In this document: piece by piece, positions 1-64,000 of the stretch
Layout: every line of letters starts with the position of its first letter
Position numbering within the stretch: the first letter of the stretch is position 1
Assembly: GCF_026011795.1 (NCBI RefSeq)
Contig: NZ_BRVS01000003.1
Coordinates: 62,001 to 126,000, forward strand
Origin: Arthrobacter mangrovi
GTDB taxonomy: Bacteria > Actinomycetota > Actinomycetes > Actinomycetales > Micrococcaceae
DNA length: 64,000 nucleotides
Reading direction: 5' to 3'
The notes under the pieces: model-generated
Seen by the model: the letters and a program-made list of their open reading frames with translations, nothing else
Databases searched by the model: none
What the model was told of the DNA's origin: nothing
Translations under genes and position numbers: made by a program

Positions 1-198
1 CTGATCGCGCGCAACAACCGTGCTGCGGGCGGCGGCGCTGCTGCCGGCGGCACCGAAGAGCCGCTGGCCGAGTGGGAACGCGAGCTGCTCGAGGGTTCCG
101 CTTCCGCCGAGGCTCCGGCTGCGGAGGCTCCGGCTGCCGAGGCCGCTTCGGCCGAAGCATCCGCCGAAGCCCCGGCCGAGGGCGAGACCGAAAAGTAA
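1..198 (+). CDS. rpsB: 30S ribosomal protein S2, C-terminal end (partial)
   Basis: Last 65 codons of ribosomal protein S2; the start lies left of the window and the stop is TAA at 196-198. Frame 1 is open from base 1. What is visible is the poorly conserved tail: a WERELLEG segment, then Ala/Glu/Pro repeats (EAPAAEAPAAEAA) of the sort that lengthen S2 in high-GC Actinobacteria. The conserved core is not in the window, so the call rests on this tail plus position: tsf, pyrH and frr follow, a nearly universal bacterial order. S2 is a 30S subunit protein. A strong hairpin follows the stop, before tsf. Confidence 0.88.
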   Translation: MIARNNRAAGGGAAAGGTEEPLAEWERELLEGSASAEAPAAEAPAAEAASAEASAEAPAEGETEK

Positions 199-243
199 AT
201 CCGATCTCCCCGGCACTCCGTTCGCGGCCTGCCGGGTCTCCAC

Positions 244-278
244 TGCTGCGGCTGGCCGGTACCCGGCCAGCCGCAGCG
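244..278 (+). terminator. Hairpin between rpsB and tsf (attenuator or terminator)
   Basis: A perfect 15-bp inverted repeat: GCTGCGGCTGGCCGG at 245-259, loop TAC, and its complement at 263-277, with a flanking T-G wobble. No run of T follows. It lies 47 bases after the rpsB stop and 44 before the tsf start. Very GC-rich stems without a T tract are common actinobacterial transcription end or attenuation sites. I infer that it lowers tsf expression relative to rpsB or protects the rpsB 3' end. Confidence 0.6.
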
Positions 279-321
279 GCGGAACAGCATTAGTACTTAC
301 TACGGAGGGACTGGAGTCCAA

Positions 322-1161
322 ATGGCGAATTACACCGCTGCTGATATCAAGGCTCTGCGCGAGCGCACCGGCGCCGGCATGATGGATGTGAAGAAGGCTC
401 TCGACGAGGCCAACGGCGATGCCGACAAGGCCGTGGAGCTTATCCGTATCAAGGGCCTGAAGGGCGCAACCAAGCGCGAAGGCCGTTCCACCGCCGAGGG
501 CCTGGTAGCTGCCAAGGTCATCGACGGAACCGTCGGCGTCATGGTCGAGGTCAACTGCGAGACCGACTTTGTGGCCAAGTCCGCCAAGTTCATCGACCTC
601 GCCGACAAGGTCCTGTCCGTCGCCGTCGATTCCGGCGCTTCGGACCTGGAATCGCTGCTGGCCGCCCAGGTGGACGGCAAGCCGCTGAACGAGGTCGTCG
701 TCGAAGAGGGCGCCGTGCTGGGCGAGAAGGTCGTTGTCCGCCGCCTGGCCCGCGTCGAGGGCAAGACCGTCGATGCCTACCTGCACAAGACGTCCAAGGA
801 CCTCCCGGCCCAGGTCGGCGTGCTGTTCGCCGTCGACGCCGAGGGTGACGCGGCTGTGGCGGCCGCCCACGACGTGGCCGTCCACACCGCTGCCTTCGCT
901 CCGACCTACCTCACCCGCGAGGAAGTTCCGGCCGAGACCGTCGAGAACGAGCGCCGCATCGCCGACGAGACCGCACGCGCCGAGAACAAGCCCGAGGCCG
1001 CGCTGCCGAAGATCGTCGAAGGCCGGCTGAACGGCTTCTTCAAGGAGATCGTGCTGCTCGACCAGCCGTTCGCCAAGGACCCGAAGGTCTCCGTTGGCAA
1101 GGTCCTCGAGCAGGCCGGCGCCAACGCAACCGCTTTCGCGCGTTTCCGCGTGGGTGCCTGA
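322..1161 (+). CDS. tsf: Translation elongation factor Ts
   Basis: EF-Ts, the nucleotide exchange factor that releases GDP from EF-Tu in the cytoplasm. The 279-residue length is normal. The N-terminal UBA-like domain carries TGAGMMDVKKAL (residues 16-27), and the core contains the family signature NCETDFVA (78-85), whose TDFV residues contact EF-Tu. ATG at 322 is preceded by GGAGGG at 304-309, a slightly long spacing. It is second in the rpsB-tsf pair, separated from rpsB by a strong hairpin and from pyrH by a clear intrinsic terminator at 1225-1257. Identity is certain; only the exact level of cotranscription with rpsB is open. Confidence 0.98.
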   Translation: MANYTAADIKALRERTGAGMMDVKKALDEANGDADKAVELIRIKGLKGATKREGRSTAEGLVAAKVIDGTVGVMVEVNCETDFVAKSAKFIDLADKVLSVAVDSGASDLESLLAAQVDGKPLNEVVVEEGAVLGEKVVVRRLARVEGKTVDAYLHKTSKDLPAQVGVLFAVDAEGDAAVAAAHDVAVHTAAFAPTYLTREEVPAETVENERRIADETARAENKPEAALPKIVEGRLNGFFKEIVLLDQPFAKDPKVSVGKVLEQAGANATAFARFRVGA

Positions 1162-1224
1162 TAGCATCGCGGATAGCATCTAGAGGATCCGGCGCCGACA
1201 GGCACTGATCCGACCAGCGAGGAG

Positions 1225-1257
1225 GGGGTGGTCACCAGCGGTGGCCGCCCCTTTTTC
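1225..1257 (+). terminator. Intrinsic terminator after tsf
   Basis: Stem GGGGTGGTCACC (1225-1236), loop AGC, complementary arm GGTGGCCGCCCC (1240-1251), then TTTTT at 1252-1256. The 12 pairs include two G-T wobbles. This is a textbook rho-independent terminator, unusual here for having a real T tract. It separates the ribosomal pair from pyrH. Confidence 0.85.
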
Positions 1258-1320
1258 CTGCCCGAAACCGTCAACGAACCCAGCTACAACTGTCGAACCA
1301 AAGCACGCCCGGGAGGCACG

Positions 1321-2070
1321 ATGGAATCCCAGACCGTAACCGAAACCAAGCACGCAGACGTTCTTCCCAAGAGGCGGCGGGTCCTTCTCAAGCTCTCCGG
1401 TGAGGTCTTCGGCGGCGGCAAGCTCGGCGTCGATCCCGATACCGTGCGGGGGATCGCCAAGCAGATCGCGGCGACCGTCGGTGAGGTCGAAGTCGCCATC
1501 GTCGTCGGCGGCGGGAACTTCTTCCGCGGTGCGGAGCTCTCCCAGTCCGGCATGGACCGGTCCCGCGCCGACTACATGGGCATGCTCGGCACCGTGATGA
1601 ACTGCCTGGCCCTCCAGGACTTCCTGGAGCAGGCGGGCGTGGACACCCGCGTCCAGAGCGCCATCACCATGGGCCAGGTAGCCGAGGCCTACATTCCGCG
1701 CCGCGCCATCCGCCACATGGAGAAGGGCCGGGTCGTGATCTTCGGCGCCGGCGCCGGTCTGCCTTATTTCTCCACCGACACCGTCGCAGCCCAGCGCGCG
1801 CTGGAAGTGCATGCCGACGTCGTACTCATGGCGAAGAACGGGGTGGACGGGGTCTACACGGCCGACCCGAAGAAGGACCCGCAGGCGCAGAAGCTCGACA
1901 CGCTGACCTACGACGACGCCATGCGGCGGAACATCCGGGTCATGGACCAGACCGCTTTCAGCCTCTGCAAGGATTACAAGCTGTCCATGGTCGTCTTCGG
2001 CATGGAGGGCGAAGGCAACGTCACGCGTGCCATCCTCGGCGAGAAGATCGGTACCGCGGTTTCCGCTTAG
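1321..2070 (+). CDS. pyrH: Uridylate kinase (UMP kinase)
   Basis: Phosphorylates UMP to UDP with ATP in pyrimidine nucleotide synthesis; a hexameric amino-acid-kinase-fold enzyme of the cytoplasm. The 249-residue product has the N-terminal KLSGE motif (24-28), the GGGNFFRG nucleotide loop near residue 63, and the later [18 protein letters not shown] segment typical of the family. ATG 1321 is chosen because GGGAGG lies at 1311-1316; an in-frame GTG at 1228 would add 31 residues but falls inside the terminator stem. A short leader separates it from the tsf terminator. frr follows. Confidence 0.97.
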
Positions 2071-2093
2071 CCGAAGGGCCGCGGAGCATGGCC

Positions 2094-2099
2094 TAGGAT
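2094..2099 (+). promoter_or_regulatory. Putative -10 element upstream of frr
   Basis: TAGGAT at 2094-2099, 24 bases after the pyrH stop and 55 bases before the frr start. The same hexamer precedes proS and moeA. No convincing -35 box was found. Inferred from sequence alone. Confidence 0.35.
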
Positions 2100-2154
2100 G
2101 GATAGCAGAGCCCCTGCCGCCGCGAGGCGGACACAGATTGTCGAAGGAGAGACC

Positions 2155-2712
2155 GTGATTCAGGAAACATTGCACGAGGCTGTCGAGAAGATGGACAAGG
2201 CCGTGGAAGTGGCCAAGGAAGACTTCGCGACCGTCCGGACGGGCCGCGCGAACCCGGCACTGTTCTCCAAGGTCACCGTGGACTACTACGGCACTCCGAC
2301 GCCGCTGCAGCAGCTCGCGTCCTTCCAGAATCCGGAAGCCCGCACCCTGCTCATCACGCCGTACGACAAGTCGGCGCTGAACGACATCGAGAAGGCGCTG
2401 CGCGACTCCGACATCGGTGCCAACCCGGCCAACGACGGCAACGTCATCCGGGTCGTCCTGCCGGAACTGACCGAAGAGCGCCGCAAGGAGTACGTCAAGG
2501 TGGTGCGTGGCAAGGCCGAGGACGCGAAGGTCTCGATCCGCAACATCCGCCGCCGGGCGATGGACACGATCGGCAAGCTGGTCAAGGACGGCGACATCGG
2601 GGAGGACGAGGGCTCCCGCGCCGAGAAGGACCTGGACGCCAAGACGAAGTCCCACACCGACAATGTGGACGAGCTGCTCAAGCGCAAAGAAGCAGAGCTG
2701 CTCGAAGTCTGA
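2155..2712 (+). CDS. frr: Ribosome recycling factor
   Basis: Works with EF-G to split post-termination ribosomes. The 185-residue length is exactly the family norm, and the sequence from the N terminus ([17 protein letters not shown]) through [18 protein letters not shown]-type core and the C-terminal helix ending in [14 protein letters not shown] fits throughout. Start GTG 2155 is preceded by AAGGAGA at 2144-2150. An upstream in-frame ATG at 2098 would add 19 residues with no homology-like character and no ribosome site. The stop TGA overlaps the ATG of cdsA (TGATG), so the two are translationally coupled. Confidence 0.97.
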
Positions 2713-3635
2713 TGGATACGGACCAGCCTTCAACCCGGGCTGGCGGTCCGCCGGCTCCCGAGGCTGGTTCCGGCGTGCAGGCGGCCCGGCGCCGCCGGAA
2801 GCGGGCTACCGGGCAGCCGTCGCGCGCCGGCCGCAACCTTCCCGCCGCCATCGCCGTCGGCTTGACGCTGCTGGTCACGGTCCTGGTCGGATTGTTCTTC
2901 CTGCCGGATGCCTTCGTTGCACTGGTCGGGGGTTTCTGCGTCATCGGCGTGTGGGAGGTCTCCCGGGCGCTGGCCGTCAAGGATATCCTCGTGCCCAAGC
3001 CCCCGCTGTTTGCCGGGGCGGTAGCCATGCCCTTCGCCGCGTACTACGGCGGGCCGGAGGCGCAGGCCTTCGCGCTGGTCGGGACGGTGGTGGCCATCAT
3101 GGTCTACCAGTGCCTGGATACGGCCCGGGACGCGGTGCGGCGGATCATGTCGGGGGTGTTCATCCTCTGCTGGGTGCCGCTGTTCATCAGCTTCGCCCTG
3201 CTGCTCCTCGACGAGCCGGACGGAGCGCTCAAGGTCGCCACCATGCTGCTGCTTGTCGTGGCTAACGACACGTTCGGCTACCTCGTCGGCGTGCTGTTCG
3301 GGAAGCACCCCATGGCTCCGAAGATCAGCCCGAAGAAGTCCTGGGAGGGATTCGCCGGATCGGTGGGCGGCGCCGTCGCGGTGGGCGTGCTCTGCTCGGT
3401 CTTCATCCTGGACCTGCAATGGTGGTTCGGGCTCGTGCTGGCCATCGCAACGGTCGCCGCCTCCACGGCCGGCGACTTGGCGGAGTCCATGGTCAAGCGG
3501 GAACTGGGCATCAAGGACATGAGCAACATCCTGCCCGGTCACGGCGGCGTGATGGACCGGCTGGATTCGATTGTCTTCGCCTCGCCGGTGGCCTACGTGC
3601 TGGCCGTGCTGCTGGCGCCCGGCGCCATCATGTGA
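2712..3635 (+). CDS. cdsA: Phosphatidate cytidylyltransferase (CDP-diglyceride synthase)
   Basis: Makes CDP-diacylglycerol from phosphatidic acid and CTP in the membrane, the precursor for pgsA products (a pgsA gene lies at 60586). The 307-residue protein has a charged Arg-rich N-terminal tail, several hydrophobic membrane segments, and the CDS signature near residues 258-287: VKREL, KDM, then PGHGGVMDRLDS. It starts one base inside the frr stop. A weak hairpin and about 140 bp separate it from the DivIVA-like gene. Family assignment is firm; the Arg-rich N-terminal extension is typical of actinobacterial members. Confidence 0.96.
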   Translation: MDTDQPSTRAGGPPAPEAGSGVQAARRRRKRATGQPSRAGRNLPAAIAVGLTLLVTVLVGLFFLPDAFVALVGGFCVIGVWEVSRALAVKDILVPKPPLFAGAVAMPFAAYYGGPEAQAFALVGTVVAIMVYQCLDTARDAVRRIMSGVFILCWVPLFISFALLLLDEPDGALKVATMLLLVVANDTFGYLVGVLFGKHPMAPKISPKKSWEGFAGSVGGAVAVGVLCSVFILDLQWWFGLVLAIATVAASTAGDLAESMVKRELGIKDMSNILPGHGGVMDRLDSIVFASPVAYVLAVLLAPGAIM

Positions 3636-3778
3636 AGCCTTGTGCCGGGCACCGGGTGCGCCGTATTGCCGGGCGGCATACGCAGGCGGCATGACCGCTT
3701 AAACTATTATCTGATTCGTCCGGCAGCAGGGCCGGACGAAGCGTGGACCGCGGCGACTGAAGCCGCTCTTGAAGGGGG

Positions 3779-4384
3779 ATGCTCCAGCTGACCATGGCGC
3801 GACTAGCAAGTGATGCGGACAGGGAACCGGCGCCCTTCGAACGGGTGGGACGCCGCGAACTCGGCTACAACGTCCGCCAGGTGGATCAGTTCCTGGCCCG
3901 CGCCCGGGAGCACTTCAACTCCCACGAAGCCGACGGCGGCCGGATCACCAGCCGCGACGTCCGGGCAATGACCTTCGAACCGGCACGCGGCGGATATGAC
4001 CCCGGCGCCGTCGACGCGGCCCTGGACCGGCTGGAGGACGTCTTCGCCCAGCGTGAGCGCGACGCCCTGATCGACGCCGAGGGCGAGGAGGCCTGGCTGG
4101 GACAGATCGGCCGGGTTTCCGCCGTGCTGCGCGCCCGGCTGCATCGTGAGCCCGGCGAACGGTTCCGCCGGCCGACCAAGCGCAACGCACCGAGCTACAA
4201 CATCGAAGACGTGGACGCCCTGTGCGAAGAGCTGCTGGGTTACCTGGAGAGGGACCAGCAGTTGAGCGTTGACGTGGTCCGCCGGGCGGTATTCCGCGAG
4301 GCCAAGGGCGAAGAGGGCTACGAAGAGGCCCAGGTGGACGCCTTCCTGGACCGCGCGGTCGAACTGATGGCGGCGATCGACTAG
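3779..4384 (+). CDS. DivIVA-domain protein
   Basis: A 201-residue cytoplasmic protein. It contains two copies of a short DivIVA-type motif: GYNVRQVDQFLARA near residues 29-42 and SYNIEDVDALCEEL near 139-152, each followed by acidic helical sequence. DivIVA-family proteins bind curved membranes and organise polar growth or division; this protein lacks the long coiled coil of the main DivIVA/Wag31, so its exact role is unknown. Start uncertain: ATG 3779 directly abuts the AAGGGGG box (3772-3778), too close for use, while ATG 3794 lies 15 bases from it; the true start may be 3794. It is convergent with the symporter gene, the two stop codons overlapping. Confidence 0.8.
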   Translation: MLQLTMARLASDADREPAPFERVGRRELGYNVRQVDQFLARAREHFNSHEADGGRITSRDVRAMTFEPARGGYDPGAVDAALDRLEDVFAQRERDALIDAEGEEAWLGQIGRVSAVLRARLHREPGERFRRPTKRNAPSYNIEDVDALCEELLGYLERDQQLSVDVVRRAVFREAKGEEGYEEAQVDAFLDRAVELMAAID

Positions 4385-5877
4385 GCCGGCGGCCCCGCCG
4401 GGCGCCACCCGGTTTCCGCCCGTTCCGGCGCGTGCAGCCGCGCCATGACGCGGCTGACGGTCGCGGGCCGGTGCGAAGCCGTCAGCTTCGAGACCACGAC
4501 CATGACGGTGAACGCGAGCGGCACGCTCCAGGCGGCGGGCTGGGCCAGCAGTTCCGCGAACGGACCGAGCCCCTCGCCGCCGACCGCCGCGGCGACGATC
4601 GCCGAACCGCAGACCGCGGCGCCGGCGGCCATACCGGCGATGGCGCCGGCCGCCGTCAGGCCGCGCCACCAGATGCCCAGCAGCAGCATCGGGCAGATGG
4701 TGGAGGCCGTAAACGCGAAGACCGTTCCGATGCTGCCGGCCAGCGCTCTTGAATCGGTGGCCAGGGCGACCACCAGGGGAACGGCAGCGGACAGGACGGC
4801 GGCGACGCGGAATCCCTTGACGCTGCCGCGGAAGAGGTCCTGGCTGACCACGCCGGCCAGCGAGACCACCAGTCCCGAGGTCGTCGACAGGAACGCGGCG
4901 AACGCGCCGCCGGTGACCAGCGCGGCCAGCAGGTCGCCGCCGGCCGAACCGAGCACCCGCTGCGGGAGGAGCAGCACCGTGGCGTCGGCCTGGCCGCCCG
5001 TCGCAAGATCGGGCGTGTAGATCCGCCCGAGCACCCCGAAGATGGTGGGGAAGAGGTAGAAGAGCGCGAGCAGCCCCAGCACGATGACCGTGGTCCGCCG
5101 CGCGGCGGTCCCGTCCGGGTTGGTGTAGAAGCGAACCAGGACGTGCGGCAGCCCGAGGGTGCCGAACAGCAGCGCGATGATCAGCGAAACGTTGCGGTAG
5201 AGCGAGGCCGCGTCGGTGACGTCCAGGTCCGGGTGGAAGGCAGCCCCGCCGTCGGTGATGGGAGCCCCCTGCGCGCCGAGCGTGAGCAGCGCGAAGACGG
5301 CCGGCACCGCAAGCGCCGTCAGCTTCAGCCAGTACTGGAAGGCCTGGACGAAGGTGATGGAGCGCATCCCGCCGGCCATCACCGTCAGCACGACCACCAC
5401 AACAACGACGGCGGCGCCCACCCACGCGGGGAGCCCGGTGGTGATGCGTACGGTCAGGGCGGCGCCGTGCAGCTGAGGCACGATGTACAGCCAGCCAATA
5501 GTGACCACCAGGACGCTGGTCACCCGGCGCGCCGGACGCGAGTCGAGCCGTGCCGCGGCGAAGTCCGGGAGGGTGTAGGCGCCCGAGCGGCGCAGGGGCG
5601 CGGCGACGAACAGCAGCAGCATCAGGTAGCCGGCCGTGTAGCCGATCGGGAACCAGAGCGCATCGATTCCCGAAACGAGGATGAGCCCGGCGACGCCAAG
5701 GAAGCTGGCGGCGGACAGGTATTCGCCGCCGATCGCCGACGCGTTCCACCAAGGACGCACCGTCCTGGACGCGACGTAGAAGTCCCCGGTGGTCCTGGAA
5801 ATCCGCAGCCCGTAGACACTGATCAGCACCGTGGCCACGCAGACGGCACCGAGTCCGACGAGAACCGCCGGGGTCAT
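4381..5877 (-). CDS. Sodium:solute symporter (SSS family), ActP/MctC-like
   Basis: A 498-residue integral membrane transporter with about 13 hydrophobic segments. The family landmarks are an early FYVASRTVRPWWNASAIGGE region, EYLSAASFLG, and GLPHVLVRFYTNPDG. These match the acetate/monocarboxylate branch (ActP, MctC) and resemble the second symporter at 8822. Substrate cannot be read from sequence; small monocarboxylates are the best guess. Start ATG at 5877 overlaps the stop of the upstream small membrane protein gene (ATGA). It is the last gene of a leftward operon: response regulator, small membrane protein, symporter. Long read-through beyond the start is noncoding. Confidence 0.92.
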   Translation of the reverse strand: MTPAVLVGLGAVCVATVLISVYGLRISRTTGDFYVASRTVRPWWNASAIGGEYLSAASFLGVAGLILVSGIDALWFPIGYTAGYLMLLLFVAAPLRRSGAYTLPDFAAARLDSRPARRVTSVLVVTIGWLYIVPQLHGAALTVRITTGLPAWVGAAVVVVVVVLTVMAGGMRSITFVQAFQYWLKLTALAVPAVFALLTLGAQGAPITDGGAAFHPDLDVTDAASLYRNVSLIIALLFGTLGLPHVLVRFYTNPDGTAARRTTVIVLGLLALFYLFPTIFGVLGRIYTPDLATGGQADATVLLLPQRVLGSAGGDLLAALVTGGAFAAFLSTTSGLVVSLAGVVSQDLFRGSVKGFRVAAVLSAAVPLVVALATDSRALAGSIGTVFAFTASTICPMLLLGIWWRGLTAAGAIAGMAAGAAVCGSAIVAAAVGGEGLGPFAELLAQPAAWSVPLAFTVMVVVSKLTASHRPATVSRVMARLHAPERAETGWRPAGPPA

Positions 5878-6299
5878 TCGGGCTCCGCCGACCAGGCCGG
5901 CCGGGAGCTGCGGTCGTCGTCGACCAGCCGCCGGAAGCGGTCCTCGTTGCGCGCCGCCGCCCGGGTGTAGAGGACCGCGCAGACGAGGATGACGGGGTAG
6001 ACACCCGCGCCGAGCAGCAGCCACGGCAGCGGCACCGTGAAGACGCTCATTCCGTTGATGCTGGGGAAGAGCAGCATCAGCACGGGCACGCCGAGCAGGA
6101 TCAGCCCGAACCCTCCGGCCACGACCAGGGCGAGCCGGAGCTGGGAACGCATCAGCGAGCGGATGAACATTTCGCCCAGTTCGGATTGCTCCGCCAGCTC
6201 GCGCGAGACACTGTAGCGGCTCCTGGCGGCGGCCGCGCGGGTGCGGGGAGCGGTGACACGGATCCGAGCCGGCGGCCGGCGTTGCGGCTCCTGGCTCAT
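5874..6299 (-). CDS. Small two-helix membrane protein (DUF485-like), symporter partner
   Basis: A 141-residue protein with a basic, disordered N-terminal 45 residues and two hydrophobic segments (roughly 60-80 and 90-112), ending in a charged tail. The layout, a short two-helix protein encoded directly upstream of an SSS symporter with ATGA overlaps at both ends, matches the DUF485 proteins that accompany ActP-type transporters. The sequence itself is divergent from the DUF485 gene at 8454, so DUF485 membership is inferred from position and topology. Likely role: stabilising or regulating the symporter in the membrane. Confidence 0.7.
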   Translation of the reverse strand: MSQEPQRRPPARIRVTAPRTRAAAARSRYSVSRELAEQSELGEMFIRSLMRSQLRLALVVAGGFGLILLGVPVLMLLFPSINGMSVFTVPLPWLLLGAGVYPVILVCAVLYTRAAARNEDRFRRLVDDDRSSRPAWSAEPE

Positions 6300-7015
6300 C
6301 CGCCGGGCCTGACGCGGTTCGCCTCCAGCCGGTCGCGGACCGCAGGCAGGCTGCGCCGGCTGACCGGGAGCTCGGCGCCGTCGACCAGCACGCTGGCCCG
6401 TCCGCCGGTGGTGCGCATCTGCTGGATCGCGCCGACCGACACCAGGTAGGAGCGGTGGATCCGCAGGTAGCCGGCATCGGCCCACTGGCGCTCCAGGTCG
6501 TTCAGCGGCACCCGGATCAGGTAGCTGCCCTCGGCGGTGTGCAGCCGGGCGTAGTCGCCCTGGGCCTGGACGAACTTGATCTCGTCCCGCCTGATCATCT
6601 TCGTGATGCCGCCCTGGTCCACCGTGATCACTTCCGGTTGGGCCGCGCCGTCTTCCATCAGCTCGCACACCCGCCGGACCGATTCGGCGAGCCGCTCGGC
6701 GCGCACCGGCTTCAGCAGGTAGTCCACCGCGGCCAGGTTGAAGGCCTCCAGGGCCTGGTCTTCGTCAGCCGTGACAAAGACGACGGCGGGAGGCCGGCTG
6801 AAGCGCGAAATCACCCTGGCGATGTCCAGGCCGGTCAGGGCCGGCATGTGGATGTCCAGGAACATCGCGTCAACGTCGTGGTCCTGAAGCGCCCGGAGTG
6901 CTTCCGCCCCGCTGGTCGCCTTGTGGATCCTCCCGATCCGGGGATCCCGGGCGAGGAGGTAGGCGAGGGCTTCGACGGCGGGGACTTCATCGTCGGCGAT
7001 GACAACGTTGACCAT
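6296..7015 (-). CDS. LytTR-family response regulator
   Basis: A 239-residue response regulator. The receiver domain (1-120) shows acidic residues D8/D9, phosphoacceptor D54 (MFLDIHMPAL) and the conserved lysine K102 (LLKPVRAERL). The C-terminal LytTR DNA-binding domain (about 130-235) contains FVQAQGDYARLHT, LIRVPLNDLE and YLRIHRSYLVSV. It is the partner of the LytS-type kinase at 7105-8304, as in BtsSR/YpdAB systems. It has its own -10 (TAGACT, 7023-7028) seven bases from the ATG, so it may be leaderless, and it heads the leftward symporter operon. The three TTCGGCG repeats at 8324-8371 are its probable target. Confidence 0.95.
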   Translation of the reverse strand: MVNVVIADDEVPAVEALAYLLARDPRIGRIHKATSGAEALRALQDHDVDAMFLDIHMPALTGLDIARVISRFSRPPAVVFVTADEDQALEAFNLAAVDYLLKPVRAERLAESVRRVCELMEDGAAQPEVITVDQGGITKMIRRDEIKFVQAQGDYARLHTAEGSYLIRVPLNDLERQWADAGYLRIHRSYLVSVGAIQQMRTTGGRASVLVDGAELPVSRRSLPAVRDRLEANRVRPGG

Positions 7016-7022
7016 ACGGGAC

Positions 7023-7028
7023 AGTCTA
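7023..7028 (-). promoter_or_regulatory. -10 element of the LytTR regulator gene (leaderless type)
   Basis: On the minus strand TAGACT ends seven bases before the regulator's ATG, with no ribosome binding site between. Implies transcription starting at or next to the start codon. It lies in the 89-bp gap after the kinase gene. Confidence 0.45.
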
Positions 7029-7104
7029 CTGAGTCCCGCGGCCCGGGAAGTTTGCACTGGCCCGGGCTGTACGGCGTCCTGGCCGGCCATGGGCGCCGGC
7101 CCGC

Positions 7105-8304
7105 TCACACCTCGTGGCCGGGCTGGAACTTGGGGATCCGCATCGTGATCAGCGTCCCGGCCCCCGGCGCGGTCTCGATGACCAGGCCATGGTCGTCGCC
7201 GTAGACCTGGCGCAGCCGGGAATCGACGTTGCGCAGGCCCACGTGGTCCCCGGCCGTGTGCCCGGCCAGCATCTGGCGCAGCCGTTCCGGGTCCATGCCC
7301 ACGCCGTCGTCCTCGATGCCCAGGACCGCATACTCGCCGTCGTCCCGTCCGGTGATGGTGATATGGCCGGGACCTTCCCGGGCCTCCAGCCCGTGGCGGA
7401 CGGCATTCTCGACCAGCGGCTGCAGGGACAGGAACGGAATGACGGTGCTCAGCACCTCGGGGCCGATCTGCAGGCTGACCTTGAGCCGCTCGCCGAACCG
7501 TGCCCGCTCGAGCAGCAGGTAGCGGTCGATCGACCGGAGCTCCTCCGCGACCGTGGTGAAGTCCCCGTGGCGGCGAAAGGAGTAGCGGGTGAAGTCGGCG
7601 AACTCGATCACCAGTTCGCGGGCGCGGACCGGATCCGTGAGGATGTAGGAGGCGATCGCGTTGAGCGAGTTGTAGATGAAGTGCGGGCTGATCTGCGCGC
7701 GCAGGGCCCGGACCTCGGCCTCCATCAACAGGGTCCGGGAAGCATCGAGTTCGGCCAGTTCGATCTGCGTGGCGACCCAGGCTGCCACCTCGTTCGTGGC
7801 GCGGACCAGCGACGGCTTCACCTGGGCGCTGTAGGCACCGATGGTTCCCACTACGCGCTCCTGGACCCGGATGGGGGAGAAGACCGCCTCCGCCGCGAGT
7901 CCCTCCGCCGCGCCGTCCGCTGGAGTTCCCGGCGGACGGCGGTAGACCTGGGTCCGCCCGGACTCCAGCACCTTGCCCGCCAGCACCATGGCGTCCGCGT
8001 CATGGTCCTCCGTCTGCGGGTCCCACGCCAGCACGCCGGCCTCGTCGGTGATCACCAGCCGGCTGCTGTCCAGCATCCCGCGAAGATAGCCCGCGGCCTT
8101 GGCCGCACCCTCCGGCGTCAGCCCCCTGCGCAGGTGCGGCCCCGCGAGCCCCGCGGTGTGCAGCGTGTTGTACGTGGCCAGTTCCGCCTCGGAACCCAGT
8201 TCCCGGCTGGACCGGCTGAGCTTGAAGCCCACCAGTGAGACGACCGCCACGGTAATAATGGCGATCGCCGCGATGAGGGCAATATCGACCGCCGGGCTGA
8301 CCAT
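7105..8304 (-). CDS. LytS-type sensor histidine kinase
   Basis: A 399-residue kinase of the His_kinase/LytS family. One membrane segment lies at residues 8-27, followed by a GAF-like sensory region (about 50-185), then the phosphoacceptor box ISPHFIYNSLNAI with H208, the N box ENAVRHG (299-305) and the G box EDDGVGMD (331-338). It lacks the five-helix 5TM sensor of classical LytS, so its signal is probably sensed by the GAF-like region. Start ATG 8304 has a -10-like TAGGGT six bases upstream and no ribosome site, hence probably leaderless. It pairs with the LytTR regulator just downstream and probably reports monocarboxylate availability. Confidence 0.92.
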   Translation of the reverse strand: MVSPAVDIALIAAIAIITVAVVSLVGFKLSRSSRELGSEAELATYNTLHTAGLAGPHLRRGLTPEGAAKAAGYLRGMLDSSRLVITDEAGVLAWDPQTEDHDADAMVLAGKVLESGRTQVYRRPPGTPADGAAEGLAAEAVFSPIRVQERVVGTIGAYSAQVKPSLVRATNEVAAWVATQIELAELDASRTLLMEAEVRALRAQISPHFIYNSLNAIASYILTDPVRARELVIEFADFTRYSFRRHGDFTTVAEELRSIDRYLLLERARFGERLKVSLQIGPEVLSTVIPFLSLQPLVENAVRHGLEAREGPGHITITGRDDGEYAVLGIEDDGVGMDPERLRQMLAGHTAGDHVGLRNVDSRLRQVYGDDHGLVIETAPGAGTLITMRIPKFQPGHEV

Positions 8305-8310
8305 GCCTTC

Positions 8311-8316
8311 ACCCTA
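8311..8316 (-). promoter_or_regulatory. -10 element of the sensor kinase gene (leaderless type)
   Basis: Minus-strand TAGGGT six bases from the kinase ATG. The first TTCGGCG repeat (8324-8330) lies in the spacer just upstream and the second (8344-8350) beyond the expected -35, so repeat binding could control this promoter as well as the rightward one. Confidence 0.45.
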
Positions 8317-8320
8317 ACGG

Positions 8321-8379
8321 CAGTTCGGCGCATCAGGCCGCCATTCGGCGCAGCGCAGTCGCCGTTCGGCGATCAGCAG
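8321..8379 (+). promoter_or_regulatory. Three direct repeats TTCGGCG, candidate LytTR operator
   Basis: TTCGGCG occurs at 8324-8330, 8344-8350 and 8365-8371, at intervals of 20 and 21 bp. Flanks are also similar: the three sites read CAGTTCGGCGCA, CCATTCGGCGCA and CCGTTCGGCGAT. LytTR proteins typically bind pairs of 9-10-bp direct repeats about two helical turns apart, which is this geometry. The site sits between the kinase gene and the DUF485-symporter operon. Binding by the adjacent regulator is inference. Confidence 0.6.
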
Positions 8380-8453
8380 CGCGCAGGGCGGGACAGCGGG
8401 CATGGCCACGTAGCAGAGTGATCCCAGTCACACACCCTCACAAGGAGGCAGAC

Positions 8454-8822
8454 ATGGGACAACATCCCAGCCCGGAGGCCGACCCGACGGCCACCGTGGA
8501 CTTCCAGGAAGTCCAGCAGCGGCCCGAGTTCAAGGAGCTCCGGCACCGCCACCGCAGTTTCGTCTTCCCAATGGCCATCGCATTCCTGCTGTGGTACTTC
8601 CTGTACGTGCTGCTGGCCGATTACGCGCACGACTTCATGTCCATCAAGCTCGTGGGCAACATCAACGTCGGCCTGGTTCTGGGCCTGCTCCAGTTCGTGA
8701 GCACCGTCGCGATCACCATGTGGTACGTCAGCTACGCCAACAAGAAGCTGGACCCCATTGCCGCCGGTATCCGGCATGACCTGGAGTCCGCCGAGCAGCC
8801 CCCGGCAGGAGGGACCAAGTGA
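8454..8822 (+). CDS. DUF485 family membrane protein
   Basis: A 122-residue protein with two hydrophobic segments: one containing FPMAIAFLLWYFLYVLLADY and one containing GLVLGLLQFVSTVAITMWYV, then YVSYANKKLDPIA, the DUF485 hallmark. These proteins (E. coli YjcH) are encoded immediately upstream of acetate symporters. ATG 8454 follows AAGGAGG at 8442-8448; an upstream ATG at 8418 lacks such a site. Its stop overlaps the next start. Probable role: accessory factor of the symporter. Confidence 0.93.
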   Translation: MGQHPSPEADPTATVDFQEVQQRPEFKELRHRHRSFVFPMAIAFLLWYFLYVLLADYAHDFMSIKLVGNINVGLVLGLLQFVSTVAITMWYVSYANKKLDPIAAGIRHDLESAEQPPAGGTK

Positions 8823-10438
8823 TGCTTCCGCTCACCACCGTCACGCAGGAAACCACGCAGGTGGGCGAGCCGTGGCTGAACATGACGATCTTCGGCCTGT
8901 TCGTAGCCATCACCATGGTGATCGTGCTCCGGGCCAGCCGTAACAACAAGACAGCGGCGGACTACTACGCCGCCGGCCGATCCTTCACCGGCTCCCAGAA
9001 CGGCACCGCCATCGCCGGCGACTACCTCTCCGCCGCCTCCTTCCTCGGCATCGTCGGGGCCATCGCCATCAACGGCTACGACGGCTTCCTCTACTCGATC
9101 GGCTTCCTGGTGGCGTGGCTGGTGGCGCTGCTGCTGGTGGCCGAACTGCTGCGCAATACCGGCAAATTCACCATGGCGGACGTGCTGTCCTTCCGGTTGA
9201 AGCAACGCCCGGTGCGGATCGCTGCGGCGACGACGACGCTGGCCGTCTGCTTCTTCTACCTCCTGGCGCAGATGGCGGGCGCGGGCGCGCTGGTCTCGCT
9301 GCTGCTCGGCATCGACGACCGGCTCGGCCAGTCCATCGTCATCACCGTCGTCGGCGCGCTGATGATCCTGTACGTCCTGGTGGGCGGCATGAAGGGCACC
9401 ACCTGGGTGCAGATCATCAAGGCCTGCCTGCTGATCGCCGGCGCTTTCGTCATGACCGTCTGGGTGCTGGCCCTGTACGGCTTCAACCTCTCGGCGCTGC
9501 TCGGCGACGCCGCCGCGACGGCAGGCAATCCCGAGATCCTCAACCCGGGGCTCCAGTACGGCGTGAGCGAAACGTCCAAGTTCGACTTCATCTCGCTGGC
9601 CCTGGCGTTGGTGCTTGGCACCGCGGCCCTGCCCCACGTACTGATGCGCTTCTACACCGTTCCGACGGCGAAGGAGGCCCGCCGCTCGGTGGTCTGGGCC
9701 ATCTGGCTGATCGGCGCGTTCTACCTGTTCACCCTGGTGCTCGGCTACGGCGCCGGCGCGCTGATCGGACCGGACGCCATCAATGCGGCCCCGGGAGGCG
9801 TGAACTCCGCGGCCCCGCTGCTGGCGTTCCACCTCGGCGGCCCGCTGCTGCTGGGCGTGATCTCCGCCGTCGCGTTCGCCACCATCCTGGCCGTCGTCGC
9901 CGGCCTGACCATCACGGCCGCGGCGTCCTTCGCCCACGACATCTACGCCAATGTGGTCCGCAAGGGCAAGGTCGACGCGGACGGCGAGGTCAAGGTCGCC
10001 CGCCGCACCGTCGTGGTCATCGGCGTCCTGTCCATCCTCGGCGGCATCGGCGCCCAGGGACAGAACGTGGCCTTCCTCGTGGCGCTGGCCTTCGCGGTCG
10101 CGGCCTCGGCGAACCTGCCGACGATCATCTACTCCCTGTTCTGGAAGAAGTTCTCCACCCGGGGCGCCGTGTGGTCGATGTACGGAGGCCTCGCCGCCGC
10201 CGTCGTCCTGATCGCCTTCTCCCCGGTGGTTTCCGGAGCCGAAACGTCCATGATCCCCGGCGCCGACTTCGCTTGGTTCCCGCTGAAGAACCCGGGCATC
10301 GTGTCCATCCCGCTGGCGTTCTTCCTCGGATGGCTCGGCACGGTGCTGGACAAGACGGTCGAGGACCCGGCGAAGCAGGCCGAGATGGAGGTCCGTTCGC
10401 TCACCGGCGTAGGCGCCGAGAAGGCGGTCGAACACTAG
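8822..10438 (+). CDS. Cation:acetate/monocarboxylate symporter (SSS family)
   Basis: A 538-residue SSS transporter of the ActP type, about 13 membrane segments. Landmarks: YYAAGRSFTGSQNGTAIAGD (near 50-69), DYLSAASFLGIVGA, LPHVLMRFYTVP, and a long LVALAFAVAASANLP segment. It most resembles acetate/pyruvate/propionate carriers. ATG 8822 shares its A with the DUF485 stop (TGATG); AGGAGGG lies at 8807-8813; GTG 8819 is an alternative. It and the leftward symporter are distant paralogs encoded on either side of the two-component pair. Two GC-rich hairpins follow before the convergent ald gene. Confidence 0.94.
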   Translation: MLPLTTVTQETTQVGEPWLNMTIFGLFVAITMVIVLRASRNNKTAADYYAAGRSFTGSQNGTAIAGDYLSAASFLGIVGAIAINGYDGFLYSIGFLVAWLVALLLVAELLRNTGKFTMADVLSFRLKQRPVRIAAATTTLAVCFFYLLAQMAGAGALVSLLLGIDDRLGQSIVITVVGALMILYVLVGGMKGTTWVQIIKACLLIAGAFVMTVWVLALYGFNLSALLGDAAATAGNPEILNPGLQYGVSETSKFDFISLALALVLGTAALPHVLMRFYTVPTAKEARRSVVWAIWLIGAFYLFTLVLGYGAGALIGPDAINAAPGGVNSAAPLLAFHLGGPLLLGVISAVAFATILAVVAGLTITAAASFAHDIYANVVRKGKVDADGEVKVARRTVVVIGVLSILGGIGAQGQNVAFLVALAFAVAASANLPTIIYSLFWKKFSTRGAVWSMYGGLAAAVVLIAFSPVVSGAETSMIPGADFAWFPLKNPGIVSIPLAFFLGWLGTVLDKTVEDPAKQAEMEVRSLTGVGAEKAVEH

Positions 10439-10447
10439 GCCTCACCG

Positions 10448-10516
10448 GGCCGCCGGGCGTTCCGGCGGCCAGAGCAGAATGACCACGGGCGGGTCCGGAG
10501 CATTCCGGGCCCGCCC
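10448..10516. terminator. Two strong hairpins between convergent symporter and ald genes
   Basis: First hairpin: GGCCGCCGG (10448-10456), 5-base loop, complement at 10462-10470. Second: GGGCGGGTCCGGA (10487-10499), loop GCAT, and a 13-base complementary arm at 10504-10516 with one G-T pair. Neither has a T tract. The position between two converging genes suggests a bidirectional terminator. Confidence 0.65.
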
Positions 10517-10552
10517 GCCGTCGTCCCGGCAGCTGCGGAAGGGCTTGCGGGG

Positions 10553-11644
10553 TCAGGCGAGCTGCGGGTGGGCGAGCTTGACCGGTTCGGAGACGATGTG
10601 GCCGTCCCGGGTGTTGACGCCGGGCAGCAGTTCGGGCAGCCGCCGGGCCGCGGCGTCCACGCCTTCCTCGGCGATCGCCCTGACGTAGGGCAGCGTGGCG
10701 TTGGTCAAGCCGTAGGTCGACGTCCGCGGAACGGCGCCGGGCATGTTGGCGACACAGTAGAACACGGTGTCATGCACTGCGAACGTCGGATCCGCATGCG
10801 TGGTCGGGCGGGAGTCTTCGAAGCAGCCGCCCTGGTCGATCGAGATGTCGACGAGCACGGCGCCCGGCCGCATGCGCGAGACGAGATCGTTGGTGATGAG
10901 CTTCGGCGCCTTCGCCCCGGGGACCAGGACGGCGCCGATCACCAGGTCCGCCTGCAGCACCGCCGTCTCCAGCTCCCAGGCATTGCTCGCGATGGTGTTG
11001 ACCCGCCCCTGGTAGAGGTCGTCGAGCTGCTGGAGCCGGCGCACGTTCGTGTCCAGCACGGTCACGTTCGCCCGCATGCCGACCGCCATCGAGACGGCGT
11101 TGGCCCCGGCCACGCCCGCGCCGATCACGACGACGTTGGCGGCGTGCGTGCCCGGCACGCCGCCCATGAGCACGCCGCGGCCGCCCTGGGGCTTGAGCAG
11201 GGTCTGTGCTCCGACCTGGGGCGCCAGCCGCCCGGCGACCTCGGACATCGGCGCCAGCAGCGGGAGCGTGCGGTCCGGCAGCTGCACGGTCTCATAGGCC
11301 ACTGCGGTCACCCGCTGTTCGCACAGCTGCGCCGTCAGCTGGGCGTCCGCGGCCAGGTGCAGGTACGTGAAGAGGGTCAGATCCGGGCGGAGCCGGTGGT
11401 ACTCCTCCGCCACGGGTTCCTTCACCTTCAGGACGAGTTCCGACTCCGACCAGGTCTCGTCCGCGGAGGCGGCGATGCGGGCTCCGGCGGCCGTGTAGTC
11501 CTCGTCGGTGATCGCGGAGCCGAGGCCGGCCCCGGTTTCCACGGTCACCGAGTGGCCGGACAGGATCAGTTCGTTGACGCCGGCCGGGGTGATCGCCACC
11601 CGGAACTCGTTGTTCTTGACTTCGCGGGGAACGCCGATCTGCAT
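10553..11644 (-). CDS. ald: Alanine dehydrogenase
   Basis: NAD-dependent oxidative deamination of L-alanine to pyruvate and ammonia, or the reverse. 363 residues, close to the usual 370. The N terminus MQIGVPREVKNNEFRVAITP and the Rossmann motif VVIGAGVAGANAVSMAVGM are diagnostic; the catalytic His/Lys/Asp framework regions (YLHLAAD, GGCFEDSRPTTHADP) are present. On the minus strand AAGGAG precedes the ATG. An Lrp/AsnC gene lies upstream in the same orientation, the arrangement seen with AldR-controlled ald in other Actinobacteria. Pyruvate formed here links to the monocarboxylate transporters next door. Confidence 0.97.
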   Translation of the reverse strand: MQIGVPREVKNNEFRVAITPAGVNELILSGHSVTVETGAGLGSAITDEDYTAAGARIAASADETWSESELVLKVKEPVAEEYHRLRPDLTLFTYLHLAADAQLTAQLCEQRVTAVAYETVQLPDRTLPLLAPMSEVAGRLAPQVGAQTLLKPQGGRGVLMGGVPGTHAANVVVIGAGVAGANAVSMAVGMRANVTVLDTNVRRLQQLDDLYQGRVNTIASNAWELETAVLQADLVIGAVLVPGAKAPKLITNDLVSRMRPGAVLVDISIDQGGCFEDSRPTTHADPTFAVHDTVFYCVANMPGAVPRTSTYGLTNATLPYVRAIAEEGVDAAARRLPELLPGVNTRDGHIVSEPVKLAHPQLA

Positions 11645-11696
11645 GGCACTGACTCCTTCGCACCTTGGGCCCGGACCGCCGTCGTACTCCCGGCTT

Positions 11697-11731
11697 GCAC
11701 CTGGTGCGCGGGCCGCCGTGCCCCGAGCCTA
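11697..11731 (-). promoter_or_regulatory. ald promoter -10 and palindrome
   Basis: Minus-strand TAGGCT at 11726-11731 is a -10 candidate. Downstream of it, at 11697-11707, is the perfect 11-bp palindrome GCACCTGGTGC, placed near +12 to +22 of the predicted transcript. A possible Lrp-type operator; unproven. Confidence 0.35.
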
Positions 11732-11758
11732 CTCCCGAACCGCCCGGCTGCGCAGCAG

Positions 11759-12238
11759 TCAGCCGGCCGAAGGGTCCTCGGCCCGGCGCAGCAGCGGGCC
11801 GACGCGGAACGGAACGAGCTCATGCATGGCCAGGGACGTGTCCGTGCGCTCCACGCCGTCGATGGCCAGCACCTGGCTGTTGATCCGGAACAGGTCCTCC
11901 GCGCTCCTCGATACCACCTGGGCGAGGATGTCCGCATTGCCGGTGACGCCGTAGGCCTCCAGTAGCTCGGGAATCAGCGCCAGCTCCGCGGTGATCTGCT
12001 CCAGTTTGCGCTGCTGCACATGGATGTGGATGAACGCCATCAGCGGGTAGCCCAAAGCGGCCGGACTGATCCGGCGCTCGAACGTCAGGAACACGTCCCC
12101 GGCCTCGAGCTGGGCAAGCCGCGCCTGCACGGTGTTGCGGGAGAGTCCCAGTTGCTGCGCGAGCGCGACGACAGTGCTGCGGGCGTCCCCCGACAGGGCC
12201 GTCAGCAACCGGATGTCAGTGCCGTCCAGGGGCCGCAT
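11759..12238 (-). CDS. Lrp/AsnC family transcriptional regulator
   Basis: A 159-residue feast/famine regulator: N-terminal helix-turn-helix (LDGTDIRLLTALSGDARSTV, then LGLSRNTVQARLAQLE) and a C-terminal RAM ligand-binding domain with the conserved VTGNADILAQV segment. Start ATG 12238 was chosen; an in-frame start at 12262 would add eight residues. A -10-like TAACGT lies eight bases before the ATG, so the mRNA may be leaderless. It sits between ald (same strand) and the divergent branched-chain dehydrogenase operon, so it may act as AldR, as BkdR, or as both. Confidence 0.93.
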   Translation of the reverse strand: MRPLDGTDIRLLTALSGDARSTVVALAQQLGLSRNTVQARLAQLEAGDVFLTFERRISPAALGYPLMAFIHIHVQQRKLEQITAELALIPELLEAYGVTGNADILAQVVSRSAEDLFRINSQVLAIDGVERTDTSLAMHELVPFRVGPLLRRAEDPSAG

Positions 12239-12239
12239 A

Positions 12240-12280
12240 GTGCGAAACGTTAGCACGATCAAACCTGCTCCGACAGAGCA
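12240..12280. promoter_or_regulatory. Palindromes upstream of lrp, candidate Lrp sites
   Basis: Two dyads are close together. GTGCGAAACGTTAGCAC at 12240-12256 is a 17-bp imperfect palindrome covering the lrp -10 region. TGCTCCGACAGAGCA at 12266-12280 is a perfect 5-bp inverted repeat with a 5-bp spacer, 15 bp in total, the usual length of an Lrp-family site. Consistent with autoregulation. Confidence 0.4.
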
Positions 12281-12322
12281 TTATGCGCAGACACGGCGAT
12301 GGAGATTGCGCTTGATGCCTCC

Positions 12323-12338
12323 TGTGAGTATCGTCACA
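12323..12338. promoter_or_regulatory. CRP/GlxR-type site upstream of the bkd operon
   Basis: TGTGAGTATCGTCACA at 12323-12338 matches the consensus TGTGA-N6-TCACA with no mismatch in the arms. In Actinobacteria this is the target of the cAMP-responsive regulator GlxR/Crp. It lies about 100 bp upstream of the E1 alpha start, between the divergent lrp and dehydrogenase operons. Function is inferred from the motif. Confidence 0.55.
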
Positions 12339-12437
12339 AATACCTTCCGACAAGGGCGTCGGAAGGCCCTACGCCGGTCCGGACATCCACAAGAACACCG
12401 GGGCGGCCGGACCACGAGCGAAGGAGCGCGTGCAGCA

Positions 12438-13553
12438 GTGTCCCTACATGCCATGGGCCCGGTTCCACAGGAAGACCTCATCCAGCTTCTCGCGCCGGAC
12501 GGCAGCCGGACCGCCGGCTCCGGCTTCGACGAATGGATCGAGGACGTCGACGGCGCGGCGCTGCAGGGCCTCTACGAGGACATGGTCGTAGTGCGCCGGC
12601 TCGACCAGGAAGCCACCGCCCTGCAGCGGCAGGGGGAGCTGGCGCTGTGGCCGCCGCTGCTCGGGCAGGAGGCGGCGCAGATCGGCTCCGGCCGCGCCCT
12701 GCGCAAGGACGACTTCGTCTTCTCCAGCTACCGCGAAAACGGCGTGGCCTACTGCCGGGGCGTGGGCTATGCGGACATGCTCCGGGTCTGGCGCGGCAAC
12801 GCCCCCTCCGGCTGGGATCCGTACGCGGTCAACATGGCCACGCCGCAGGTCATCATCGGCGCGCAGACGCTGCACGCAACCGGCTATGCGATGGCCACCA
12901 AGTTCGACGGCGCCGACTCGGTGGCGGTCTCGTACTTCGGCGACGGCGCAACGAGCCAAGGGGACTCCAACGAGGCGATGGTGTTTGCCGCCAGCTTCCA
13001 GGCTCCCGTCATCTTTTTCTGCCAGAACAACCAGTGGGCCATCTCCGAGCCCGTGCGGCTGCAGGCGCAGCGGGACATTGCGGACCGTGCTCCCGGTTTC
13101 GGCATCCCGAGCGTCCGGGTGGACGGCAACGATGTGCTGGCCTGCCTTGCGGTGACCCGCCAGGCCCTGGACCGGGCCCGGGGCGGCGGCGGTCCCACGT
13201 TCATCGAGGCGGTGACCTACCGGATGGGGCCGCACACGACGGCGGATGATCCTTCGCGCTACCGGGATCCCAATGAGCTTGAGGACTGGAAGGGGCGCGA
13301 TCCCATCGACCGGCTCGGCCGGCTGCTGGAAGCCGAGGGGCTCCTCGGGGCGGAGGTCTCGGAACGGGTCCGGGCGGCGGCGGACCGGGCGGCCGGCGAG
13401 CTGCGCGAGGCCTGCGTCAGCATGCCCGAGCCCGGCGAGCTCGAGGTGTTCGACAACGTCTACGCCACGCCCCACGCGGTCCTCGCCGGCCAGCGCCGGG
13501 ACTACCAGCGGTACCTGGCATCCTTCGAGGCGGCTCCGGGAGGCGCGTCATGA
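12438..13553 (+). CDS. Branched-chain 2-oxoacid dehydrogenase E1 component, alpha subunit
   Basis: A 371-residue thiamine-diphosphate-dependent decarboxylase subunit. The ThDP motif begins with GDGATSQGD near residues 168-176 and ends at the NN pair near 196 (FCQNNQWAIS). The YRMGPHTTADDPSRYR loop is typical of E1 alpha of branched-chain and related 2-oxoacid dehydrogenases. Start GTG 12438 has AAGGAG at 12421-12426; ATG 12453 is an alternative; the open frame continues upstream without support. It overlaps E1 beta by four bases. With E1 beta and E2 it forms an operon lacking E3. Pyruvate specificity cannot be excluded from sequence alone. Confidence 0.92.
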   Translation: MSLHAMGPVPQEDLIQLLAPDGSRTAGSGFDEWIEDVDGAALQGLYEDMVVVRRLDQEATALQRQGELALWPPLLGQEAAQIGSGRALRKDDFVFSSYRENGVAYCRGVGYADMLRVWRGNAPSGWDPYAVNMATPQVIIGAQTLHATGYAMATKFDGADSVAVSYFGDGATSQGDSNEAMVFAASFQAPVIFFCQNNQWAISEPVRLQAQRDIADRAPGFGIPSVRVDGNDVLACLAVTRQALDRARGGGGPTFIEAVTYRMGPHTTADDPSRYRDPNELEDWKGRDPIDRLGRLLEAEGLLGAEVSERVRAAADRAAGELREACVSMPEPGELEVFDNVYATPHAVLAGQRRDYQRYLASFEAAPGGAS

Positions 13554-14560
13554 GCACCATGACCTTCGGGCGGGCGATCAACTCCGGCCTGCGCCGCGCG
13601 ATGGAGCGGGATTCGAAGGTGGTCCTCATCGGCGAGGACATCGGGATGCTGGGCGGCGTCTTCCGGATCACGGACGAGCTGCAAAAAGACTTCGGTGCCC
13701 ACCGGGTCATCGATGCCCCACTGGCGGAATCCGCAATTCTGGGTACGGCCGTCGGCATGGCCTACCGCGGATACCGCCCGGTGTGCGAAATCCAGTTTGA
13801 CGGGTTCATCTATCCGGCGTTCAACCAGATTGTGAGCCAGGTGGCCAAGCTGCATTACCGCACCCGGGGGAGGGTCAAGATGCCACTGACCATCCGGGTT
13901 CCGTTCGGCGGCGGAATCGGGGCGGCGGAGCATCATTCGGAATCACCGGAAGCGTACTTTCTGCACACCCCGGGCCTGCGCGTGGTCTCAGTGTCGAACC
14001 CGCAGGATGCGTTCCTCATGATCCAGCAGGCCATTGCCTGCGATGACCCGGTGCTCTTCTTCGAGCCCAAGCGCCGCTACCACACCAAGGGAGAAGTGGA
14101 CGAGGAGGCCGGGCTGGACGGCTATCCGATGGAGCAGGCCAGGGTGGAGGTTTCCGGGGACGACGCAACGCTCGTCACCTACGGTCCGCTGGTGCAGGTG
14201 GCCCGGGAGGCGGCGGAAGCGGCCCGCGGGGACGGAATCTCCCTCGAGGTGATCGACCTGCGCTCGCTGTCGCCCATCGACTTCGGCACGGTGGAGGCCT
14301 CGGTGCGCAAGACCGGCCGGCTGGTCGTGGCCCATGAGGCGGCCCGGACCGGCGGCCTGGGCGCCGAACTGGCCGCTTCCATCACCGAGCGCTGCTTCTA
14401 CCACCTGGAGCACGCACCGGAGCGGATCACCGGCTTCGACATCCCGTACCCGCCGGCCAAGATGGAGCAGCACCATCTCCCCAACCTGGACCGCATCCTC
14501 GACGGCGTGGACCGGGTGCTGGACCGCCGGAATTCGCTCGGCGGCGGGGAGGGATACTGA
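13550..14560 (+). CDS. Branched-chain 2-oxoacid dehydrogenase E1 component, beta subunit
   Basis: A 336-residue partner of the alpha subunit; the two form the heterotetrameric E1 that decarboxylates branched-chain 2-oxoacids and reduces the lipoyl group on E2. Typical segments: VVLIGEDIGMLGGVFRIT, the acidic region preceding DAPLAESAILGTAVGMA, and FDGFIYPAFNQI followed by VPFGGGIG. ATG 13550 overlaps the alpha stop (ATGA); ATG 13559 is a minor alternative. Its own stop overlaps the E2 start, so all three genes are coupled. Confidence 0.94.
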   Translation: MSTMTFGRAINSGLRRAMERDSKVVLIGEDIGMLGGVFRITDELQKDFGAHRVIDAPLAESAILGTAVGMAYRGYRPVCEIQFDGFIYPAFNQIVSQVAKLHYRTRGRVKMPLTIRVPFGGGIGAAEHHSESPEAYFLHTPGLRVVSVSNPQDAFLMIQQAIACDDPVLFFEPKRRYHTKGEVDEEAGLDGYPMEQARVEVSGDDATLVTYGPLVQVAREAAEAARGDGISLEVIDLRSLSPIDFGTVEASVRKTGRLVVAHEAARTGGLGAELAASITERCFYHLEHAPERITGFDIPYPPAKMEQHHLPNLDRILDGVDRVLDRRNSLGGGEGY

Positions 14561-15972
14561 TGGCGGTCCGCGTCTTCAAGCTGCCGGACCTGGGCGAGGG
14601 CCTGACCGAGTCGGAGATCGTGAGCTGGCGGGTGGCCGAGGGGGACAAGGTCGAACTCAACCAGATCCTGGGCGAGGTGGAGACGGCCAAGGCCGTCGTG
14701 GAGCTGCCCTCGCCGTTCGCCGGCGTGGTCAAGATCCTGCATGAGGCTCCCGGAACGACGGTCAACGTGGGCGAACCGATCGTCTCCTTCGAGGTGGCCG
14801 GCGAGGCGAACACCGGCCCGGCAGAGGCAGGAGAGGCACCTGGCGGACGGGCCGGGCATGGAGCGGCGGGCGAACCCGCGGCTGCGCCGGTGTCCGCCTC
14901 GGCCCGCGAGGCAGTCCTGGTCGGGTACGGCGCCCAAACCGAGGGAACCGGGAAACCGGCGCGCCGCCGTCGTACTTTCGATCCGCCGCCGCCCGGTGCA
15001 GCCCCCACAGCTCCGCCGTTTGCGGGCCCGCCCGTCCCCGCCGGCGGGACGGAGCCGGAGGTGAAGGAACGGCCGCGTTCGACGCCGCCGGTGCGCAAGC
15101 TGGCCAGGGAGCTCGGAGTCGACTTAGCGCTCGTCCGCGGCACAGGGCGGGACGGGCTGATCACGCGTGCGGACGTCGAAGGCTTCCGTGCCGGTGCCGC
15201 CATGCCGCCTGCCATGCCGCCCGCAGGGGCGCCTGCGGCTGCCGACGGGCGTTGGCTCGGCGGCGCCGCCGAGCGTGAAAGCCGCCTGCCGGTCAAGGGC
15301 GTGCGCAGGCAGATGGCCGCGGCGATGGTGGCCAGCGCCTTCACGGCTCCGCATGCCACGTCTTTCCTGACGGTCGACGCAACGGCAGGCCTGGACCTGC
15401 TGGACCGGCTCCGCGGGCAGCGCGCTTTCGCGGGAACCAAGCTGACCCCATTGACCTTGACGGCGAAGGCCCTCTGCATCGCGCTGGACCGCCACCCGCT
15501 GCTGAATGCACGATGGGACGAGGAGCACCAGGAAATCGTGCAGCAGAACTACGTCAACCTGGGCATCGCCGCCGCGACGCCGCGCGGTCTGCTGGTCCCG
15601 AACATCAAGGATGCGCAGGCCCTGGACCTGGTGGCGCTTGCCGGCGCGCTGGCGGAACTCGCCAGCCGGGCGCGCGCGGGCAGGACGGCGCCCGCCGAAC
15701 TCTCCGGCGGCACCATCTCGCTGACCAACATCGGCGTTTTCGGCATCGACGCCGGCACGCCCATCCTCAACCCGGGAGAGACGGCGATCCTCGCCACCGG
15801 CGCAGTGCAGCGGCGGCCGTGGGAGTACCGCGGCGGAATTGAACTGCGCCAAGTGATGACGCTGAGCCTGTCCTTCGACCACCGGTTGGTGGACGGGGAG
15901 CAGGCGGCACGGTTCCTGTCCGATGTCGGCGCGATCATCAGCGACCCCGCCGTTCTGCTGGCGATGGTCTGA
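14560..15972 (+). CDS. Dihydrolipoamide acyltransferase E2 of a 2-oxoacid dehydrogenase complex
   Basis: A 470-residue E2 core. The lipoyl domain (1-80) carries the modified lysine K44 in EVETAKAVVEL. A Pro/Ala-rich linker follows, then a peripheral-subunit-binding domain near 170-205 (PPVRKLARELGVDLALVRGT) and the C-terminal catalytic domain with the active-site motif DHRLVDG near the end. One lipoyl domain only, as in branched-chain complexes. Start overlaps the E1 beta stop. No lpd/E3 gene is present in the operon, so E3 must be shared from another locus. The convergent GNAT gene begins right after its stop. Confidence 0.94.
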   Translation: MAVRVFKLPDLGEGLTESEIVSWRVAEGDKVELNQILGEVETAKAVVELPSPFAGVVKILHEAPGTTVNVGEPIVSFEVAGEANTGPAEAGEAPGGRAGHGAAGEPAAAPVSASAREAVLVGYGAQTEGTGKPARRRRTFDPPPPGAAPTAPPFAGPPVPAGGTEPEVKERPRSTPPVRKLARELGVDLALVRGTGRDGLITRADVEGFRAGAAMPPAMPPAGAPAAADGRWLGGAAERESRLPVKGVRRQMAAAMVASAFTAPHATSFLTVDATAGLDLLDRLRGQRAFAGTKLTPLTLTAKALCIALDRHPLLNARWDEEHQEIVQQNYVNLGIAAATPRGLLVPNIKDAQALDLVALAGALAELASRARAGRTAPAELSGGTISLTNIGVFGIDAGTPILNPGETAILATGAVQRRPWEYRGGIELRQVMTLSLSFDHRLVDGEQAARFLSDVGAIISDPAVLLAMV

Positions 15973-16440
15973 TCAGACCAGCTCGAGGATCTCCTCGGTC
16001 ACCACGGCTGCGCGGGCGTTGGCGAACCCCTTGGACTCGCCGACCGGCTTGAACCCGGCCTTTTCGAGCACCTTGATGGAGCCAAGGTTGTCCTTGACAG
16101 CGCGGGCACGGATCGGGCGGGCGGTGAACTCGGCCAGGAACTTCTCTACCGCCGCGGAGGTGATGCCGCGGCCCCAGTGCGACTTGGCGGTCCAGAAGCT
16201 GAGTTCCGGGTAGCCCTCGGACGGATAGGCAAGGACACTGCCGACGACCTCGCCGTCGGCAGTGACGGTGCGGACAACAATCTGCTCATCGTTGAGGATG
16301 TTCTGCCAGTGGTGGTTGAAGACGCCTCGGTCGGAAGGGTCCTTGGCGGAGAATGCGGCCATGTGGTTGGCATCCGGGTCCCGCTGGTACTCGAAGAACT
16401 TGTCCAGGTCCGCCGGCTCCACGGGGCGCAGCTCAATCAT
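15973..16440 (-). CDS. GNAT family N-acetyltransferase (RimJ/RimL type)
   Basis: A 155-residue single-domain acetyltransferase. It begins with the ribosomal-protein-acetyltransferase-like MIELRPVEPADLDKFFEYQRDPDANHMA, has a W-type acceptor region (SFWTAKSHWGRGITSAAVEKF) containing the acetyl-CoA pocket motif GRGITSAA, and a late GSIKVLEKAGFKPVGE strand-helix. Substrate unknown. It abuts the E2 stop in convergent orientation and lies 35 bp downstream of the TetR gene on the same strand, so it may share that transcript. Confidence 0.88.
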   Translation of the reverse strand: MIELRPVEPADLDKFFEYQRDPDANHMAAFSAKDPSDRGVFNHHWQNILNDEQIVVRTVTADGEVVGSVLAYPSEGYPELSFWTAKSHWGRGITSAAVEKFLAEFTARPIRARAVKDNLGSIKVLEKAGFKPVGESKGFANARAAVVTEEILELV

Positions 16441-16475
16441 TTTGGAACCTTTCGGGTCTAGGTGGTCTCAACAGA

Positions 16476-17096
16476 CTACTCGGCTTTCAGTGCTGCCCAT
16501 GCCATTTGTTCCAGCAGGTTTCGGCGCCAGCCCTTGTCCCGCTGGCGCTTGCCCCGGTGCAGCGAGTGCGGCGTGGAGTTGATCAGTCCGAACGCGGCGT
16601 GCGCGCGCATCCGCAGCCGCGGAGTGTCCTGGGCGGGGAGCATCTGGGACAGCACGGCCACCCAAACCTCGACATACTGGCGCTGCAGGTCCCGCACATG
16701 GGCCGATTCCTCCGGCGGGAGGCTGTCCAGGTCCCGGTCGTGCACGCGGATGACGTCCGGATTGCTCAGGGCGAAGTCGACATGGAATTCGATCAGCCCG
16801 CGCAGGGCGTCCTCGGGGTCGGGGGAACTGTCGACGACGGCACGCCCGCCGTCCAGCAGGTCCTGGCTGACCCCGGTCAGCAGGGCGGACAGGACCGCGT
16901 GCTTGCTGCTGAAATGCCGGTAGACGGCCGGCCCGCTGACGCCCGCCGCAGCGCCGAGGTCTTCGATGGAGACTCCGTTGAAGCCCCGTTCGGCGAAAAG
17001 CCGGGCGGCGGCGGCCAGCAGGGCCGCGCGGCGGGAAGCCTTGGCTTGGCTGCGTCCGGTGACCCGTCCGGCGTCGGCGGCGGCGTTGACGGACAC
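16476..17096 (-). CDS. TetR family regulator of the adjacent acyl-CoA operon
   Basis: A 206-residue TetR repressor. The helix-turn-helix lies in residues about 35-60: FAERGFNGVSIEDLGAAAG then AVYRHFSSKHAVL. The C-terminal ligand domain includes SLPPEESAHVRDLQRQYVEVW. GTG start at 17096 follows AGGAGG with eight bases of spacing on the minus strand. It is divergent from the acyl-CoA dehydrogenase operon across a 281-bp gap with palindromes, the standard layout for a repressor of fatty or branched acyl-CoA degradation genes that responds to an acyl-CoA. Confidence 0.92.
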   Translation of the reverse strand: MSVNAAADAGRVTGRSQAKASRRAALLAAAARLFAERGFNGVSIEDLGAAAGVSGPAVYRHFSSKHAVLSALLTGVSQDLLDGGRAVVDSSPDPEDALRGLIEFHVDFALSNPDVIRVHDRDLDSLPPEESAHVRDLQRQYVEVWVAVLSQMLPAQDTPRLRMRAHAAFGLINSTPHSLHRGKRQRDKGWRRNLLEQMAWAALKAE

Positions 17097-17150
17097 GGCA
17101 TTTCCTCCTGCCAGCTGTGGTGCTGGACATTTGATGTGATGGACATTACG

Positions 17151-17200
17151 CTGAATTTCAGTTAATCCACACTAACCAAAACGGCTGGCCGAGGCCAGCC
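17151..17200. promoter_or_regulatory. Palindromes in the TetR / acyl-CoA dehydrogenase gap
   Basis: CTGAATTTCAG (17151-17161) is a perfect 11-bp palindrome. Overlapping it, GTTAATCCACACTAAC (17161-17176) has GTTA/TAAC arms 8 bp apart. GGCTGGCC at 17183-17190 and its complement at 17193-17200 form a third dyad. The first two, AT-rich against a GC-rich background, are the best TetR operator candidates. Confidence 0.4.
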
Positions 17201-17377
17201 CCGGGCCGTTTCCGCGGCCCCCGGAGGAAGAACGGCGTCGATGTGGACTCTGCCTTCCCGGGTGGACATTACCAGCCCGGCGTTCCCGCGGACGCGGTGC
17301 CCGGGGCGCCGGCCCGGGGCGCCGGCGGCCGTTTCCGGTCCGGCGGCGGACGGGCCCGTACAGAAAGAGGCCAAGCG

Positions 17378-18541
17378 ATGCCTGATTTCTCCCTGAGCGA
17401 GGACTACCAGGACCTGGTGGACACCGTGCACGAATTCGCCGACGAGGTGGTGGCCCCTGCCTCCGTGAAGCATGACGAGGAGCACTCGTTCCCGTACGAA
17501 ATCGTGAAGCAGATGGGCGAGCTGGGACTGTTCGGCCTGCCATTCCCCGAAGAGTACGGCGGCATGGGCGGGGACTACTTCGCCCTCGCCCTCGCGCTGG
17601 AACAGCTCGGGCGGGTGGACCAGTCCGTGGCCATCACGCTTGAGGCGGGCGTCTCGCTCGGGGCCATGCCGGTCTACCGCTTCGGCACGGAGGAGCAACG
17701 CCGGCAGTGGCTGCCCATGCTCACCAGCGGCGACGCCCTCGCCGGCTTCGGGCTGACCGAACCGGAGGCAGGCTCGGACGCGGGCGGCACCAAGACCACG
17801 GCGCGGCTGGAGGAAGGCCAGTGGGTGGTGAACGGCCGCAAGGAATTCATCACCAACTCCGGGACGCGGATCAGCCGGCTGGTCACGGTCACGGCGGTCA
17901 CGGGCGCCGTACAGCGGGCGGACGGGAGCGCCGGCAAGGAGATCTCCACCATCCTGGTGCCCACGGATACGCCCGGTTTCACCGCGGAGAAGGCCTACAA
18001 CAAGGTCGGCTGGAACGCCTCGGACACGCACCCGCTCACCCTCGACGACGTGCGGGTGCCGGAGGCCAACCTGCTCGGGCAGCGCGGGCGCGGCTATGCC
18101 AATTTCCTCCAGATCCTGGACGAGGGACGGATTGCCATCGCCGCCCTGGCCACCGGCGCGGCGCAGGGCTGCGTGGACGAGGCGCTGACCTACGCCAAGC
18201 AGCGGCAGGCGTTCGGCCACAACATCGGCCATTACCAGGCCATCCAGTTCAAGATCGCCCGGATGCAGGCCCGCGCGCACACCGCGAGGCTGGCCTATTA
18301 CGATGCGGCGGCCCGGATGCTGGCTGGCAAGCCCTTCAAAACCCAGTCCGCGATTGCCAAGATGGTGTCAGGCGAAGCAGCGATGGACAATGCCCGGGAT
18401 GCCACGCAGATCTTCGGCGGCTTCGGGTTCATCAACGAATTCCGCGTGGCCCGGCACTACAGGGACTCGAAGATCCTGGAAGTCGGGGAGGGGACCACGG
18501 AGGTGCAGCTGATGCTGATTGCCCGGGGGCTGGGCCTGTAA
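17378..18541 (+). CDS. Acyl-CoA dehydrogenase
   Basis: A 387-residue FAD enzyme that makes 2-enoyl-CoA. Landmarks: N-terminal helical domain with YGGMGGDYFALALALEQL, the FAD/substrate region GFGLTEPEAGSDAGG, RQAFGHNIGHYQAIQ, and the C-terminal GEGTTEVQL, where the Glu of GEGT corresponds to the catalytic base of short/medium-chain enzymes. Given the nearby branched-chain dehydrogenase, branched short-chain acyl-CoA is the likely substrate. ATG 17378 is preceded by AAAGAGG; 45 extra upstream codons are noncoding. First gene of the operon controlled by the divergent TetR gene. Confidence 0.93.
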   Translation: MPDFSLSEDYQDLVDTVHEFADEVVAPASVKHDEEHSFPYEIVKQMGELGLFGLPFPEEYGGMGGDYFALALALEQLGRVDQSVAITLEAGVSLGAMPVYRFGTEEQRRQWLPMLTSGDALAGFGLTEPEAGSDAGGTKTTARLEEGQWVVNGRKEFITNSGTRISRLVTVTAVTGAVQRADGSAGKEISTILVPTDTPGFTAEKAYNKVGWNASDTHPLTLDDVRVPEANLLGQRGRGYANFLQILDEGRIAIAALATGAAQGCVDEALTYAKQRQAFGHNIGHYQAIQFKIARMQARAHTARLAYYDAAARMLAGKPFKTQSAIAKMVSGEAAMDNARDATQIFGGFGFINEFRVARHYRDSKILEVGEGTTEVQLMLIARGLGL

Positions 18542-18577
18542 CCGAGTGGCCGGCCGAAGGCCCGAAGGAGGACTGCA

Positions 18578-19360
18578 GTGATCAACAAGGTTGTAGCCAG
18601 CGCCGCCGAGGCCGTGGCGGACATCCGCAACGGGGCCTCGCTGGCGGTCGGCGGGTTCGGGCTGTGCGGCATCCCCGTGGCGCTGATCCAGGCCGTGCAC
18701 GACGCCGGCACCACGGACCTTGAAACCATCAGCAACAACTGCGGGGTGGACGACTGGGGCCTCGGAGTGCTGCTGAAGGACGGGCGCATCCGCCGCACCA
18801 TCAGCTCCTACGTGGGCGAGAACAAGGAGTTCGCGCGGCAGTACCTGGCCGGAGAGCTGGAGGTGGTCCTCACTCCGCAGGGCACCCTCGCCGAGAAGCT
18901 GCGTGCGGGCGGCGCGGGAATTCCGGCCTTCTACACGCCGGCGGGCGTAGGCACCCAGGTCAGCGAGGGCGGGCTGCCGCAGAAGTACGACGCCGAGGGG
19001 AACGTCGCGATCGCGTCGGAGCCCAAGGAGGTGCGCAGTTTCGGCGGCGAGGACTACGTGCTCGAGGAGTCGCTGCGCCCGGATTTCGGACTGGTGCACG
19101 CCTGGCGGGGCGACCGGCTAGGGAACCTGGTCTTCCACGTGACGGCGATGAACTTCAACCCGCTCTGCGCGATGGCCGGCCGGACCACCATCGCGGAGGT
19201 GGAAGAGCTGGTGGAACCGGGGGAGCTGGATCCGCAGCAGATCCACACGCCGGGCATCTTCGTCCAGCGCGTTGTCGTCGCCGGCAATGTGGAGAAGCGG
19301 ATCGAAAAGCGTACCGTCGCCGCCGCGCAGCCGGCGGGAACAGGCGGAGAGGGGAACTGA
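18578..19360 (+). CDS. 3-oxoacid CoA-transferase, subunit A
   Basis: A 260-residue alpha subunit of a succinyl-CoA:3-ketoacid CoA-transferase type enzyme, moving CoA between succinate and acetoacetate or a similar 3-oxoacid. The N terminus [29 protein letters not shown] contains the glycine-rich CoA-binding motif GGFGLCG. Later [15 protein letters not shown] is family-typical. Start GTG 18578 follows GAAGGAGG. Paired with subunit B two bases downstream. It would process ketone-body products of leucine degradation. Confidence 0.94.
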
Positions 19361-19361
19361 C

Positions 19362-20015
19362 ATGGCGCTCTCCCGCACCGAACTGGCGGCCCGCGCGGCC
19401 CGGGAACTGAGGAACGGGCAGTACGTGAACCTGGGTATCGGGATGCCCACGCTGATACCCAACTACATTCCCGCCGGGGTGGAGGTGGTGCTGCACTCCG
19501 AAAACGGGATTCTTGGCGTGGGACCGTATCCTGCCGACGACATGGTGGATCCGGACCTGATCAACGCAGGCAAGGAGACCGTGACCCTGAACAAGGGCGC
19601 GGCAATCTTCGACTCCGCCACCTCCTTCGGCATGATCCGGGGCGGGCATGTGGACGTGGCCGTGCTCGGAGCCATGCAGGTCGCCGAAAACGGAGACCTG
19701 GCCAACTGGATGGTCCCGGGCAAGATGGTCAAGGGCATGGGCGGCGCGATGGACCTGGTCTTCGGCGCCAAGCGGTTGATCGTCATGATGGAGCACGTGG
19801 ACCGCAACGGCAGCCCCAAGATCCTGGCCGAGTGCACGCTTCCGGTGACCGGCAGGGGCTGCGTGGACCGGATCATCACGGACCTGGCGGTCATCGATGT
19901 CACGGACGGAGGCCTGGTGCTGCGCGAAGTCTCGCCCGGCGTCCCGGTGGACGAGGTGGTCGCCGCGACGGGAGCGGAGTTGAAGATCGAGGAGCACGAG
20001 GTGGACGACGTATGA
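19362..20015 (+). CDS. 3-oxoacid CoA-transferase, subunit B
   Basis: The 217-residue beta subunit. The catalytic glutamate is E47 in the SENG motif ([13 protein letters not shown]), which forms the glutamyl-CoA thioester. [13 protein letters not shown] near the N terminus is also characteristic. ATG 19362 with a GGAGAGGGG purine box upstream; the open frame before it overlaps subunit A and is not used. Its stop overlaps the ATG of the MaoC gene (ATGA), indicating coupled translation of the four-gene operon. Confidence 0.95.
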
Positions 20016-20533
20016 ACAGGACCGTCGTCCAGCGCGGCCTGTACTTCGAGGAGATCGAGGTGGGTGCGACCTATGTCCACCGGCCGGGCCGGACGGTGAC
20101 CGAGACGGACAACGTGCTGTTCACCACAGCCACCATGAACACGCAGGCGCTCCACCTGGACGCGGCCTGGTCCGAAACCCAGCCATTCGGCCAGCGGCTG
20201 GTGAATTCCATGTTCACGCTGGCCACCCTGGTCGGGCAGTCGGTCACCCAACTGACCCAGGGCACGATCGTGGCGCAGCTGGGGCTGACCGACGTGACGT
20301 TCCCGCATCCGCTCTTCCACGGGGACACGCTCTACACGGAGACGGTCGTGACAGACAAGCGTCTCTCATCCTCGCGGCCAGGCCAGGGGATCGTCACGAT
20401 GGCGCATACTGGGCGGAACCAGCACGGCGTCGTCGTTGCCACGGCCAGCCGAAGCTGCCTGATGTGGACGGAGGAAGGTCACCGCAACGCGCTCGAGGCA
20501 GCGGCAACGGCTCCGGGGCCGGCCGAGGGATAG
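20012..20533 (+). CDS. MaoC-like (R)-enoyl-CoA hydratase
   Basis: A 173-residue hot-dog-fold hydratase. Key region: [18 protein letters not shown], then [20 protein letters not shown], which is the MaoC pattern with the ALHLD aspartate near the active site. Family members hydrate 2-enoyl-CoA or mesaconyl/methylfumaryl-CoA. In this operon it could hydrate the product of the acyl-CoA dehydrogenase. ATG 20012 overlaps the CoA-transferase B stop. Last gene of the operon, 31 bp before dxr. Confidence 0.88.
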
Positions 20534-20551
20534 GCAGCGCGGCCGGTGCGG

Positions 20552-20557
20552 GATACT
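20552..20557 (+). promoter_or_regulatory. -10 element of dxr (leaderless type)
   Basis: GATACT ends seven bases before the dxr ATG with no ribosome binding site in between. Same geometry as truB, dapA and others in this window. Confidence 0.45.
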
Positions 20558-20564
20558 GGAAGCT

Positions 20565-21782
20565 ATGGAGTTCCGCGACCAGAGCCGAGACGCTGCCCCG
20601 CCGACCCGACGGAAGGTCGTGCTGCTCGGCTCCACGGGCTCCATCGGCACCCAGGCCATCGACGTCGTCGACGCCGCGCCGGAGCGTTTCGAAGTGACCG
20701 CGCTCGCCGCCGGCGGCGGACAGCTGGAGCTGGTCGCGCGGCAGGCGGTCCATACCCGCGCCCAGGCCGTGGGCATCGCTTCCGGGACGGTGGAGGAATT
20801 GTCGACGGCGATCAAGGCCGCCGCGGAGGACGCCGCGCTCGCAGGCTACGCGCCGCAGCTTTTTGCCGGCCCGGACGCGGCGGCGAGGACCGCAGCGTGG
20901 GAGGACGCCGACGTCGTGCTCAATGGCATCACCGGCTCCATCGGGCTGGCGCCCACCCTGGCCGCGCTCGAAGCCGGGCACGTGCTCGCGCTGGCGAACA
21001 AGGAGTCGCTGATTGCCGGCGGCCCGCTGGTGAAGGCCGCCGCCGGGCCGGGTCAGATCGTGCCGGTGGATTCCGAGCATTCGGCGCTGGCCCAGGCACT
21101 GCGCGCGGGGGCCGCCAGCGAGGTGGACCGGCTGATCGTGACCGCCTCCGGCGGCCCGTTCCGCGGCTTCACCCGGCGGCAGCTGGCCGGCGTAACGCCC
21201 GCGCAGGCGCTGGCCCATCCCACGTGGGACATGGGCCGCATGGTCACCACGAACTCCGCGAGCATGGTCAACAAGGCGCTCGAGGTGATCGAGGCGCATC
21301 TGCTCTTCGATGTGCCGCTGAAGCGGATCGACGTCGTGGTCCACCCGCAGTCGGTGGTGCACTCGATGGTGCAGTTCACCGACGGCTCCACCATCGCCCA
21401 GGCCTCGCCGCCGGACATGCGGCTGCCGATTGCGCTCGGCATGGGCTGGCCGGACCGTGTTCCCGGCGCCGCCGCGGCCTGCGACTGGTCGAAGGCCACG
21501 AGCTGGACGTTCGAGCCGCTGGACGAGGACGTGTTCCCGGCGGTGCGGCTGGCCAAGGAGGCCAGCGCCGCGTCGGACACGGGAATGGCCGTGTACAACG
21601 CCGCCAATGAAGAGGCCGTGCATGCCTTCCACGAGGGCCGGATCGGCTTCCCGGCCATCGTGGAAACGATCGCGGCGGTGCTGGAGCAGCACGCACCCGC
21701 CGCGGAGCTGACCGTCGAATCGGTGCTGGCCGCGGAACAGTGGGCACGGAAAACCGCACGCGAGCGTTTAGGAATGTTGTGA
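20565..21782 (+). CDS. dxr: 1-deoxy-D-xylulose 5-phosphate reductoisomerase
   Basis: Converts DXP to 2-C-methylerythritol 4-phosphate with NADPH, the committed MEP-pathway step. 405 residues, slightly long at the N terminus. Motifs: NADPH loop [26 protein letters not shown], the metal/substrate segment [10 protein letters not shown], and the flexible loop region [15 protein letters not shown]. Start ATG 20565 is consistent with the leaderless promoter just upstream. Its stop overlaps the GTG start of the membrane protease gene (GTGA). The pathway partner ispG lies 3.5 kb downstream. Confidence 0.96.
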
Positions 21783-23122
21783 CCGTACTTCTTTTTGTCC
21801 TCGGCGTGCTCTTCGTGGCCGTCGGCATCGCCGTGTCCATCGCGCTGCACGAGGTCGGCCACCTCGTGCCGGCCAAGCTGTTCGGCGTGCGCGTCACCCA
21901 GTACATGGTGGGCTTCGGCAAGACCCTGTTCTCCCGGCGCAAGGGGGAGACGGAGTACGGCCTCAAGGCGGTCCCCGCCGGCGGCTATGTCTCCATGATC
22001 GGCATGTATCCGCCCGCGAAGGGCGGCGACGGCAGGGTGCGCAGGTCCAGCACGGGGCTGTTCCAGCAGTTGGCGGAGGACGCCCGGACGGCCGACGCCG
22101 AGCGGCTGCAGCCGGGGGACGAGAACCGGCTCTTCTACAAGCTGCCCGTGTACAAGCGGATCATCATCATGCTCGGCGGCCCGTTCATGAACCTGCTGAT
22201 CGGCGTCGTACTGCTCGGCATTGTGATGGTCGGCTTCGGCACGGCCCAGCCGAGCACCACGATCGCGCAGGTCAACAAGTGCGTGGTCCCTGCCAGCCAG
22301 CAGGCCGAGACCGGCCAGACGGACTGCCTGCCCTCCGACCCCGAGGCGCCTGCCACCGCCGCCGGCATCCGGCCGGGGGACACCGTCACCGAATTCGACG
22401 GCAAGCCGGTGACCGACTGGTACGAGCTCACCCGCTGGATCCGCGACGCCGCCGGCCAGCAGACCCCGATCGTGCTCGAACGCGGCGGACAGACCATCCG
22501 CACCACCATCACCCCGATCCTGACCGAGCGCCCCGTGCTGGGCGAGGACAACCAGCCGGTGCTGGATGCCAGCGGCGACCCGGTCGTGGAGCAGGCCGGC
22601 TTCGTCGGCATGGGTTCCACCACGGAACTGGCCCCGCAGCCCGTCACGGAGGTGCTGCCCGCGGTGGGCGAAAACCTGCAGGCGATTACCGGCGTCGTAC
22701 TCCACCTCCCGCAGCGGCTGGCGGACGTCGCTGAGGCCGCGTTCAGCGATGCCCCGCGCGATCCCAACGGCCCGATGAGCGTGGTGGGCGTGGGCCGGAT
22801 CGCCGGCGAAATCACGGCGATGGACGAAATCCCGATGGAGGCACGGGCGGCGTCGCTGATCGGGCTCGTCGGCTCGGTCAACCTGGCCCTGTTCGTCTTC
22901 AACCTGATCCCGCTGCTGCCGCTGGACGGCGGGCACATCGCCGGTGCCCTCTGGGAGGCCGTGCGCCGCGGCGTGGCGAGGCTCTTCCGCCGCCCCGACC
23001 CGGGCCCGGTGGACATCGCCCGGCTGCTGCCGCTGACGTACGCGGTCGCGATCCTCATGCTGGGCATGGGCGCGCTGCTGATCTACGCGGACATCGTCAA
23101 ACCGGTGAACATTTTCGGCTAG
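21779..23122 (+). CDS. Site-2 membrane metalloprotease (Rip1/RseP-like, M50)
   Basis: A 447-residue intramembrane zinc protease that cleaves anti-sigma factors and other membrane substrates. First helix carries HEVGH with H24, E25 and H28; the third conserved element LDGGH ([14 protein letters not shown]) lies in the C-terminal membrane region. A PDZ domain sits between (around [20 protein letters not shown]). GTG 21779 overlaps the dxr stop, with AGGA five bases upstream; the open frame continues 13 codons upstream inside dxr. The dxr-protease-ispG order matches Actinobacteria such as Mycobacterium (Rip1). Confidence 0.95.
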
Positions 23123-23227
23123 CGCCCGCGGCTGCCCCCCGGACACGCCCGGGGGACCGAGGCTGCCTCTCCAATGCTTCGCGACCGGCCTAGGCTGGCA
23201 GTACTGGCGACGGCGGGGAGGAGAGCC

Positions 23228-24877
23228 ATGGCGGACAGGCGGCCGGGGCGCGAGCCCTCGGGCGGGCACCGGCATCGTGCCCGGGTGCTGGCGGCGGCCG
23301 CGGCCGCGGCGGCGCTGGCCCTCGGCGGCTGTTCCGCGGCGGAGGTCGGTGCTTCCCCGGGCGAGTCGGCCCGGCACGAGCAGGCCCGCGTTGTCCTGAA
23401 GCCCGCGGGAGCGGCGCCCCAGCTGATTGCCGGTACCGACGCCGAGGCGGCTTTCGCGGCCAGCCGCGCCCTCTTCGAGTCCAGCCCCCTCGCGGTGCTC
23501 GCGCCGCCCGAGGACCCCGCGGCCGTCAAGCAGGCCGTCACGGAGGCGGTCAGGCTGGGCGTGCCGCTCCTGCTGGCGGCAGACGGACTGATGGCCGAGC
23601 TCGAGCGGCTGGGGGTGCGCAGCGCCAAGGTCTTCGGCACGCCCGAACCGAGCACGACGGCGGCGGCGCCGGGCGCCTCGCCCGGTGCCAGCGGGGGAGC
23701 GGCCCAAGGTCAGCGGTCCGACGGAACTTCCCGGCCCGCGGCCTCCTCGGCAGCGCCGGAGGCCGGGTGGTCCGCGCTGCTGCCCGGAATCGGACTCCTC
23801 GGACCGGACGACCCGGCGTCGCGTCCCGCCGGGGCGGGCGGAACGGCGCCCGGCTCCGTGCTGCTTGCTCCCGAAGCGGAAGAGGAGCTGCCGGCGGCGG
23901 TCGCGGTCGCGCGCGCTGCCGGTGCCCGCGTGCAGCAGGACCCGGCGGCGGACCCGCGCGAAGACCCGAAGACCATCGACTTCCTGCGGGCGGCACCGGA
24001 CAACAACGTGATCGGTCTGGGTGCGGCCTTCGGGGACGCCGAGATGTTCGCCGCCCGCACCGAGGCGGCCCTCACTGCGCCGGAACTCCCCGGCGGAGGG
24101 CTACTCGCGTTCCCGAGCCGGCGCATGGTGGCGCTCTACGGCCATCCGTCCGGTGCTGCACTCGGCGCTCTGGGGGAGCAGGACGTGCAGGCGTCCATCG
24201 AGCGGGCCAAGGAACTCGCGAAGCAGTACCAGCCGTACAGCGACCAGCCGGTGCAGCCGGCCTTCGAGATCATCGCGACCGTCGCCACCGACGCGGCCGG
24301 GGCGGACGGCGACTACTCGGCGGAGTCGGATGTGTCCGAACTGCGCCGCTGGGTGGACGCGGCCGGCGAGGCGGGCGTCTACGTGGTGCTGGACCTGCAG
24401 CCGGGAACCACGGATTTCCTGACCCAGGCCAAGCGGTATGAAGAACTGCTGAAGCTGCCGCACGTCGGCCTGGCCCTGGATCCGGAGTGGCGGCTTCAGC
24501 CGGGGCAGCGGCACATGGAACAGATCGGCTCGGTGCCGGCGGCGGAGATCAACGAAGTGTCGGCCTGGCTGGCCGGCCTCATCCGCCGGAACAACCTGCC
24601 GCAGAAGGTGCTGATCCTGCACCAGTTCCAGCCGCGCATGATCAGCAACCGCGAAGACCTGGACATGTCGCACGAGGAACTCGCCGTCGTCGTCCATGCG
24701 GACGGCCACGGCACCCCGGAACAGAAGATGGACACCTGGCGTACCCTGCGGCAGGACCTGCCGCAGGGTACGTGGATGGGGTGGAAGAACTTCTACGACG
24801 AGGACATGCCCGCTTTCACGCCGGAGCGGACGTATCGCGGCGTCAGTCCGGCGCCGTGGTTCGTGTCCTACCAGTGA
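23228..24877 (+). CDS. Secreted lipoprotein of unknown function
   Basis: A 549-residue predicted lipoprotein: basic N terminus, Ala-rich hydrophobic stretch and lipobox LALGGC with lipidation at C35. Residues 60-135 resemble a small alpha/beta repeat with Ala-rich helices (cell-wall-binding repeat-like), followed by a low-complexity Ala/Gly/Ser/Pro linker near 145-200. The C-terminal 250 residues contain beta-strand/helix units (YVVLDLQPGTTDFL, VGLALDPEWRL, KVLILHQFQP) suggestive of a TIM-barrel hydrolase fold. Catalytic residues are not assigned. ATG 23228 follows GGGAGGAGA. It lies between the protease and ispG and could be a protease-pathway or envelope factor. No firm family name. Confidence 0.75.
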   Translation: MADRRPGREPSGGHRHRARVLAAAAAAAALALGGCSAAEVGASPGESARHEQARVVLKPAGAAPQLIAGTDAEAAFAASRALFESSPLAVLAPPEDPAAVKQAVTEAVRLGVPLLLAADGLMAELERLGVRSAKVFGTPEPSTTAAAPGASPGASGGAAQGQRSDGTSRPAASSAAPEAGWSALLPGIGLLGPDDPASRPAGAGGTAPGSVLLAPEAEEELPAAVAVARAAGARVQQDPAADPREDPKTIDFLRAAPDNNVIGLGAAFGDAEMFAARTEAALTAPELPGGGLLAFPSRRMVALYGHPSGAALGALGEQDVQASIERAKELAKQYQPYSDQPVQPAFEIIATVATDAAGADGDYSAESDVSELRRWVDAAGEAGVYVVLDLQPGTTDFLTQAKRYEELLKLPHVGLALDPEWRLQPGQRHMEQIGSVPAAEINEVSAWLAGLIRRNNLPQKVLILHQFQPRMISNREDLDMSHEELAVVVHADGHGTPEQKMDTWRTLRQDLPQGTWMGWKNFYDEDMPAFTPERTYRGVSPAPWFVSYQ

Positions 24878-24901
24878 TTAATCCGGTGGTCCCCGGGGCG
24901 G

Positions 24902-24907
24902 TAAGGT
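24902..24907 (+). promoter_or_regulatory. -10 element of the YciI-like gene (leaderless type)
   Basis: TAAGGT ends seven bases before ATG 24915; no ribosome site between. Confidence 0.4.
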
Positions 24908-24914
24908 GTCCACC

Positions 24915-25205
24915 ATGACTGTTTTTGCTGTGGAGTATGTCTACGCCGCCGACTCGGAAGCCGCACGCGACGAGCACCGTCCGGCACACCGCGAATGGCT
25001 TAACGGCTTCGTCGCCGCCGGCCGGCTGCTGGCCTCCGGGCCCTATGCGGATGGCGCCGGCGCCCTGCTGATCTTCACCGCCCCGGACGAGGCCGGCCTC
25101 CTGCAGGAGCTGAAGCAGGACCCGTTCAACGTGCAGAACCTGGTTTCGGCACTGAAGGTCACCGAGTGGCAGCCGGTCACGGGAGCGTTCGCCGACTACG
25201 CATGA
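24915..25205 (+). CDS. YciI family protein
   Basis: A 96-residue dimeric alpha-beta-barrel (ferredoxin-like) protein. The His of RPAHREWL and the later ASGPYADGAGALLIF, with conserved SGP, match YciI proteins. The family has been linked to small-molecule dehalogenase or hydrolase-like roles but has no general function. Chosen start ATG 24915 fits a leaderless promoter; GTG 24906 is an in-frame alternative. It sits alone between the lipoprotein gene and ispG. Confidence 0.85.
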   Translation: MTVFAVEYVYAADSEAARDEHRPAHREWLNGFVAAGRLLASGPYADGAGALLIFTAPDEAGLLQELKQDPFNVQNLVSALKVTEWQPVTGAFADYA

Positions 25206-25297
25206 GGTTTCCCACACGGCGCGCAATCGAAAGGCCGCGCCGCGAGGAGGATAATGAAACCTGATCAGCAACTGCCCCAAGGCTCATGGAGGATGCA

Positions 25298-26464
25298 TTG
25301 ACTTCGGTCAACCTAGGTATGCCGGCGGCGCCGCCGCCCGTTTTGGCTCCGCGGCGCAAGACCCGCCAGATCAAAGTCGGCTCGGTCGGAGTAGGGTCGG
25401 ATTCGCCCGTCAGCGTCCAGTCCATGACCACCACTCCCACGACGGACATCAACGCGACGCTGCAGCAGATCGCCGAGCTCACCGCCGCGGGCTGCGACAT
25501 GGTCCGTGTCGCCTGCCCGAGCGCCGACGACGCCGAGGCACTGCCCATCATCGCGAAGAAGTCCCAGATCCCGGTCATCGCGGACATCCACTTCCAGCCC
25601 AAGTACGTGTTCGCCGCGATCGACGCCGGCTGTGCGGCCGTCCGCGTGAATCCCGGCAACATCCGCAAGTTCGATGACCAGGTCAAGGAGATCGCGGAGG
25701 CGGCCAAGGCGGCCGGCACCTCCATCCGGATCGGCGTCAACGCCGGCTCGCTGGATCCCCGGCTGCTGCAGAAGTACGGCAAGGCCACTCCCGAGGCCCT
25801 CGTCGAATCCGCCGTGTGGGAGGCGTCGCTCTTCGAGGAGCACGACTTCCACGACTTCAAGATTTCCGTCAAGCACAATGACCCGGTGGTCATGGTCCGC
25901 GCCTACGAGCTGCTGGCCGAGCGCGGGGACTGGCCGCTGCACCTGGGCGTGACCGAGGCCGGGCCGGCCTTCCAGGGCACTATCAAGTCCGCCACCGCTT
26001 TCGGCGCCCTGCTGTCCAAGGGCATCGGGGATACCATCCGCGTCTCGCTGTCGGCGCCGCCGGTGGAGGAGATCAAGGTCGGCCTGCAGATCCTGCAGTC
26101 GCTGAACCTGCGCGAGCGGAAGCTCGAGATCGTCTCGTGCCCCTCCTGCGGGCGGGCCCAGGTGGACGTCTACACCTTGGCGGACGAGGTGACCGCCGGG
26201 CTGGAAGGGATGGAGGTTCCGCTGCGCGTGGCCGTCATGGGCTGCGTCGTCAACGGTCCGGGCGAAGCCCGGGAAGCGGACCTCGGCGTGGCCTCCGGCA
26301 ACGGCAAGGGCCAGATCTTCGTGAAGGGCGAAGTCATCAAGACCGTGCCCGAAGACCGGATTGTTGAGACACTCATCGAAGAAGCAATGAGAATTGCCGA
26401 GGAAATGGGGGACGCCGATGGCGAAGATGCTGTCCAGGGTAGCCCCGTGGTTACCGTCAGCTAG
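25298..26464 (+). CDS. ispG: 4-hydroxy-3-methylbut-2-enyl diphosphate synthase (flavodoxin/ferredoxin)
   Basis: The [4Fe-4S] enzyme that converts MEcPP to HMBPP, sixth enzymatic step of the MEP pathway. 388 residues. The cluster cysteines are in SCPSCGR and [17 protein letters not shown]; the N-terminal TIM barrel has [14 protein letters not shown] and VNPGNIR. TTG 25298 is preferred because GGAGG lies five bases before it (25288-25292) and related proteins begin [11 protein letters not shown] 25286 overlaps that ribosome site and would add four residues. The end overlaps the GNAT gene by about 47 bases. Confidence 0.95.
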
Positions 26465-27344
26465 CAGGCAGCGGGACCGCACGGCGGGCGCCGCACAGGA
26501 GGCGCCCGCCGAGGCCGGCATCCGGGTCCTGGCCGATGAGGACACGTCCGCCCTGTGGGACGTGGTCAACCGGGATCCGGTGGGCAACGTGTTCCTTGCT
26601 GCCCACCTCGAGGCCGCCAAGACCGCGGGACCGACCGGCTCGGGCGCCGAGATCCTCGGCTATTTCACCCCCGAAGGATTGACCGGGGCGTGCTGGGCCG
26701 GGGTCAACGTCGTCCCCACCGGGCTGAGCGCGGAGGAAGGCGCCCGCCTCGGCAGCTTCCTCGCCGCGGCGAACCGGCGCACTTCGTCGATCTTCGGTCC
26801 GGCCGAGGCCGTGATGGGCATCTGGTCGTCTTACCAGCAGACCGCGAGCCGGCCCTTCGACGTCCGCCCGCGGCAGCCGCTGATGGAACTGCGCGGCGAA
26901 CCGGCCGTCCCCGCTTCGCCGGACGTCAGGTTTTCCGAGCCGGAGGACCTGGACGTGCTGCTGCCGGCCTGCGTCGCCATGTTCGAAGAGGAAGTCGGCT
27001 ACTCGCCGATGTCCGGCGGCGGCCAGCACTACCGCCAGCGCGTGCGCAGCCTGATCGGCAAGGGGCATTCGCTCATCCAGCGCGACAGCAACGGCGAGGT
27101 GGTCTTCAAGGCCGAGCTGGGCAACGTCTCTTCCGCCGCCGTGCAGCTGCAGGGCGTGTGGATGAATCCCAAGTACCGCGGCCGGGGACTGGCCGCGCCG
27201 GCGCTGGCCGCCGTCGTCGAACTTTCCCGCAGGTTCGCACCGGTGGCGAGCCTCTACGTCAACGACTACAACCACCGGGCGATCCTGGCGTACGAGCGGG
27301 TCGGCTTCACCCAGGTCGGCACCTTCGCGACCGTGCTGTTCTGA
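26418..27344 (+). CDS. GNAT family acetyltransferase with N-terminal DUF4081-like domain
   Basis: A 308-residue protein. Residues about 40-160 form a variable domain with [20 protein letters not shown]; the C-terminal GNAT domain (170-308) shows [35 protein letters not shown] with the acetyl-CoA loop RGRGLAAP, and [20 protein letters not shown]. Function unknown; proteins of this form commonly follow ispG in Actinobacteria. Start at ATG 26418, with GGGGGA upstream, lies inside the end of ispG; ATG 26394 is an alternative. Coupled expression with ispG is likely. Confidence 0.85.
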
Positions 27345-27361
27345 CGTCCGGGCAGCGGACG
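27345..27361 (+). terminator. Short hairpin after the GNAT gene
   Basis: CGTCCG (27345-27350), loop GGCAG, CGGACG (27356-27361), immediately after the stop codon. No T tract, so weak; it may end the ispG transcript before proS. Confidence 0.35.
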
Positions 27362-27406
27362 GACAGCCGGCGGCCGCCCGGTTCACGCCTGCGGGCCGAG
27401 GAACCG

Positions 27407-27412
27407 TAGGAT
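27407..27412 (+). promoter_or_regulatory. Putative -10 of proS
   Basis: TAGGAT 44 bases before the proS GTG, giving a leader of about 38 nt. The same hexamer precedes frr and moeA. No clear -35. Confidence 0.35.
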
Positions 27413-27456
27413 GGGTAACTGATTCTTCCTCCCAGACCCAGAAACGGATTCCAAGC

Positions 27457-29256
27457 GTGGTCCTGCGACTTTCCACTCTGTTCCTGCGCACTTTGCGCGA
27501 AGACCCGGTTGACGCAGAGGTCGCCAGCCACAAGCTGCTGGTCCGCGCGGGCTACATCCGCCGGGCCGCTCCGGGCATCTACTCCTGGCTGCCGCTGGGC
27601 CTGAAGGTCCTGGGCAAGGTCGAGGCGATCGTGCGCGAGGAGATGAACTCGATCGGCGCGCAGGAAGTCCATTTCCCGGCGCTGCTGCCGCGCGAACCGT
27701 ACGAGGCGACGAACCGCTGGACCGAGTACGGCGAGGGGCTTTTCCGGCTGAAGGACCGCAAGGACGCGGACTACCTGCTGGCGCCCACGCACGAGGAAAT
27801 GTTCACGCTGCTGGTCAAGGACCTGTACTCGTCCTACAAGGACCTGCCGGTCTGCCTGTACCAGATCCAGACGAAGTACCGCGACGAGGCCCGCCCGCGG
27901 GCAGGCCTGCTGCGCGGCCGCGAATTCATCATGAAGGACTCCTACTCCTTCGACATCGACGACGCCGGACTGGACGCGAGCTATGCGGCGCACCGGGCCG
28001 CGTACCTGCGCATCTTCGACCGGCTGGGACTGGAAGTCGTCCCGGTCAAGGCGACCGCGGGCGCCATGGGCGGCTCCAAGAGCGAGGAATTCCTGCATCC
28101 GACCGACGTCGGCGAGGACACGTTCGTCCGCTCCGCCGGCGGATATGCCGCCAACGTCGAGGCGGTTACCACCGTGGTTCCGCCGGCCATCGACTTCAGC
28201 GAAGCACCCGCGGCCGAGGTCAAGGACACGCCGGACACGCCGACCATCGAGACCCTGGTGGCCGCCGCCAACCAGATCGCGCCGCGGGCCGACCGGCCGT
28301 GGACCGCCGCCGACACGCTCAAGAACGTGGTGCTGGCCGCCACGCTGCCGACCGGGGAACGCCGGATCCTGGTGATCGGCGTCCCGGGCGACCGCGCAGT
28401 CGACCTCAAGCGCGTGGAAGCCAACATCGCAGGCTTCCTGCCGGTCGGCGGCGAAGTGGGCATCGAGCCGGCCACCGAAGACGACCTGAAGAAGCACCCG
28501 GGCCTGGTCAAGGGCTACATCGGGCCGGGGGAGAGCCTCGACGCCGCGGTGCTGGGCACCGAGGGCAAGACCGGCCTGCTGTTCCTGGTGGATCCGCGCG
28601 TGGTCTCCGGAAGCAGCTGGATCACCGGCGCCAACCTCGACGGCAAGCACGTGTTCGGCCTCGTCGCCGGGCGCGACTTCGGCTGGGACGGCGTGATCGA
28701 GTCCGTCGAGGTGCGCGCGGGCGACCCCGCCCCGGACGGCTCCGGTCCGCTCGAGGCCGCGCGCGGCATCGAAATGGGGCACATCTTCCAGCTCGGCCGG
28801 AAGTACGCGGAGGCGCTCGGACTGCAGGTCCTCGACTCCAACGGCAAGCTCACCACCGTGACCATGGGCTCCTACGGTGTCGGCGTCACCCGCGCCGTGG
28901 CCGCACTGGCCGAGTCCAACCATGACGGCAGGGGGCTGGTCTGGCCACGGAACGTCGCACCGGCGGACGTGCACCTCGTGGCCACGGGCAAGGGAACGGA
29001 AATCTTCGAGGCTGCCGCCGAGCTCGCTGACGAATTCGAAGCCGCCGGCCTCGAGGTCATCTACGACGACCGGCCCAAGGTCTCCCCGGGCGTGAAGTTC
29101 GGCGACGCCGAACTGATCGGCGTGCCGACGATCGTGGTCGTCGGGCGCGGCCTGGCTGACGGCGTCGTCGAGGTGAAGGACCGCGCCACCGGCGAGGCGC
29201 AGAACATTGCCCTGGAGGACGCGGTCGCCCACGTGGCGGCGCTTGCCGGCAAGTGA
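27457..29256 (+). CDS. proS: Prolyl-tRNA synthetase
   Basis: Class II aminoacyl-tRNA synthetase charging tRNA-Pro. 599 residues, the bacterial type with an inserted editing domain between motifs 2 and 3. Motif 1/2 region: [28 protein letters not shown] and [20 protein letters not shown]; motif 3 is in [15 protein letters not shown]-terminal anticodon-binding domain starts near [12 protein letters not shown]. Start is GTG 27457 ([20 protein letters not shown], the usual N terminus). Its stop overlaps the start of the permease gene (GTGA). Confidence 0.97.
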
Positions 29257-30053
29257 CCTCCGGGCTCGAAGAGCTCGAGCTGGCGACGATCCTCCTGGTG
29301 GTCGTCGCCGGTTTCGCGGCGGGCTGGGTGGATGCCGTGGTCGGCGGCGGAGGGCTGGTCCAGCTTCCCGCCCTGCTGCTGGTGCCCGGCATCAGCCCGG
29401 TCCAGGCGCTGGCCACGAACAAGATGGGCTCCATCTTCGGCACCACGACCAGCGCCGTGACGTACTACCGCCGGGCCCACCCCGACCTGAAGACGGCGCT
29501 GCCGATGGCCGGCGTGGCGCTGGCGGGCAGCTTCGGCGGCGCCATCGTCGCCACCGTGCTGCCGGCGGAGGTCTTCAAGCCGATCATCATCGCCGCCCTG
29601 GTCGTCGTTGCCGTCTTCACGGCGCTCCGACCCACCGCCGGAACCCTCACGAAGCTGCGCTACAGCGGCGTGCGGCACTTTGGCGCCGCCGCCGGGATCG
29701 GGCTCGTCATCGGCTTCTATGACGGCCTGATCGGCCCGGGAACCGGCTCGTTCCTGATCATCGCGATGGTGGCCATGCTCGGCTACAACTTCCTGGCCGC
29801 CAGCGCCAAGGCCAAGATCGTCAACATGGCGACCAACGCCGGCGCCCTGATGTTCTTCCTGCCCAGCGGCGCCCTGCTATGGGGCCTCGGCCTGGTGCTC
29901 GGGGCGGCCAATATGGCCGGCGGCTATGTCGGCGCCCGGATGGCGATCACCAAGGGCAGCCGGTTCATCCGGGTTGTGTTCCTGCTCGTCGTGGCCGCGC
30001 TGATCATCAAGCTCGGCTACGACGTGGTGCAGGAGAACATGCCGGGCCGGTAG
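29253..30053 (+). CDS. TSUP family permease (TauE/SafE)
   Basis: A 266-residue membrane protein with about eight hydrophobic segments. TSUP features: [21 protein letters not shown] near the start, the [21 protein letters not shown] segment, and the second-half repeat [16 protein letters not shown] with [11 protein letters not shown]. The family exports sulfite, sulfonates or other organic anions; the substrate here is unknown. GTG 29253 overlaps the proS stop, so it is translationally coupled to proS although functionally unrelated. Three CCGGTAG repeats span its stop codon. Confidence 0.93.
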
Positions 30054-30067
30054 CCGGTAGCCGGTAG
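30047..30067 (+). repeat. Tandem 7-bp repeat (CCGGTAG x3) over a stop codon
   Basis: Three exact copies of CCGGTAG; the TAG of the first copy (30051-30053) is the permease stop codon. Likely the result of replication slippage. Copy-number change would leave the first stop intact, so coding effect is nil. Confidence 0.8.
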
Positions 30068-30129
30068 CTCCGACGCCGGGCTGTCCCGTTGGCTGCGGCC
30101 CGGCGTCTGCCGCCCGGCCGCGCAGCGGC

Positions 30130-31296
30130 TCAGCCTTCGCCGCCGTCCTCGTCCAGCCCCGGAGTGAGCGGCGGCCGGCCTCCGGCCTCGGCGAGCCGGA
30201 CAGCCGCCGCGGCAAGGTCGGCGGCCGCCGCTCCGCGGAGGGACCGGTCGAAGGCGACGGCGTCGGCCAGTGCGGAGGCCGTGTCCCGTTCGGCTGCGGC
30301 CAGAGCCTCGAGCGGCTGCGCAGCCGGATCCGCAGGGAACGGGTACGCGGCCGCGCGCTCCGGCAGCGCCAGGCAGGCCGAGGCGGCGAGGTCCTCCCAC
30401 CGGCCCGCCAGCGCGCGGTGCGCCGCGTAGCGTTCCTCGGCGGCAGCGCGATCCTTTCCCGAGAGCCTGGGCAGCGCGGCCTCGTAGATGAAGATGGTGC
30501 GGTATTCGGTGACGACGACGCCGGCCACGGCCCGCGCTTCGTTGCTCCCCTGGGTGCCGGGGGAGGTGGTGTCCGCGGGCTGAGGCTCCGGGACCGGGGA
30601 AGACGAGGAGGCTCCGCCGGCAGCGGGCGTGCATTCCGCTGCGGCCGCCGAGGGAGGCGTCCACGGTGCGGGACTCCGGGTCTGAGGGAAGGCGCCGTGC
30701 AGGGCGACGGCCTGGCTGTAAACGGAGGCACCGACGGAGGCGAGCAGTCGTGCCAGCCCCGGTTCGGCAGCCTGCGAGCCGTCGAGCAGGAGCTTGTACG
30801 CGGCGGACAGCGTGTCAAGTGCCTGCTGCGGATCCGGCTCGGGTTGGCTCGCGGCCGTGCCGGATGCGATGGCGGAATGCTCGCCGCCCGCGGACGGCGC
30901 CGTCCCTGCGGAGGGCCGGGCCTCGCCCGAACCGTCCTGCGCCGCGGGGGAGCCGGACGGCCAGGTGGTGACCAGCGGGAACATCGCCGCCTGGCGGCGC
31001 AGGTCTCCGGCGAGCCGGGACGCCAGCCGCGATCCGCCGTCGTTGTTTCCTTCCTCCCGTGCGGCCAGTGCCTCGAGGCGGTCGGCGGCATCCAGCAGGC
31101 TGTCCTCCGCGTCCACGCGCAGCTGGTCCGCGGTGCTCAGGGGCGGCGGGCCTTCGTCGACCGGGGCGACCACGGTGCCCAGGCCGATGACCAGGGCGCC
31201 GGCCAGCAGCAGCAGGAGCGTGCGGCGCAGGAACCGCCCGGACTTCGCGGCGGCGGACGGTGCAGGAGACGGTTCCACAACAGTCGATGATGCCAT
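30130..31296 (-). CDS. Membrane-anchored DUF4439-type protein
   Basis: A 388-residue protein with a short basic N terminus, one hydrophobic segment (about 24-43, FLRRTLLLLLAGALVIGLGTVV) that anchors it or serves as an uncleaved signal, and a mostly helical Ala-rich outside region. The C-terminal 150 residues (VVVTEYRTIFIYEAALPRLSG, ERYAAHRALAGRWEDLA) fit the ferritin-like helical DUF4439 domain. A Pro/Ser-rich low-complexity patch lies near 205-245. Function unknown. It is divergent from rimP across 81 bp, a common actinobacterial neighbour of rimP. ATG 31296 is the only sensible start. Confidence 0.75.
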   Translation of the reverse strand: MASSTVVEPSPAPSAAAKSGRFLRRTLLLLLAGALVIGLGTVVAPVDEGPPPLSTADQLRVDAEDSLLDAADRLEALAAREEGNNDGGSRLASRLAGDLRRQAAMFPLVTTWPSGSPAAQDGSGEARPSAGTAPSAGGEHSAIASGTAASQPEPDPQQALDTLSAAYKLLLDGSQAAEPGLARLLASVGASVYSQAVALHGAFPQTRSPAPWTPPSAAAAECTPAAGGASSSSPVPEPQPADTTSPGTQGSNEARAVAGVVVTEYRTIFIYEAALPRLSGKDRAAAEERYAAHRALAGRWEDLAASACLALPERAAAYPFPADPAAQPLEALAAAERDTASALADAVAFDRSLRGAAAADLAAAAVRLAEAGGRPPLTPGLDEDGGEG

Positions 31297-31377
31297 GCCG
31301 CGCCGGGGCGGGCGTCAACGACTGTCCGGGAAAGTCGCTAGGCTAGTAGCTACAACATCATCTAGCGGGAGGCAGCA

Positions 31378-31986
31378 ATGGCCGATCGGCCCGATCGCAC
31401 CGGCGGGTTCCAGCCGGGGAATCCAACCGGCACCCATGCAGAGGCGGATCGCCTGAAGGAACTCGTAGCGCCGGCCGTGGCCGCCAAGGAGCTCTACCTG
31501 GAGGATGTCGAGGTGCGCACCGCGGGCACCCAGCGCACCGTGCACGTCGTCGTGGACCTGCCTGAGGACCGGGTGGGCGGTGTGGGACTGGACACCATCG
31601 CCGAGCTGTCGCAGGTGCTGTCGAAGATCCTGGACGAGGATCCGCACGACACCGGCGACGCGTACGATCTTGAAGTGTCATCGCCGGGTGTGAGCCGGCC
31701 GCTGACCGAACCGCGGCACTGGCGGCGGAACCTCGGCCGGCTGGTACGCGCCAAGGTGATCGACGGCGAGGACGTGACCGGGCGCCTGCTGGAGGTCCGG
31801 GAAGATGGCGTCACCCTCCGGCCGCAGCTGGCCGTCCGGAAGGGAATGAAGCCCAAGGAAGGCGAACCCGTGGAGCTGGCCTTCGGCAATATCCGCAGCG
31901 GGAAAGTGGAAATAGAATTCACCCAGCTGGACGAAGAACTGGCCGCGGCTGAGCGGCGCGGCGAACTTGAGAATGAGGAAGACTGA
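31378..31986 (+). CDS. rimP: Ribosome maturation factor RimP
   Basis: Required for 30S subunit maturation. 202 residues, with a family-typical [20 protein letters not shown] strand pair, the [20 protein letters not shown] motif and a C-terminal SH3-like domain. The acidic, charged C-terminal tail is longer than in E. coli. ATG 31378 follows GGGAGG. First gene of the rimP-nusA-ylxR-infB-rbfA block; a TAGGCT-like -10 lies about 35-45 bases upstream. nusA follows after one base. Confidence 0.95.
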
Positions 31987-31987
31987 C

Positions 31988-32962
31988 ATGGATATCGACA
32001 TGAGCGCCCTGCGGCTGCTGGAACGCGAACGCGAAATCCCCTTGGATCTGCTCATTCCAACGATCGAGCAGGCGCTGCTGGTGGCGTACCACAAGACGCC
32101 CGGCTCCATCGAGAAGGCCCGGGCCGAACTGGACCGCAAGAGCGGGCACGTGACCATCTGGGCCGCCGAGGTTGACGAGGACGGCGAGGTCGTCGGCGAG
32201 TTCGACGACACGCCCAACGGCTTCGGCCGCATCGCGGCATCGACCGCCCGGCAGATCATCCTGCAGCGCCTCCGCGACGCCGAGGATGACAACGTGCTCG
32301 GTGTTTTCCGCGGCAAGGAAGGCGAGCTGGTCTCCGGCGTCATCCAGCAGGGGCACAACCCGAACATGGTGCAGGTGGACCTGGGCACGGTCGAGGCGCT
32401 GCTCCCGCCGCCCGAGCAGGTGCCGGGGGAGAGCTATCCGCACGGCGCGCGGCTCCGGGCCTACGTCGTGGATGTCCACCGCGGCCTGAAGGGCCCGTCG
32501 ATCACCCTTTCCCGCTCGCATCCGGGGCTGGTCCGCAAGCTTTTCGAACTCGAGGTTCCGGAGATCGCGGACCACAGCGTCGAGATCGTGGCGCTGGCGC
32601 GCGAGGCCGGACACCGGACCAAGATCGCCGTCAAGGCGAACGTGCCGGGCCTGAACGCCAAGGGCGCCTGCATCGGGGAGATGGGTTCGCGGGTGCGCGC
32701 GGTCATGACCGAGCTGCACGACGAAAAGATCGACATCGTGGACTTCAGCGAGGACCCGGCGACCTTCATCGGCAACGCGCTGTCGCCGTCGCGCGTCACC
32801 TCCGTCACGATCACGGATACGGACGCCCGCTCGGCCCGCGTGGTGGTGCCGGACTACCAGCTGTCGCTGGCCATCGGCAAGGAGGGCCAGAACGCCCGCC
32901 TCGCGGCCAAGCTGACCGGCTGGCGGATCGACATCGTCTCGGATGCGGTGGCCGTCCAATAG
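31988..32962 (+). CDS. nusA: Transcription termination/antitermination factor NusA
   Basis: RNA-polymerase-binding elongation factor. 324 residues, the short actinobacterial form without the C-terminal acidic repeats. N-terminal domain begins with [29 protein letters not shown]; then S1 domain ([25 protein letters not shown]), KH1 and KH2, ending with [25 protein letters not shown] 31988 lies two bases after the rimP stop; the in-frame upstream ATG overlaps rimP and is not used. Confidence 0.97.
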
Positions 32963-33018
32963 CCTCCCTGCCCGATCCGACCGGCCCGGTTCGTGGCCGG
33001 CTTGCCGAAAGCGCTAGA

Positions 33019-33327
33019 ATGAATACGGTCCGGTCTCCCCGGAAGCCGCCGCAGCGTACCTGCATTGGCTGCCGGAAGCAGGATGACCAGCCCGGCCTGC
33101 TGCGTTTGGCCATCGCGCCGGACGGCCTTGGTGCCGTCGTCGTCGATCTCCGCCGCCGCTCGCCCGGGAGGGGTGCCTGGTTGCACCCGGATTCCGCGTG
33201 CATGGCCTTGGCTTTGAAGCGGCGTGCCTTCAACCGAGCCTTTAGGGGTAAAGTTGATAGCCGCGCCGTCGAAAGCTACTTCAGCGCGCGAACAACCGTC
33301 CAACCTGAAAGCGGGTCAGAAAACTGA
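33019..33327 (+). CDS. YlxR family RNA-binding protein (DUF448)
   Basis: A 102-residue basic protein. The family core RTCIGCRKQDDQPGLLRLAI (residues 13-32) and the GRGAWLHPD segment are clear. YlxR proteins bind RNA and modulate RNase P or transcription. It is in its usual position between nusA and infB. A TAGAAT hexamer (33015-33020) overlaps its ATG, so either a promoter for downstream genes or coincidence. Its stop overlaps the first of a chain of minicistrons (33327-33446). Confidence 0.93.
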   Translation: MNTVRSPRKPPQRTCIGCRKQDDQPGLLRLAIAPDGLGAVVVDLRRRSPGRGAWLHPDSACMALALKRRAFNRAFRGKVDSRAVESYFSARTTVQPESGSEN

Positions 33328-33335
33328 TGGAAACC

Positions 33336-33369
33336 CGATGAGTGCCAAGCGATGAGTGCCCAACGATGA
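33336..33369 (+). repeat. 14-bp tandem repeat creating the minicistron chain
   Basis: CGATGAGTGCCAAG (33336-33349) is followed by CGATGAGTGCCCAA (33350-33363) and a third, shortened CGATGA (33364-33369). Each unit carries an ATGA stop-start overlap, so the repeat itself generates the two 5-codon frames. Confidence 0.75.
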
Positions 33370-33446
33370 CTCATCTGTTGTGCACTGCTCACGGTCGTTC
33401 TCCGCAGCACCCCACGTGCGGTGCGGGAGACCGCAGCAAGAAATAG
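33366..33446 (+). CDS. Possible 26-residue leader peptide upstream of infB
   Basis: ATG 33366 to TAG 33444-33446, starting MTHLLCTAHGRSPQ. No ribosome site of its own; translation would depend on reinitiation from the preceding minicistron. It ends in two lysines and has two cysteines. No known family. It may be noncoding, but it is the last link of the chain that leads ribosomes toward infB. Confidence 0.25.
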   Translation: MTHLLCTAHGRSPQHPTCGAGDRSKK

Positions 33447-33461
33447 ACGGTTCGTACCTGG

Positions 33462-33477
33462 CTCGGTGCGGACCGAG
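33462..33477 (+). promoter_or_regulatory. Hairpin directly upstream of the infB ribosome site
   Basis: CTCGGT (33462-33467), loop GCGG, ACCGAG (33472-33477), followed three bases later by AGGAG at 33480-33484. A stem this close may shape access to the infB ribosome site. Confidence 0.35.
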
Positions 33478-33488
33478 ACAGGAGAAAT

Positions 33489-36365
33489 GTGGCCAAGGTC
33501 CGCGTACACGAGCTCGCGAAAGAGCTCGGTATTACCTCTAAAGATGCAGTTGCCAAACTGCAGGAACTGGGCGAATTCGTCCGGTCCGCCTCGTCGACTA
33601 TCGAGGCACCCGTAGTCAAGAAGCTTCGTGATGCCTACCCGGCCGCCGGTGCAAAGGGCGCAGCCGCGCCCGCCGGCCGGCAGGCGCCTGCCGGACGCCC
33701 GGCTCCCGGGCCCAAGCCCGGTGCCGCCCCGTCGCCGCGGCCGGGCGCCAAGCCCTCGCCGGCTCCGCAGGCCCCGGCGGCTTCCCAGCAGGCCGAACCT
33801 GCGGCACCGTCCGCTCCCTCGGTACCTGCCGAACCGCAGGCACCTGCCGCCCAGGCCGCACCGTCGGCTCCGGCTGAAGCGTCCGCTCCGGCCCCTGCCG
33901 AAACCCCGGCTGCTCCCAAGCCCGGTTCCGCCGCCCCGCGCCCCGGCGCCCCGCGGCCTTCCGGTCCGCGCCCGGGCAACAATCCGTTTGCCACGTCCCA
34001 GGGCATGCCCCGGGGCGGCCGCGACCGCGATTCCGATCGTGCTCCGCGTCCGGGCAACAACCCCTTCGCTACCTCCCAGGGCATGCCCCGGGGCGGCCGC
34101 GACGGCGCACCCCGTCCGGCTGCCGGCCAGGGTGGTCCCCGTCCCGCAGCGGGCCAGGGCGGTCCGCGTCCGGGCGCACCGCGTCCCGGCGCACCCCGTC
34201 CGGGAGCGCCCCGTCCGGGCGCACCCCGTCCCGGTGCCCCGCGGCCCGGCGGCGGTCCCGGTGGCGCGCGTCCGACGCCGGGCATGATGCCTAACCGCAC
34301 CGAGCGCCCGGCACCTGCCGGCCGCTCCGGCGGTCCCGGTCGTCCGGGCGCTCCCGGCCGTCCGGGCGGTGCCCCGGGTGGCGCTCCGGCCGGCGGCGGC
34401 TTCGGCAAGGGCGGCCGCGGACGCGGCGGCACGCAGGGCGCCTTCGGCAAGGGGGGCGCCGGCCGCGGCAAGCAGCGCAAGTCGAAGCGCGCGAAGCGCC
34501 AGGAACTGGAGCAGATGAGCGCACCGTCGCTGGGCGGCGTGAGCGTTCCCCGCGGCGATGGCAACACGGTTGTCCGCCTGCGCCGCGGCTCCTCCATCAC
34601 GGATTTTGCCGACAAGATCGAGGCGAACCCGGCCGCACTGGTGACCGTGCTCTTCCACCTGGGTGAGATGGCCACGGCCACCCAGTCCCTGGACGAGGCG
34701 ACCTTCGAGGTCCTCGGCGCGGAGCTGGGCTACAAGATCCAGGTTGTTTCCCCCGAGGACGAGGAGCGCGAGCTGCTCGATTCGTTCGACATCGACCTCG
34801 AGGCCGAACTCGAGGCCGAGGGCGACGCGGACCTGGAGAAGCGTCCGGCGGTCGTGACCGTCATGGGCCACGTGGACCACGGTAAGACCCGCCTGCTGGA
34901 CGCCATCCGGCACTCGAACGTTGTCGAGGGCGAACACGGCGGCATCACCCAGCACATCGGTGCCTACCAGATCGGTTTCGACCACGACGGCCGGCAGCGC
35001 CGGATCACCTTCATCGATACCCCGGGCCACGAGGCGTTCACCGCCATGCGTGCCCGCGGTGCGAAGGTCACCGACATCGCCATCCTGGTGGTCGCCGCGG
35101 ACGACGGCGTCATGCCGCAGACCGTGGAGGCGCTCAACCACGCGCAGGCCGCCGGGGTGCCGATCGTGGTGGCCGTGAACAAGATCGATAAGGAAGGCGC
35201 GAACCCGGACAAGATCCGCGGCCAGCTGACCGAGTACGGCCTGGTACCCGAGGAGTACGGCGGCGACACGATGTTCGTCGACGTCTCGGCACGCCAGAAC
35301 CTCAACATCGACGACCTGCTCTCGGCAGTCCTGCTGACCGCGGACGCGGCGCTGGACCTGCGGGCCAACCCGAACAAGGACGCCCGCGGCATCGCCATCG
35401 AAGCGAACCTGGACAAGGGCCGCGGCGCAGTCGCGACCGTGCTGGTCCAGTCCGGAACGCTGAAGGTGGGCGACACGATCGTGGCCGGCATTGCGCATGG
35501 CCGCGTGCGTGCCATGTTCGACGAGAACGGCGACCAGGTCGAGGCAGCCGCGCCGTCCCGTCCGGTGCAGGTCCTCGGCCTGTCCACGGTGCCCCGCGCC
35601 GGCGACACCTTCCTGGTGACCGACGACGAGCGCACTGCCCGCCAGATCGCCGAGAAGCGCGAAGCTGCGGACCGCAACGCCGCACTGGCCAAGCGCCGCA
35701 AGCGCATCAGCCTCGAGGACTTCGACAAGGCCGTGGCCGAGGGCAAGGTTGACACCCTCAACCTCATCCTCAAGGGCGACGTGTCCGGTGCGGTCGAAGC
35801 GCTGGAGGACTCGCTGCTCAAGATTGACGTCGGCGAAGATGTCCAGCTGCGCGTTATCCACCGCGGTGTCGGTGCGATCACGCAGAACGACGTCAACCTG
35901 GCGACCGTGGACAACGCGATCATCATCGGCTTCAACGTCAAGCCGGCCGAGCGCGTGGCCGAACTGGCCGACCGCGAAGGCGTCGACATGCGCTTCTACT
36001 CGGTCATCTACGCCGCAATCGATGACATCGAACTGGCGCTGAAGGGCATGCTGAAGCCGGAGTACGAGGAAGCGCAGCTCGGCACCGCCGAGATCCGCGA
36101 GATCTTCCGCTCCTCCAAGTTCGGCAACATCGCCGGCTCGATTGTCCGCTCGGGCACGATCCGCCGTAACTCCAAGGCGCGCGTCTCCCGCGACGGCAAC
36201 GTCATCGGCGAGAACCTCACCGTTGAGTCGCTCAAGCGGTTCAAGGACGATGCGACCGAGGTCCGCGAGGGCTTCGAGTGCGGTATCGGCCTGGGGTCGT
36301 TCAACGACCTCAAGGAAGGCGACATCATCGAGACCTACGAGATGCGCGAGAAGCCGCGCGTCTAG
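33489..36365 (+). CDS. infB: Translation initiation factor IF-2
   Basis: GTPase that brings initiator tRNA to the 30S subunit. 958 residues, large because of an Ala/Pro/Gly-rich linker (about 55-335). N-terminal IF2 domain: [21 protein letters not shown] domain: GHVDHGKT (460-467), DTPGH and NKID, all intact. The linker has a 26-residue tandem duplication and a PRPGA array (separate entries). GTG 33489 follows AGGAG at 33480-33484; an out-of-frame ATG at 33487 overlaps it. A hairpin ends the gene before rbfA. Confidence 0.97.
33973..34110 (+). repeat. 78-bp tandem duplication inside infB
   Basis: Unit 1 begins at 33973 and unit 2 at 34051, 78 bp (26 codons) apart. Both encode [20 protein letters not shown] followed by diverging residues. 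DNA differs mostly at third positions, so the duplication is old or under protein-level selection. Confidence 0.8.
34153..34260 (+). repeat. PRPGA array in the IF-2 linker
   Basis: Runs of a 15-bp unit encoding PRPGA repeated about six to seven times, with third-position variation. Typical of IF-2 linkers in high-GC Actinobacteria; probably a flexible spacer. Confidence 0.75.
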
Positions 36366-36376
36366 TCAGTTCTCCC

Positions 36377-36421
36377 GGGCGGGCGCCTGGACCGGCCGCA
36401 CAGCCGGCCAGGCGTCCGCCC
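36377..36421 (+). terminator. Long hairpin between infB and rbfA
   Basis: A 14-base arm at 36377-36390 (GGGCGGGCGCCTGG) pairs with 36408-36421, one G-T pair; an inner CCGGC/GCCGG stem extends it. Followed by TTAACC only. Probable partial terminator or RNA-processing site within the operon. Confidence 0.6.
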
Positions 36422-36450
36422 CTTAACCACCCGACATGAGGAGGGGACCC

Positions 36451-36927
36451 ATGGCTGATCCAGCCCGCGCAGCCAAGCTGGCTGACCGGATCAAGGTCGT
36501 CGTAGCACAGGCGCTGGACCGCAGGGTGAAGGATCCGCGGCTCGGCTTCGTCACCATCACCGACGCCCGCGTCACCAACGACCTGCAGCACGCCACGCTG
36601 TACTACACCGTCTTCGGGGACGAGGCGCAGCAGAGCGACACACGCAAGGCCCTCGAGTCGGCCAAGGGCATCCTCCGCTCGGAGGTCGGCAAGAACATCA
36701 CGGCCCGGCTGACGCCGACCCTGGAATTCGTGCCGGACGAGATCCCGGTCAACGCCAGCAACCTGGAGGAACTCCTGCGCACGGCCAAGGCCCGGGACGC
36801 CGAGGTGGCCGCCCTCGCCGAGGGCGCGAGCTTTGCCGGCGACTCCGATCCCTATCGCAAGGATGAAGAGGACGACGACGAGGAAGACTTCGCGGACGAT
36901 CCCGACGAGCGCGACGGCACCCGCTGA
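36451..36927 (+). CDS. rbfA: Ribosome-binding factor A
   Basis: 30S maturation and cold-adaptation factor. 158 residues: KH-like core with ARAAKLADRIKVVVAQALDRRVKDPRLGFVTITDARVTNDL-type sequence (seen in pieces), then a long acidic tail rich in Asp/Glu (DEEDDDEEDFADDPDE). ATG 36451 follows AGGAGGGG; ATG 36436 overlaps that site and is not used. A strong hairpin lies downstream. Confidence 0.96.
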   Translation: MADPARAAKLADRIKVVVAQALDRRVKDPRLGFVTITDARVTNDLQHATLYYTVFGDEAQQSDTRKALESAKGILRSEVGKNITARLTPTLEFVPDEIPVNASNLEELLRTAKARDAEVAALAEGASFAGDSDPYRKDEEDDDEEDFADDPDERDGTR

Positions 36928-36975
36928 TTCCGTCGAGCTGACCTGGCCGAGGGGGCCGTGCAGCACCTGCCCCCG

Positions 36976-36992
36976 CCGGAGGGAGACTCCGG
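36976..36992 (+). other. Short inverted repeat after rbfA
   Basis: CCGGAG (36976-36981), spacer GGAGA, CTCCGG (36987-36992). It precedes the larger hairpin at 36997-37048 and may form part of the same end structure. Confidence 0.3.
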
Positions 36993-36996
36993 TACC

Positions 36997-37048
36997 GCCC
37001 GGAACTGTGGACCAGAGCATGCCATGCGTGCCCTCCACGGTTCCGGGC
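36997..37048 (+). terminator. Large hairpin terminator after rbfA
   Basis: A 15-base arm at 36997-37011 (GCCCGGAACTGTGGA) pairs with 37034-37048 with one G-T wobble, loop 22 bases, then GTCTCCTTTAACG. Most likely ends the rimP-to-rbfA transcript. The rest of the 249-bp gap to the deaminase gene shows no coding signal. Confidence 0.65.
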
Positions 37049-37176
37049 AGTCTCCTTTAACGACGGTTTTGATGACGGCGCGGGGTCCGGCACACGATGG
37101 TGCAGTAGGGTCGAGCTATTCCCGGCAACGGGAGCTGTCAACGACCGAAGCAGTGTCCTCGAAACAAGGTGGTGCC

Positions 37177-37650
37177 ATGGACGACAAGATCGCCGAATAC
37201 CTGACCCATGCCGTGGAACTGGCGGTCAGGAACGTCGACGCGCAGGGCGGCCCCTTCGGCGCCATCGTCGTCGCTGCGGACGGCAGGGTCTTCGAAGGCA
37301 CCAACCGGGTCACTGCAAACAACGACCCGACCGCGCATGCCGAGGTCGTCGCCATCCGGCGCGCCTGCCAGGAGCTGGGGACGTTCAACCTGGACGGCGC
37401 CTCGCTGTACAGCAGCTGCGAGCCCTGCCCGCTCTGCCTCTCCGCCGCGTTGTGGTCCCGGCTGGACCGGGTCTATTTCGCAGCCGACCGCCACGACGCG
37501 GCGCGGGCGGGCTTCGACGACGCCGCCTTCTACGACTACATCATGGGACGGGGCCAGGAAGCGCTGATGCCGGTCTCCCAGATCACGGTCCCGACGTCCC
37601 AGGAGCCCTTCCGCAGCTGGGAACAACTGGACGCGAAGACCGAGTACTGA
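37177..37650 (+). CDS. Nucleoside deaminase (guanine/cytidine deaminase family)
   Basis: A 157-residue zinc deaminase. Zinc site: HAE at 54-56 (H54, catalytic E56) and PCPLC with C84 and C87. The GPFGAIVVAADG N terminus and C-terminal FYDYIMGRGQEALMP tail fit guanine-deaminase-like (GuaD) members; tRNA adenosine deaminase is a less likely alternative. ATG 37177 was chosen; long upstream reading has no coding look. It is unusual between rbfA and truB. Confidence 0.9.
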   Translation: MDDKIAEYLTHAVELAVRNVDAQGGPFGAIVVAADGRVFEGTNRVTANNDPTAHAEVVAIRRACQELGTFNLDGASLYSSCEPCPLCLSAALWSRLDRVYFAADRHDAARAGFDDAAFYDYIMGRGQEALMPVSQITVPTSQEPFRSWEQLDAKTEY

Positions 37651-37683
37651 GACGGCGGCGTCATTCGCAGCTTCCGGACGCCC

Positions 37684-37689
37684 ATATAC
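37684..37689 (+). promoter_or_regulatory. -10 element of truB (leaderless type)
   Basis: TATACT, one mismatch from TATAAT, ends eight bases before the GTG start. The GGAAGG between them is too close to the start (one base) to be a ribosome site. Confidence 0.5.
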
Positions 37690-37697
37690 TGGAAGGC

Positions 37698-38606
37698 GTG
37701 AATTCCGGGCCGCTCCGTTCAGGACTGATTATCGTGGACAAGCCGCAGGGGTGGACCAGCCATGACGTGGTCGGCCGCATGCGGCGGCTGGCGGGTACCC
37801 GGAAGGTGGGACACGCCGGCACGCTGGACCCGATGGCTACCGGCGTCCTGGTTGTGGGGATCAACCGCGCCACGCGGCTCCTGACCTACATCGTGGGCAC
37901 CCGGAAGACCTACACCGCAACCATTCGGCTGGGCCAGTCAACGGTGACCGACGACGCCGAGGGCGACGTCACGAACGAGACCATCGCCGCTGCCGTCACC
38001 GAGGACGCGATCCGCGCCGCCGTCGCCAACCTGACCGGGGACATCGAGCAGGTGCCCAGCAGCGTCTCCGCGATCAAGGTCAACGGCCAGCGGTCCTATG
38101 CGAGGGTACGGGCCGGCGCCGAGGTGGATCTGCCCGCCAGGCCGGTCACGGTGCACCGCTTCGACATCCACGACATCCGGCGCGAACGGGGCGGCAAGCT
38201 CCTGGACATCGACGCCACAGTGGAATGCTCCTCCGGCACCTACATCCGCGCGCTGGCCAGGGACCTGGGCGATGCCTTGGGGGTTGGCGGGCACCTGACG
38301 GCGCTCCGGCGGACCCAGGTTGGTCCGTACGGGATCGACGCTGCCGCGACGTTGGAAGAGCTGGCCGAGGAGCTGCAGCTGCTGGAACTCGACGACGCGG
38401 CCCGCGCGCTCTTCCCGGCGCGCGAGTTGGAGCCGGCCGAGGCGGCCGACCTCTCTCACGGGCGCCGCATCTCCGCCAGCACCGAGGCAGGACCGGTTGC
38501 GGCGTTCGCGCCGGACGGGCGGCTCGTGGCACTGCTGGACAACAAGGGTTCCGACGCGAAGCCGCTGCTGGTGTTCGCACCGGGTAACGACGAGGCCGGG
38601 CGGTAG
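37698..38606 (+). CDS. truB: tRNA pseudouridine(55) synthase
   Basis: Converts U55 of tRNAs to pseudouridine. 302 residues. Catalytic Asp D44 in GHAGTLDPMATGVL; KPQGWTSHDVV at the N terminus; the VECSSGTYIRALARDLG motif later. C-terminal PUA-like region is short. Start GTG 37698 is supported by the upstream TATACT and the N-terminal sequence SGLIIVDKPQG. Next gene starts inside its stop codon. Confidence 0.95.
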   Translation: MNSGPLRSGLIIVDKPQGWTSHDVVGRMRRLAGTRKVGHAGTLDPMATGVLVVGINRATRLLTYIVGTRKTYTATIRLGQSTVTDDAEGDVTNETIAAAVTEDAIRAAVANLTGDIEQVPSSVSAIKVNGQRSYARVRAGAEVDLPARPVTVHRFDIHDIRRERGGKLLDIDATVECSSGTYIRALARDLGDALGVGGHLTALRRTQVGPYGIDAAATLEELAEELQLLELDDAARALFPARELEPAEAADLSHGRRISASTEAGPVAAFAPDGRLVALLDNKGSDAKPLLVFAPGNDEAGR

Positions 38607-38983
38607 TGGCAGTCGACGGATTCTTCATCACCGGCGTAGTGATCTGCCTGGTGTCGGCGCTTATCTGCATCGTCGCTGCGATCATCCGGCAGCCGCCGAA
38701 TGATATCACGATCCTGGCAGTGGCCGCCGTCGAACTCTTCCTGCTCGTCTACGGCGTGGCCGCGGTCTTCCGGCAGCTCGGGGGAGAGCCGGTCGCCGGG
38801 GAGGCCTGGGAGTTCTGGGGCTACTGGATCACGGCCCTCCTGGTCCCGGTCGCGGCGTTCTGGTGGTCCATGCTGGAACGAAGCCGCTGGAGCAACCTGG
38901 TCCTGGGCGCCGTCGGACTCACCATCGCCGTGATGCTGGTCCGGATGGAACAGATCTGGGACATGGCGGGGACGGCACTATGA
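38606..38983 (+). CDS. Small integral membrane protein, unknown function
   Basis: A 125-residue protein with about four hydrophobic segments: residues near 7-27, 36-55, 72-90 and 97-113. No soluble domain. Start GTG 38606 overlaps the truB stop; its own stop overlaps the next start (ATGA). I do not recognise the family. With the following gene it forms a membrane pair between truB and ribF; a transport or envelope role is possible but unproven. Confidence 0.75.
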   Translation: MAVDGFFITGVVICLVSALICIVAAIIRQPPNDITILAVAAVELFLLVYGVAAVFRQLGGEPVAGEAWEFWGYWITALLVPVAAFWWSMLERSRWSNLVLGAVGLTIAVMLVRMEQIWDMAGTAL

Positions 38984-39468
38984 AAGCGAAGTCAGGAACC
39001 ATGAGCTCAACCAGTCCGGCCGGCCGGGAATCCGAGCAGGAACAGGCCGGCGGTGCTGTGCGCGCCGAACAGCGCGCCAGCGGCCCGGGGCGGCTGATCA
39101 TCGCCGTCTACGGGATCTTCGCCGTCTCCGCCACGGCGCGGGCGGCCTACCAGATCGCCACCAAGTTCTCCGCGGCCCCCGCGGCGTACCTGCTGTCAGC
39201 GTTCGCCGCCGCCGTCTACATCCTCGCCGCCGTCGCCCTGGCCAAGAAGGGCCTGCGCTGGTTCTGGACTTCCGTGGCCGCCATCAGCGTGGAACTGCTG
39301 GGGGTGCTCGCGGTCGGCCTGCTCAGCGTGTTCGACGCCGCGCTGCTGCCGGACGACACGGTGTGGTCCGGCTTCGGCAAGGGCTACGGCTACGTCCCGC
39401 TGCTCCTGCCGCTGCTGGGGCTATGGTGGCTGTGGAGGCACCGCCCGGGCCGGCCCGGAATGCGGTAA
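38980..39468 (+). CDS. Membrane protein of unknown function
   Basis: A 162-residue protein with a charged, Gln/Glu-rich N-terminal 40 residues then about four hydrophobic segments (near 40-60, 68-88, 94-112, 130-148) and a basic C terminus (WRHRPGRPGMR). No known family recognised. ATG 38980 overlaps the stop of the preceding membrane gene, so both are coupled. They sit between truB and ribF and could be a functional pair. Confidence 0.75.
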   Translation: MKAKSGTMSSTSPAGRESEQEQAGGAVRAEQRASGPGRLIIAVYGIFAVSATARAAYQIATKFSAAPAAYLLSAFAAAVYILAAVALAKKGLRWFWTSVAAISVELLGVLAVGLLSVFDAALLPDDTVWSGFGKGYGYVPLLLPLLGLWWLWRHRPGRPGMR

Positions 39469-39483
39469 CAGTGCCGCCGTCTG

Positions 39484-39489
39484 CATAAT
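39484..39489 (+). promoter_or_regulatory. -10 element upstream of ribF
   Basis: CATAAT (5 of 6 to TATAAT), 73 bases before the ribF GTG. A good match; predicted leader about 67 nt. No clear -35 box. Confidence 0.45.
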
Positions 39490-39562
39490 GGATGAGGTCT
39501 TCCCGTCCGCGCCTGCGCGGGCCGGCAGCCGCCGCCGAAGCCGAACAACGCGAGGAGAAACT

Positions 39563-40543
39563 GTGCACTACTGGAAAGACCTGGCCGAAGTACCGTCCGG
39601 CTTTGGTCCCTCAGTGGTAACCCTGGGCAACTTCGACGGCGTCCACCGCGGCCACCAGCAGGTGCTCACCACCCTGGTGGAGACCGCCGCGCGGCACAGC
39701 GCCAGTGCGGTAGCCATCTCCTTCGACCCGCATCCTGCCCAGGTGCACCGGCCCGAGTCCGCCCCGCCGCAGATCATGGGCCTGGCTGACCGGGTCGCCG
39801 CGCTGGAAGAAACCGGCATCGACGGCCTGCTGATGATGACCTACACGCTGGAGCTGGCCGCCGACACGCCGGAAGAGTTCGTCCGCAAGGTGTTCGTGGA
39901 AGCGCTCGGCGCCTGCGCCGTCGTCATCGGCCACGATGTCCGCTTCGGCAAGGACAATTCGGGGGACTTGGTGACCATGCAGGAACTCGGCGAGCAGTTC
40001 GGCTTCGCAGTGGACGTCATCGAGGAGTACGGCTCGGACCAGCCGGACGCGCCGGACGTGCTGAACGGGGACCGGCGCTGCTCCTCGTCCTGGGTGCGGG
40101 AGGCACTGATCGAGGGCGACGTCGCCACCGCCGCGCAGATCCTGGGCCGCCTGCACCGGGTGCGCGGCGAAGTCGTGCACGGGGATGCCCGCGGGCGCGA
40201 GCTAGGTTTCCCGACCGCGAATCTCTCCACCGACGCGAGCGGACTGGTTCCGGCCGACGGCGTGTACGCCGGGTGGCTGATCGACCAGGCCGGGACGCGG
40301 TGGCCCGCGGCCATTTCCGTCGGCTCCAATCCGACGTTCGTCGGTGCCAGCCGCCGCGTCGAGGCCCACGTGATTGACCGGCCCGTCGAGCGGACGGCGG
40401 ACTTCGACCTCTACGGCCAGCAGGTCGTGGTGGAATTCGTGCAGCGGCTCCGGGGGATGGTGGCGTACACCGGGGCGGAGGCGCTGGTGACCCAGATGCA
40501 GCTCGATGTGGCCCAGTGCCGGGCCCTGCTTTCGACAGAGTAA
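39563..40543 (+). CDS. ribF: Bifunctional riboflavin kinase / FAD synthetase
   Basis: Phosphorylates riboflavin to FMN and adenylates FMN to FAD. 326 residues. N-terminal FAD synthetase: VVTLGNFDGVHRGHQQVL (nucleotidyltransferase motif), VIGHDVRFGKDNSG. C-terminal kinase: GDARGRELGFPTANLS, PADGVYAGWL, VSVGSNPTF. GTG 39563 follows GAGGAG at 39552-39557. Its usual place before rpsO. Confidence 0.96.
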   Translation: MHYWKDLAEVPSGFGPSVVTLGNFDGVHRGHQQVLTTLVETAARHSASAVAISFDPHPAQVHRPESAPPQIMGLADRVAALEETGIDGLLMMTYTLELAADTPEEFVRKVFVEALGACAVVIGHDVRFGKDNSGDLVTMQELGEQFGFAVDVIEEYGSDQPDAPDVLNGDRRCSSSWVREALIEGDVATAAQILGRLHRVRGEVVHGDARGRELGFPTANLSTDASGLVPADGVYAGWLIDQAGTRWPAAISVGSNPTFVGASRRVEAHVIDRPVERTADFDLYGQQVVVEFVQRLRGMVAYTGAEALVTQMQLDVAQCRALLSTE

Positions 40544-40561
40544 GTACGCGCCGGGTAGACT
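40531..40561 (+). promoter_or_regulatory. rpsO promoter
   Basis: TAGACT (40556-40561) as -10, with TCGACA (40532-40537) about 18 bp upstream as -35. The transcript would have a leader of about 130 nt before rpsO. That leader contains CTGCCGG/CCGGCAG arms, compatible with S15 autoregulation, though no defined S15 motif is claimed. Confidence 0.45.
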
Positions 40562-40696
40562 GGAGCGCGAATCCGGCTGCGGTCCGTGGCGGCTGGATTT
40601 TATCCGTGCCTGCCGGCCAGTCCGCTGCAGGGTTCGCGGAGCCCCCGGCAGCGAAGTGCTGATTCGGGCCTCACGGCACAACTTCTAGGAGTTACT

Positions 40697-40966
40697 GTGG
40701 CATTGGACGCCGCTATCAAGCAGGAAATCATCAAGGAATACGCCACCCACGAGGGCGACACGGGTTCTCCCGAGGTACAGATCGCTGTTCTGTCCCGCCG
40801 CATCTCGGACCTGACGGAACACCTGAAGATGCACAAGCATGACCACCACACCCGCCGCGGCCTGATGGCCCTGGTCGGTCGCCGCCGGCGCATGCTTGCC
40901 TACCTGCACGACACCGACATCGCCCGCTACCGTTCGCTCATTGAGCGTCTCGGCCTGCGCCGCTAG
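40697..40966 (+). CDS. rpsO: 30S ribosomal protein S15
   Basis: 89 residues, full length. Sequence [42 protein letters not shown] and [15 protein letters not shown] are diagnostic. Binds 16S rRNA central domain. GTG 40697 follows TAGGAG. Followed by a clear intrinsic terminator. Confidence 0.97.
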
Positions 40967-40976
40967 TCTGACAACG

Positions 40977-41025
40977 AAGGCGGCTCTCTCGGATCTGCTG
41001 AGCGCACCTGGGGGAGCCGCCTTTT
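40977..41025 (+). terminator. Intrinsic terminator after rpsO
   Basis: AAGGCGGCTC (40977-40986) pairs with GAGCCGCCTT (41014-41023), then TTTTGTTTG. The 10-bp stem has a 27-base loop. The best T-tract terminator besides those after tsf and clgR. Confidence 0.75.
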
Positions 41026-41229
41026 GTTTGCACCACCGAAATTACATCAACAGGAGTTGACCGGCATCGTCAGCATTCGCGGTCCTCGGTAGTGACCTCC
41101 GGGAGGCAGCTGCAACGCAGCGCCGCCCCGGGCGTCTCGATCGAAGACCGGGTGTTGATCCGGCCCAAAGGCCGCAACCAGGCGCCGACCACCAAGGCCG
41201 GCAGGCAAGCCTGGCGGCGGTGCCGGTTT

Positions 41230-41258
41230 CCTCCGCCACCGAAAGAAACGGAGGTGGC
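41230..41258 (+). promoter_or_regulatory. Alternative hairpins over the pnp ribosome site
   Basis: CCTCCG (41230-41235) can pair with CGGAGG (41249-41254), hiding the GGAGG ribosome site. GCCACC (41235-41240) can instead pair with GGTGGC (41253-41258). The two pairings share bases and exclude one another. Enterobacterial pnp is autoregulated through its leader; a similar control here is inference. Confidence 0.4.
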
Positions 41259-41262
41259 TCTC

Positions 41263-43533
41263 TTGGAGGGTCCCGAAATCCAGTTCTCCGAAGCCGTTAT
41301 CGACAACGGCCGCTTCGGCCAGCGCGTCGTCCGGTTCGAAACCGGCCGCCTTGCGCAGCAGGCCGCCGGCTCCGCGATGGTCTACATCGACGAAGACACC
41401 GCCCTGCTGTCGGCGACGACCGCCGGCAAGTCCCCGCGCGAAGGCTTCGACTTCTTCCCGCTGACCGTGGATGTCGAGGAGCGCATGTACGCTGCCGGCC
41501 GCATCCCCGGTTCGTTCTTCCGCCGCGAGGGGCGTCCGTCCACGGAAGCCATCCTGGCCTGCCGCCTGATGGACCGCCCGTTGCGCCCGGCCTTCGTCAA
41601 GGGCCTGCGCAACGAGGTGCAGATCGTCGTGACGGTCCTGTCCATCAACCCGGACGTGCTCTACGACGTCGTTGCCATCAACGCTTCGTCCATGTCCACC
41701 CAGCTGAGCGGCCTGCCGTTCTCCGGCCCGATCGGCGGCGTCCGCGTTGCCCTGATCGAGGACCAGTGGGTCGCTTTCCCGAAGCACTCGGAGCTCGAAC
41801 GCGCCGTTTTCAGCATGGTTGTTGCCGGACGCGTGGTCTCCGATGCCAACGGCGACGACGTTGCCATCATGATGGTCGAGGCAGAGGCTACCGACAACGC
41901 CTGGAACCTGATCAAGGACGAGGGTGCCACCGCGCCGACCGAAGAGGTCGTGGCAGAGGGCCTGGAGGCTGCCAAGCCGTTCATCCGTGCCCTGTGCGAG
42001 GCCCAGTCGGACCTCGCGGCCCGTGCCGCGAAGCCGACCGTCGAGTTCCCGGTCTTCAAGGACTACGAGGATGACGCTTACGCCGCCGTCGAGTCCGCTG
42101 CCGCCGGCAAGCTGGCGGAGATCTTCTCCATCGCCGACAAGCAGGCCCGCAACGACGCCGCCGATGAATTCAAGGCCGAGGTCCTGGCACAGCTTGCCGG
42201 CTCCGAGGACTCCGCTTTCGCCGGCCGCGAGCGTGAGATCAGCGCCGCGTTCAACTCCGTTACCAAGCAGGTCGTGCGCCAGCGCATCCTGAAGGAGCAG
42301 GTCCGCATCGACGGCCGCGGCCTGACGGACATCCGCAAGCTGACCGCGGAGGTCGAGGTGCTCCCGCGGGTGCACGGTTCCGCTATCTTCGAGCGCGGCG
42401 AAACCCAGATCATGGGCGTGACCACGCTGAACATGCTCAAGATGGAACAGCAGATCGACTCGCTGTCCCCGGTCACGCACAAGCGCTACCTGCACCACTA
42501 CAACTTCCCGCCGTTCTCCACGGGCGAGACCGGTCGCGTGGGTTCGCCCAAGCGCCGCGAAATCGGCCACGGCGCCCTCGCCGAGCGCGCCCTGGTTCCG
42601 GTGCTGCCCTCCCGCGAAGAGTTCCCGTACGCGATCCGCCAGGTCTCCGAGGCGCTGGGCTCCAACGGCTCCACCTCGATGGGCTCGGTCTGCGCGTCGA
42701 CGCTGTCGATGCTCAACGCGGGCGTGCCGCTGAAGGCGCCGGTTGCCGGCATCGCCATGGGCCTGGTTTCCGACCAGGTCGACGGCGAGACCCGTTACGC
42801 CGCGCTGACGGACATCCTGGGTGCCGAAGACGCCTACGGCGACATGGACTTCAAGGTTGCCGGAACGTCCGAGTTCGTGACCGCCATCCAGCTCGACACC
42901 AAGCTGGACGGCATCCCCGCCTCGGTCCTCGCGGCGGCGCTGAAGCAGGCCCGCGAGGCACGGCTGCACATCCTCGGCGTAATCAACGCGGCAATCGATA
43001 CCCCGGATGAGCTCTCCGAGTTCGCTCCGCGGATCATCTCCGTGAAGATCCCGGTGGACAAGATCGGCGAGGTCATCGGCCCCAAGGGCAAGATGATCAA
43101 CCAGATCCAGGAAGACACCGGTGCGGACATCTCCATCGAGGACGACGGCACGGTGCTGATCGGCGCCACGGACGGCTCCTCGGCCGAGGCTGCCCGCGCG
43201 GCGGTCAACGCCATCGCCAACCCGCAGATCCCCGAGGTCGGCGAGCGGTACCTGGGCACGGTCGTGAAGACCACCACCTTCGGTGCCTTCGTCTCCCTGA
43301 CTCCGGGCAAGGACGGCCTGCTGCACATCTCCGAGCTGCGCAAGCTCGCCGGCGGCAAGCGCGTGGACAACGTCGAAGACGTCGTCTCCGTGGGCCAGAA
43401 GGTCCAGGTCGAGATCACCAAGATCGACGACCGCGGCAAGCTCTCCCTGTCCCCGGTCGTGGCCGAGGAATCCGCCGAGGCAGAGGGCGGGCGCGAGCAC
43501 ACCGAGGAAGCTGCGGAAGGCTCCGACGACTAA
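41263..43533 (+). CDS. pnp: Polyribonucleotide nucleotidyltransferase (PNPase)
   Basis: 3'-5' phosphorolytic exoribonuclease, also guanosine pentaphosphate synthetase in actinomycetes. 756 residues: two RNase PH domains, a KH domain ([20 protein letters not shown]) and an S1 domain at the C terminus with an acidic tail. TTG 41263 is preferred: GGAGG at 41250-41254 has eight bases spacing and the protein then begins with [11 protein letters not shown] as in relatives. The open frame upstream to 41092 is noncoding leader. A 296-bp gap lies between it and rpsO (terminator plus leader). Confidence 0.96.
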
Positions 43534-43553
43534 ATGCCTGAAGCATTTGACCG

Positions 43554-43596
43554 GGAACTCCCCGCTGCAGAGCAAGGCTCGGCGGCGGGGAGTTCC
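43554..43596 (+). promoter_or_regulatory. Hairpin spanning the M16 peptidase ribosome site
   Basis: Perfect 12-bp inverted repeat: GGAACTCCCCGC (43554-43565) with GCGGGGAGTTCC (43585-43596), loop 19 bases. Its 3' arm contains GGGGAG, seven bases before ATG 43600. It may terminate pnp readthrough or block peptidase translation. Confidence 0.45.
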
Positions 43597-43599
43597 GCT

Positions 43600-44907
43600 A
43601 TGCCCCTGGAAATCCGGCAAAGCAGCCAGGACAACGCCATCGTCCGCCGTTCCGTGCTGCCCGGCGGTGTCCGGGTCCTGACCGAAGCCATGCCCGGAAT
43701 GCGTTCGGCAACCCTCGGGTTCTGGGTCGGCGTCGGCTCCAGGGACGAGGCCGAGGGCCACTTCGGGTCGACCCACTTCCTCGAGCATCTGCTGTTCAAG
43801 GGCACCCGGAACCGCACTGCGCTGGACATCGCCTCGGCCTTCGACGAGGTCGGCGGCGAATCCAACGCGGCCACCGCGAAGGAAAACACCTGCTACTACG
43901 CGCGGGTGCTGGACACGGACCTGCCCATGGCCATCGACGTCATCGCGGACATGGTGACGTCGGCGGTCCTCGACAAGGACGAGCTCGAGCAGGAGCGGCA
44001 CGTCATCCTCGAGGAGATCGCCATGGACAATGACGATCCCTCAGACGTCTGCCACGAGAAGTTCGTGGAGGCCGTGCTGGCTGGCCACGAGCTTGGCCGG
44101 CCGATCGGCGGAAGCCCCGAAGCGATCATGGCCGTGCCGCGGCAGGCGGTCTGGGAGCACTACGAGCGGTATTACCGTCCCGACGAACTGGTGGTCACGG
44201 CTGCCGGCGGGCTGGATCATGACGAGGTGTGCGCGCTGGTCCTGCAGGCCCTGGAGCGTGCGGGCTGGGTCCTGGACCCAACTGCGCAACCGGTCGAGCG
44301 GCGCCCCACGGAACCGGCCCCGATCGACTCCATCTCCGGCATCCACGTCCACCGGCGCCCAGTCGAGCAGGTCAACATCGTGATGGGCTGCCAGTCCATC
44401 GTCGCGACGGACCCACGGCGGTTCGCCATGAGCGTGCTCAACGCAGTGCTCGGCGGCGGCATGTCTTCCCGGCTGTTCCAGGAGATCCGCGAGAAGCGGG
44501 GACTCGTCTACGCCACCTACTCCTTCGCCGGCGCCTATGCGGACGCCGGGTACTTCGGGATGTACGCGGGCTGCTCGCCGTCCAAGACCAAGCAGGTCAT
44601 CGGGCTGCTAGGTGCCGAGCTGGACAAGCTCGCCGCCACGGGCATCACCGACGAGGAACTGCGCAAGGCCGTCGGACAGCTCTCGGGCGGCATCGTCCTG
44701 GCGCTCGAGGACAGCGGTTCCCGGATGTCCCGGCTTGGCCGGGCAGAACTCGTGACCGGCGAGTTCCTCGACGCCGACGAGACGCTGGCCCGCATCCAGT
44801 CCGTCACCGCGGCCGAGGTGCAGGCGCTGGCGGCCGAGCTGGCCGCCGCTCCCCGCACCATCACCGTGGTCGGGCCGTTCGACAGTCCGGCGGACTTCGG
44901 GCTCTGA
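43600..44907 (+). CDS. M16 family zinc metallopeptidase (processing-peptidase-like)
   Basis: A 435-residue pitrilysin-type protease. Inverted zinc motif HFLEH at 59-63 with a distal glutamate in LEQERHVILEEIAMDND; the C-terminal inactive half contains GGGMSSRLFQEIREKRGLVY, which is highly typical. Likely cytoplasmic. ATG 43600 has GGGGAG seven bases upstream. ATG 43534, which follows the pnp stop TAA directly, would add 22 residues and is the main alternative. Position after pnp is conserved in Actinobacteria. Confidence 0.92.
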   Translation: MPLEIRQSSQDNAIVRRSVLPGGVRVLTEAMPGMRSATLGFWVGVGSRDEAEGHFGSTHFLEHLLFKGTRNRTALDIASAFDEVGGESNAATAKENTCYYARVLDTDLPMAIDVIADMVTSAVLDKDELEQERHVILEEIAMDNDDPSDVCHEKFVEAVLAGHELGRPIGGSPEAIMAVPRQAVWEHYERYYRPDELVVTAAGGLDHDEVCALVLQALERAGWVLDPTAQPVERRPTEPAPIDSISGIHVHRRPVEQVNIVMGCQSIVATDPRRFAMSVLNAVLGGGMSSRLFQEIREKRGLVYATYSFAGAYADAGYFGMYAGCSPSKTKQVIGLLGAELDKLAATGITDEELRKAVGQLSGGIVLALEDSGSRMSRLGRAELVTGEFLDADETLARIQSVTAAEVQALAAELAAAPRTITVVGPFDSPADFGL

Positions 44908-44920
44908 GGTCCCGTTATCC

Positions 44921-45187
44921 TTACCCGCCGGCGAAGGGCGGGAGGATGTCGATCGTATCGGCGTCAATGAGCTTCATCGCCCGGTCGCGGGCGGCCAGTT
45001 CATTGACCAGGAAGCTGCTGCGGTTGATGACCGCGGCCAGCTCCGGCGCGCCGGAGCTGGCCGGGGCGGCATGGCGCTCAGCCAGCAGCCGCAGGAGCTC
45101 TCCGAGGGTGCTGCCGTTCGGCAGGTCGAGGGTCTCCTCGCCGGTGCCGGCTGCCGCCTGCGCGGCGCCGAAATACCTGATGATCAT
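44921..45187 (-). CDS. moaD: MoaD/ThiS-like sulfur carrier, molybdopterin synthase small subunit
   Basis: An 88-residue ubiquitin-fold protein ending in the required FAGG (Gly-Gly) tail that is adenylated and thiocarboxylated. N terminus IIRYFGAAQAAAGTGEETLDL matches MoaD. With MoaE it forms molybdopterin synthase. It lies directly downstream of moaA on the minus strand, the moaA stop adjoining its ATG. Convergent with the M16 peptidase gene across 13 bp. Confidence 0.93.
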   Translation of the reverse strand: MIIRYFGAAQAAAGTGEETLDLPNGSTLGELLRLLAERHAAPASSGAPELAAVINRSSFLVNELAARDRAMKLIDADTIDILPPFAGG

Positions 45188-46279
45188 TTAGCCGCCTATC
45201 GCGCTCATGCTGCGGTCGGGCTGGACGTAGTCGGCGCTGTCCAGGCCCGTATGGTCCATGCCGTGCGCCCGCGGTTTGGCCCACATGGCCGCGCGCCAGC
45301 GCTCGGCGACCGCTTCGTCTCCTGCGCCGCTGCGGAGCAGGTCCCGCAGGTCTGTTTCCTCGTGCGAGAAGAGGCAGGACCGGACCTTGCCCTCGGCGGT
45401 GATCCTGGTGCGCCTGCAGTCCGCGCAGAACGGCTCCGTCACCGAGGCGATGATACCCACCGTGCCGATGACCTCCTCCGGCGAGTTCCGCCGTCGTACT
45501 TCCCAGCGTTCCGCCGGTGCGCCGTCGCGCTGCCGGGGGTCGGGGCCCAGGATGAAGGCACGCTCGAGGAGCCCGCGGATCTCGGCCGCGGTGATCATGT
45601 CCTGCCGGGTCCAGCCGTGGTCCGCGTCCAGGGGCATCTGTTCGATGAAGCGCAGTTCGTAGCCGCGCGTGACGGCCCAGTCCAGCAGGCCCGGGGCCTC
45701 CTGGTCGTTGATGCCGCGCATCAGGACGGCGTTGATCTTGATCGGCCCGAGCCCGGCGTCGCGGGCGGCGTCGATGCCGTTGAGCACGCGGTCCAGGAAG
45801 GGACGGCGGGTCAGTCGGGCGAAGGTTTCGGGGTGCAGCGAGTCCATGGATACGTTGATGCGGGTTAGCCCGGCGGCCTTGAGCCCGCGCGCTTTTTTGT
45901 CCAGGCCGAGGCCGTTGGTGGTCAGCGAGACCGGCAGGTCCGGATGGTTGGCGCGGACTGCCCCGATGATGTCTGCCAGGCCCGCGCGGACCAGGGGTTC
46001 GCCGCCGGTGAGGCGCAGTTCGCGGACGCCGAGGTGTTCGACGCCGATCCGCACCAGCCGGACGATCTCGCTGTCGGCGAGCACCTGCTCCTTCGGCAGC
46101 CAGTCGAGACCCTCCGCAGGCATACAGTACGTGCAGCGCAGGTTGCACTTGTCGGTCAGCGAGATCCGCAGGTCTGTTGCGCGGCGCCCGAACCTGTCGA
46201 CAAGGCCCGGACCGGTACCCGGCGGGCGCGGTTCAGGGGACCTCCCTGGGACCCGGGGCATGCCCAACTCAACGCTCAT
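45188..46279 (-). CDS. moaA: GTP 3',8-cyclase MoaA
   Basis: Radical SAM enzyme starting molybdenum cofactor synthesis from GTP. 363 residues. N-terminal cluster CxxxCxxC at C45, C49 and C52; LTGGEPLVR; C-terminal second cluster in PFCADCRRTRITAEGKVRSCLF; C-terminal GG tail. Start ATG 46279 has TACCCT six bases upstream on the minus strand, so leaderless. Long open frame upstream is shadow. Confidence 0.96.
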   Translation of the reverse strand: MSVELGMPRVPGRSPEPRPPGTGPGLVDRFGRRATDLRISLTDKCNLRCTYCMPAEGLDWLPKEQVLADSEIVRLVRIGVEHLGVRELRLTGGEPLVRAGLADIIGAVRANHPDLPVSLTTNGLGLDKKARGLKAAGLTRINVSMDSLHPETFARLTRRPFLDRVLNGIDAARDAGLGPIKINAVLMRGINDQEAPGLLDWAVTRGYELRFIEQMPLDADHGWTRQDMITAAEIRGLLERAFILGPDPRQRDGAPAERWEVRRRNSPEEVIGTVGIIASVTEPFCADCRRTRITAEGKVRSCLFSHEETDLRDLLRSGAGDEAVAERWRAAMWAKPRAHGMDHTGLDSADYVQPDRSMSAIGG

Positions 46280-46285
46280 GTATCG

Positions 46286-46386
46286 AGGGTACGTCAGCTG
46301 CGGCGCCGTTGCAGGGGACGACGGCGGTGCTCGTGTTGGCGGCGGATCCGGCGCCTCTGTTGCTGACGCATCTGCGGCTCTAGGAT
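46286..46386. promoter_or_regulatory. Divergent moaA / mod promoters with inverted element
   Basis: Minus-strand -10 TACCCT (46286-46291) for moaA and plus-strand -10 TAGGAT (46381-46386) for the HTH-TOBE gene, both 6-7 bases from their start codons. Between them CGTCAGC (46292-46298) and GGCGCC (46302-46307) are mirrored by GGCGCC (46350-46355) and GCTGACG (46362-46368). The mirrored pair is a plausible operator for the adjacent regulator. Confidence 0.5.
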
Positions 46387-46393
46387 GGCTTCT

Positions 46394-46813
46394 GTGACGC
46401 AAATACGAGTTTCCGACGCCGCGCGTTTTCTGGGCGTCAGCGATGACACGGTTCGGCGCTGGATCGACGGGGGAACCCTGTCGGGGGCGCGCGATGCCTC
46501 CGGGCGGACCGTGGTCGAGGGAACGGAGCTGGCGGCCCTGGCGAAGAAGCAGGCAGGGCTTCCTGCGGACACGGCCGCGGCGGGGAGCTCGGCGCGCAAC
46601 CGGTTCGTCGGGCTGGTCACCTCGGTTGTCATGGACAAGGTCATGGCGCAGGTGGAGCTGCAGTGCGGCCCCCACCGCGTGGTGTCGCTGATGAGCACGG
46701 AGGCGGTGCGGGAGCTCGGACTGGAACCCGGGTCGGTTGCCACCGCCGTCATCAAAGCGACGAACGTGATTGTGCAGACGCCGTCCGCCCCGGGGCAGAG
46801 GCAGCGGGCGTGA
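46394..46813 (+). CDS. HTH-TOBE (molybdate-responsive) transcriptional regulator
   Basis: A 139-residue protein: an N-terminal excisionase/MerR-like helix-turn-helix ([21 protein letters not shown]) and a C-terminal TOBE/Mop domain ([23 protein letters not shown]), which binds molybdate. The combination and its place at the head of modABC indicate a molybdate sensor. GTG 46394 is chosen because TAGGAT ends seven bases before it; ATG 46385 lies inside that hexamer. Its stop overlaps the modA start. Confidence 0.9.
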
Positions 46814-47679
46814 GGGCGCGGAACCTGCGGCGGCGGAGCGGCGGCTTGGTGCGGGTTGGCGGACCGGGGCGGCCCGATGGCCGGCGGCCCCGCCGCTCCC
46901 TCCGTACGGCGGTGCTGGCGGCCGCGGCCGCGGGCCCGCTGCTGCTGTCCGGCTGCGCGGACACCCCGGACCAGCCCCCCGCCGGGACATCCGGCGGCAC
47001 AGTGCTGACGGTCTACGCCGCCGCGTCGCTTGCCGAGCCGTTCACCGAACTTGCCCGTTCCTTCGAGGCGGCCGAACCTGGCACCTCCGTCCGGTTGAAT
47101 TTCGCGGGCTCTTCCGAGCTGGCGACGCAGATCCTCGAAGGGGCTCCCGCCGACGTCTTCGCGGCGGCGGACACGGCGACGATGCAGCGTGTGCAGGACG
47201 CGGGGGAGCTCTACGGCGGCCCCCGGGACTTCGCGTCGAATGTCCCGGCACTGGTGGTGCCGGCGGGCAACCCGGCTGGTATCGGGGGACTCCCGGATCT
47301 TGGCAACGACGGCGTTGCCGTAGTCATGTGCGCCGAGCAGGTCCCGTGCGGGGCTGCCGCGCGGCGGCTGGCCGCGGCCAACTCGGTCACCATCCGGCCG
47401 GTCAGCGAGGAGAGTTCCGTGACGGCGGTGCTGGCGAAGGTACGTGCCGGCGAGGCAGATGCCGGCCTCGTGTACCGCACCGACGCCGTACGCGCGGGCC
47501 GAGAGGTCGAGTCGATCCCGGTCGACCATGCGGACCGGGCGGCGGTGATTTACCCGATCGCTGCGACGAAGGGTGGCGGGGGGTCGGACCGCTCGGCGCT
47601 GGCCGAGGACTTCGTGCAGTACGTCGCAGGCAGGGAGGGCCGCGAGGTGCTGGCGCGGGCCGGGTTCGGGAAGCCATGA
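46810..47679 (+). CDS. modA: Molybdate ABC transporter substrate-binding lipoprotein
   Basis: A 289-residue lipoprotein binding molybdate outside the membrane. Arg-rich N terminus, hydrophobic helix and lipobox LLLSGC with C49. Mature region: [21 protein letters not shown] and [26 protein letters not shown] match ModA. GTG 46810 overlaps the regulator's stop; the modB ATG overlaps its own stop. Confidence 0.95.
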
Positions 47680-48533
47680 CCCGCGAACTCGCCGAGGAAC
47701 AACGCCCGGCCCGATTGAGGCGTGCGGGCGGCCGCCGGTCCATAGCCCTCGGCCTGCCCGGCTGGGTCTTCGCCTGCGCCGCTGCGGGCGCGCTGTTGAT
47801 CGTGCTGCCGCTGCTCGCGGTGGCGCTGCGCACCAACTGGGCCGACTTCCCGGCGCTGGTCACCAGCAGCGGCGCGCTGGCCGCCCTGGGCCTAAGCCTG
47901 CGCACGGCGGCCGTGAGCACCCTGATTTGCGTCCTGCTGGGCACGCCGATGGCCCTGGTGCTGGCCCGTGCCCGGTTCCGCGGCCTGAAGCTGCTGCGGG
48001 CACTTGTGCTGGTGCCGCTGGTCCTGCCGCCCGTCGTGGGCGGTATGGCGCTGCTCTACACGTTCGGGCGCCGCGGCCTGCTGGGTGAGGCCTTCGAAGT
48101 CCTGGGAGTCCAGATCGCGTTCTCGACCACGGCGGTGGTGCTGGCGCAGACGTTCGTGGCGATGCCCTTCCTGGTGCTCAGCGTCGAGGCGGCGCTGCGC
48201 ACGGCGGGTACCAGGTTCGAGGGCGTGGCCGCCACCCTGGGCGCCGCGCCGGGCATCGTCCTGCGGCGCGTGACCGTGCCCCTGCTGCTGCCGTCGCTGT
48301 TGTCCGGGACGATCCTCTGCTTTGCCCGGGCGCTGGGCGAGTTCGGAGCCACCCTGACCTTCGCCGGCAGCCTCGCCGGGGTGACCCGGACGCTGCCGCT
48401 GGAGATCTACCTGCAGCACGAGACGGACCCGGAGGCGGCCATGGCTTTGTCCATGCTGCTGATGGCGACCGCCGTCGTGATCGTGGCCCTGACCTACGGC
48501 CGTGGTACCCGAGGCCGGGACGGCCGGGCATGA
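47676..48533 (+). CDS. modB: Molybdate ABC transporter permease
   Basis: A 285-residue inner-membrane permease with about six hydrophobic segments. The EAA-type loop is [45 protein letters not shown] is the ModB-typical segment. ATG 47676 overlaps the modA stop (ATGA). It couples to ModC. Confidence 0.95.
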
Positions 48534-49600
48534 CCTTCACGATGGACGCCGGCCTGGCGGACCGCGGCCTGGACGTGGGACTGCGGATCGGGGACGGCGA
48601 AACGGTGGCGCTGATGGGAGCCAACGGCGCCGGCAAGTCCAGCGTGCTGGGGCTGGCTGCCGGCCTGCTGCGTGCGGACCGCGGCGAGGCCGTGCTGCAG
48701 GGGCGCAGGTTGTTCGGTCCCGGCCACTGGGTGCCGCCGCACCGGCGCTCGGTGGCCCTGCTCTCGCAGGAGGCGCTGCTGTTTCCGCAGCTCACCGTGC
48801 TGGAGAACGTGGCCTTCGGGCCGCGCAGCAGCGGCGCATCCCGGCGGGAAGCCAGGGACCACGCCCGACGCTGGCTGGCGGAGGCCGAGGCCGCCGAACT
48901 GGCGGAGCGCCGGCCGTCCGCGCTGTCCGGCGGGCAGGCACAGCGGGTGGCCATCGCCCGCGCCCTGGCCGCCGAACCGTCGCTGCTGCTCCTGGACGAA
49001 CCGCTGGCCGCCCTCGACGTCGCCGTGGCGCCGGTGATCCGGCGGATGCTGCGGCGCGTGCTGGACGGCCGGCGTGCCCTCATTGTTACGCACGACATCC
49101 TGGACGCGCTGCACCTGGCAGACCGGATCGTGGTGCTGGAAGCCGGCCGAGTGGCGGAGGAAGGGACACCGCGGCAGCTGCTCGCCAGGCCGCGCAGCGG
49201 TTTCGCCGCGGGGCTGGCCGGCCTGAACCTCATCAGCGGCCGCGCCGCTGTCGGCGGACTCGGTGCGGCGGCGCAGCAACCCCCGATCCCGGCCGGAACC
49301 ACGGTCTTCGGCAACCGGGCACCCGAACTGCTCGATGGCGAGCCAGCCGTCGCGGCTTTCAGCCCGGCGGCCGTCAGCGTCTTCACCGAACGTCCCCACG
49401 GCAGCCCGCGGAACGTCGTCGCAGCTGTCGTCGACGAGCTGGAACCCGCTGCCGGACATCTGGTGGTCCGCGCCGGCCGGCTGGCCGCCGAGGTCACCCC
49501 CGCCGCGGCGGCGGAGCTGGACCTTCATCCCGGGCGCCGGGTCTTTTTCGCAGTCAAGGCCAGCGAGGTGGCCGTCTACCCGGCACGCAGCGCCGCCTGA
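48530..49600 (+). CDS. modC: Molybdate ABC transporter ATP-binding protein
   Basis: A 356-residue ATPase. Walker A GANGAGKS (30-37), signature LSGGQ (132-136), Walker B LLLLDEP (152-158), and a C-terminal TOBE domain ([21 protein letters not shown] onward). The core and TOBE domain together are typical of ModC. ATG 48530 overlaps the modB stop. Last gene of the modABC unit, 62 bp before moeA. Confidence 0.95.
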
Positions 49601-49632
49601 CGGACCGGTCCCGGGCGGCGGAGGCGGTGCCC

Positions 49633-49638
49633 TAGGAT
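49633..49638 (+). promoter_or_regulatory. Putative -10 upstream of moeA
   Basis: TAGGAT 24 bases before the moeA GTG. Leaves a short leader that contains the ribosome site GGGAGG. Confidence 0.35.
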
Positions 49639-49662
49639 GGCACCAGAGGGAAGGGAGGCGCG

Positions 49663-50877
49663 GTGCCAAGATCGGTAGCCGAGCACCGGAACGCGGTCAC
49701 TGAGCTGCTCCGCACAGCGCTGGCAGACCTCGCGGGCGACGCGGAGACCGTGGGGCTGCTGCAAGCCATCGGCCGCCCGCTCGCCCGGGACATCACCGCG
49801 CCCGTGAGCCTGCCGCCGTTCGACAATTCGCAAATGGACGGATACGCCGTGGCCAGCTCGGCCACGCACGCCGGCACTGAATTCCCGGTCGGGGAGACCG
49901 TTGCCGCGGGCCACCCGGCCCCGCCGCTGCCGCCCGGGGCGGCCCTCCCCGTCATGACCGGGGCGATGCTGCCTCCCGGAGCGGACGCCGTCGTCCCCAT
50001 TGAACAGGCCCGTCCGGACGGCTTCAGGCCGTTCCGCGCGGGACAGACCGTCACCCTGCCGGCCCGCGTCCCGGCCGGGCAGTTCGTCCGGCCGGCCGGT
50101 AGCGACATCGCCGCCGGAACCCTGGCACTGCGCCGCGGCACCCGGCTCGATGCCCCGCAGCTGGGCCTGCTGGCCGCGCTCGGCCTGGACCGGGTTCCGG
50201 TGCTGCCGCGGCCCCGCGTCCTGCTGCTCAGCACCGGAGACGAGGTGGTTCCGCCCGGTACGGTCCCTGCGCCCGGACAGATCTTCGACGCGAACAACAC
50301 CCTGCTGGCCGCATCACTGGCGCAGGCCGGCGCTGACGTGGCCGGCAGCCGGATCCTCGCCGACTCGCCGGAGGCGTTCGGGGCACGGCTGCGCGAGGAC
50401 CTGCGGCAGCACCGCCCGCAGTTGCTGGTCACATCCGGCGGGATCAGCAAGGGCGCCTTCGAAGTCGTCAAGCAGGCGCTGGCCGCCGAGGACGTGCGGT
50501 TCGAATCCGTCGCGATGCAGCCGGGCGGCCCGCAGGCCATCGGCACCGTGGACTCGGTCGCCTTCCTCGGCTTTCCGGGCAACCCCGTCAGCTCCCTCAT
50601 CTCCTTCGAGATGTTCCTGCGGCCGGCGCTGGGCGAAGTGCTGGGCGCGCCGGCACCCCGGCCCTCGCTGCGCGTGCCGCTGGCCGAGGCCGTGGAATCC
50701 CCGGAGGGCAAGCACCAGGTCCGGCGGGGCTATTACGACGGCGCCGCGGTCAGCCTCGTGGGCGGCGCGGGCTCCCACCTGCTGCACGCGCTGGCGCAGG
50801 CGAACGCGCTGGTGCACCTGCCCGCGGACACGACCGCGGCCGCAGCCGGCGAAAACGTGGAAATATGGCTGCTATGA
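49663..50877 (+). CDS. moeA: Molybdopterin molybdenumtransferase MoeA
   Basis: Inserts molybdenum into adenylated molybdopterin. 404 residues: [18 protein letters not shown] near the start, [32 protein letters not shown], and [15 protein letters not shown] with [19 protein letters not shown]. Start GTG 49663 follows GGGAGG. It overlaps moaC by four bases, beginning the moeA-moaC-mog-moaE operon. Confidence 0.95.
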
Positions 50878-51359
50878 AGGACTCCGAAACAACTGCCGCG
50901 CTGACCCATGTCCGCGAGGACGGCTCCGCCCACATGGTGGACGTCAGCGCCAAGCCGGAAACCACGCGCGAAGCGACCGCCCAGGCCGTGCTGAGCATGC
51001 GGCCGGACGTGGTCGGGCTGCTCGTCTCCGGCGGGCTGCCCAAGGGGGACGCCCTCGCCGTGAGCAGGGTTGCCGGCATTATGGCCGCGAAGCAGACTCC
51101 CTCGCTGATCCCGCTCTGCCACCCGCTGCCCCTGAGCAAGGTCACCGTGGATTTCCATCCCGGCGAACGCGACGTGCGGATCGAGGCGACCGTGCGGACC
51201 CGCGGCGTGACCGGCGTCGAAATGGAGGCCCTCACGGCCGCCTCGGTCGCGGCCCTCAGCCTGTACGACATGATCAAGGCCGTAGACAAGCACGCCGTCA
51301 TCGGGGACGTCAGGGTGCTGGCCAAGTCCGGCGGCAAGAGCGGGGACTGGTCACTGTGA
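50874..51359 (+). CDS. moaC: Cyclic pyranopterin monophosphate synthase
   Basis: Second step of molybdopterin synthesis after MoaA. 161 residues: [34 protein letters not shown], and [20 protein letters not shown] with conserved Glu/His residues. ATG 50874 overlaps the moeA stop; next gene overlaps its own. Confidence 0.96.
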
Positions 51360-51934
51360 GCGCGGCAGACGCTGCCGCGCCGCTGCCCGCAGTACCCGAC
51401 CTCAAGGCTCCCCGCCCGGTGAACCGCTCTGCCGGCGTCGTTATCGCCTCCAATCGCGCGGCGGCCGGTTCCTACCCTGACCGCACGGGACCGGTTATCA
51501 GCCAATGGCTGCAGGAACAGGGGTTCGCCCCGCTGCCGGTCCGCGTCGTGCCTGACGGCGCCCCGGTCCGGGATGCGCTGGCCGCCTTGCTCGAGGAGGC
51601 GCCCGGCGTAATCATCACCAGCGGCGGCACGGGGATCACGGCGGACGACCTGACCCCGGAAATGACTGCGGGATTCCTCCAGAAGCAGCTTCCCGGTGTC
51701 GCCGAGGCGCTGCGCGCGGCCGGCGCGGCCAAGACGCCGCTGGCGGTGCTCAGCCGCGGGCTGGCCGGGGTCTCGGGCCGGACATTCATCGTCAATCTGC
51801 CGGGATCGGCCGGCGGCGTGCGGGACGGGCTGGAGGTCCTCGCACCGATACTAAAACACATTTGCACACAGCTTGCGGGGCAGCGCGACGCCGGGCATCC
51901 CGCCGCCCCCGCACAACAACACCGGAGGTCCTGA
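51356..51934 (+). CDS. MogA/MoaB family molybdenum cofactor biosynthesis protein
   Basis: A 192-residue adenylyltransferase-type protein. Core [17 protein letters not shown] and [20 protein letters not shown] are family motifs. An N-terminal extension of about 30 residues precedes the core; GTG 51356 overlaps moaC and ends at the moaE start. It adenylates molybdopterin before MoeA acts (MogA) or assists synthesis (MoaB); sequence alone does not decide. Confidence 0.92.
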
Positions 51935-52365
51935 TGGTCAGTAGCGAGGTCCTGCACGCGGAGGTCACCGCGGAGCCGCTCGACGTCGCCGTTGCGATGG
52001 CGGCAGCGGAGTCCGCCGAGTGCGGAGCCGTGGTTACGTTCAGCGGCGTGGTCCGCAACCACGACGGCGGCCAGGCGGTGGCGGCGCTGGGGTACTCGTC
52101 CCATCCGTCCGCCGGGCGGGTCATGGCCGACGTCGCCGCTGAGGTCGCGCAGAAGTACGACGGCGTGCGCATCTGGGTGGCACACCGCACCGGGGCGCTG
52201 GAGATCGGGGATGCGGCGCTGGTGGCCGCCGTCGCGTCGGCCCACCGTGCGGCGGCTTTCGCGGCCGCGGCCGAGCTGGTGGACACCGTGAAGGAACGGG
52301 TGCCGGTCTGGAAGGAACAGCGCTTCGCCGACGGCAGCACCGAATGGGTGGGCATCGGCCAGTAA
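51934..52365 (+). CDS. moaE: Molybdopterin synthase catalytic subunit
   Basis: 143 residues. Conserved GAVVTFSGVVRNHDGG and HRTGALEIGD, then the catalytic lysines near the end in VKERVPVWKEQRF. Partners with MoaD encoded at 44921-45187. ATG 51934 shares a base with the preceding stop; CGGAGG lies upstream. Last gene of the molybdenum block. Confidence 0.95.
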   Translation: MVSSEVLHAEVTAEPLDVAVAMAAAESAECGAVVTFSGVVRNHDGGQAVAALGYSSHPSAGRVMADVAAEVAQKYDGVRIWVAHRTGALEIGDAALVAAVASAHRAAAFAAAAELVDTVKERVPVWKEQRFADGSTEWVGIGQ

Positions 52366-52368
52366 CGA

Positions 52369-52374
52369 TAGGCT
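52369..52374 (+). promoter_or_regulatory. -10 element of dapB (leaderless type)
   Basis: TAGGCT ends seven bases before ATG 52382. No ribosome site between. Confidence 0.45.
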
Positions 52375-52381
52375 GGAAACC

Positions 52382-53140
52382 ATGACTGAACAATGGGCGG
52401 TGGCCGTGCTGGGCGCCGGCGGACGGATGGGCGCGGAGGCGGTCAAAGCCGTTGACGCCGCGGAAGACATGAAGCTCGTGGCGGCCCTGGGCCGTTCGGA
52501 CAGCCTGCAGGCCCTGGTGGAGGCGCGAGCGGATATCGTCGTCGACCTCACCACGCCGGACAGCACCGAGGAGAACGTGCGTTTTGCCGTCGAGCACGGC
52601 ATGCACGCCGTCGTCGGCACCACCGGGTGGGACGAGGCCAAGCGCCGGTCCTTGGCCGCGCTGCTGGAGGAGACCCCGCAGACCGGCGTGCTGATTGCAC
52701 CGAATTTCGCCCTCGGTTCCGTGCTGGCCTCGGCGTTCGCGGCGAAGGCCTCCCGCTACTTCGAGTCGGTCGAGATCATCGAACTGCACCATCCGGACAA
52801 GGTGGACGCGCCGTCGGGCACGGCCGTCCGGACCGCGCAGCTGGTGTCGGCAGCCCGCGCGCAGGCCGGCGTGCCGGCCAGCCCGGACGCCACCACCAAG
52901 TCGCTGGAAGGGGCCCGGGGTGCGGATGTCGACGGCGTCAAGGTGCACAGCGTCCGGCTCCGCGGCCTGGTCGCGCACCAGGAAGTGCTGCTGGGCGGGC
53001 CGGGCGAGCAGTTGACCATCCGGCACGATTCCTTCGACCGCGCCTCCTTCATGCCGGGGGTCCTGCTCGGTGTCCGCCAGGTGGCGGCTCATCCGGGCCT
53101 GACCTACGGGCTGGACGGCTACCTTGACCTCAATGACTGA
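52382..53140 (+). CDS. dapB: 4-hydroxy-tetrahydrodipicolinate reductase
   Basis: NAD(P)H-dependent reductase of the lysine/diaminopimelate pathway. 252 residues. Nucleotide loop GAGGRMG (11-17); catalytic and substrate motif ELHHPDKVDAPSGTA. Acts on the DapA product (dapA at 55004). ATG 52382 is positioned seven bases after a -10. Its end overlaps the next gene by eight bases. Confidence 0.97.
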   Translation: MTEQWAVAVLGAGGRMGAEAVKAVDAAEDMKLVAALGRSDSLQALVEARADIVVDLTTPDSTEENVRFAVEHGMHAVVGTTGWDEAKRRSLAALLEETPQTGVLIAPNFALGSVLASAFAAKASRYFESVEIIELHHPDKVDAPSGTAVRTAQLVSAARAQAGVPASPDATTKSLEGARGADVDGVKVHSVRLRGLVAHQEVLLGGPGEQLTIRHDSFDRASFMPGVLLGVRQVAAHPGLTYGLDGYLDLND

Positions 53141-53624
53141 GCCGGCAGGCGGAACGGAGCACACCGTCTCCTGGTATGCGCGGCACGGGGAGAAGATCTG
53201 GGTCTCCGTCATCATCCTGCTGCTGCTGGCCTACATGTCGCTGACCGTGCACCGGGCGTGGCTGCTTCTGCAGGACCCGCAGCTCATCGCCAAGGCGATC
53301 GGCGCCGCCCTGCTGATCCTCCCGCTCGTCGGCGCCTGGGCACTGATCCGGGAAGTGCTCTTCGGGGCCAGGATGTCCCGGCTGGCGAAGGTGCTGGAGG
53401 CCGAAGGAGGGCTGCCGCCGGACAACCTGCCGCGCACCCCGGGCGGGCGGATCGTGCAGGAAGCGGCGGACGCAGAGTTCGAGAAGTACAAGGCGGAGGC
53501 GGAGGCTGCGCCGGAAGACTGGCGCAGCTGGTTCCGGCTTTCCTGCGCCTACGATGCCGCCCGGGACCGCAAGCGCGCCCGCGAATCGATGCGGCACGCG
53601 ATCTCGCTCAGCCGGCAGGGCTGA
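53133..53624 (+). CDS. Membrane protein with TPR-like C terminus, unknown
   Basis: A 163-residue protein: about two hydrophobic segments (near 23-42 and 54-75) and a soluble C-terminal half whose last 35 residues (WRSWFRLSCAYDAARDRKRARESMRHAI) look like a tetratricopeptide helix pair. ATG 53133 is inside the dapB end; upstream TTG 53124 is an alternative. Widespread as a neighbour of dapB in Micrococcaceae; role unknown. Confidence 0.75.
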   Translation: MTEPAGGTEHTVSWYARHGEKIWVSVIILLLLAYMSLTVHRAWLLLQDPQLIAKAIGAALLILPLVGAWALIREVLFGARMSRLAKVLEAEGGLPPDNLPRTPGGRIVQEAADAEFEKYKAEAEAAPEDWRSWFRLSCAYDAARDRKRARESMRHAISLSRQG

Positions 53625-53661
53625 TCCGGCCCTCGGCCGCAGGAGAATCCGGCCGAAAGGC

Positions 53662-54852
53662 CTAGCGGAGCTGGCGGTTGCCGCGCAGGGAATTCCGGGT
53701 CAGGCGCGAGGCGGAGGACGTTACCAGCTCCAGGGGCCCCCGGAGGGACAAGACACTGAATGCCATGCCGACCGACAGCGCGACGATGACCTGGCCCCAG
53801 TAGAGCACGTGGTCGGACGGGGCTGCGGCTCCGTCCGGCACGATGCTCATGACCCACACGTGCGCGGCGTACAGCGAGAGCGTCATCGCCCCCGCGCCCG
53901 AGAGCGGCAGCAGCAGCCTCGGCCTGCGGCTGGTCAGCAGCAGGCAGACGGCCAGGACCGCCGCCGCCGTGCCGGAGGTATGCAGCAGGTCGAAGGTGGT
54001 GCCCGAGTGCGGCCCCGCCACCCCGAGCCACCACCAGGAGTCGTCCATGTCGACCCAGCCGAGGTTGACCTGGTAGATCAGCCCGAAGTCCGGCCGCTCC
54101 GCTGCTTCCGTGGATGCCAGCCCCGCGAAGCCGCCGAGCTGCCCCATCACGAAGGCGGAACCGGCCTTGCCCAGGGCGGCGGCCGCCAGCCCGCCGGCCA
54201 GCAGCCACAACTGCACTACCGTCCTGCGGATCTCGAGCCGGCCGATGACGAGTCCGACCAGGATGTAGCCGAGCCACTGCAGCACCGGATAGAACCCGGT
54301 GACGAAGATGTCGGCCAGGAACGTCACTGGCGTGAAGAGGTCCAGCACATTCGGATTGTGCCCCAGGCTTGAAGGCTCCAGCGCAGCCCCAAGTCCGCCG
54401 CGCACCAGGTAGGCGGCGACAGGGGAGAGCACCAGCCAGCCCGCGGCCCATGCGGCCAGTACCGGCAGCCTCAGCTGCAGGAACGGCAGGGCGCACAAGA
54501 AGAGCACGGCGTAGTGCACCAGGATGACGGCGATGTTGACCTCCAGCGTGCCGAGCATCAGGCCGACGGCGGCGATCAGCGCGGCCCGCACCGCGATGCC
54601 CCCGCGGTCGGCGAGCAGGGCGCGCCCGTGGTGCGGTTTGCTGCCGCCGGAGAGCAGGGCGAGCCCTACGCCGGCCAGCACCGCGAACAACGCGGACGAA
54701 CGGCCGGAGAGCACCAGCCCGGTGAAGTTCGGCTGCGGATCCGCCCCCTGCGTCCAGAGGGGGTAGATGTGGGTGGCCATCATGCCCAGCAGCGCCAAGC
54801 CGCGCGCCGCGTCGATGCCGGCGAGGCGGCGGCCGGTCTGTGTGGATGCCAT
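53662..54852 (-). CDS. Membrane acyltransferase-like protein (DUF1624 type)
   Basis: A 396-residue membrane protein with about ten hydrophobic segments. The N terminus RRLAGIDAARGLALLGMMATHIYPLW is the heparan-alpha-glucosaminide N-acetyltransferase-like (DUF1624) signature with the conserved DAARG and a His in the first helix. Likely acetylates a cell-envelope sugar, but substrate is unknown. Divergent from dapA. Start ATG 54852 has GATTAT six bases upstream on the minus strand. Confidence 0.85.
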   Translation of the reverse strand: MASTQTGRRLAGIDAARGLALLGMMATHIYPLWTQGADPQPNFTGLVLSGRSSALFAVLAGVGLALLSGGSKPHHGRALLADRGGIAVRAALIAAVGLMLGTLEVNIAVILVHYAVLFLCALPFLQLRLPVLAAWAAGWLVLSPVAAYLVRGGLGAALEPSSLGHNPNVLDLFTPVTFLADIFVTGFYPVLQWLGYILVGLVIGRLEIRRTVVQLWLLAGGLAAAALGKAGSAFVMGQLGGFAGLASTEAAERPDFGLIYQVNLGWVDMDDSWWWLGVAGPHSGTTFDLLHTSGTAAAVLAVCLLLTSRRPRLLLPLSGAGAMTLSLYAAHVWVMSIVPDGAAAPSDHVLYWGQVIVALSVGMAFSVLSLRGPLELVTSSASRLTRNSLRGNRQLR

Positions 54853-54858
54853 GGTCCG

Positions 54859-54864
54859 ATAATC
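54859..54864 (-). promoter_or_regulatory. -10 element of the DUF1624-type gene
   Basis: Minus-strand GATTAT six bases from the ATG, no ribosome site between. Weaker than the others (4 of 6). Confidence 0.3.
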
Positions 54865-54990
54865 TCACAGCAGTCCCGCCGGGCTGCTCCGGCGGAGGCA
54901 CCTCGTCGACGGCTGCCGGCAGGCGCATGATCCGCGTCGTCGTGACGCGAAACTCCCGGCCGCCGTTGCTGGAAACGCAGGCCGGCACGG

Positions 54991-54996
54991 TAACGT
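54991..54996 (+). promoter_or_regulatory. -10 element of dapA (leaderless type)
   Basis: TAACGT ends seven bases before ATG 55004. Confidence 0.45.
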
Positions 54997-55003
54997 TTCC
55001 TGT

Positions 55004-55915
55004 ATGTCTGAGTCCACTGCCCGCGAATACACTTTCGGAACCCTTGTGACCGCCATGGTTACCCCCTTCACCGAGGACGGTGAGGTGGACTACCGCAAGG
55101 CCGGGGAACTCGCGGAAAAGCTTGTCGACGACGGCTGCGACGGCCTGGTCGTCACCGGCACCACGGGGGAGACCTCCACCCTGACGGACGAAGAGAACCT
55201 GGGCATGTTCAAGACGGTCCAGGAGGCCGTCGGCGGCCGCGCGAAGGTCATCGCCGGCTCCACCACCAACGACACACGGCACTCCGTGCGGCTCTCCAAG
55301 CAGGCGGCGGACCTGGGCGTGGACGGGCTGCTGGTCACCGCGCCGTACTACAACAAGCCGAGCCAGGCCGGCGTGCGCGCCCACGTCGAAGCCGTCGCGG
55401 ACGCCACGGACCTTCCCGTCATGGTCTACGACATTCCGGGCCGGGCCGGGATCGCGATCGCAACCGAGACCCTCTACCGGCTCGCGGAGCACCCGCGGAT
55501 CGTGGCCCTGAAGGACGCCAAGGCGGACTACCAGGAGACCACCCGGGTGCTGGCCAACACTGACCTGGACGTCTACTCCGGCGACGACGGACTAACCCTG
55601 CCGCTGATGGCGGCCGGTGCCGTCGGCGTCGTGTCCGTGACCGCGCACGTGGCCACCGCCAAGTACCGGGCGCTCGTCGACGCCATGCTGGCCGGCGACC
55701 TCGCCACCGCACGCCGCCTGCACTTCGAACTGGACCCCGTGCAGCGCGCGGTGATGTCCCACATCCAGGGCGCCGTCGCGGCCAAACTGATCCTCAAGTG
55801 GCAGTCCGTACTGTCCAACTCGGTGGTCCGCCTGCCCCTGGTGGAGCCGACCGATGCCGAGATCGCACCGATCCGCGCAGACCTCGAAGAGGCCGGCTGG
55901 AACCTGGAGGCCTGA
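55004..55915 (+). CDS. dapA: 4-hydroxy-tetrahydrodipicolinate synthase
   Basis: Condenses pyruvate with aspartate semialdehyde. 303 residues. TGTTGETSTLT near 51-61, Tyr in VMVYDIPGRAG (Y142), and Schiff-base lysine K170 (IVALKDAK). TIM-barrel pyruvate-dependent aldolase family. The start is set by a leaderless promoter. RNase J begins eight bases after its stop. Confidence 0.97.
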   Translation: MSESTAREYTFGTLVTAMVTPFTEDGEVDYRKAGELAEKLVDDGCDGLVVTGTTGETSTLTDEENLGMFKTVQEAVGGRAKVIAGSTTNDTRHSVRLSKQAADLGVDGLLVTAPYYNKPSQAGVRAHVEAVADATDLPVMVYDIPGRAGIAIATETLYRLAEHPRIVALKDAKADYQETTRVLANTDLDVYSGDDGLTLPLMAAGAVGVVSVTAHVATAKYRALVDAMLAGDLATARRLHFELDPVQRAVMSHIQGAVAAKLILKWQSVLSNSVVRLPLVEPTDAEIAPIRADLEEAGWNLEA

Positions 55916-55923
55916 CCAACAGC

Positions 55924-57615
55924 ATGAGCGAATCCACAATTTCACAGCTGCGCACCCCGCCGGAGCTCGCCGACGGCACCCTGCGGATCGTCCCGCTGGG
56001 GGGCCTCGGAGAGATCGGCCGGAACATGGCCGTGTTCGAAATCGATTCGAAGCTGCTGATTGTGGATTGCGGGGTCCTGTTCCCCGAGGAATACCAGCCC
56101 GGCGTCGACCTCATCCTGCCGGACTTCTCCTACATCGAGGACCGGCTCGATGACATCGTCGGAGTGGTGCTGACGCATGGCCACGAGGACCACATCGGCG
56201 CCGTGCCCTACCTGCTGCGGCTGCGCGAGGACCTGCCGCTGATCGGCTCGCAGCTGACGCTGGCGCTGGTCGAGGCGAAGCTCGCCGAGCACCGGATCAG
56301 GCCGTACACGATCACGGTTACCGAAGGCCAGGTCGAGCAGTTCGGCCCGTTCGGGTGCGAATTCGTTGCGGTCAACCACTCGATTCCGGACGCGCTGGCC
56401 GTGTTCATCCGGACAGCGGCCGGCAACGTGCTGCACACCGGCGACTTCAAGATGGACCAGCTGCCGCTCGACGGCCGCATCACGGACCTGCGCGCGTTCG
56501 CCCGGCTGGGCGAAGAGGGCGTCGACCTGTTCATGGCGGACTCCACCAACGCCGACGTCCCGGGCTTCACCACCGCGGAGAAGGAGATCGGGCCGGTCCT
56601 GGAGAGGCTCTTCGGCCAGGTCGAGAAGCGCATCATCGTTGCTTCCTTCTCCTCGCACATCCACCGCGTGCAGCAAGTGCTCGACGCCGCGGCCGCCCAC
56701 AACCGGCATGTCGCCTTCGTGGGCCGGTCGATGGTCCGGAACATGGCGATCGCGGAGAAGCTGGGCTACCTGAACGTTCCCGCCGGCACGATCGTGGACC
56801 TGAAGAACGTCGAGGAACTGCCGGACGACCGGGTGGTCCTGATGTCCACGGGCTCGCAGGGGGAACCCATGGCGGCGCTGTCCCGGATGGCCAACGGGGA
56901 CCACCGGATCCAGGTCGGCGCGGGGGACACGGTCATCCTCGCCTCATCGCTGATCCCCGGCAACGAGAACGCCGTGTTCCGGGTGATCAACGGGCTGCTC
57001 AAGCTCGGGGCGGACGTCATCCACAAGGGCAATGCCAAGGTCCACGTCTCCGGCCACGCGGCCGCCGGCGAGCTGCTGTACTGCTACAACATCCTGAAGC
57101 CGCGCAACGCCATGCCGGTCCACGGCGAGACCCGGCACCTGATCGCCAACGGCAAGCTGGCCCGGGCCACCGGAATCCCGGCGGAGAACGTGCTGCTCGG
57201 GGACGACGGCACGGTCGTGGACCTTGCGGACGGCAGGGCAAGGATCGTCGGCCAGATCGAGTGCGGCTTCGTCTACGTGGACGGCTCCAGCGTCGGCGAG
57301 ATCACCGACGCGGACCTCAAAGACCGGCGGATCCTGGGCGAAGAGGGATTCATCTCGGTGATCTGCGTGGTCAACCGGAGCACCGGAAAGATCGTGTCCG
57401 GTCCGGAAATCCACGCCCGCGGGTTCGCCGAGGACGACTCGGTCTTCGACAACATCAAGCCGCAGATCATTGCCTCGCTCGAGGAAGCCGTTGTCAGCAG
57501 CAAGGACCACACCACGTACCAGCTGCAGCAGGTGGTCCGGCGGGTCATCGGCAGCTGGGTCAACAAGCGGCACCGGCGCCGGCCGATGATCGTCCCGGTG
57601 GTGCTGGAAGCCTGA
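55924..57615 (+). CDS. rnj: Ribonuclease J
   Basis: Dual endo-/5' exo-ribonuclease, metallo-beta-lactamase/beta-CASP fold. 563 residues: HGHEDHIG (85-92), VNHSIPDALAV, MADSTNADVPG and MSTGSQGEPMAALSRMANGDH; C-terminal domain ends with VNKRHRRRPMIVPVVLEA. ATG 55924 follows dapA; the open frame upstream belongs to a shadow of dapA. Common dapA-rnj pair in Actinobacteria. Confidence 0.96.
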   Translation: MSESTISQLRTPPELADGTLRIVPLGGLGEIGRNMAVFEIDSKLLIVDCGVLFPEEYQPGVDLILPDFSYIEDRLDDIVGVVLTHGHEDHIGAVPYLLRLREDLPLIGSQLTLALVEAKLAEHRIRPYTITVTEGQVEQFGPFGCEFVAVNHSIPDALAVFIRTAAGNVLHTGDFKMDQLPLDGRITDLRAFARLGEEGVDLFMADSTNADVPGFTTAEKEIGPVLERLFGQVEKRIIVASFSSHIHRVQQVLDAAAAHNRHVAFVGRSMVRNMAIAEKLGYLNVPAGTIVDLKNVEELPDDRVVLMSTGSQGEPMAALSRMANGDHRIQVGAGDTVILASSLIPGNENAVFRVINGLLKLGADVIHKGNAKVHVSGHAAAGELLYCYNILKPRNAMPVHGETRHLIANGKLARATGIPAENVLLGDDGTVVDLADGRARIVGQIECGFVYVDGSSVGEITDADLKDRRILGEEGFISVICVVNRSTGKIVSGPEIHARGFAEDDSVFDNIKPQIIASLEEAVVSSKDHTTYQLQQVVRRVIGSWVNKRHRRRPMIVPVVLEA

Positions 57616-57695
57616 GCGCTGCGGCGGGGCGTGATCCGGCTGACACCCATGCCCTGACCGGTAGGTCAATCCCGACGCCGGACGGCCTCGGCAGG

Positions 57696-57701
57696 TAGTC
57701 T
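57696..57701 (+). promoter_or_regulatory. -10 element of ftsK (leaderless type)
   Basis: TAGTCT ends seven bases before ATG 57709; no ribosome site. Confidence 0.4.
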
Positions 57702-57708
57702 TGCCGGT

Positions 57709-60564
57709 ATGGCGACTCGAACTTCCCCTGCCAAAAAAGGCACCCAGCAGTCGCGCGGCAAGACCTCGGGCAGTACTGCGCGCTCATCGTCCGGGCGTTC
57801 CACCGCCAAGACCAAGGCAATCGAGCTGCCGGCCGAGGACCCGCTGCCGCTGCCGCTGCGGATGGTCCGGGGCGCGTGGATGGGCGTAGCCCATCTCGTG
57901 GCTGCCGGCGTGCGTAAGCTCGGCCCGAACGTGCTTCCCGACAAGGAACTCCGCCGCGACGGCACGGGCTTCTTCATGCTGCTGCTGGCGGTCTTGATCG
58001 CCGCCGTCGAATGGTGGGCGCTCAAGGGCGGTTTCGCCGACGTAGTCCATGCTGTCTTCGGGGGCACCTTCGGCTGGATGGCCCTGCTGCTGCCGATGTT
58101 CCTCCTGGTCTTCTCGGTCCGGCTGATGCGCAGCCCGGAGGATGTCGCCGGCAACAACCGCATCGCCATCGGGCTGACCCTGATGACGCTGTCGGGCACC
58201 GGCCTTGCCCACGTCATCGGCGGCCGGCCCGCACTCTCGGACGGCCTGGACGCGCTGTGGGCCGCCGGGGGGATGGTGGGTTTCCTCATCTCCTCGCCGC
58301 TGGCGACCATCACCTGGATCCTTCCCGTCGCCGTCTACTCGCTGCTGGCCTTCGTTAGCCTCCTGATCGTCACGGCGACCCCCTTCCGGCATATCCCGGC
58401 CCGGCTGCGCGCCGTCTACGAGAAGCTGATGGGACAGGAGCCGGCGGACCGGCCCCAGCGCGGGGACGAGCATGACCAGAGCTACCTGTACGGCGAGGAG
58501 CCCGGGCGGCCCAAGCAGAAGAAGCAGCGCAAACGCGTGTTCGCGCGCGGGAAGCCGGCCGAGGCCGAAGAGAAGGGGGATTACGACGACGGGGGCTTCT
58601 ACGGGGACGAAGCGTTCGAAACGCCGGTAATCGATGACGGGCCGGAGACCGGCCCGGTGCCGACCGTCCCGGCGACACCCAAGGTGCCGCCCGGAGTCCG
58701 GCGCCCCACGCAGTCCGAACTGGCGGCAGAACAGCTCAAGCGGGAGCAAGGCCTGCTGCCGGAGGGCGCCACCGAAGCCCTTCCGGTACTGCCGCAGGCG
58801 GCGCCCGCCGTGCCGCCGGTGCCTGCCAACCCGGTGCAGCCGCAGCCTCCCACGACCCCGATTCCGCAGCGCACGGAGCAGCTGCAGCTCTCGGGCGACG
58901 TGACCTACACGCTGCCGCCGTCGGACTTCCTTCCGCCCGGACCGCCGTCGAAGGAACGGTCCGAGGCGAACGACGCCGTCGTCAATGCCCTGACCGAAAC
59001 CCTGGACCAGTTCAAGGTGGACGCGAAGGTGACCGGCTTCTCCCGAGGCCCGACGGTCACCCGCTACGAGATCGAGCTTTCCCCGGGAACCAAGGTCGAG
59101 CGCGTCACCGCGCTCTCCAAGAACATCTCCTACGCCGTCGCCAGCTCGGACGTGCGCATCCTCAGCCCCATCCCGGGCAAGTCGGCGATCGGCATCGAGA
59201 TCCCGAACACGGACCGGGAGACCGTCTCGCTCGGAGACGTGCTGCGCTCGAACAACGCGCGCAAGACGGAGCACCCGATGGTCATGGGCGTCGGCAAGGA
59301 CGTCGAGGGCGGCTTTGTTGTGGCCAACCTGGCCAAGATGCCGCACATGCTGGTCGCCGGTGCCACCGGTGCCGGTAAGTCCTCGTTCGTGAACTCGATG
59401 ATCACTTCGATCCTGATGCGTGCGACGCCGGACGAGGTGCGCATGGTGATGGTGGACCCCAAACGCGTGGAACTCACCGCCTATGAAGGCGTCCCGCACC
59501 TGATCACGCCGATCATCACGAGCCCGAAGAAGGCGGCCGAAGCCCTGCAATGGGTGGTCCGCGAGATGGACACCCGCTACGACGACCTGGCGAACTTCGG
59601 CTACAAGCACATCGACGACTTCAACAAAGCCGTGCGGAACGGCAAGGTGGTCCCGCCGGAGGGCTCGCAGCGCGTCATCAAGCCCTATCCGTACCTGCTG
59701 GTGATCGTGGACGAGCTCGCGGACCTGATGATGGTCGCCCCGCGGGACGTCGAAGACTCGATCGTGCGCATCACCCAGCTGGCTCGCGCCGCCGGCATCC
59801 ACCTGGTACTGGCGACCCAGCGCCCCTCGGTGGACGTGGTCACGGGCCTGATCAAGGCCAACGTTCCGTCCCGCATGGCGTTCGCCACGTCGTCCGTCAC
59901 CGACTCGCGCGTCGTGCTGGACCAGCCCGGCGCCGAGAAGCTGATCGGGCAGGGCGACGCGCTCTTCCTGCCGATGGGCGCCTCCAAGCCGATGCGTGTC
60001 CAGGGCGCGTGGGTCTCGGAGTCCGAGATCCACGAAGTCGTGGAGCACGTCAAGAGCCAGCTGAAGGCCGACTACCGCGAGGACGTCGCCGTCGAGGCGC
60101 CGAAGAAGCAGATCGATGACGACATCGGGGACGACCTCGACGTGCTGCTCCAGGCCACGGAGCTCGTGGTCACGACGCAGTTCGGCTCGACCTCCATGCT
60201 CCAGCGCAAGCTGCGCGTCGGCTTCGCCAAGGCGGGCCGGCTGATGGACCTGCTGGAGTCCAGGGGAGTGGTGGGCCCCTCCGAGGGCTCGAAGGCGCGC
60301 GACGTGCTGGTCCAGCCGGATGACCTGGCCGCCACGCTGGCCGCCATCCGGGGCGACGGGCCGCCCCCGGCGGACCCGGCCGCCTCGGCGGCGGCCGATC
60401 CGCGCACCGCCGCCCTGGCGGACAACGCCAACGCCAACCACGGCTTTGACGGTCCCCGGGACCTCGTGGCCGAGGACCTGGATGCCCGCCCGCAGGCGGT
60501 GGACTATTACGACGACGACGGCGAGTCGGGTGGCGAGGACGCCTGGAGCCTCACTGGACGTTAG
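57709..60564 (+). CDS. ftsK: DNA translocase FtsK
   Basis: Septal membrane-anchored DNA pump for chromosome segregation. 951 residues: basic N terminus, about four membrane helices (near 85-220), a Pro/Gly-rich linker, then the motor domain with Walker A GATGAGKSS (551-559) and LLVIVDELADLMM; the C-terminal gamma domain RRKLRVGF/AGRLMDLLE recognises KOPS-type sites. Length is usual for Actinobacteria. Confidence 0.97.
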   Translation: MATRTSPAKKGTQQSRGKTSGSTARSSSGRSTAKTKAIELPAEDPLPLPLRMVRGAWMGVAHLVAAGVRKLGPNVLPDKELRRDGTGFFMLLLAVLIAAVEWWALKGGFADVVHAVFGGTFGWMALLLPMFLLVFSVRLMRSPEDVAGNNRIAIGLTLMTLSGTGLAHVIGGRPALSDGLDALWAAGGMVGFLISSPLATITWILPVAVYSLLAFVSLLIVTATPFRHIPARLRAVYEKLMGQEPADRPQRGDEHDQSYLYGEEPGRPKQKKQRKRVFARGKPAEAEEKGDYDDGGFYGDEAFETPVIDDGPETGPVPTVPATPKVPPGVRRPTQSELAAEQLKREQGLLPEGATEALPVLPQAAPAVPPVPANPVQPQPPTTPIPQRTEQLQLSGDVTYTLPPSDFLPPGPPSKERSEANDAVVNALTETLDQFKVDAKVTGFSRGPTVTRYEIELSPGTKVERVTALSKNISYAVASSDVRILSPIPGKSAIGIEIPNTDRETVSLGDVLRSNNARKTEHPMVMGVGKDVEGGFVVANLAKMPHMLVAGATGAGKSSFVNSMITSILMRATPDEVRMVMVDPKRVELTAYEGVPHLITPIITSPKKAAEALQWVVREMDTRYDDLANFGYKHIDDFNKAVRNGKVVPPEGSQRVIKPYPYLLVIVDELADLMMVAPRDVEDSIVRITQLARAAGIHLVLATQRPSVDVVTGLIKANVPSRMAFATSSVTDSRVVLDQPGAEKLIGQGDALFLPMGASKPMRVQGAWVSESEIHEVVEHVKSQLKADYREDVAVEAPKKQIDDDIGDDLDVLLQATELVVTTQFGSTSMLQRKLRVGFAKAGRLMDLLESRGVVGPSEGSKARDVLVQPDDLAATLAAIRGDGPPPADPAASAAADPRTAALADNANANHGFDGPRDLVAEDLDARPQAVDYYDDDGESGGEDAWSLTGR

Positions 60565-60573
60565 CGGGTTAGG

Positions 60574-60579
60574 TAGTGT
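60574..60579 (+). promoter_or_regulatory. -10 element of pgsA (leaderless type)
   Basis: TAGTGT ends six bases before GTG 60586. Confidence 0.35.
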
Positions 60580-60585
60580 GGGGAC

Positions 60586-61176
60586 GTGACTGATTCGCCT
60601 GCCAGCCCGGTACCGACCCTCAATATCGCCAACGTCCTCACCACCATCCGGATCGTGCTGGTGCCGTTCTTCATCTGGTTCATGCTGGCTGATAACGGCA
60701 ATGACGGCCTCCTGCGCTGGCTCGCCGTCCTCGTTTTCGCGGTCGCCATCTACACGGACAAGCTCGACGGGGACCTGGCCCGGAGCCGCGGGCTGATCAC
60801 CAACTTCGGCAAGATTGCCGATCCGATCGCGGACAAACTGCTGATCGGCTCGGCGCTGATCCTGCTCTCCGTCCTGGGCGAGCTTCCGTGGTGGATCACG
60901 GTGGTGATCCTCGTCCGCGAAATCGGCATCACCCTGCTGCGTTTCGTCGTCATCAGGTACGGCGTCATGCCGGCCTCGCGCGGGGGAAAGCTCAAGACTG
61001 TGCTCCAGACACTGGCGATTTTCCTTTACCTGCTGCCCCTGGGGACGTGGCTGGGGGACTGGGCCGTCGTCGTCGCCAATATCGTGATGCTCGTCGCGGT
61101 CGCGGTCACGGTCGTTACCGGTGCCGACTATGTGATCAAGGCCCTGCGCCTGCGTGCGGCCGGACGGAGGAACTGA
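60586..61176 (+). CDS. pgsA: CDP-diacylglycerol--glycerol-3-phosphate 3-phosphatidyltransferase
   Basis: Makes phosphatidylglycerol phosphate from CDP-diacylglycerol. 196 residues with several hydrophobic segments. CDP-alcohol transferase motif: DKLDGDLARSRG then FGKIADPIADKLL (D-x2-DG-x2-AR...G-x3-D-x3-D pattern). GTG 60586. cinA follows after three bases. Substrate is produced by CdsA encoded at 2712. Confidence 0.95.
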   Translation: MTDSPASPVPTLNIANVLTTIRIVLVPFFIWFMLADNGNDGLLRWLAVLVFAVAIYTDKLDGDLARSRGLITNFGKIADPIADKLLIGSALILLSVLGELPWWITVVILVREIGITLLRFVVIRYGVMPASRGGKLKTVLQTLAIFLYLLPLGTWLGDWAVVVANIVMLVAVAVTVVTGADYVIKALRLRAAGRRN

Positions 61177-61179
61177 GTC

Positions 61180-61674
61180 GTGGACCGGCACAACCTTGCC
61201 GAGCAGGTCATCCTGGCGGCGGTGGCGAAGGGCCTGACCATCTCGTCGGCTGAATCGCTCACGGCGGGCATGGTGTCGGCAGCGCTGGCGGCCGTCCCCG
61301 GTGCTTCCGGTGCCCTCCAAGGAGCAGTGGTCTCCTACCAGAACCGCGTGAAGTCCGGCCTGCTCGGTGTGGACGCCTCGCTACTGGAGCGCAACGGGGC
61401 CGTCGATCCGCAGGTGGCGCGCGAGATGGCCGAGGGAGTGCGCCGCCGCCTGGAGGCGGATATCGCTGTGGCCACGACCGGTGCCGCCGGGCCCGAACCG
61501 CACGGCGGCAAACCCGTAGGCACGGTCTTCGTCGGCGTCGCCACCGCCGCGGGATCCCGCGCCGAGGCCTTCTCCTTTGCAGGTGGCCGGGCAGAAATCC
61601 GGGAGCAGGCAACGGATGCCGCCCTGTCCGCGCTGCTGGAGGCCGTCGAATCGGCCGCCGCCTCGGCGGACTAA
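61180..61674 (+). CDS. CinA C-terminal domain protein (nicotinamide-nucleotide amidase)
   Basis: A 164-residue PncC-type amidase: SSAESLTAGMVSAALAAVPGASG and TTGAAGPEPHGGKPVGTVFVGV. Only the C-terminal half of full-length CinA (about 415 residues) is present, the normal situation for actinobacterial PncC-like proteins. GTG 61180 follows GGAGG. It usually precedes clgR and recA in Actinobacteria. Confidence 0.93.
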   Translation: MDRHNLAEQVILAAVAKGLTISSAESLTAGMVSAALAAVPGASGALQGAVVSYQNRVKSGLLGVDASLLERNGAVDPQVAREMAEGVRRRLEADIAVATTGAAGPEPHGGKPVGTVFVGVATAAGSRAEAFSFAGGRAEIREQATDAALSALLEAVESAAASAD

Positions 61675-61717
61675 CACCGGTTCGATGGTGCGCACCGGCT
61701 CCGGGCGAGGAGGCCGG

Positions 61718-61809
61718 GGAACAAATTAATGTTCCAGATAGTTATCCAAGGTGGCAGCAACTTCCAAGGTTGTTGCCATAAGCTTTAGAAAACGCGGTAG
61801 AACCCGCGT
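61718..61809. promoter_or_regulatory. Cluster of three inverted repeats upstream of clgR
   Basis: GGAACAAATTAATGTTCC (61718-61735, 6-bp arms), GGCAGCAAC/GTTGTTGCC (61753-61777, one G-T pair) and ACGCGG/CCGCGT (61792-61809, 6-bp spacer). In addition CCAAGGT is repeated 17 bp apart around 61747 and 61764. The 253-bp gap is otherwise AT-richer than its surroundings. Probably operator sites for ClgR itself or other regulators. Confidence 0.5.
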
Positions 61810-61927
61810 ACACAGAGGGAGTAAGGCGATACAAATGGTCAAGCAACCCGTATCCGTGAACGGGGTTGTCCGTTGGCGTGATGTGGGTCTGTCCGACGAG
61901 ACGCAACGGGAAAAGAAGGAGCGCAAG

Positions 61928-62275
61928 ATGGTAGTGCTACGCCACGAAATCGGCGACGTCCTGCGTGACGTACGCCAGCGTCAGGGCCGCACCCTGCGTG
62001 AAGTTTCACACAGCGCTCGTGTTTCCCTTGGATACCTGAGTGAAGTTGAGCGCGGCCAGAAGGAGGCCTCCTCGGAGCTGCTGTCCTCCATCTGCTCGGC
62101 TCTGGACGTACCGCTGTCCCTGATGCTGCGCGAGGTCAGTGACCGGGTTGCGGAGGCTGAAGGCGTTGTCATTCCGGACACCGTCCCGCAGGAGCTTTCG
62201 CGTGAATTCGTTGCCGAGATTCCGGACGAGCTGCCTGAAGACCTCAGCAGGGGGCTCGCCTCGGCACGCTCCTGA
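61928..62275 (+). CDS. clgR: ClgR-type HTH transcriptional regulator
   Basis: A 115-residue XRE-type regulator: [44 protein letters not shown] is the ClgR helix-turn-helix, read in pieces. ClgR activates clp protease and DNA-repair genes in Actinobacteria. ATG 61928 follows GAAGGAG with seven bases spacing. An in-frame ATG at 61835 with AAGG upstream would add 31 residues ([18 protein letters not shown]); both are plausible. A strong terminator follows. Confidence 0.9.
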
Positions 62276-62295
62276 GGCCATCCGGCCGTAGGCCG

Positions 62296-62328
62296 GGAAA
62301 AGCCGGGCACCTTATGCCCGGCTTTTCC
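62296..62328 (+). terminator. Intrinsic terminator after clgR
   Basis: GGAAAAGCCGGGCA (62296-62309), loop CCTTA, perfect complement (62315-62328) ending in TTTTCC. Perfect 14-bp stem. It may also stop the converging marR transcript. Confidence 0.8.
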
Positions 62329-62456
62329 GCGCTCCGGCACCGGGATCCTTTAGCTCTTCACATGCCTGTGCCCGTGCTTGGGCCTGCCGCCCCGGGCTAC
62401 CGGCTCCGCCGCGGCGGGCCCGCGCTCGGCACCGGCGCTGTTTCGGTCCGGCCGGA

Positions 62457-62915
62457 CTAGGAGCGGTTCAGCCGGTCCAGGAGCCCGGCCAGGGAATTGA
62501 GGTCCTTGACGGACCAATCCTCGAGCCGGGAGACGAAGGCGGACCTCCTGGCTGCCTGTGCCGATTTCAGTTTCTGCAGGCCCAGTTCCGTCAGCGAAAT
62601 GGACTGGGCGCGGCCGTCCGAGGGATCGGTTTCCTTGCTGACCAGGCCGAGCTGCTCCAGCATGGCCACCTGGCGGCTGACCGAGGGCTTGCCGACGCCG
62701 ATGCTGGCTGCCAGGTCGGTCAAGCGCATCGACTGCTCGCGCTGGAGCACTGTCAGCAGTCCGTAGGCGGCCGGTTCCATGTCGGGATGCACTTCGCGCG
62801 CCACGCGGTGGGAGTTGGCGCGTGCGCGGCGCCAGAGCATGCTCAGCTGCTGCTCGAGCGAGTCGATGGCGCTCTCGAAGTCCTCATCCTGCCGCGCGGA
62901 ATCCTGTCCGGTCAT
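62457..62915 (-). CDS. MarR family transcriptional regulator
   Basis: A 152-residue winged-helix protein: MRLTDLAASIGVGKPSVSRQVAMLEQLGLVSKE holds the recognition helix, followed by the wing (DPSDGRAQSISLTELG). Dimerisation helices at both ends. Target unknown. ATG 62915 has TACAAT six bases upstream. The 128-bp gap to the clgR terminator holds no clear gene. Confidence 0.92.
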   Translation of the reverse strand: MTGQDSARQDEDFESAIDSLEQQLSMLWRRARANSHRVAREVHPDMEPAAYGLLTVLQREQSMRLTDLAASIGVGKPSVSRQVAMLEQLGLVSKETDPSDGRAQSISLTELGLQKLKSAQAARRSAFVSRLEDWSVKDLNSLAGLLDRLNRS

Positions 62916-62921
62916 GACGCT

Positions 62922-62927
62922 ATTGTA
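62922..62927 (-). promoter_or_regulatory. -10 element of marR (leaderless type)
   Basis: Minus-strand TACAAT, 5 of 6 to consensus, six bases before the ATG. Confidence 0.5.
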
Positions 62928-62977
62928 GTGAGCCGCCGGCGACTGCGGCCGGACGGCGGCCGTGAGAAGATATCAGC

Positions 62978-63199
62978 GTGCGACTTAGTGATTTCTGGCG
63001 GCTCATGGACGAGGAATTCGGCTCCGGCTATTCGAGGGTCCTGGCCTCGGACCTGGTCCTCACTATGCTCGGTGGCCGTACCGCCGCCGAGGCCCTCTCG
63101 GCCGGCGTCCCGCCGAAAACCGTCTGGCTAGCCGTCTGCGAGATGCAGGAAGTTCCACCCGCGCGGCGCCTGGGCCGCGACATCAAGCCATCGCGCTGA
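62978..63199 (+). CDS. DUF3046 family protein
   Basis: A 73-residue small protein: MRLSDFWRLMDEEFGSGYSRVLASDLVL and GGRTAAEALSAGVPPKTVWLAVC are the DUF3046 pattern, read in pieces. Found upstream of recA in most Actinobacteria; function unknown. GTG 62978. It is divergent from marR and 206 bp from recA. Confidence 0.92.
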   Translation: MRLSDFWRLMDEEFGSGYSRVLASDLVLTMLGGRTAAEALSAGVPPKTVWLAVCEMQEVPPARRLGRDIKPSR

Positions 63200-63221
63200 A
63201 AAGCAGACACGCCCGACAATA

Positions 63222-63263
63222 TTCGCAGATATGTTCGAATCTGGATCCCGGGGCGGCTATGCT
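63222..63263 (+). promoter_or_regulatory. recA promoter with LexA/SOS box
   Basis: TTCGCAGATATGTTCGAA (63222-63239) aligns with the actinobacterial SOS box, arms TTCGAAC and GTTCGAA four bases apart; the right arm is exact, the left has two changes. A -10 TATGCT follows at 63258-63263. LexA binding would cover the -35 area. A 143-nt leader follows. Confidence 0.65.
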
Positions 63264-63405
63264 CCTACACAGCGCCGGGAACCGGCGCCGCATCGAGGAA
63301 TTGTCCACAGCCGCACGGCGGCTGGCCATTCTGTCGGAGCGGGGCGATACGGTCGAAGCGAGCGAAGAACACGGCCCTCAGGGCCAGAAGAAACCGAGGT
63401 GAATA

Positions 63406-64000
63406 ATGGCCGCAGCACCGGACCGCGAGAAGGCTTTGGAAGCAGCACTCGCGCAGATCGACAAGCAGTTCGGCAAGGGCTCCGTGATGCGTCTCGGCGA
63501 CGAGACACGTGCCCCGATCGAAACGATTTCCACCAGCTCCATCGCCCTTGACGTCGCGCTCGGCATCGGAGGCCTGCCGCGGGGCCGCGTTGTCGAGATC
63601 TACGGTCCTGAGTCGTCGGGTAAGACCACCGTGGCGCTGCACGCTGTCGCAAACGCCCAGCGCAACGGTGGCATCGCTGCCTTCATTGACGCCGAGCACG
63701 CGCTGGATCCCGAGTACGCCAAGAAGCTGGGCGTGGACACGGATGCCTTGCTGGTGTCCCAGCCGGACACCGGCGAGCAGGCCCTCGAAATCATGGACAT
63801 GCTCATCGGCTCGGGCTCGCTGGACATCATCGTGATCGACTCGGTGGCTGCCCTGGTGCCGCGGGCCGAGATCGAAGGCGAAATGGGTGACAGCCACGTC
63901 GGCCTCCAGGCCCGCCTGATGAGCCAGGCCCTCCGGAAGATCACCGGCCGCCTGAGCCAAAGCAAAACGACGGCGATCTTCATCAACCAGCTCCGCGAGA
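63406..64000 (+). CDS. recA: Recombinase A, N-terminal part (partial)
   Basis: First 198 codons of RecA, cut by the window end. Sequence: [16 protein letters not shown], Walker A GPESSGKT (67-74), [21 protein letters not shown] (Walker B and L1), [12 protein letters not shown]. Strand-exchange protein of homologous recombination and SOS co-protease. ATG 63406 follows GAGGTG. No intein is present in the visible part. Confidence 0.98.

Follow-up and report, generated by a model that had tools for sequence, protein, structure and literature searches.

A class-wide chain of stop-start mini-frames and competing RNA helices upstream of infB: a possible translational control element

In the leader of infB, the gene for initiation factor IF2, a chain of very short reading frames joined by overlapping stop and start codons (referred to here as the relay) is conserved across the bacterial class to which Arthrobacter mangrovi belongs. 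The position of the last stop codon of this chain is conserved as well, next to an RNA helix (helix B) whose arms covary, and one arm of this helix is also competed for by a second helix (helix C), which reaches into the infB coding sequence. We tentatively regard this arrangement as a translational control element of infB across the class, viz. a leader switch that probably serves autogenous control of IF2. No serial stop-start relay was found in the open-access papers that were searched, and the element is apparently undescribed.

The relay in Arthrobacter mangrovi

The relay was identified in a stretch of 64,000 nucleotides of A. mangrovi DNA (contig NZ_BRVS01000003.1), which is called the window here and to which all coordinates refer. 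The features of the relay region are as follows.

33019-33327, + strand: ylxR (102 amino acids), from its translation and a match to PF04296 (1.0e-21); its stop codon shares bases with the first ATG (ATG1) of the relay
33307-33317, + strand: GAAAGCGGGTC, a block 5' of frame 1 that is conserved in relatives, possibly an imperfect Shine-Dalgarno sequence
33327-33341, + strand: mini-frame 1, METR and stop, from the sequence
33338-33355, + strand: mini-frame 2, MSAKR and stop, joined via ATGA, from the sequence
33352-33369, + strand: mini-frame 3, MSAQR and stop, with an ATGA link and the second copy of a 14-bp unit, from the sequence and its repeat
33366-33446, + strand: last frame, 26 codons, with an ATGA link and the stop codon TAG, from the sequence
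33480-33484, + strand: infB Shine-Dalgarno sequence, AGGAG, from the sequence
33489-36365, + strand: infB (IF2), GTG start, from the sequence

A sequence-only reading of this DNA had described three minicistrons (METR, MSAKR and MSAQR) and a 26-codon frame joined by ATGA overlaps, and all of them lie exactly where that reading had placed them. The overlap of the ylxR stop codon with an ATG and the 42-base gap before infB, which it had also reported, are both seen in the sequence: the TGA of ylxR occupies 33325-33327 and ATG1 begins at 33327, giving the junction TGATG, and 42 nt separate the last-frame stop (TAG, to 33446), which ends one nucleotide short of helix B, from the infB GTG at 33489. 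The 14-bp tandem repeat is likewise real (33336-33369; 2.4 copies, 90% matches). The spacing ATG-N8-ATGA-N10-ATGA occurs at 3 sites in the 4.43-Mb genome, one of which is the relay, and a reversed control pattern at none; as about two such sites are expected by chance, the spacing alone is not rare, and it is the conservation that carries the argument.

Two other observations concern the surroundings of the relay. The IF2 encoded at 33489-36365 has a long stretch rich in Pro, Gly and Arg, with PGAPR repeats, C-terminal to its N-terminal domain, and the sole Rfam match of the window at the gathering threshold is an Actino-pnp RNA (RF01688; 41078-41152, 53.6 bits).

Distribution of the relay

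Leaders were located by the N-terminus of infB, for which a match was present in 115 of 119 genomes of the order, 107 of 118 of the class and 106 of 149 of the phylum, and they were taken from the matches listed (at most 30 per search) together with 80 chosen stretches, each genus or family contributing one or a few. Relatives within the family were fetched by YlxR (49 loci, one distant MAG being left out, and further genomes). Three leaders (L001, L002 and L060), 26 duplicates and L084, which is without a usable infB match, were excluded before counting; the 202 distinct in-class leaders counted include that of the window itself (L105).

Under a strict rule requiring at least three chained frames starting with ATG or GTG, no more than 8 codons in any frame other than the last, and junctions of the form NTGA or TRATG, the relay is present in 188 of the 202 distinct in-class leaders from the loci listed and the chosen stretches (family 82/87, order 44/52, class 62/63). 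The chance level is much lower: when the in-class leaders are shuffled with their dinucleotides kept, 63 of 4040 sequences (1.6%) pass the same rule. Among the matches listed from other classes of the phylum, where 95 genomes were matched, none of 19 leaders carries the relay under this rule, the infB start being placed approximately in several of them. These leaders (L233-L251) are without a relay, and in 14 of the 19 infB lies near or overlaps ylxR (gap of -23 to 27 nt, from approximate starts).

The 14 leaders that fail the strict rule are by inspection mostly near variants (fused frames, TTGA junctions, small gaps or longer chains), and two of the failures, L171 and L172, have two frames each. 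L173, from a 0.8-Mb genome, is without a relay, which was perhaps lost through genome reduction.

Sampling was deepened in the families of G235 and G250, which we take from their infB sequences to be those of the mycobacteria/corynebacteria and of the streptomycetes, respectively. After removal of 3 duplicates, the strict rule found the relay in 26 of 26 leaders in the first family (27 new loci from a search of 41 genomes) and in 24 of 24 in the second (26 new loci, likewise from 41 genomes). This result should be interpreted as a replication and not as a blind test, because both families were already known to carry the relay, a handful of leaders from each having been examined before. Loss of the overlaps in close relatives, which the sequence-only reading had named as a refutation of its proposal, is not seen; the overlaps persist there and well outside the family.

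What is preserved in the relay

A looser rule, which also allows TTG starts, finds chains in 2 of the 19 out-of-class leaders and misses 13 of the 202 in-class leaders, and the longest chains that it yields contain some spurious first frames. With this rule, 491 junctions were obtained from 189 leaders, viz. ATGA 441, GTGA 25, TTGA 10, TGATG 9, TAATG 4 and TAGTG 2. The NTGA form accounts for 476 of the 491; such overlap or contact between a stop codon and the next start is the arrangement of termination-reinitiation (TeRe) coupling. Exactly three frames are present, under the same rule, in 37 of 52 leaders of the order and 41 of 63 of the class, and in these leaders a spacing of 11 and then 14 nt is the most frequent (68 leaders); the long last frame following an extra 14-nt stage is the form seen in the window's own family. 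Across 77 family leaders the last frame has 5-36 codons, and its end lies 33-66 nt from infB in 76 of the 77, the median distance from the last stop to infB under the loose rule being 42 nt.

The peptides and the details of the junctions vary. Elsewhere in the class frame 1 often reads MGTR, MSAR or MSTR and frame 2 most often MSTQR, each followed by a stop codon. In L056, frame 3 is lengthened to 9 codons with its ATGA end retained, the lengths shifting by threes, and L085 and L095 have GTGA junctions. Where a junction is broken, a stop codon lies within a few bases of a start codon instead (L055, L059, L068 and L079), and spaced junctions such as TAACGATG occur besides the overlapping ones. 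Due to this drift of start codons, lengths and junctions while the chain persists, the reading frames, and not a fixed RNA motif, seem from these sequence comparisons to be what selection acts on. Five chained frames, including one of two codons, are seen in four leaders of one family (L113, L115, L130 and L131).

The DNA extending from GAAAGCGGGTC through the mini-frames is near-identical in many family loci whose YlxR proteins are only about 50-57% identical, and the block is also kept where ylxR crosses it in another frame (L006, L007, L012 and L032) or stops before it (L058). Among 98 distinct leaders with the 11+14 spacing, the last codon is CGA in 84 for frame 1 and in 77 for frame 2, and of this codon the A alone is required for ATGA. 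One possible reason for this bias is that weak pairing of the P-site tRNA favours the restart.

Relation of the relay to ylxR

In leaders with a core relay and a ylxR match, the stop codon of ylxR touches ATG1 in 60 of 83 cases in the family, 4 of 44 in the order and 11 of 49 in the class. In other leaders ylxR ends 5' of the relay (family 10, order 28, class 28) or within it (family 13, order 12, class 10), and it was not found in 7 of the 202. As the position of the ylxR stop relative to the relay varies in this manner, we assign the element to infB and not to ylxR. The picture drawn in the sequence-only reading, of a ribosome that leaves ylxR and enters the relay, is not supported as the main supply of ribosomes, contact with ATG1 being frequent only in the window's own family, and its "delay line" is likewise unsupported. 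Serial reinitiation ahead of infB, the other part of its proposal, agrees with the preservation of the chain.

Helices beside the last stop codon

The sequence-only reading had overlooked a switch-like RNA part, comprising helices B and C, which is located beside the last stop codon. The elements of these helices, and of a further helix A, are as follows.

33448-33458, + strand: 5' arm of helix B, from the minimum-energy fold, L105 and L003 sharing this sequence, and from covariation
33465-33475, + strand: middle arm, the 3' side of helix B, of which 33467-33474 could alternatively form helix C, from folding and covariation
33497-33504, + strand: infB codons 3-6, the 3' side of helix C, from folding and covariation
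33457-33467, + strand: 5' side of helix A, in the loop of B, with possible pairing to 33472-33482, including part of the infB Shine-Dalgarno sequence

For the helix statistics, the 188 leaders were reduced to 104 by dereplication at 80% identity. The last stop codon lies 0-4 nt ahead of the first pair of B in 87 of the 92 leaders with a stable B (104 examined). In helix B, 107 cells are changed on both sides, compared with 46.9 in shuffles, and there are 36 further pair types, compared with 26.1 (0 of 500 shuffles as high in both cases); of the five measures, only the count of doubly changed pairs, which 42 of 500 shuffles reached, is not beyond the shuffles. For helix C, the doubly changed cells number 57 against 32.7 in shuffles (0 of 500 as high), whereas its covarying pairs and pair types, two of the five measures, are not above shuffles, 310 and 239 of 500 of which reach them. 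The covariation counts of both helices, like the wobble counts given below, are inflated by the relatedness of the leaders. The paired cells amount to 78.0% for B, against at most 48.6% in slid controls, and to 81.9% for C, against at most 45.3% when slid.

The mean energy of C (-18.3 kcal/mol) is specific to its position: four coding windows further along give -12.5 to -13.1, windows further upstream give -13.3 to -9.0, and the 19 out-of-class leaders average -9.2. Synonymous recodings often match the stability of C (a median of 19.5% of recodings, and less than 5% in only 8 of 104 leaders). Helix B, with a mean of -13.0 kcal/mol, is weaker. Both helices are at or below -7 kcal/mol in 75 of the 104 leaders, where they always have at least 5 nt in common, an overlap that is partly built in because both arms were sought within the same 22-nt stretch. 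Mutually exclusive helices beside a leader frame, as in a leader-ORF translational switch, are found in these leaders with the same reservation.

The wobble position of an Arg codon matching the middle arm agrees with it in 26 of 38 leaders of the order (14.7 expected) and 38 of 44 of the class (25.1 expected); in the window's own family the count is at expectation (13 of 22; 13.0 expected). For helix A, none of 2000 permutations was as good in stability as the native pairs; this permutation count alone was used, the swapped mean being distorted by failed duplexes, and the case for A is weaker than that for B. The leader has no match to the Rfam 15 covariance models at the gathering threshold or up to an E value of 5. 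By inspection of the G235 family (L255-L281), the middle arm often reads ACCUC, which resembles an anti-Shine-Dalgarno sequence and could pair directly with that of infB, and helix B is approximately CGAGGUCG/CGACCUC.

Predicted effect of freeing the middle arm on access to infB

A ribosome at the end of the relay was mimicked in equilibrium folding of 88 of the 104 leaders by removing the last stop codon and the 12 nt after it. With the 5' arm removed, pairing of the middle arm with the coding region rises from 0.222 to 0.349 (with a gain above 0.1 in 29 of the 88 and a loss in 4), and the mean access of the start region in these 88 of 104 leaders is unchanged (0.453 and 0.462). Access of the Shine-Dalgarno sequence falls from 0.308 to 0.243 in the G235 family (5 of 31 leaders lose over 0.1) and increases from 0.610 to 0.637 in the G250 family (24 leaders). 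A first test of this access, with the 5' part blocked in 154 leaders (those of the family thinned beforehand), had given drops of more than 0.1 in 20 of 42 leaders in the family, 6 of 50 in the order and 9 of 62 in the class, and rises in 7, 18 and 9 leaders, respectively. As the mean access is unchanged and the tests in the two families are weak or opposite in sign, these results support a switch in its anatomy and not in its direction.

Proposed mechanism and alternative explanations

We interpret the leader as a case of leader-ORF control, for which autogenous control of IF2 is the leading, though unproven, purpose. From the features described above we infer that the relay is translated and that the helices switch; the direction of switching and the signal that is sensed belong to the model in the same manner. 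Ribosomes would enter at mini-frame 1 through the Shine-Dalgarno-like block, or in some lineages by coupling from ylxR; the anti-Shine-Dalgarno duplex of this block averages -8.4 kcal/mol against -6.6 in shuffles (108 leaders), a modest difference and a weak result. They would then terminate at the UGA after about four codons and restart at the overlapping start codon, repeating this until the last frame. As the last stop adjoins the 5' arm of B, a ribosome that completes the relay would cover this arm, and the middle arm, once freed, could pair with the infB start region (by forming C or, in some lineages, with the Shine-Dalgarno sequence) and thereby lower the translation of infB. If the relay is aborted, B would form first during transcription and the infB start would stay open; although B is weaker than C, its arms would be transcribed first, as in kinetic attenuators. 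Because every step needs a new initiation or risks early peptidyl-tRNA drop-off, success in the relay would report initiation-factor activity, and such a readout could place IF2 under autogenous control. Judging from the title of a 1998 paper, IF1 and IF2 reportedly remove short peptidyl-tRNAs. The more specific proposal, that serial termination-reinitiation over four- and five-codon frames forms a steep sensor of IF2 or initiator tRNA feeding back through the B/C switch throughout the class, is conceivable and should be viewed with some doubt.

The relay may instead act as an activator, in that ribosomes completing it would open the leader structure, shield the mRNA from Rho or pass to infB, so that an excess of IF2 would cause drop-off and less infB translation. 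This is unlikely, though it deserves serious consideration: the last stop is near infB (median 42 nt), in mycobacteria the AUGA coupling of ppe2 has an activating effect (PMC11260477), and peptidyl-tRNA drop-off belongs to early elongation (PMC10192219). Two weak points speak against it, viz. that the last stop adjoins the 5' arm of B and not the infB start, and that infB has its own Shine-Dalgarno sequence (mean anti-Shine-Dalgarno duplex -9.5), due to which a direct hand-over is not needed.

The better conservation of the block than of YlxR, even where ylxR crosses it in another frame, would also be expected if the GATGA repeats bound a protein or contributed to an RNA fold, the open frames being a by-product. 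However, starts shift to GTG or TTG, junction types vary and lengths move by threes while the chain persists, lost junctions are replaced by a nearby stop and start (L055, L059, L068 and L079), and the leader is without an Rfam match, which together make this explanation improbable. We consider it quite improbable that the leader is kept for transcription or processing (as a promoter, attenuator or cleavage site) and merely tolerates the relay. A WhiB7 binding peak upstream of infB in Mycobacterium abscessus, reported in PMC10727445, favours this explanation, so that some species may have a promoter there, but such a role would not keep reading frames, and a simple consensus scan of the window between 32900 and 33500 found neither a sigma-70-like promoter nor an intrinsic terminator, the latter (0 sites) being the element used by leader-peptide transcription attenuators. 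Frameshifting or stop readthrough that joins the frames into a fused peptide, in place of reinitiation, is very improbable; some readthrough fusion is described at the ppe2 AUGA overlap (PMC11260477), but junctions such as TAATG, TAGTG and the spaced TAACGATG exist here, and the peptides and lengths vary.

Comparison with known systems and significance

The mechanism that we favour, a relay coupled to a B/C switch, has likenesses to several known systems. A ribosome positioned beside mutually exclusive helices is a feature of the trp and ermC leaders. In contrast to leader-ORF attenuators and switches of that kind, no intrinsic terminator was found between 32900 and 33500 of the window, and the step proposed to be sensed is reinitiation rather than elongation. 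In yeast, GCN4 has several upstream frames, and reinitiation on them reports the status of initiator tRNA and initiation factors. The relay is similar in architecture, with sensing by it being a proposal, whereas GCN4 involves eukaryotic scanning, separated frames and a transcription-factor gene as the target. Autogenous control is also known for infC (IF3, with an AUU start) and prfB (RF2, with a frameshift); the likeness lies in a translation factor gauging its activity through the mRNA that encodes it, which for IF2 is a proposal, and the relay is a different device.

The whiB7 uORF (PMC10727445) belongs with the leaders that have a ribosome beside mutually exclusive helices. Termination-reinitiation at AUGA has been demonstrated for uPPE2-ppe2 of mycobacteria, which resembles the relay in having an ATGA stop/start overlap in an actinomycete leader and a downstream frame that depends on upstream translation; it has a single junction (PMC11260477), whereas in the relay two or more usually follow one another, the frames are very short, and infB carries a Shine-Dalgarno sequence of its own and lies clear of the last frame. 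The rimP-leader also controls the rimP-nusA-infB operon from a leader but, unlike the relay, it is a terminator motif at the start of the operon and not before infB (PMC2965389).

Leaders from across a bacterial class, including those of the presumed families of the mycobacteria/corynebacteria and of the streptomycetes, retain the element ahead of infB. If it senses initiation-factor activity, the setting of IF2 levels becomes directly testable, and the relay would provide a natural system for repeated reinitiation by the bacterial ribosome. Should the proposed interpretation be true, IF2 would join IF3 and RF2 as a factor with an autogenous circuit, and control by reinitiation over several upstream frames would have a bacterial counterpart.
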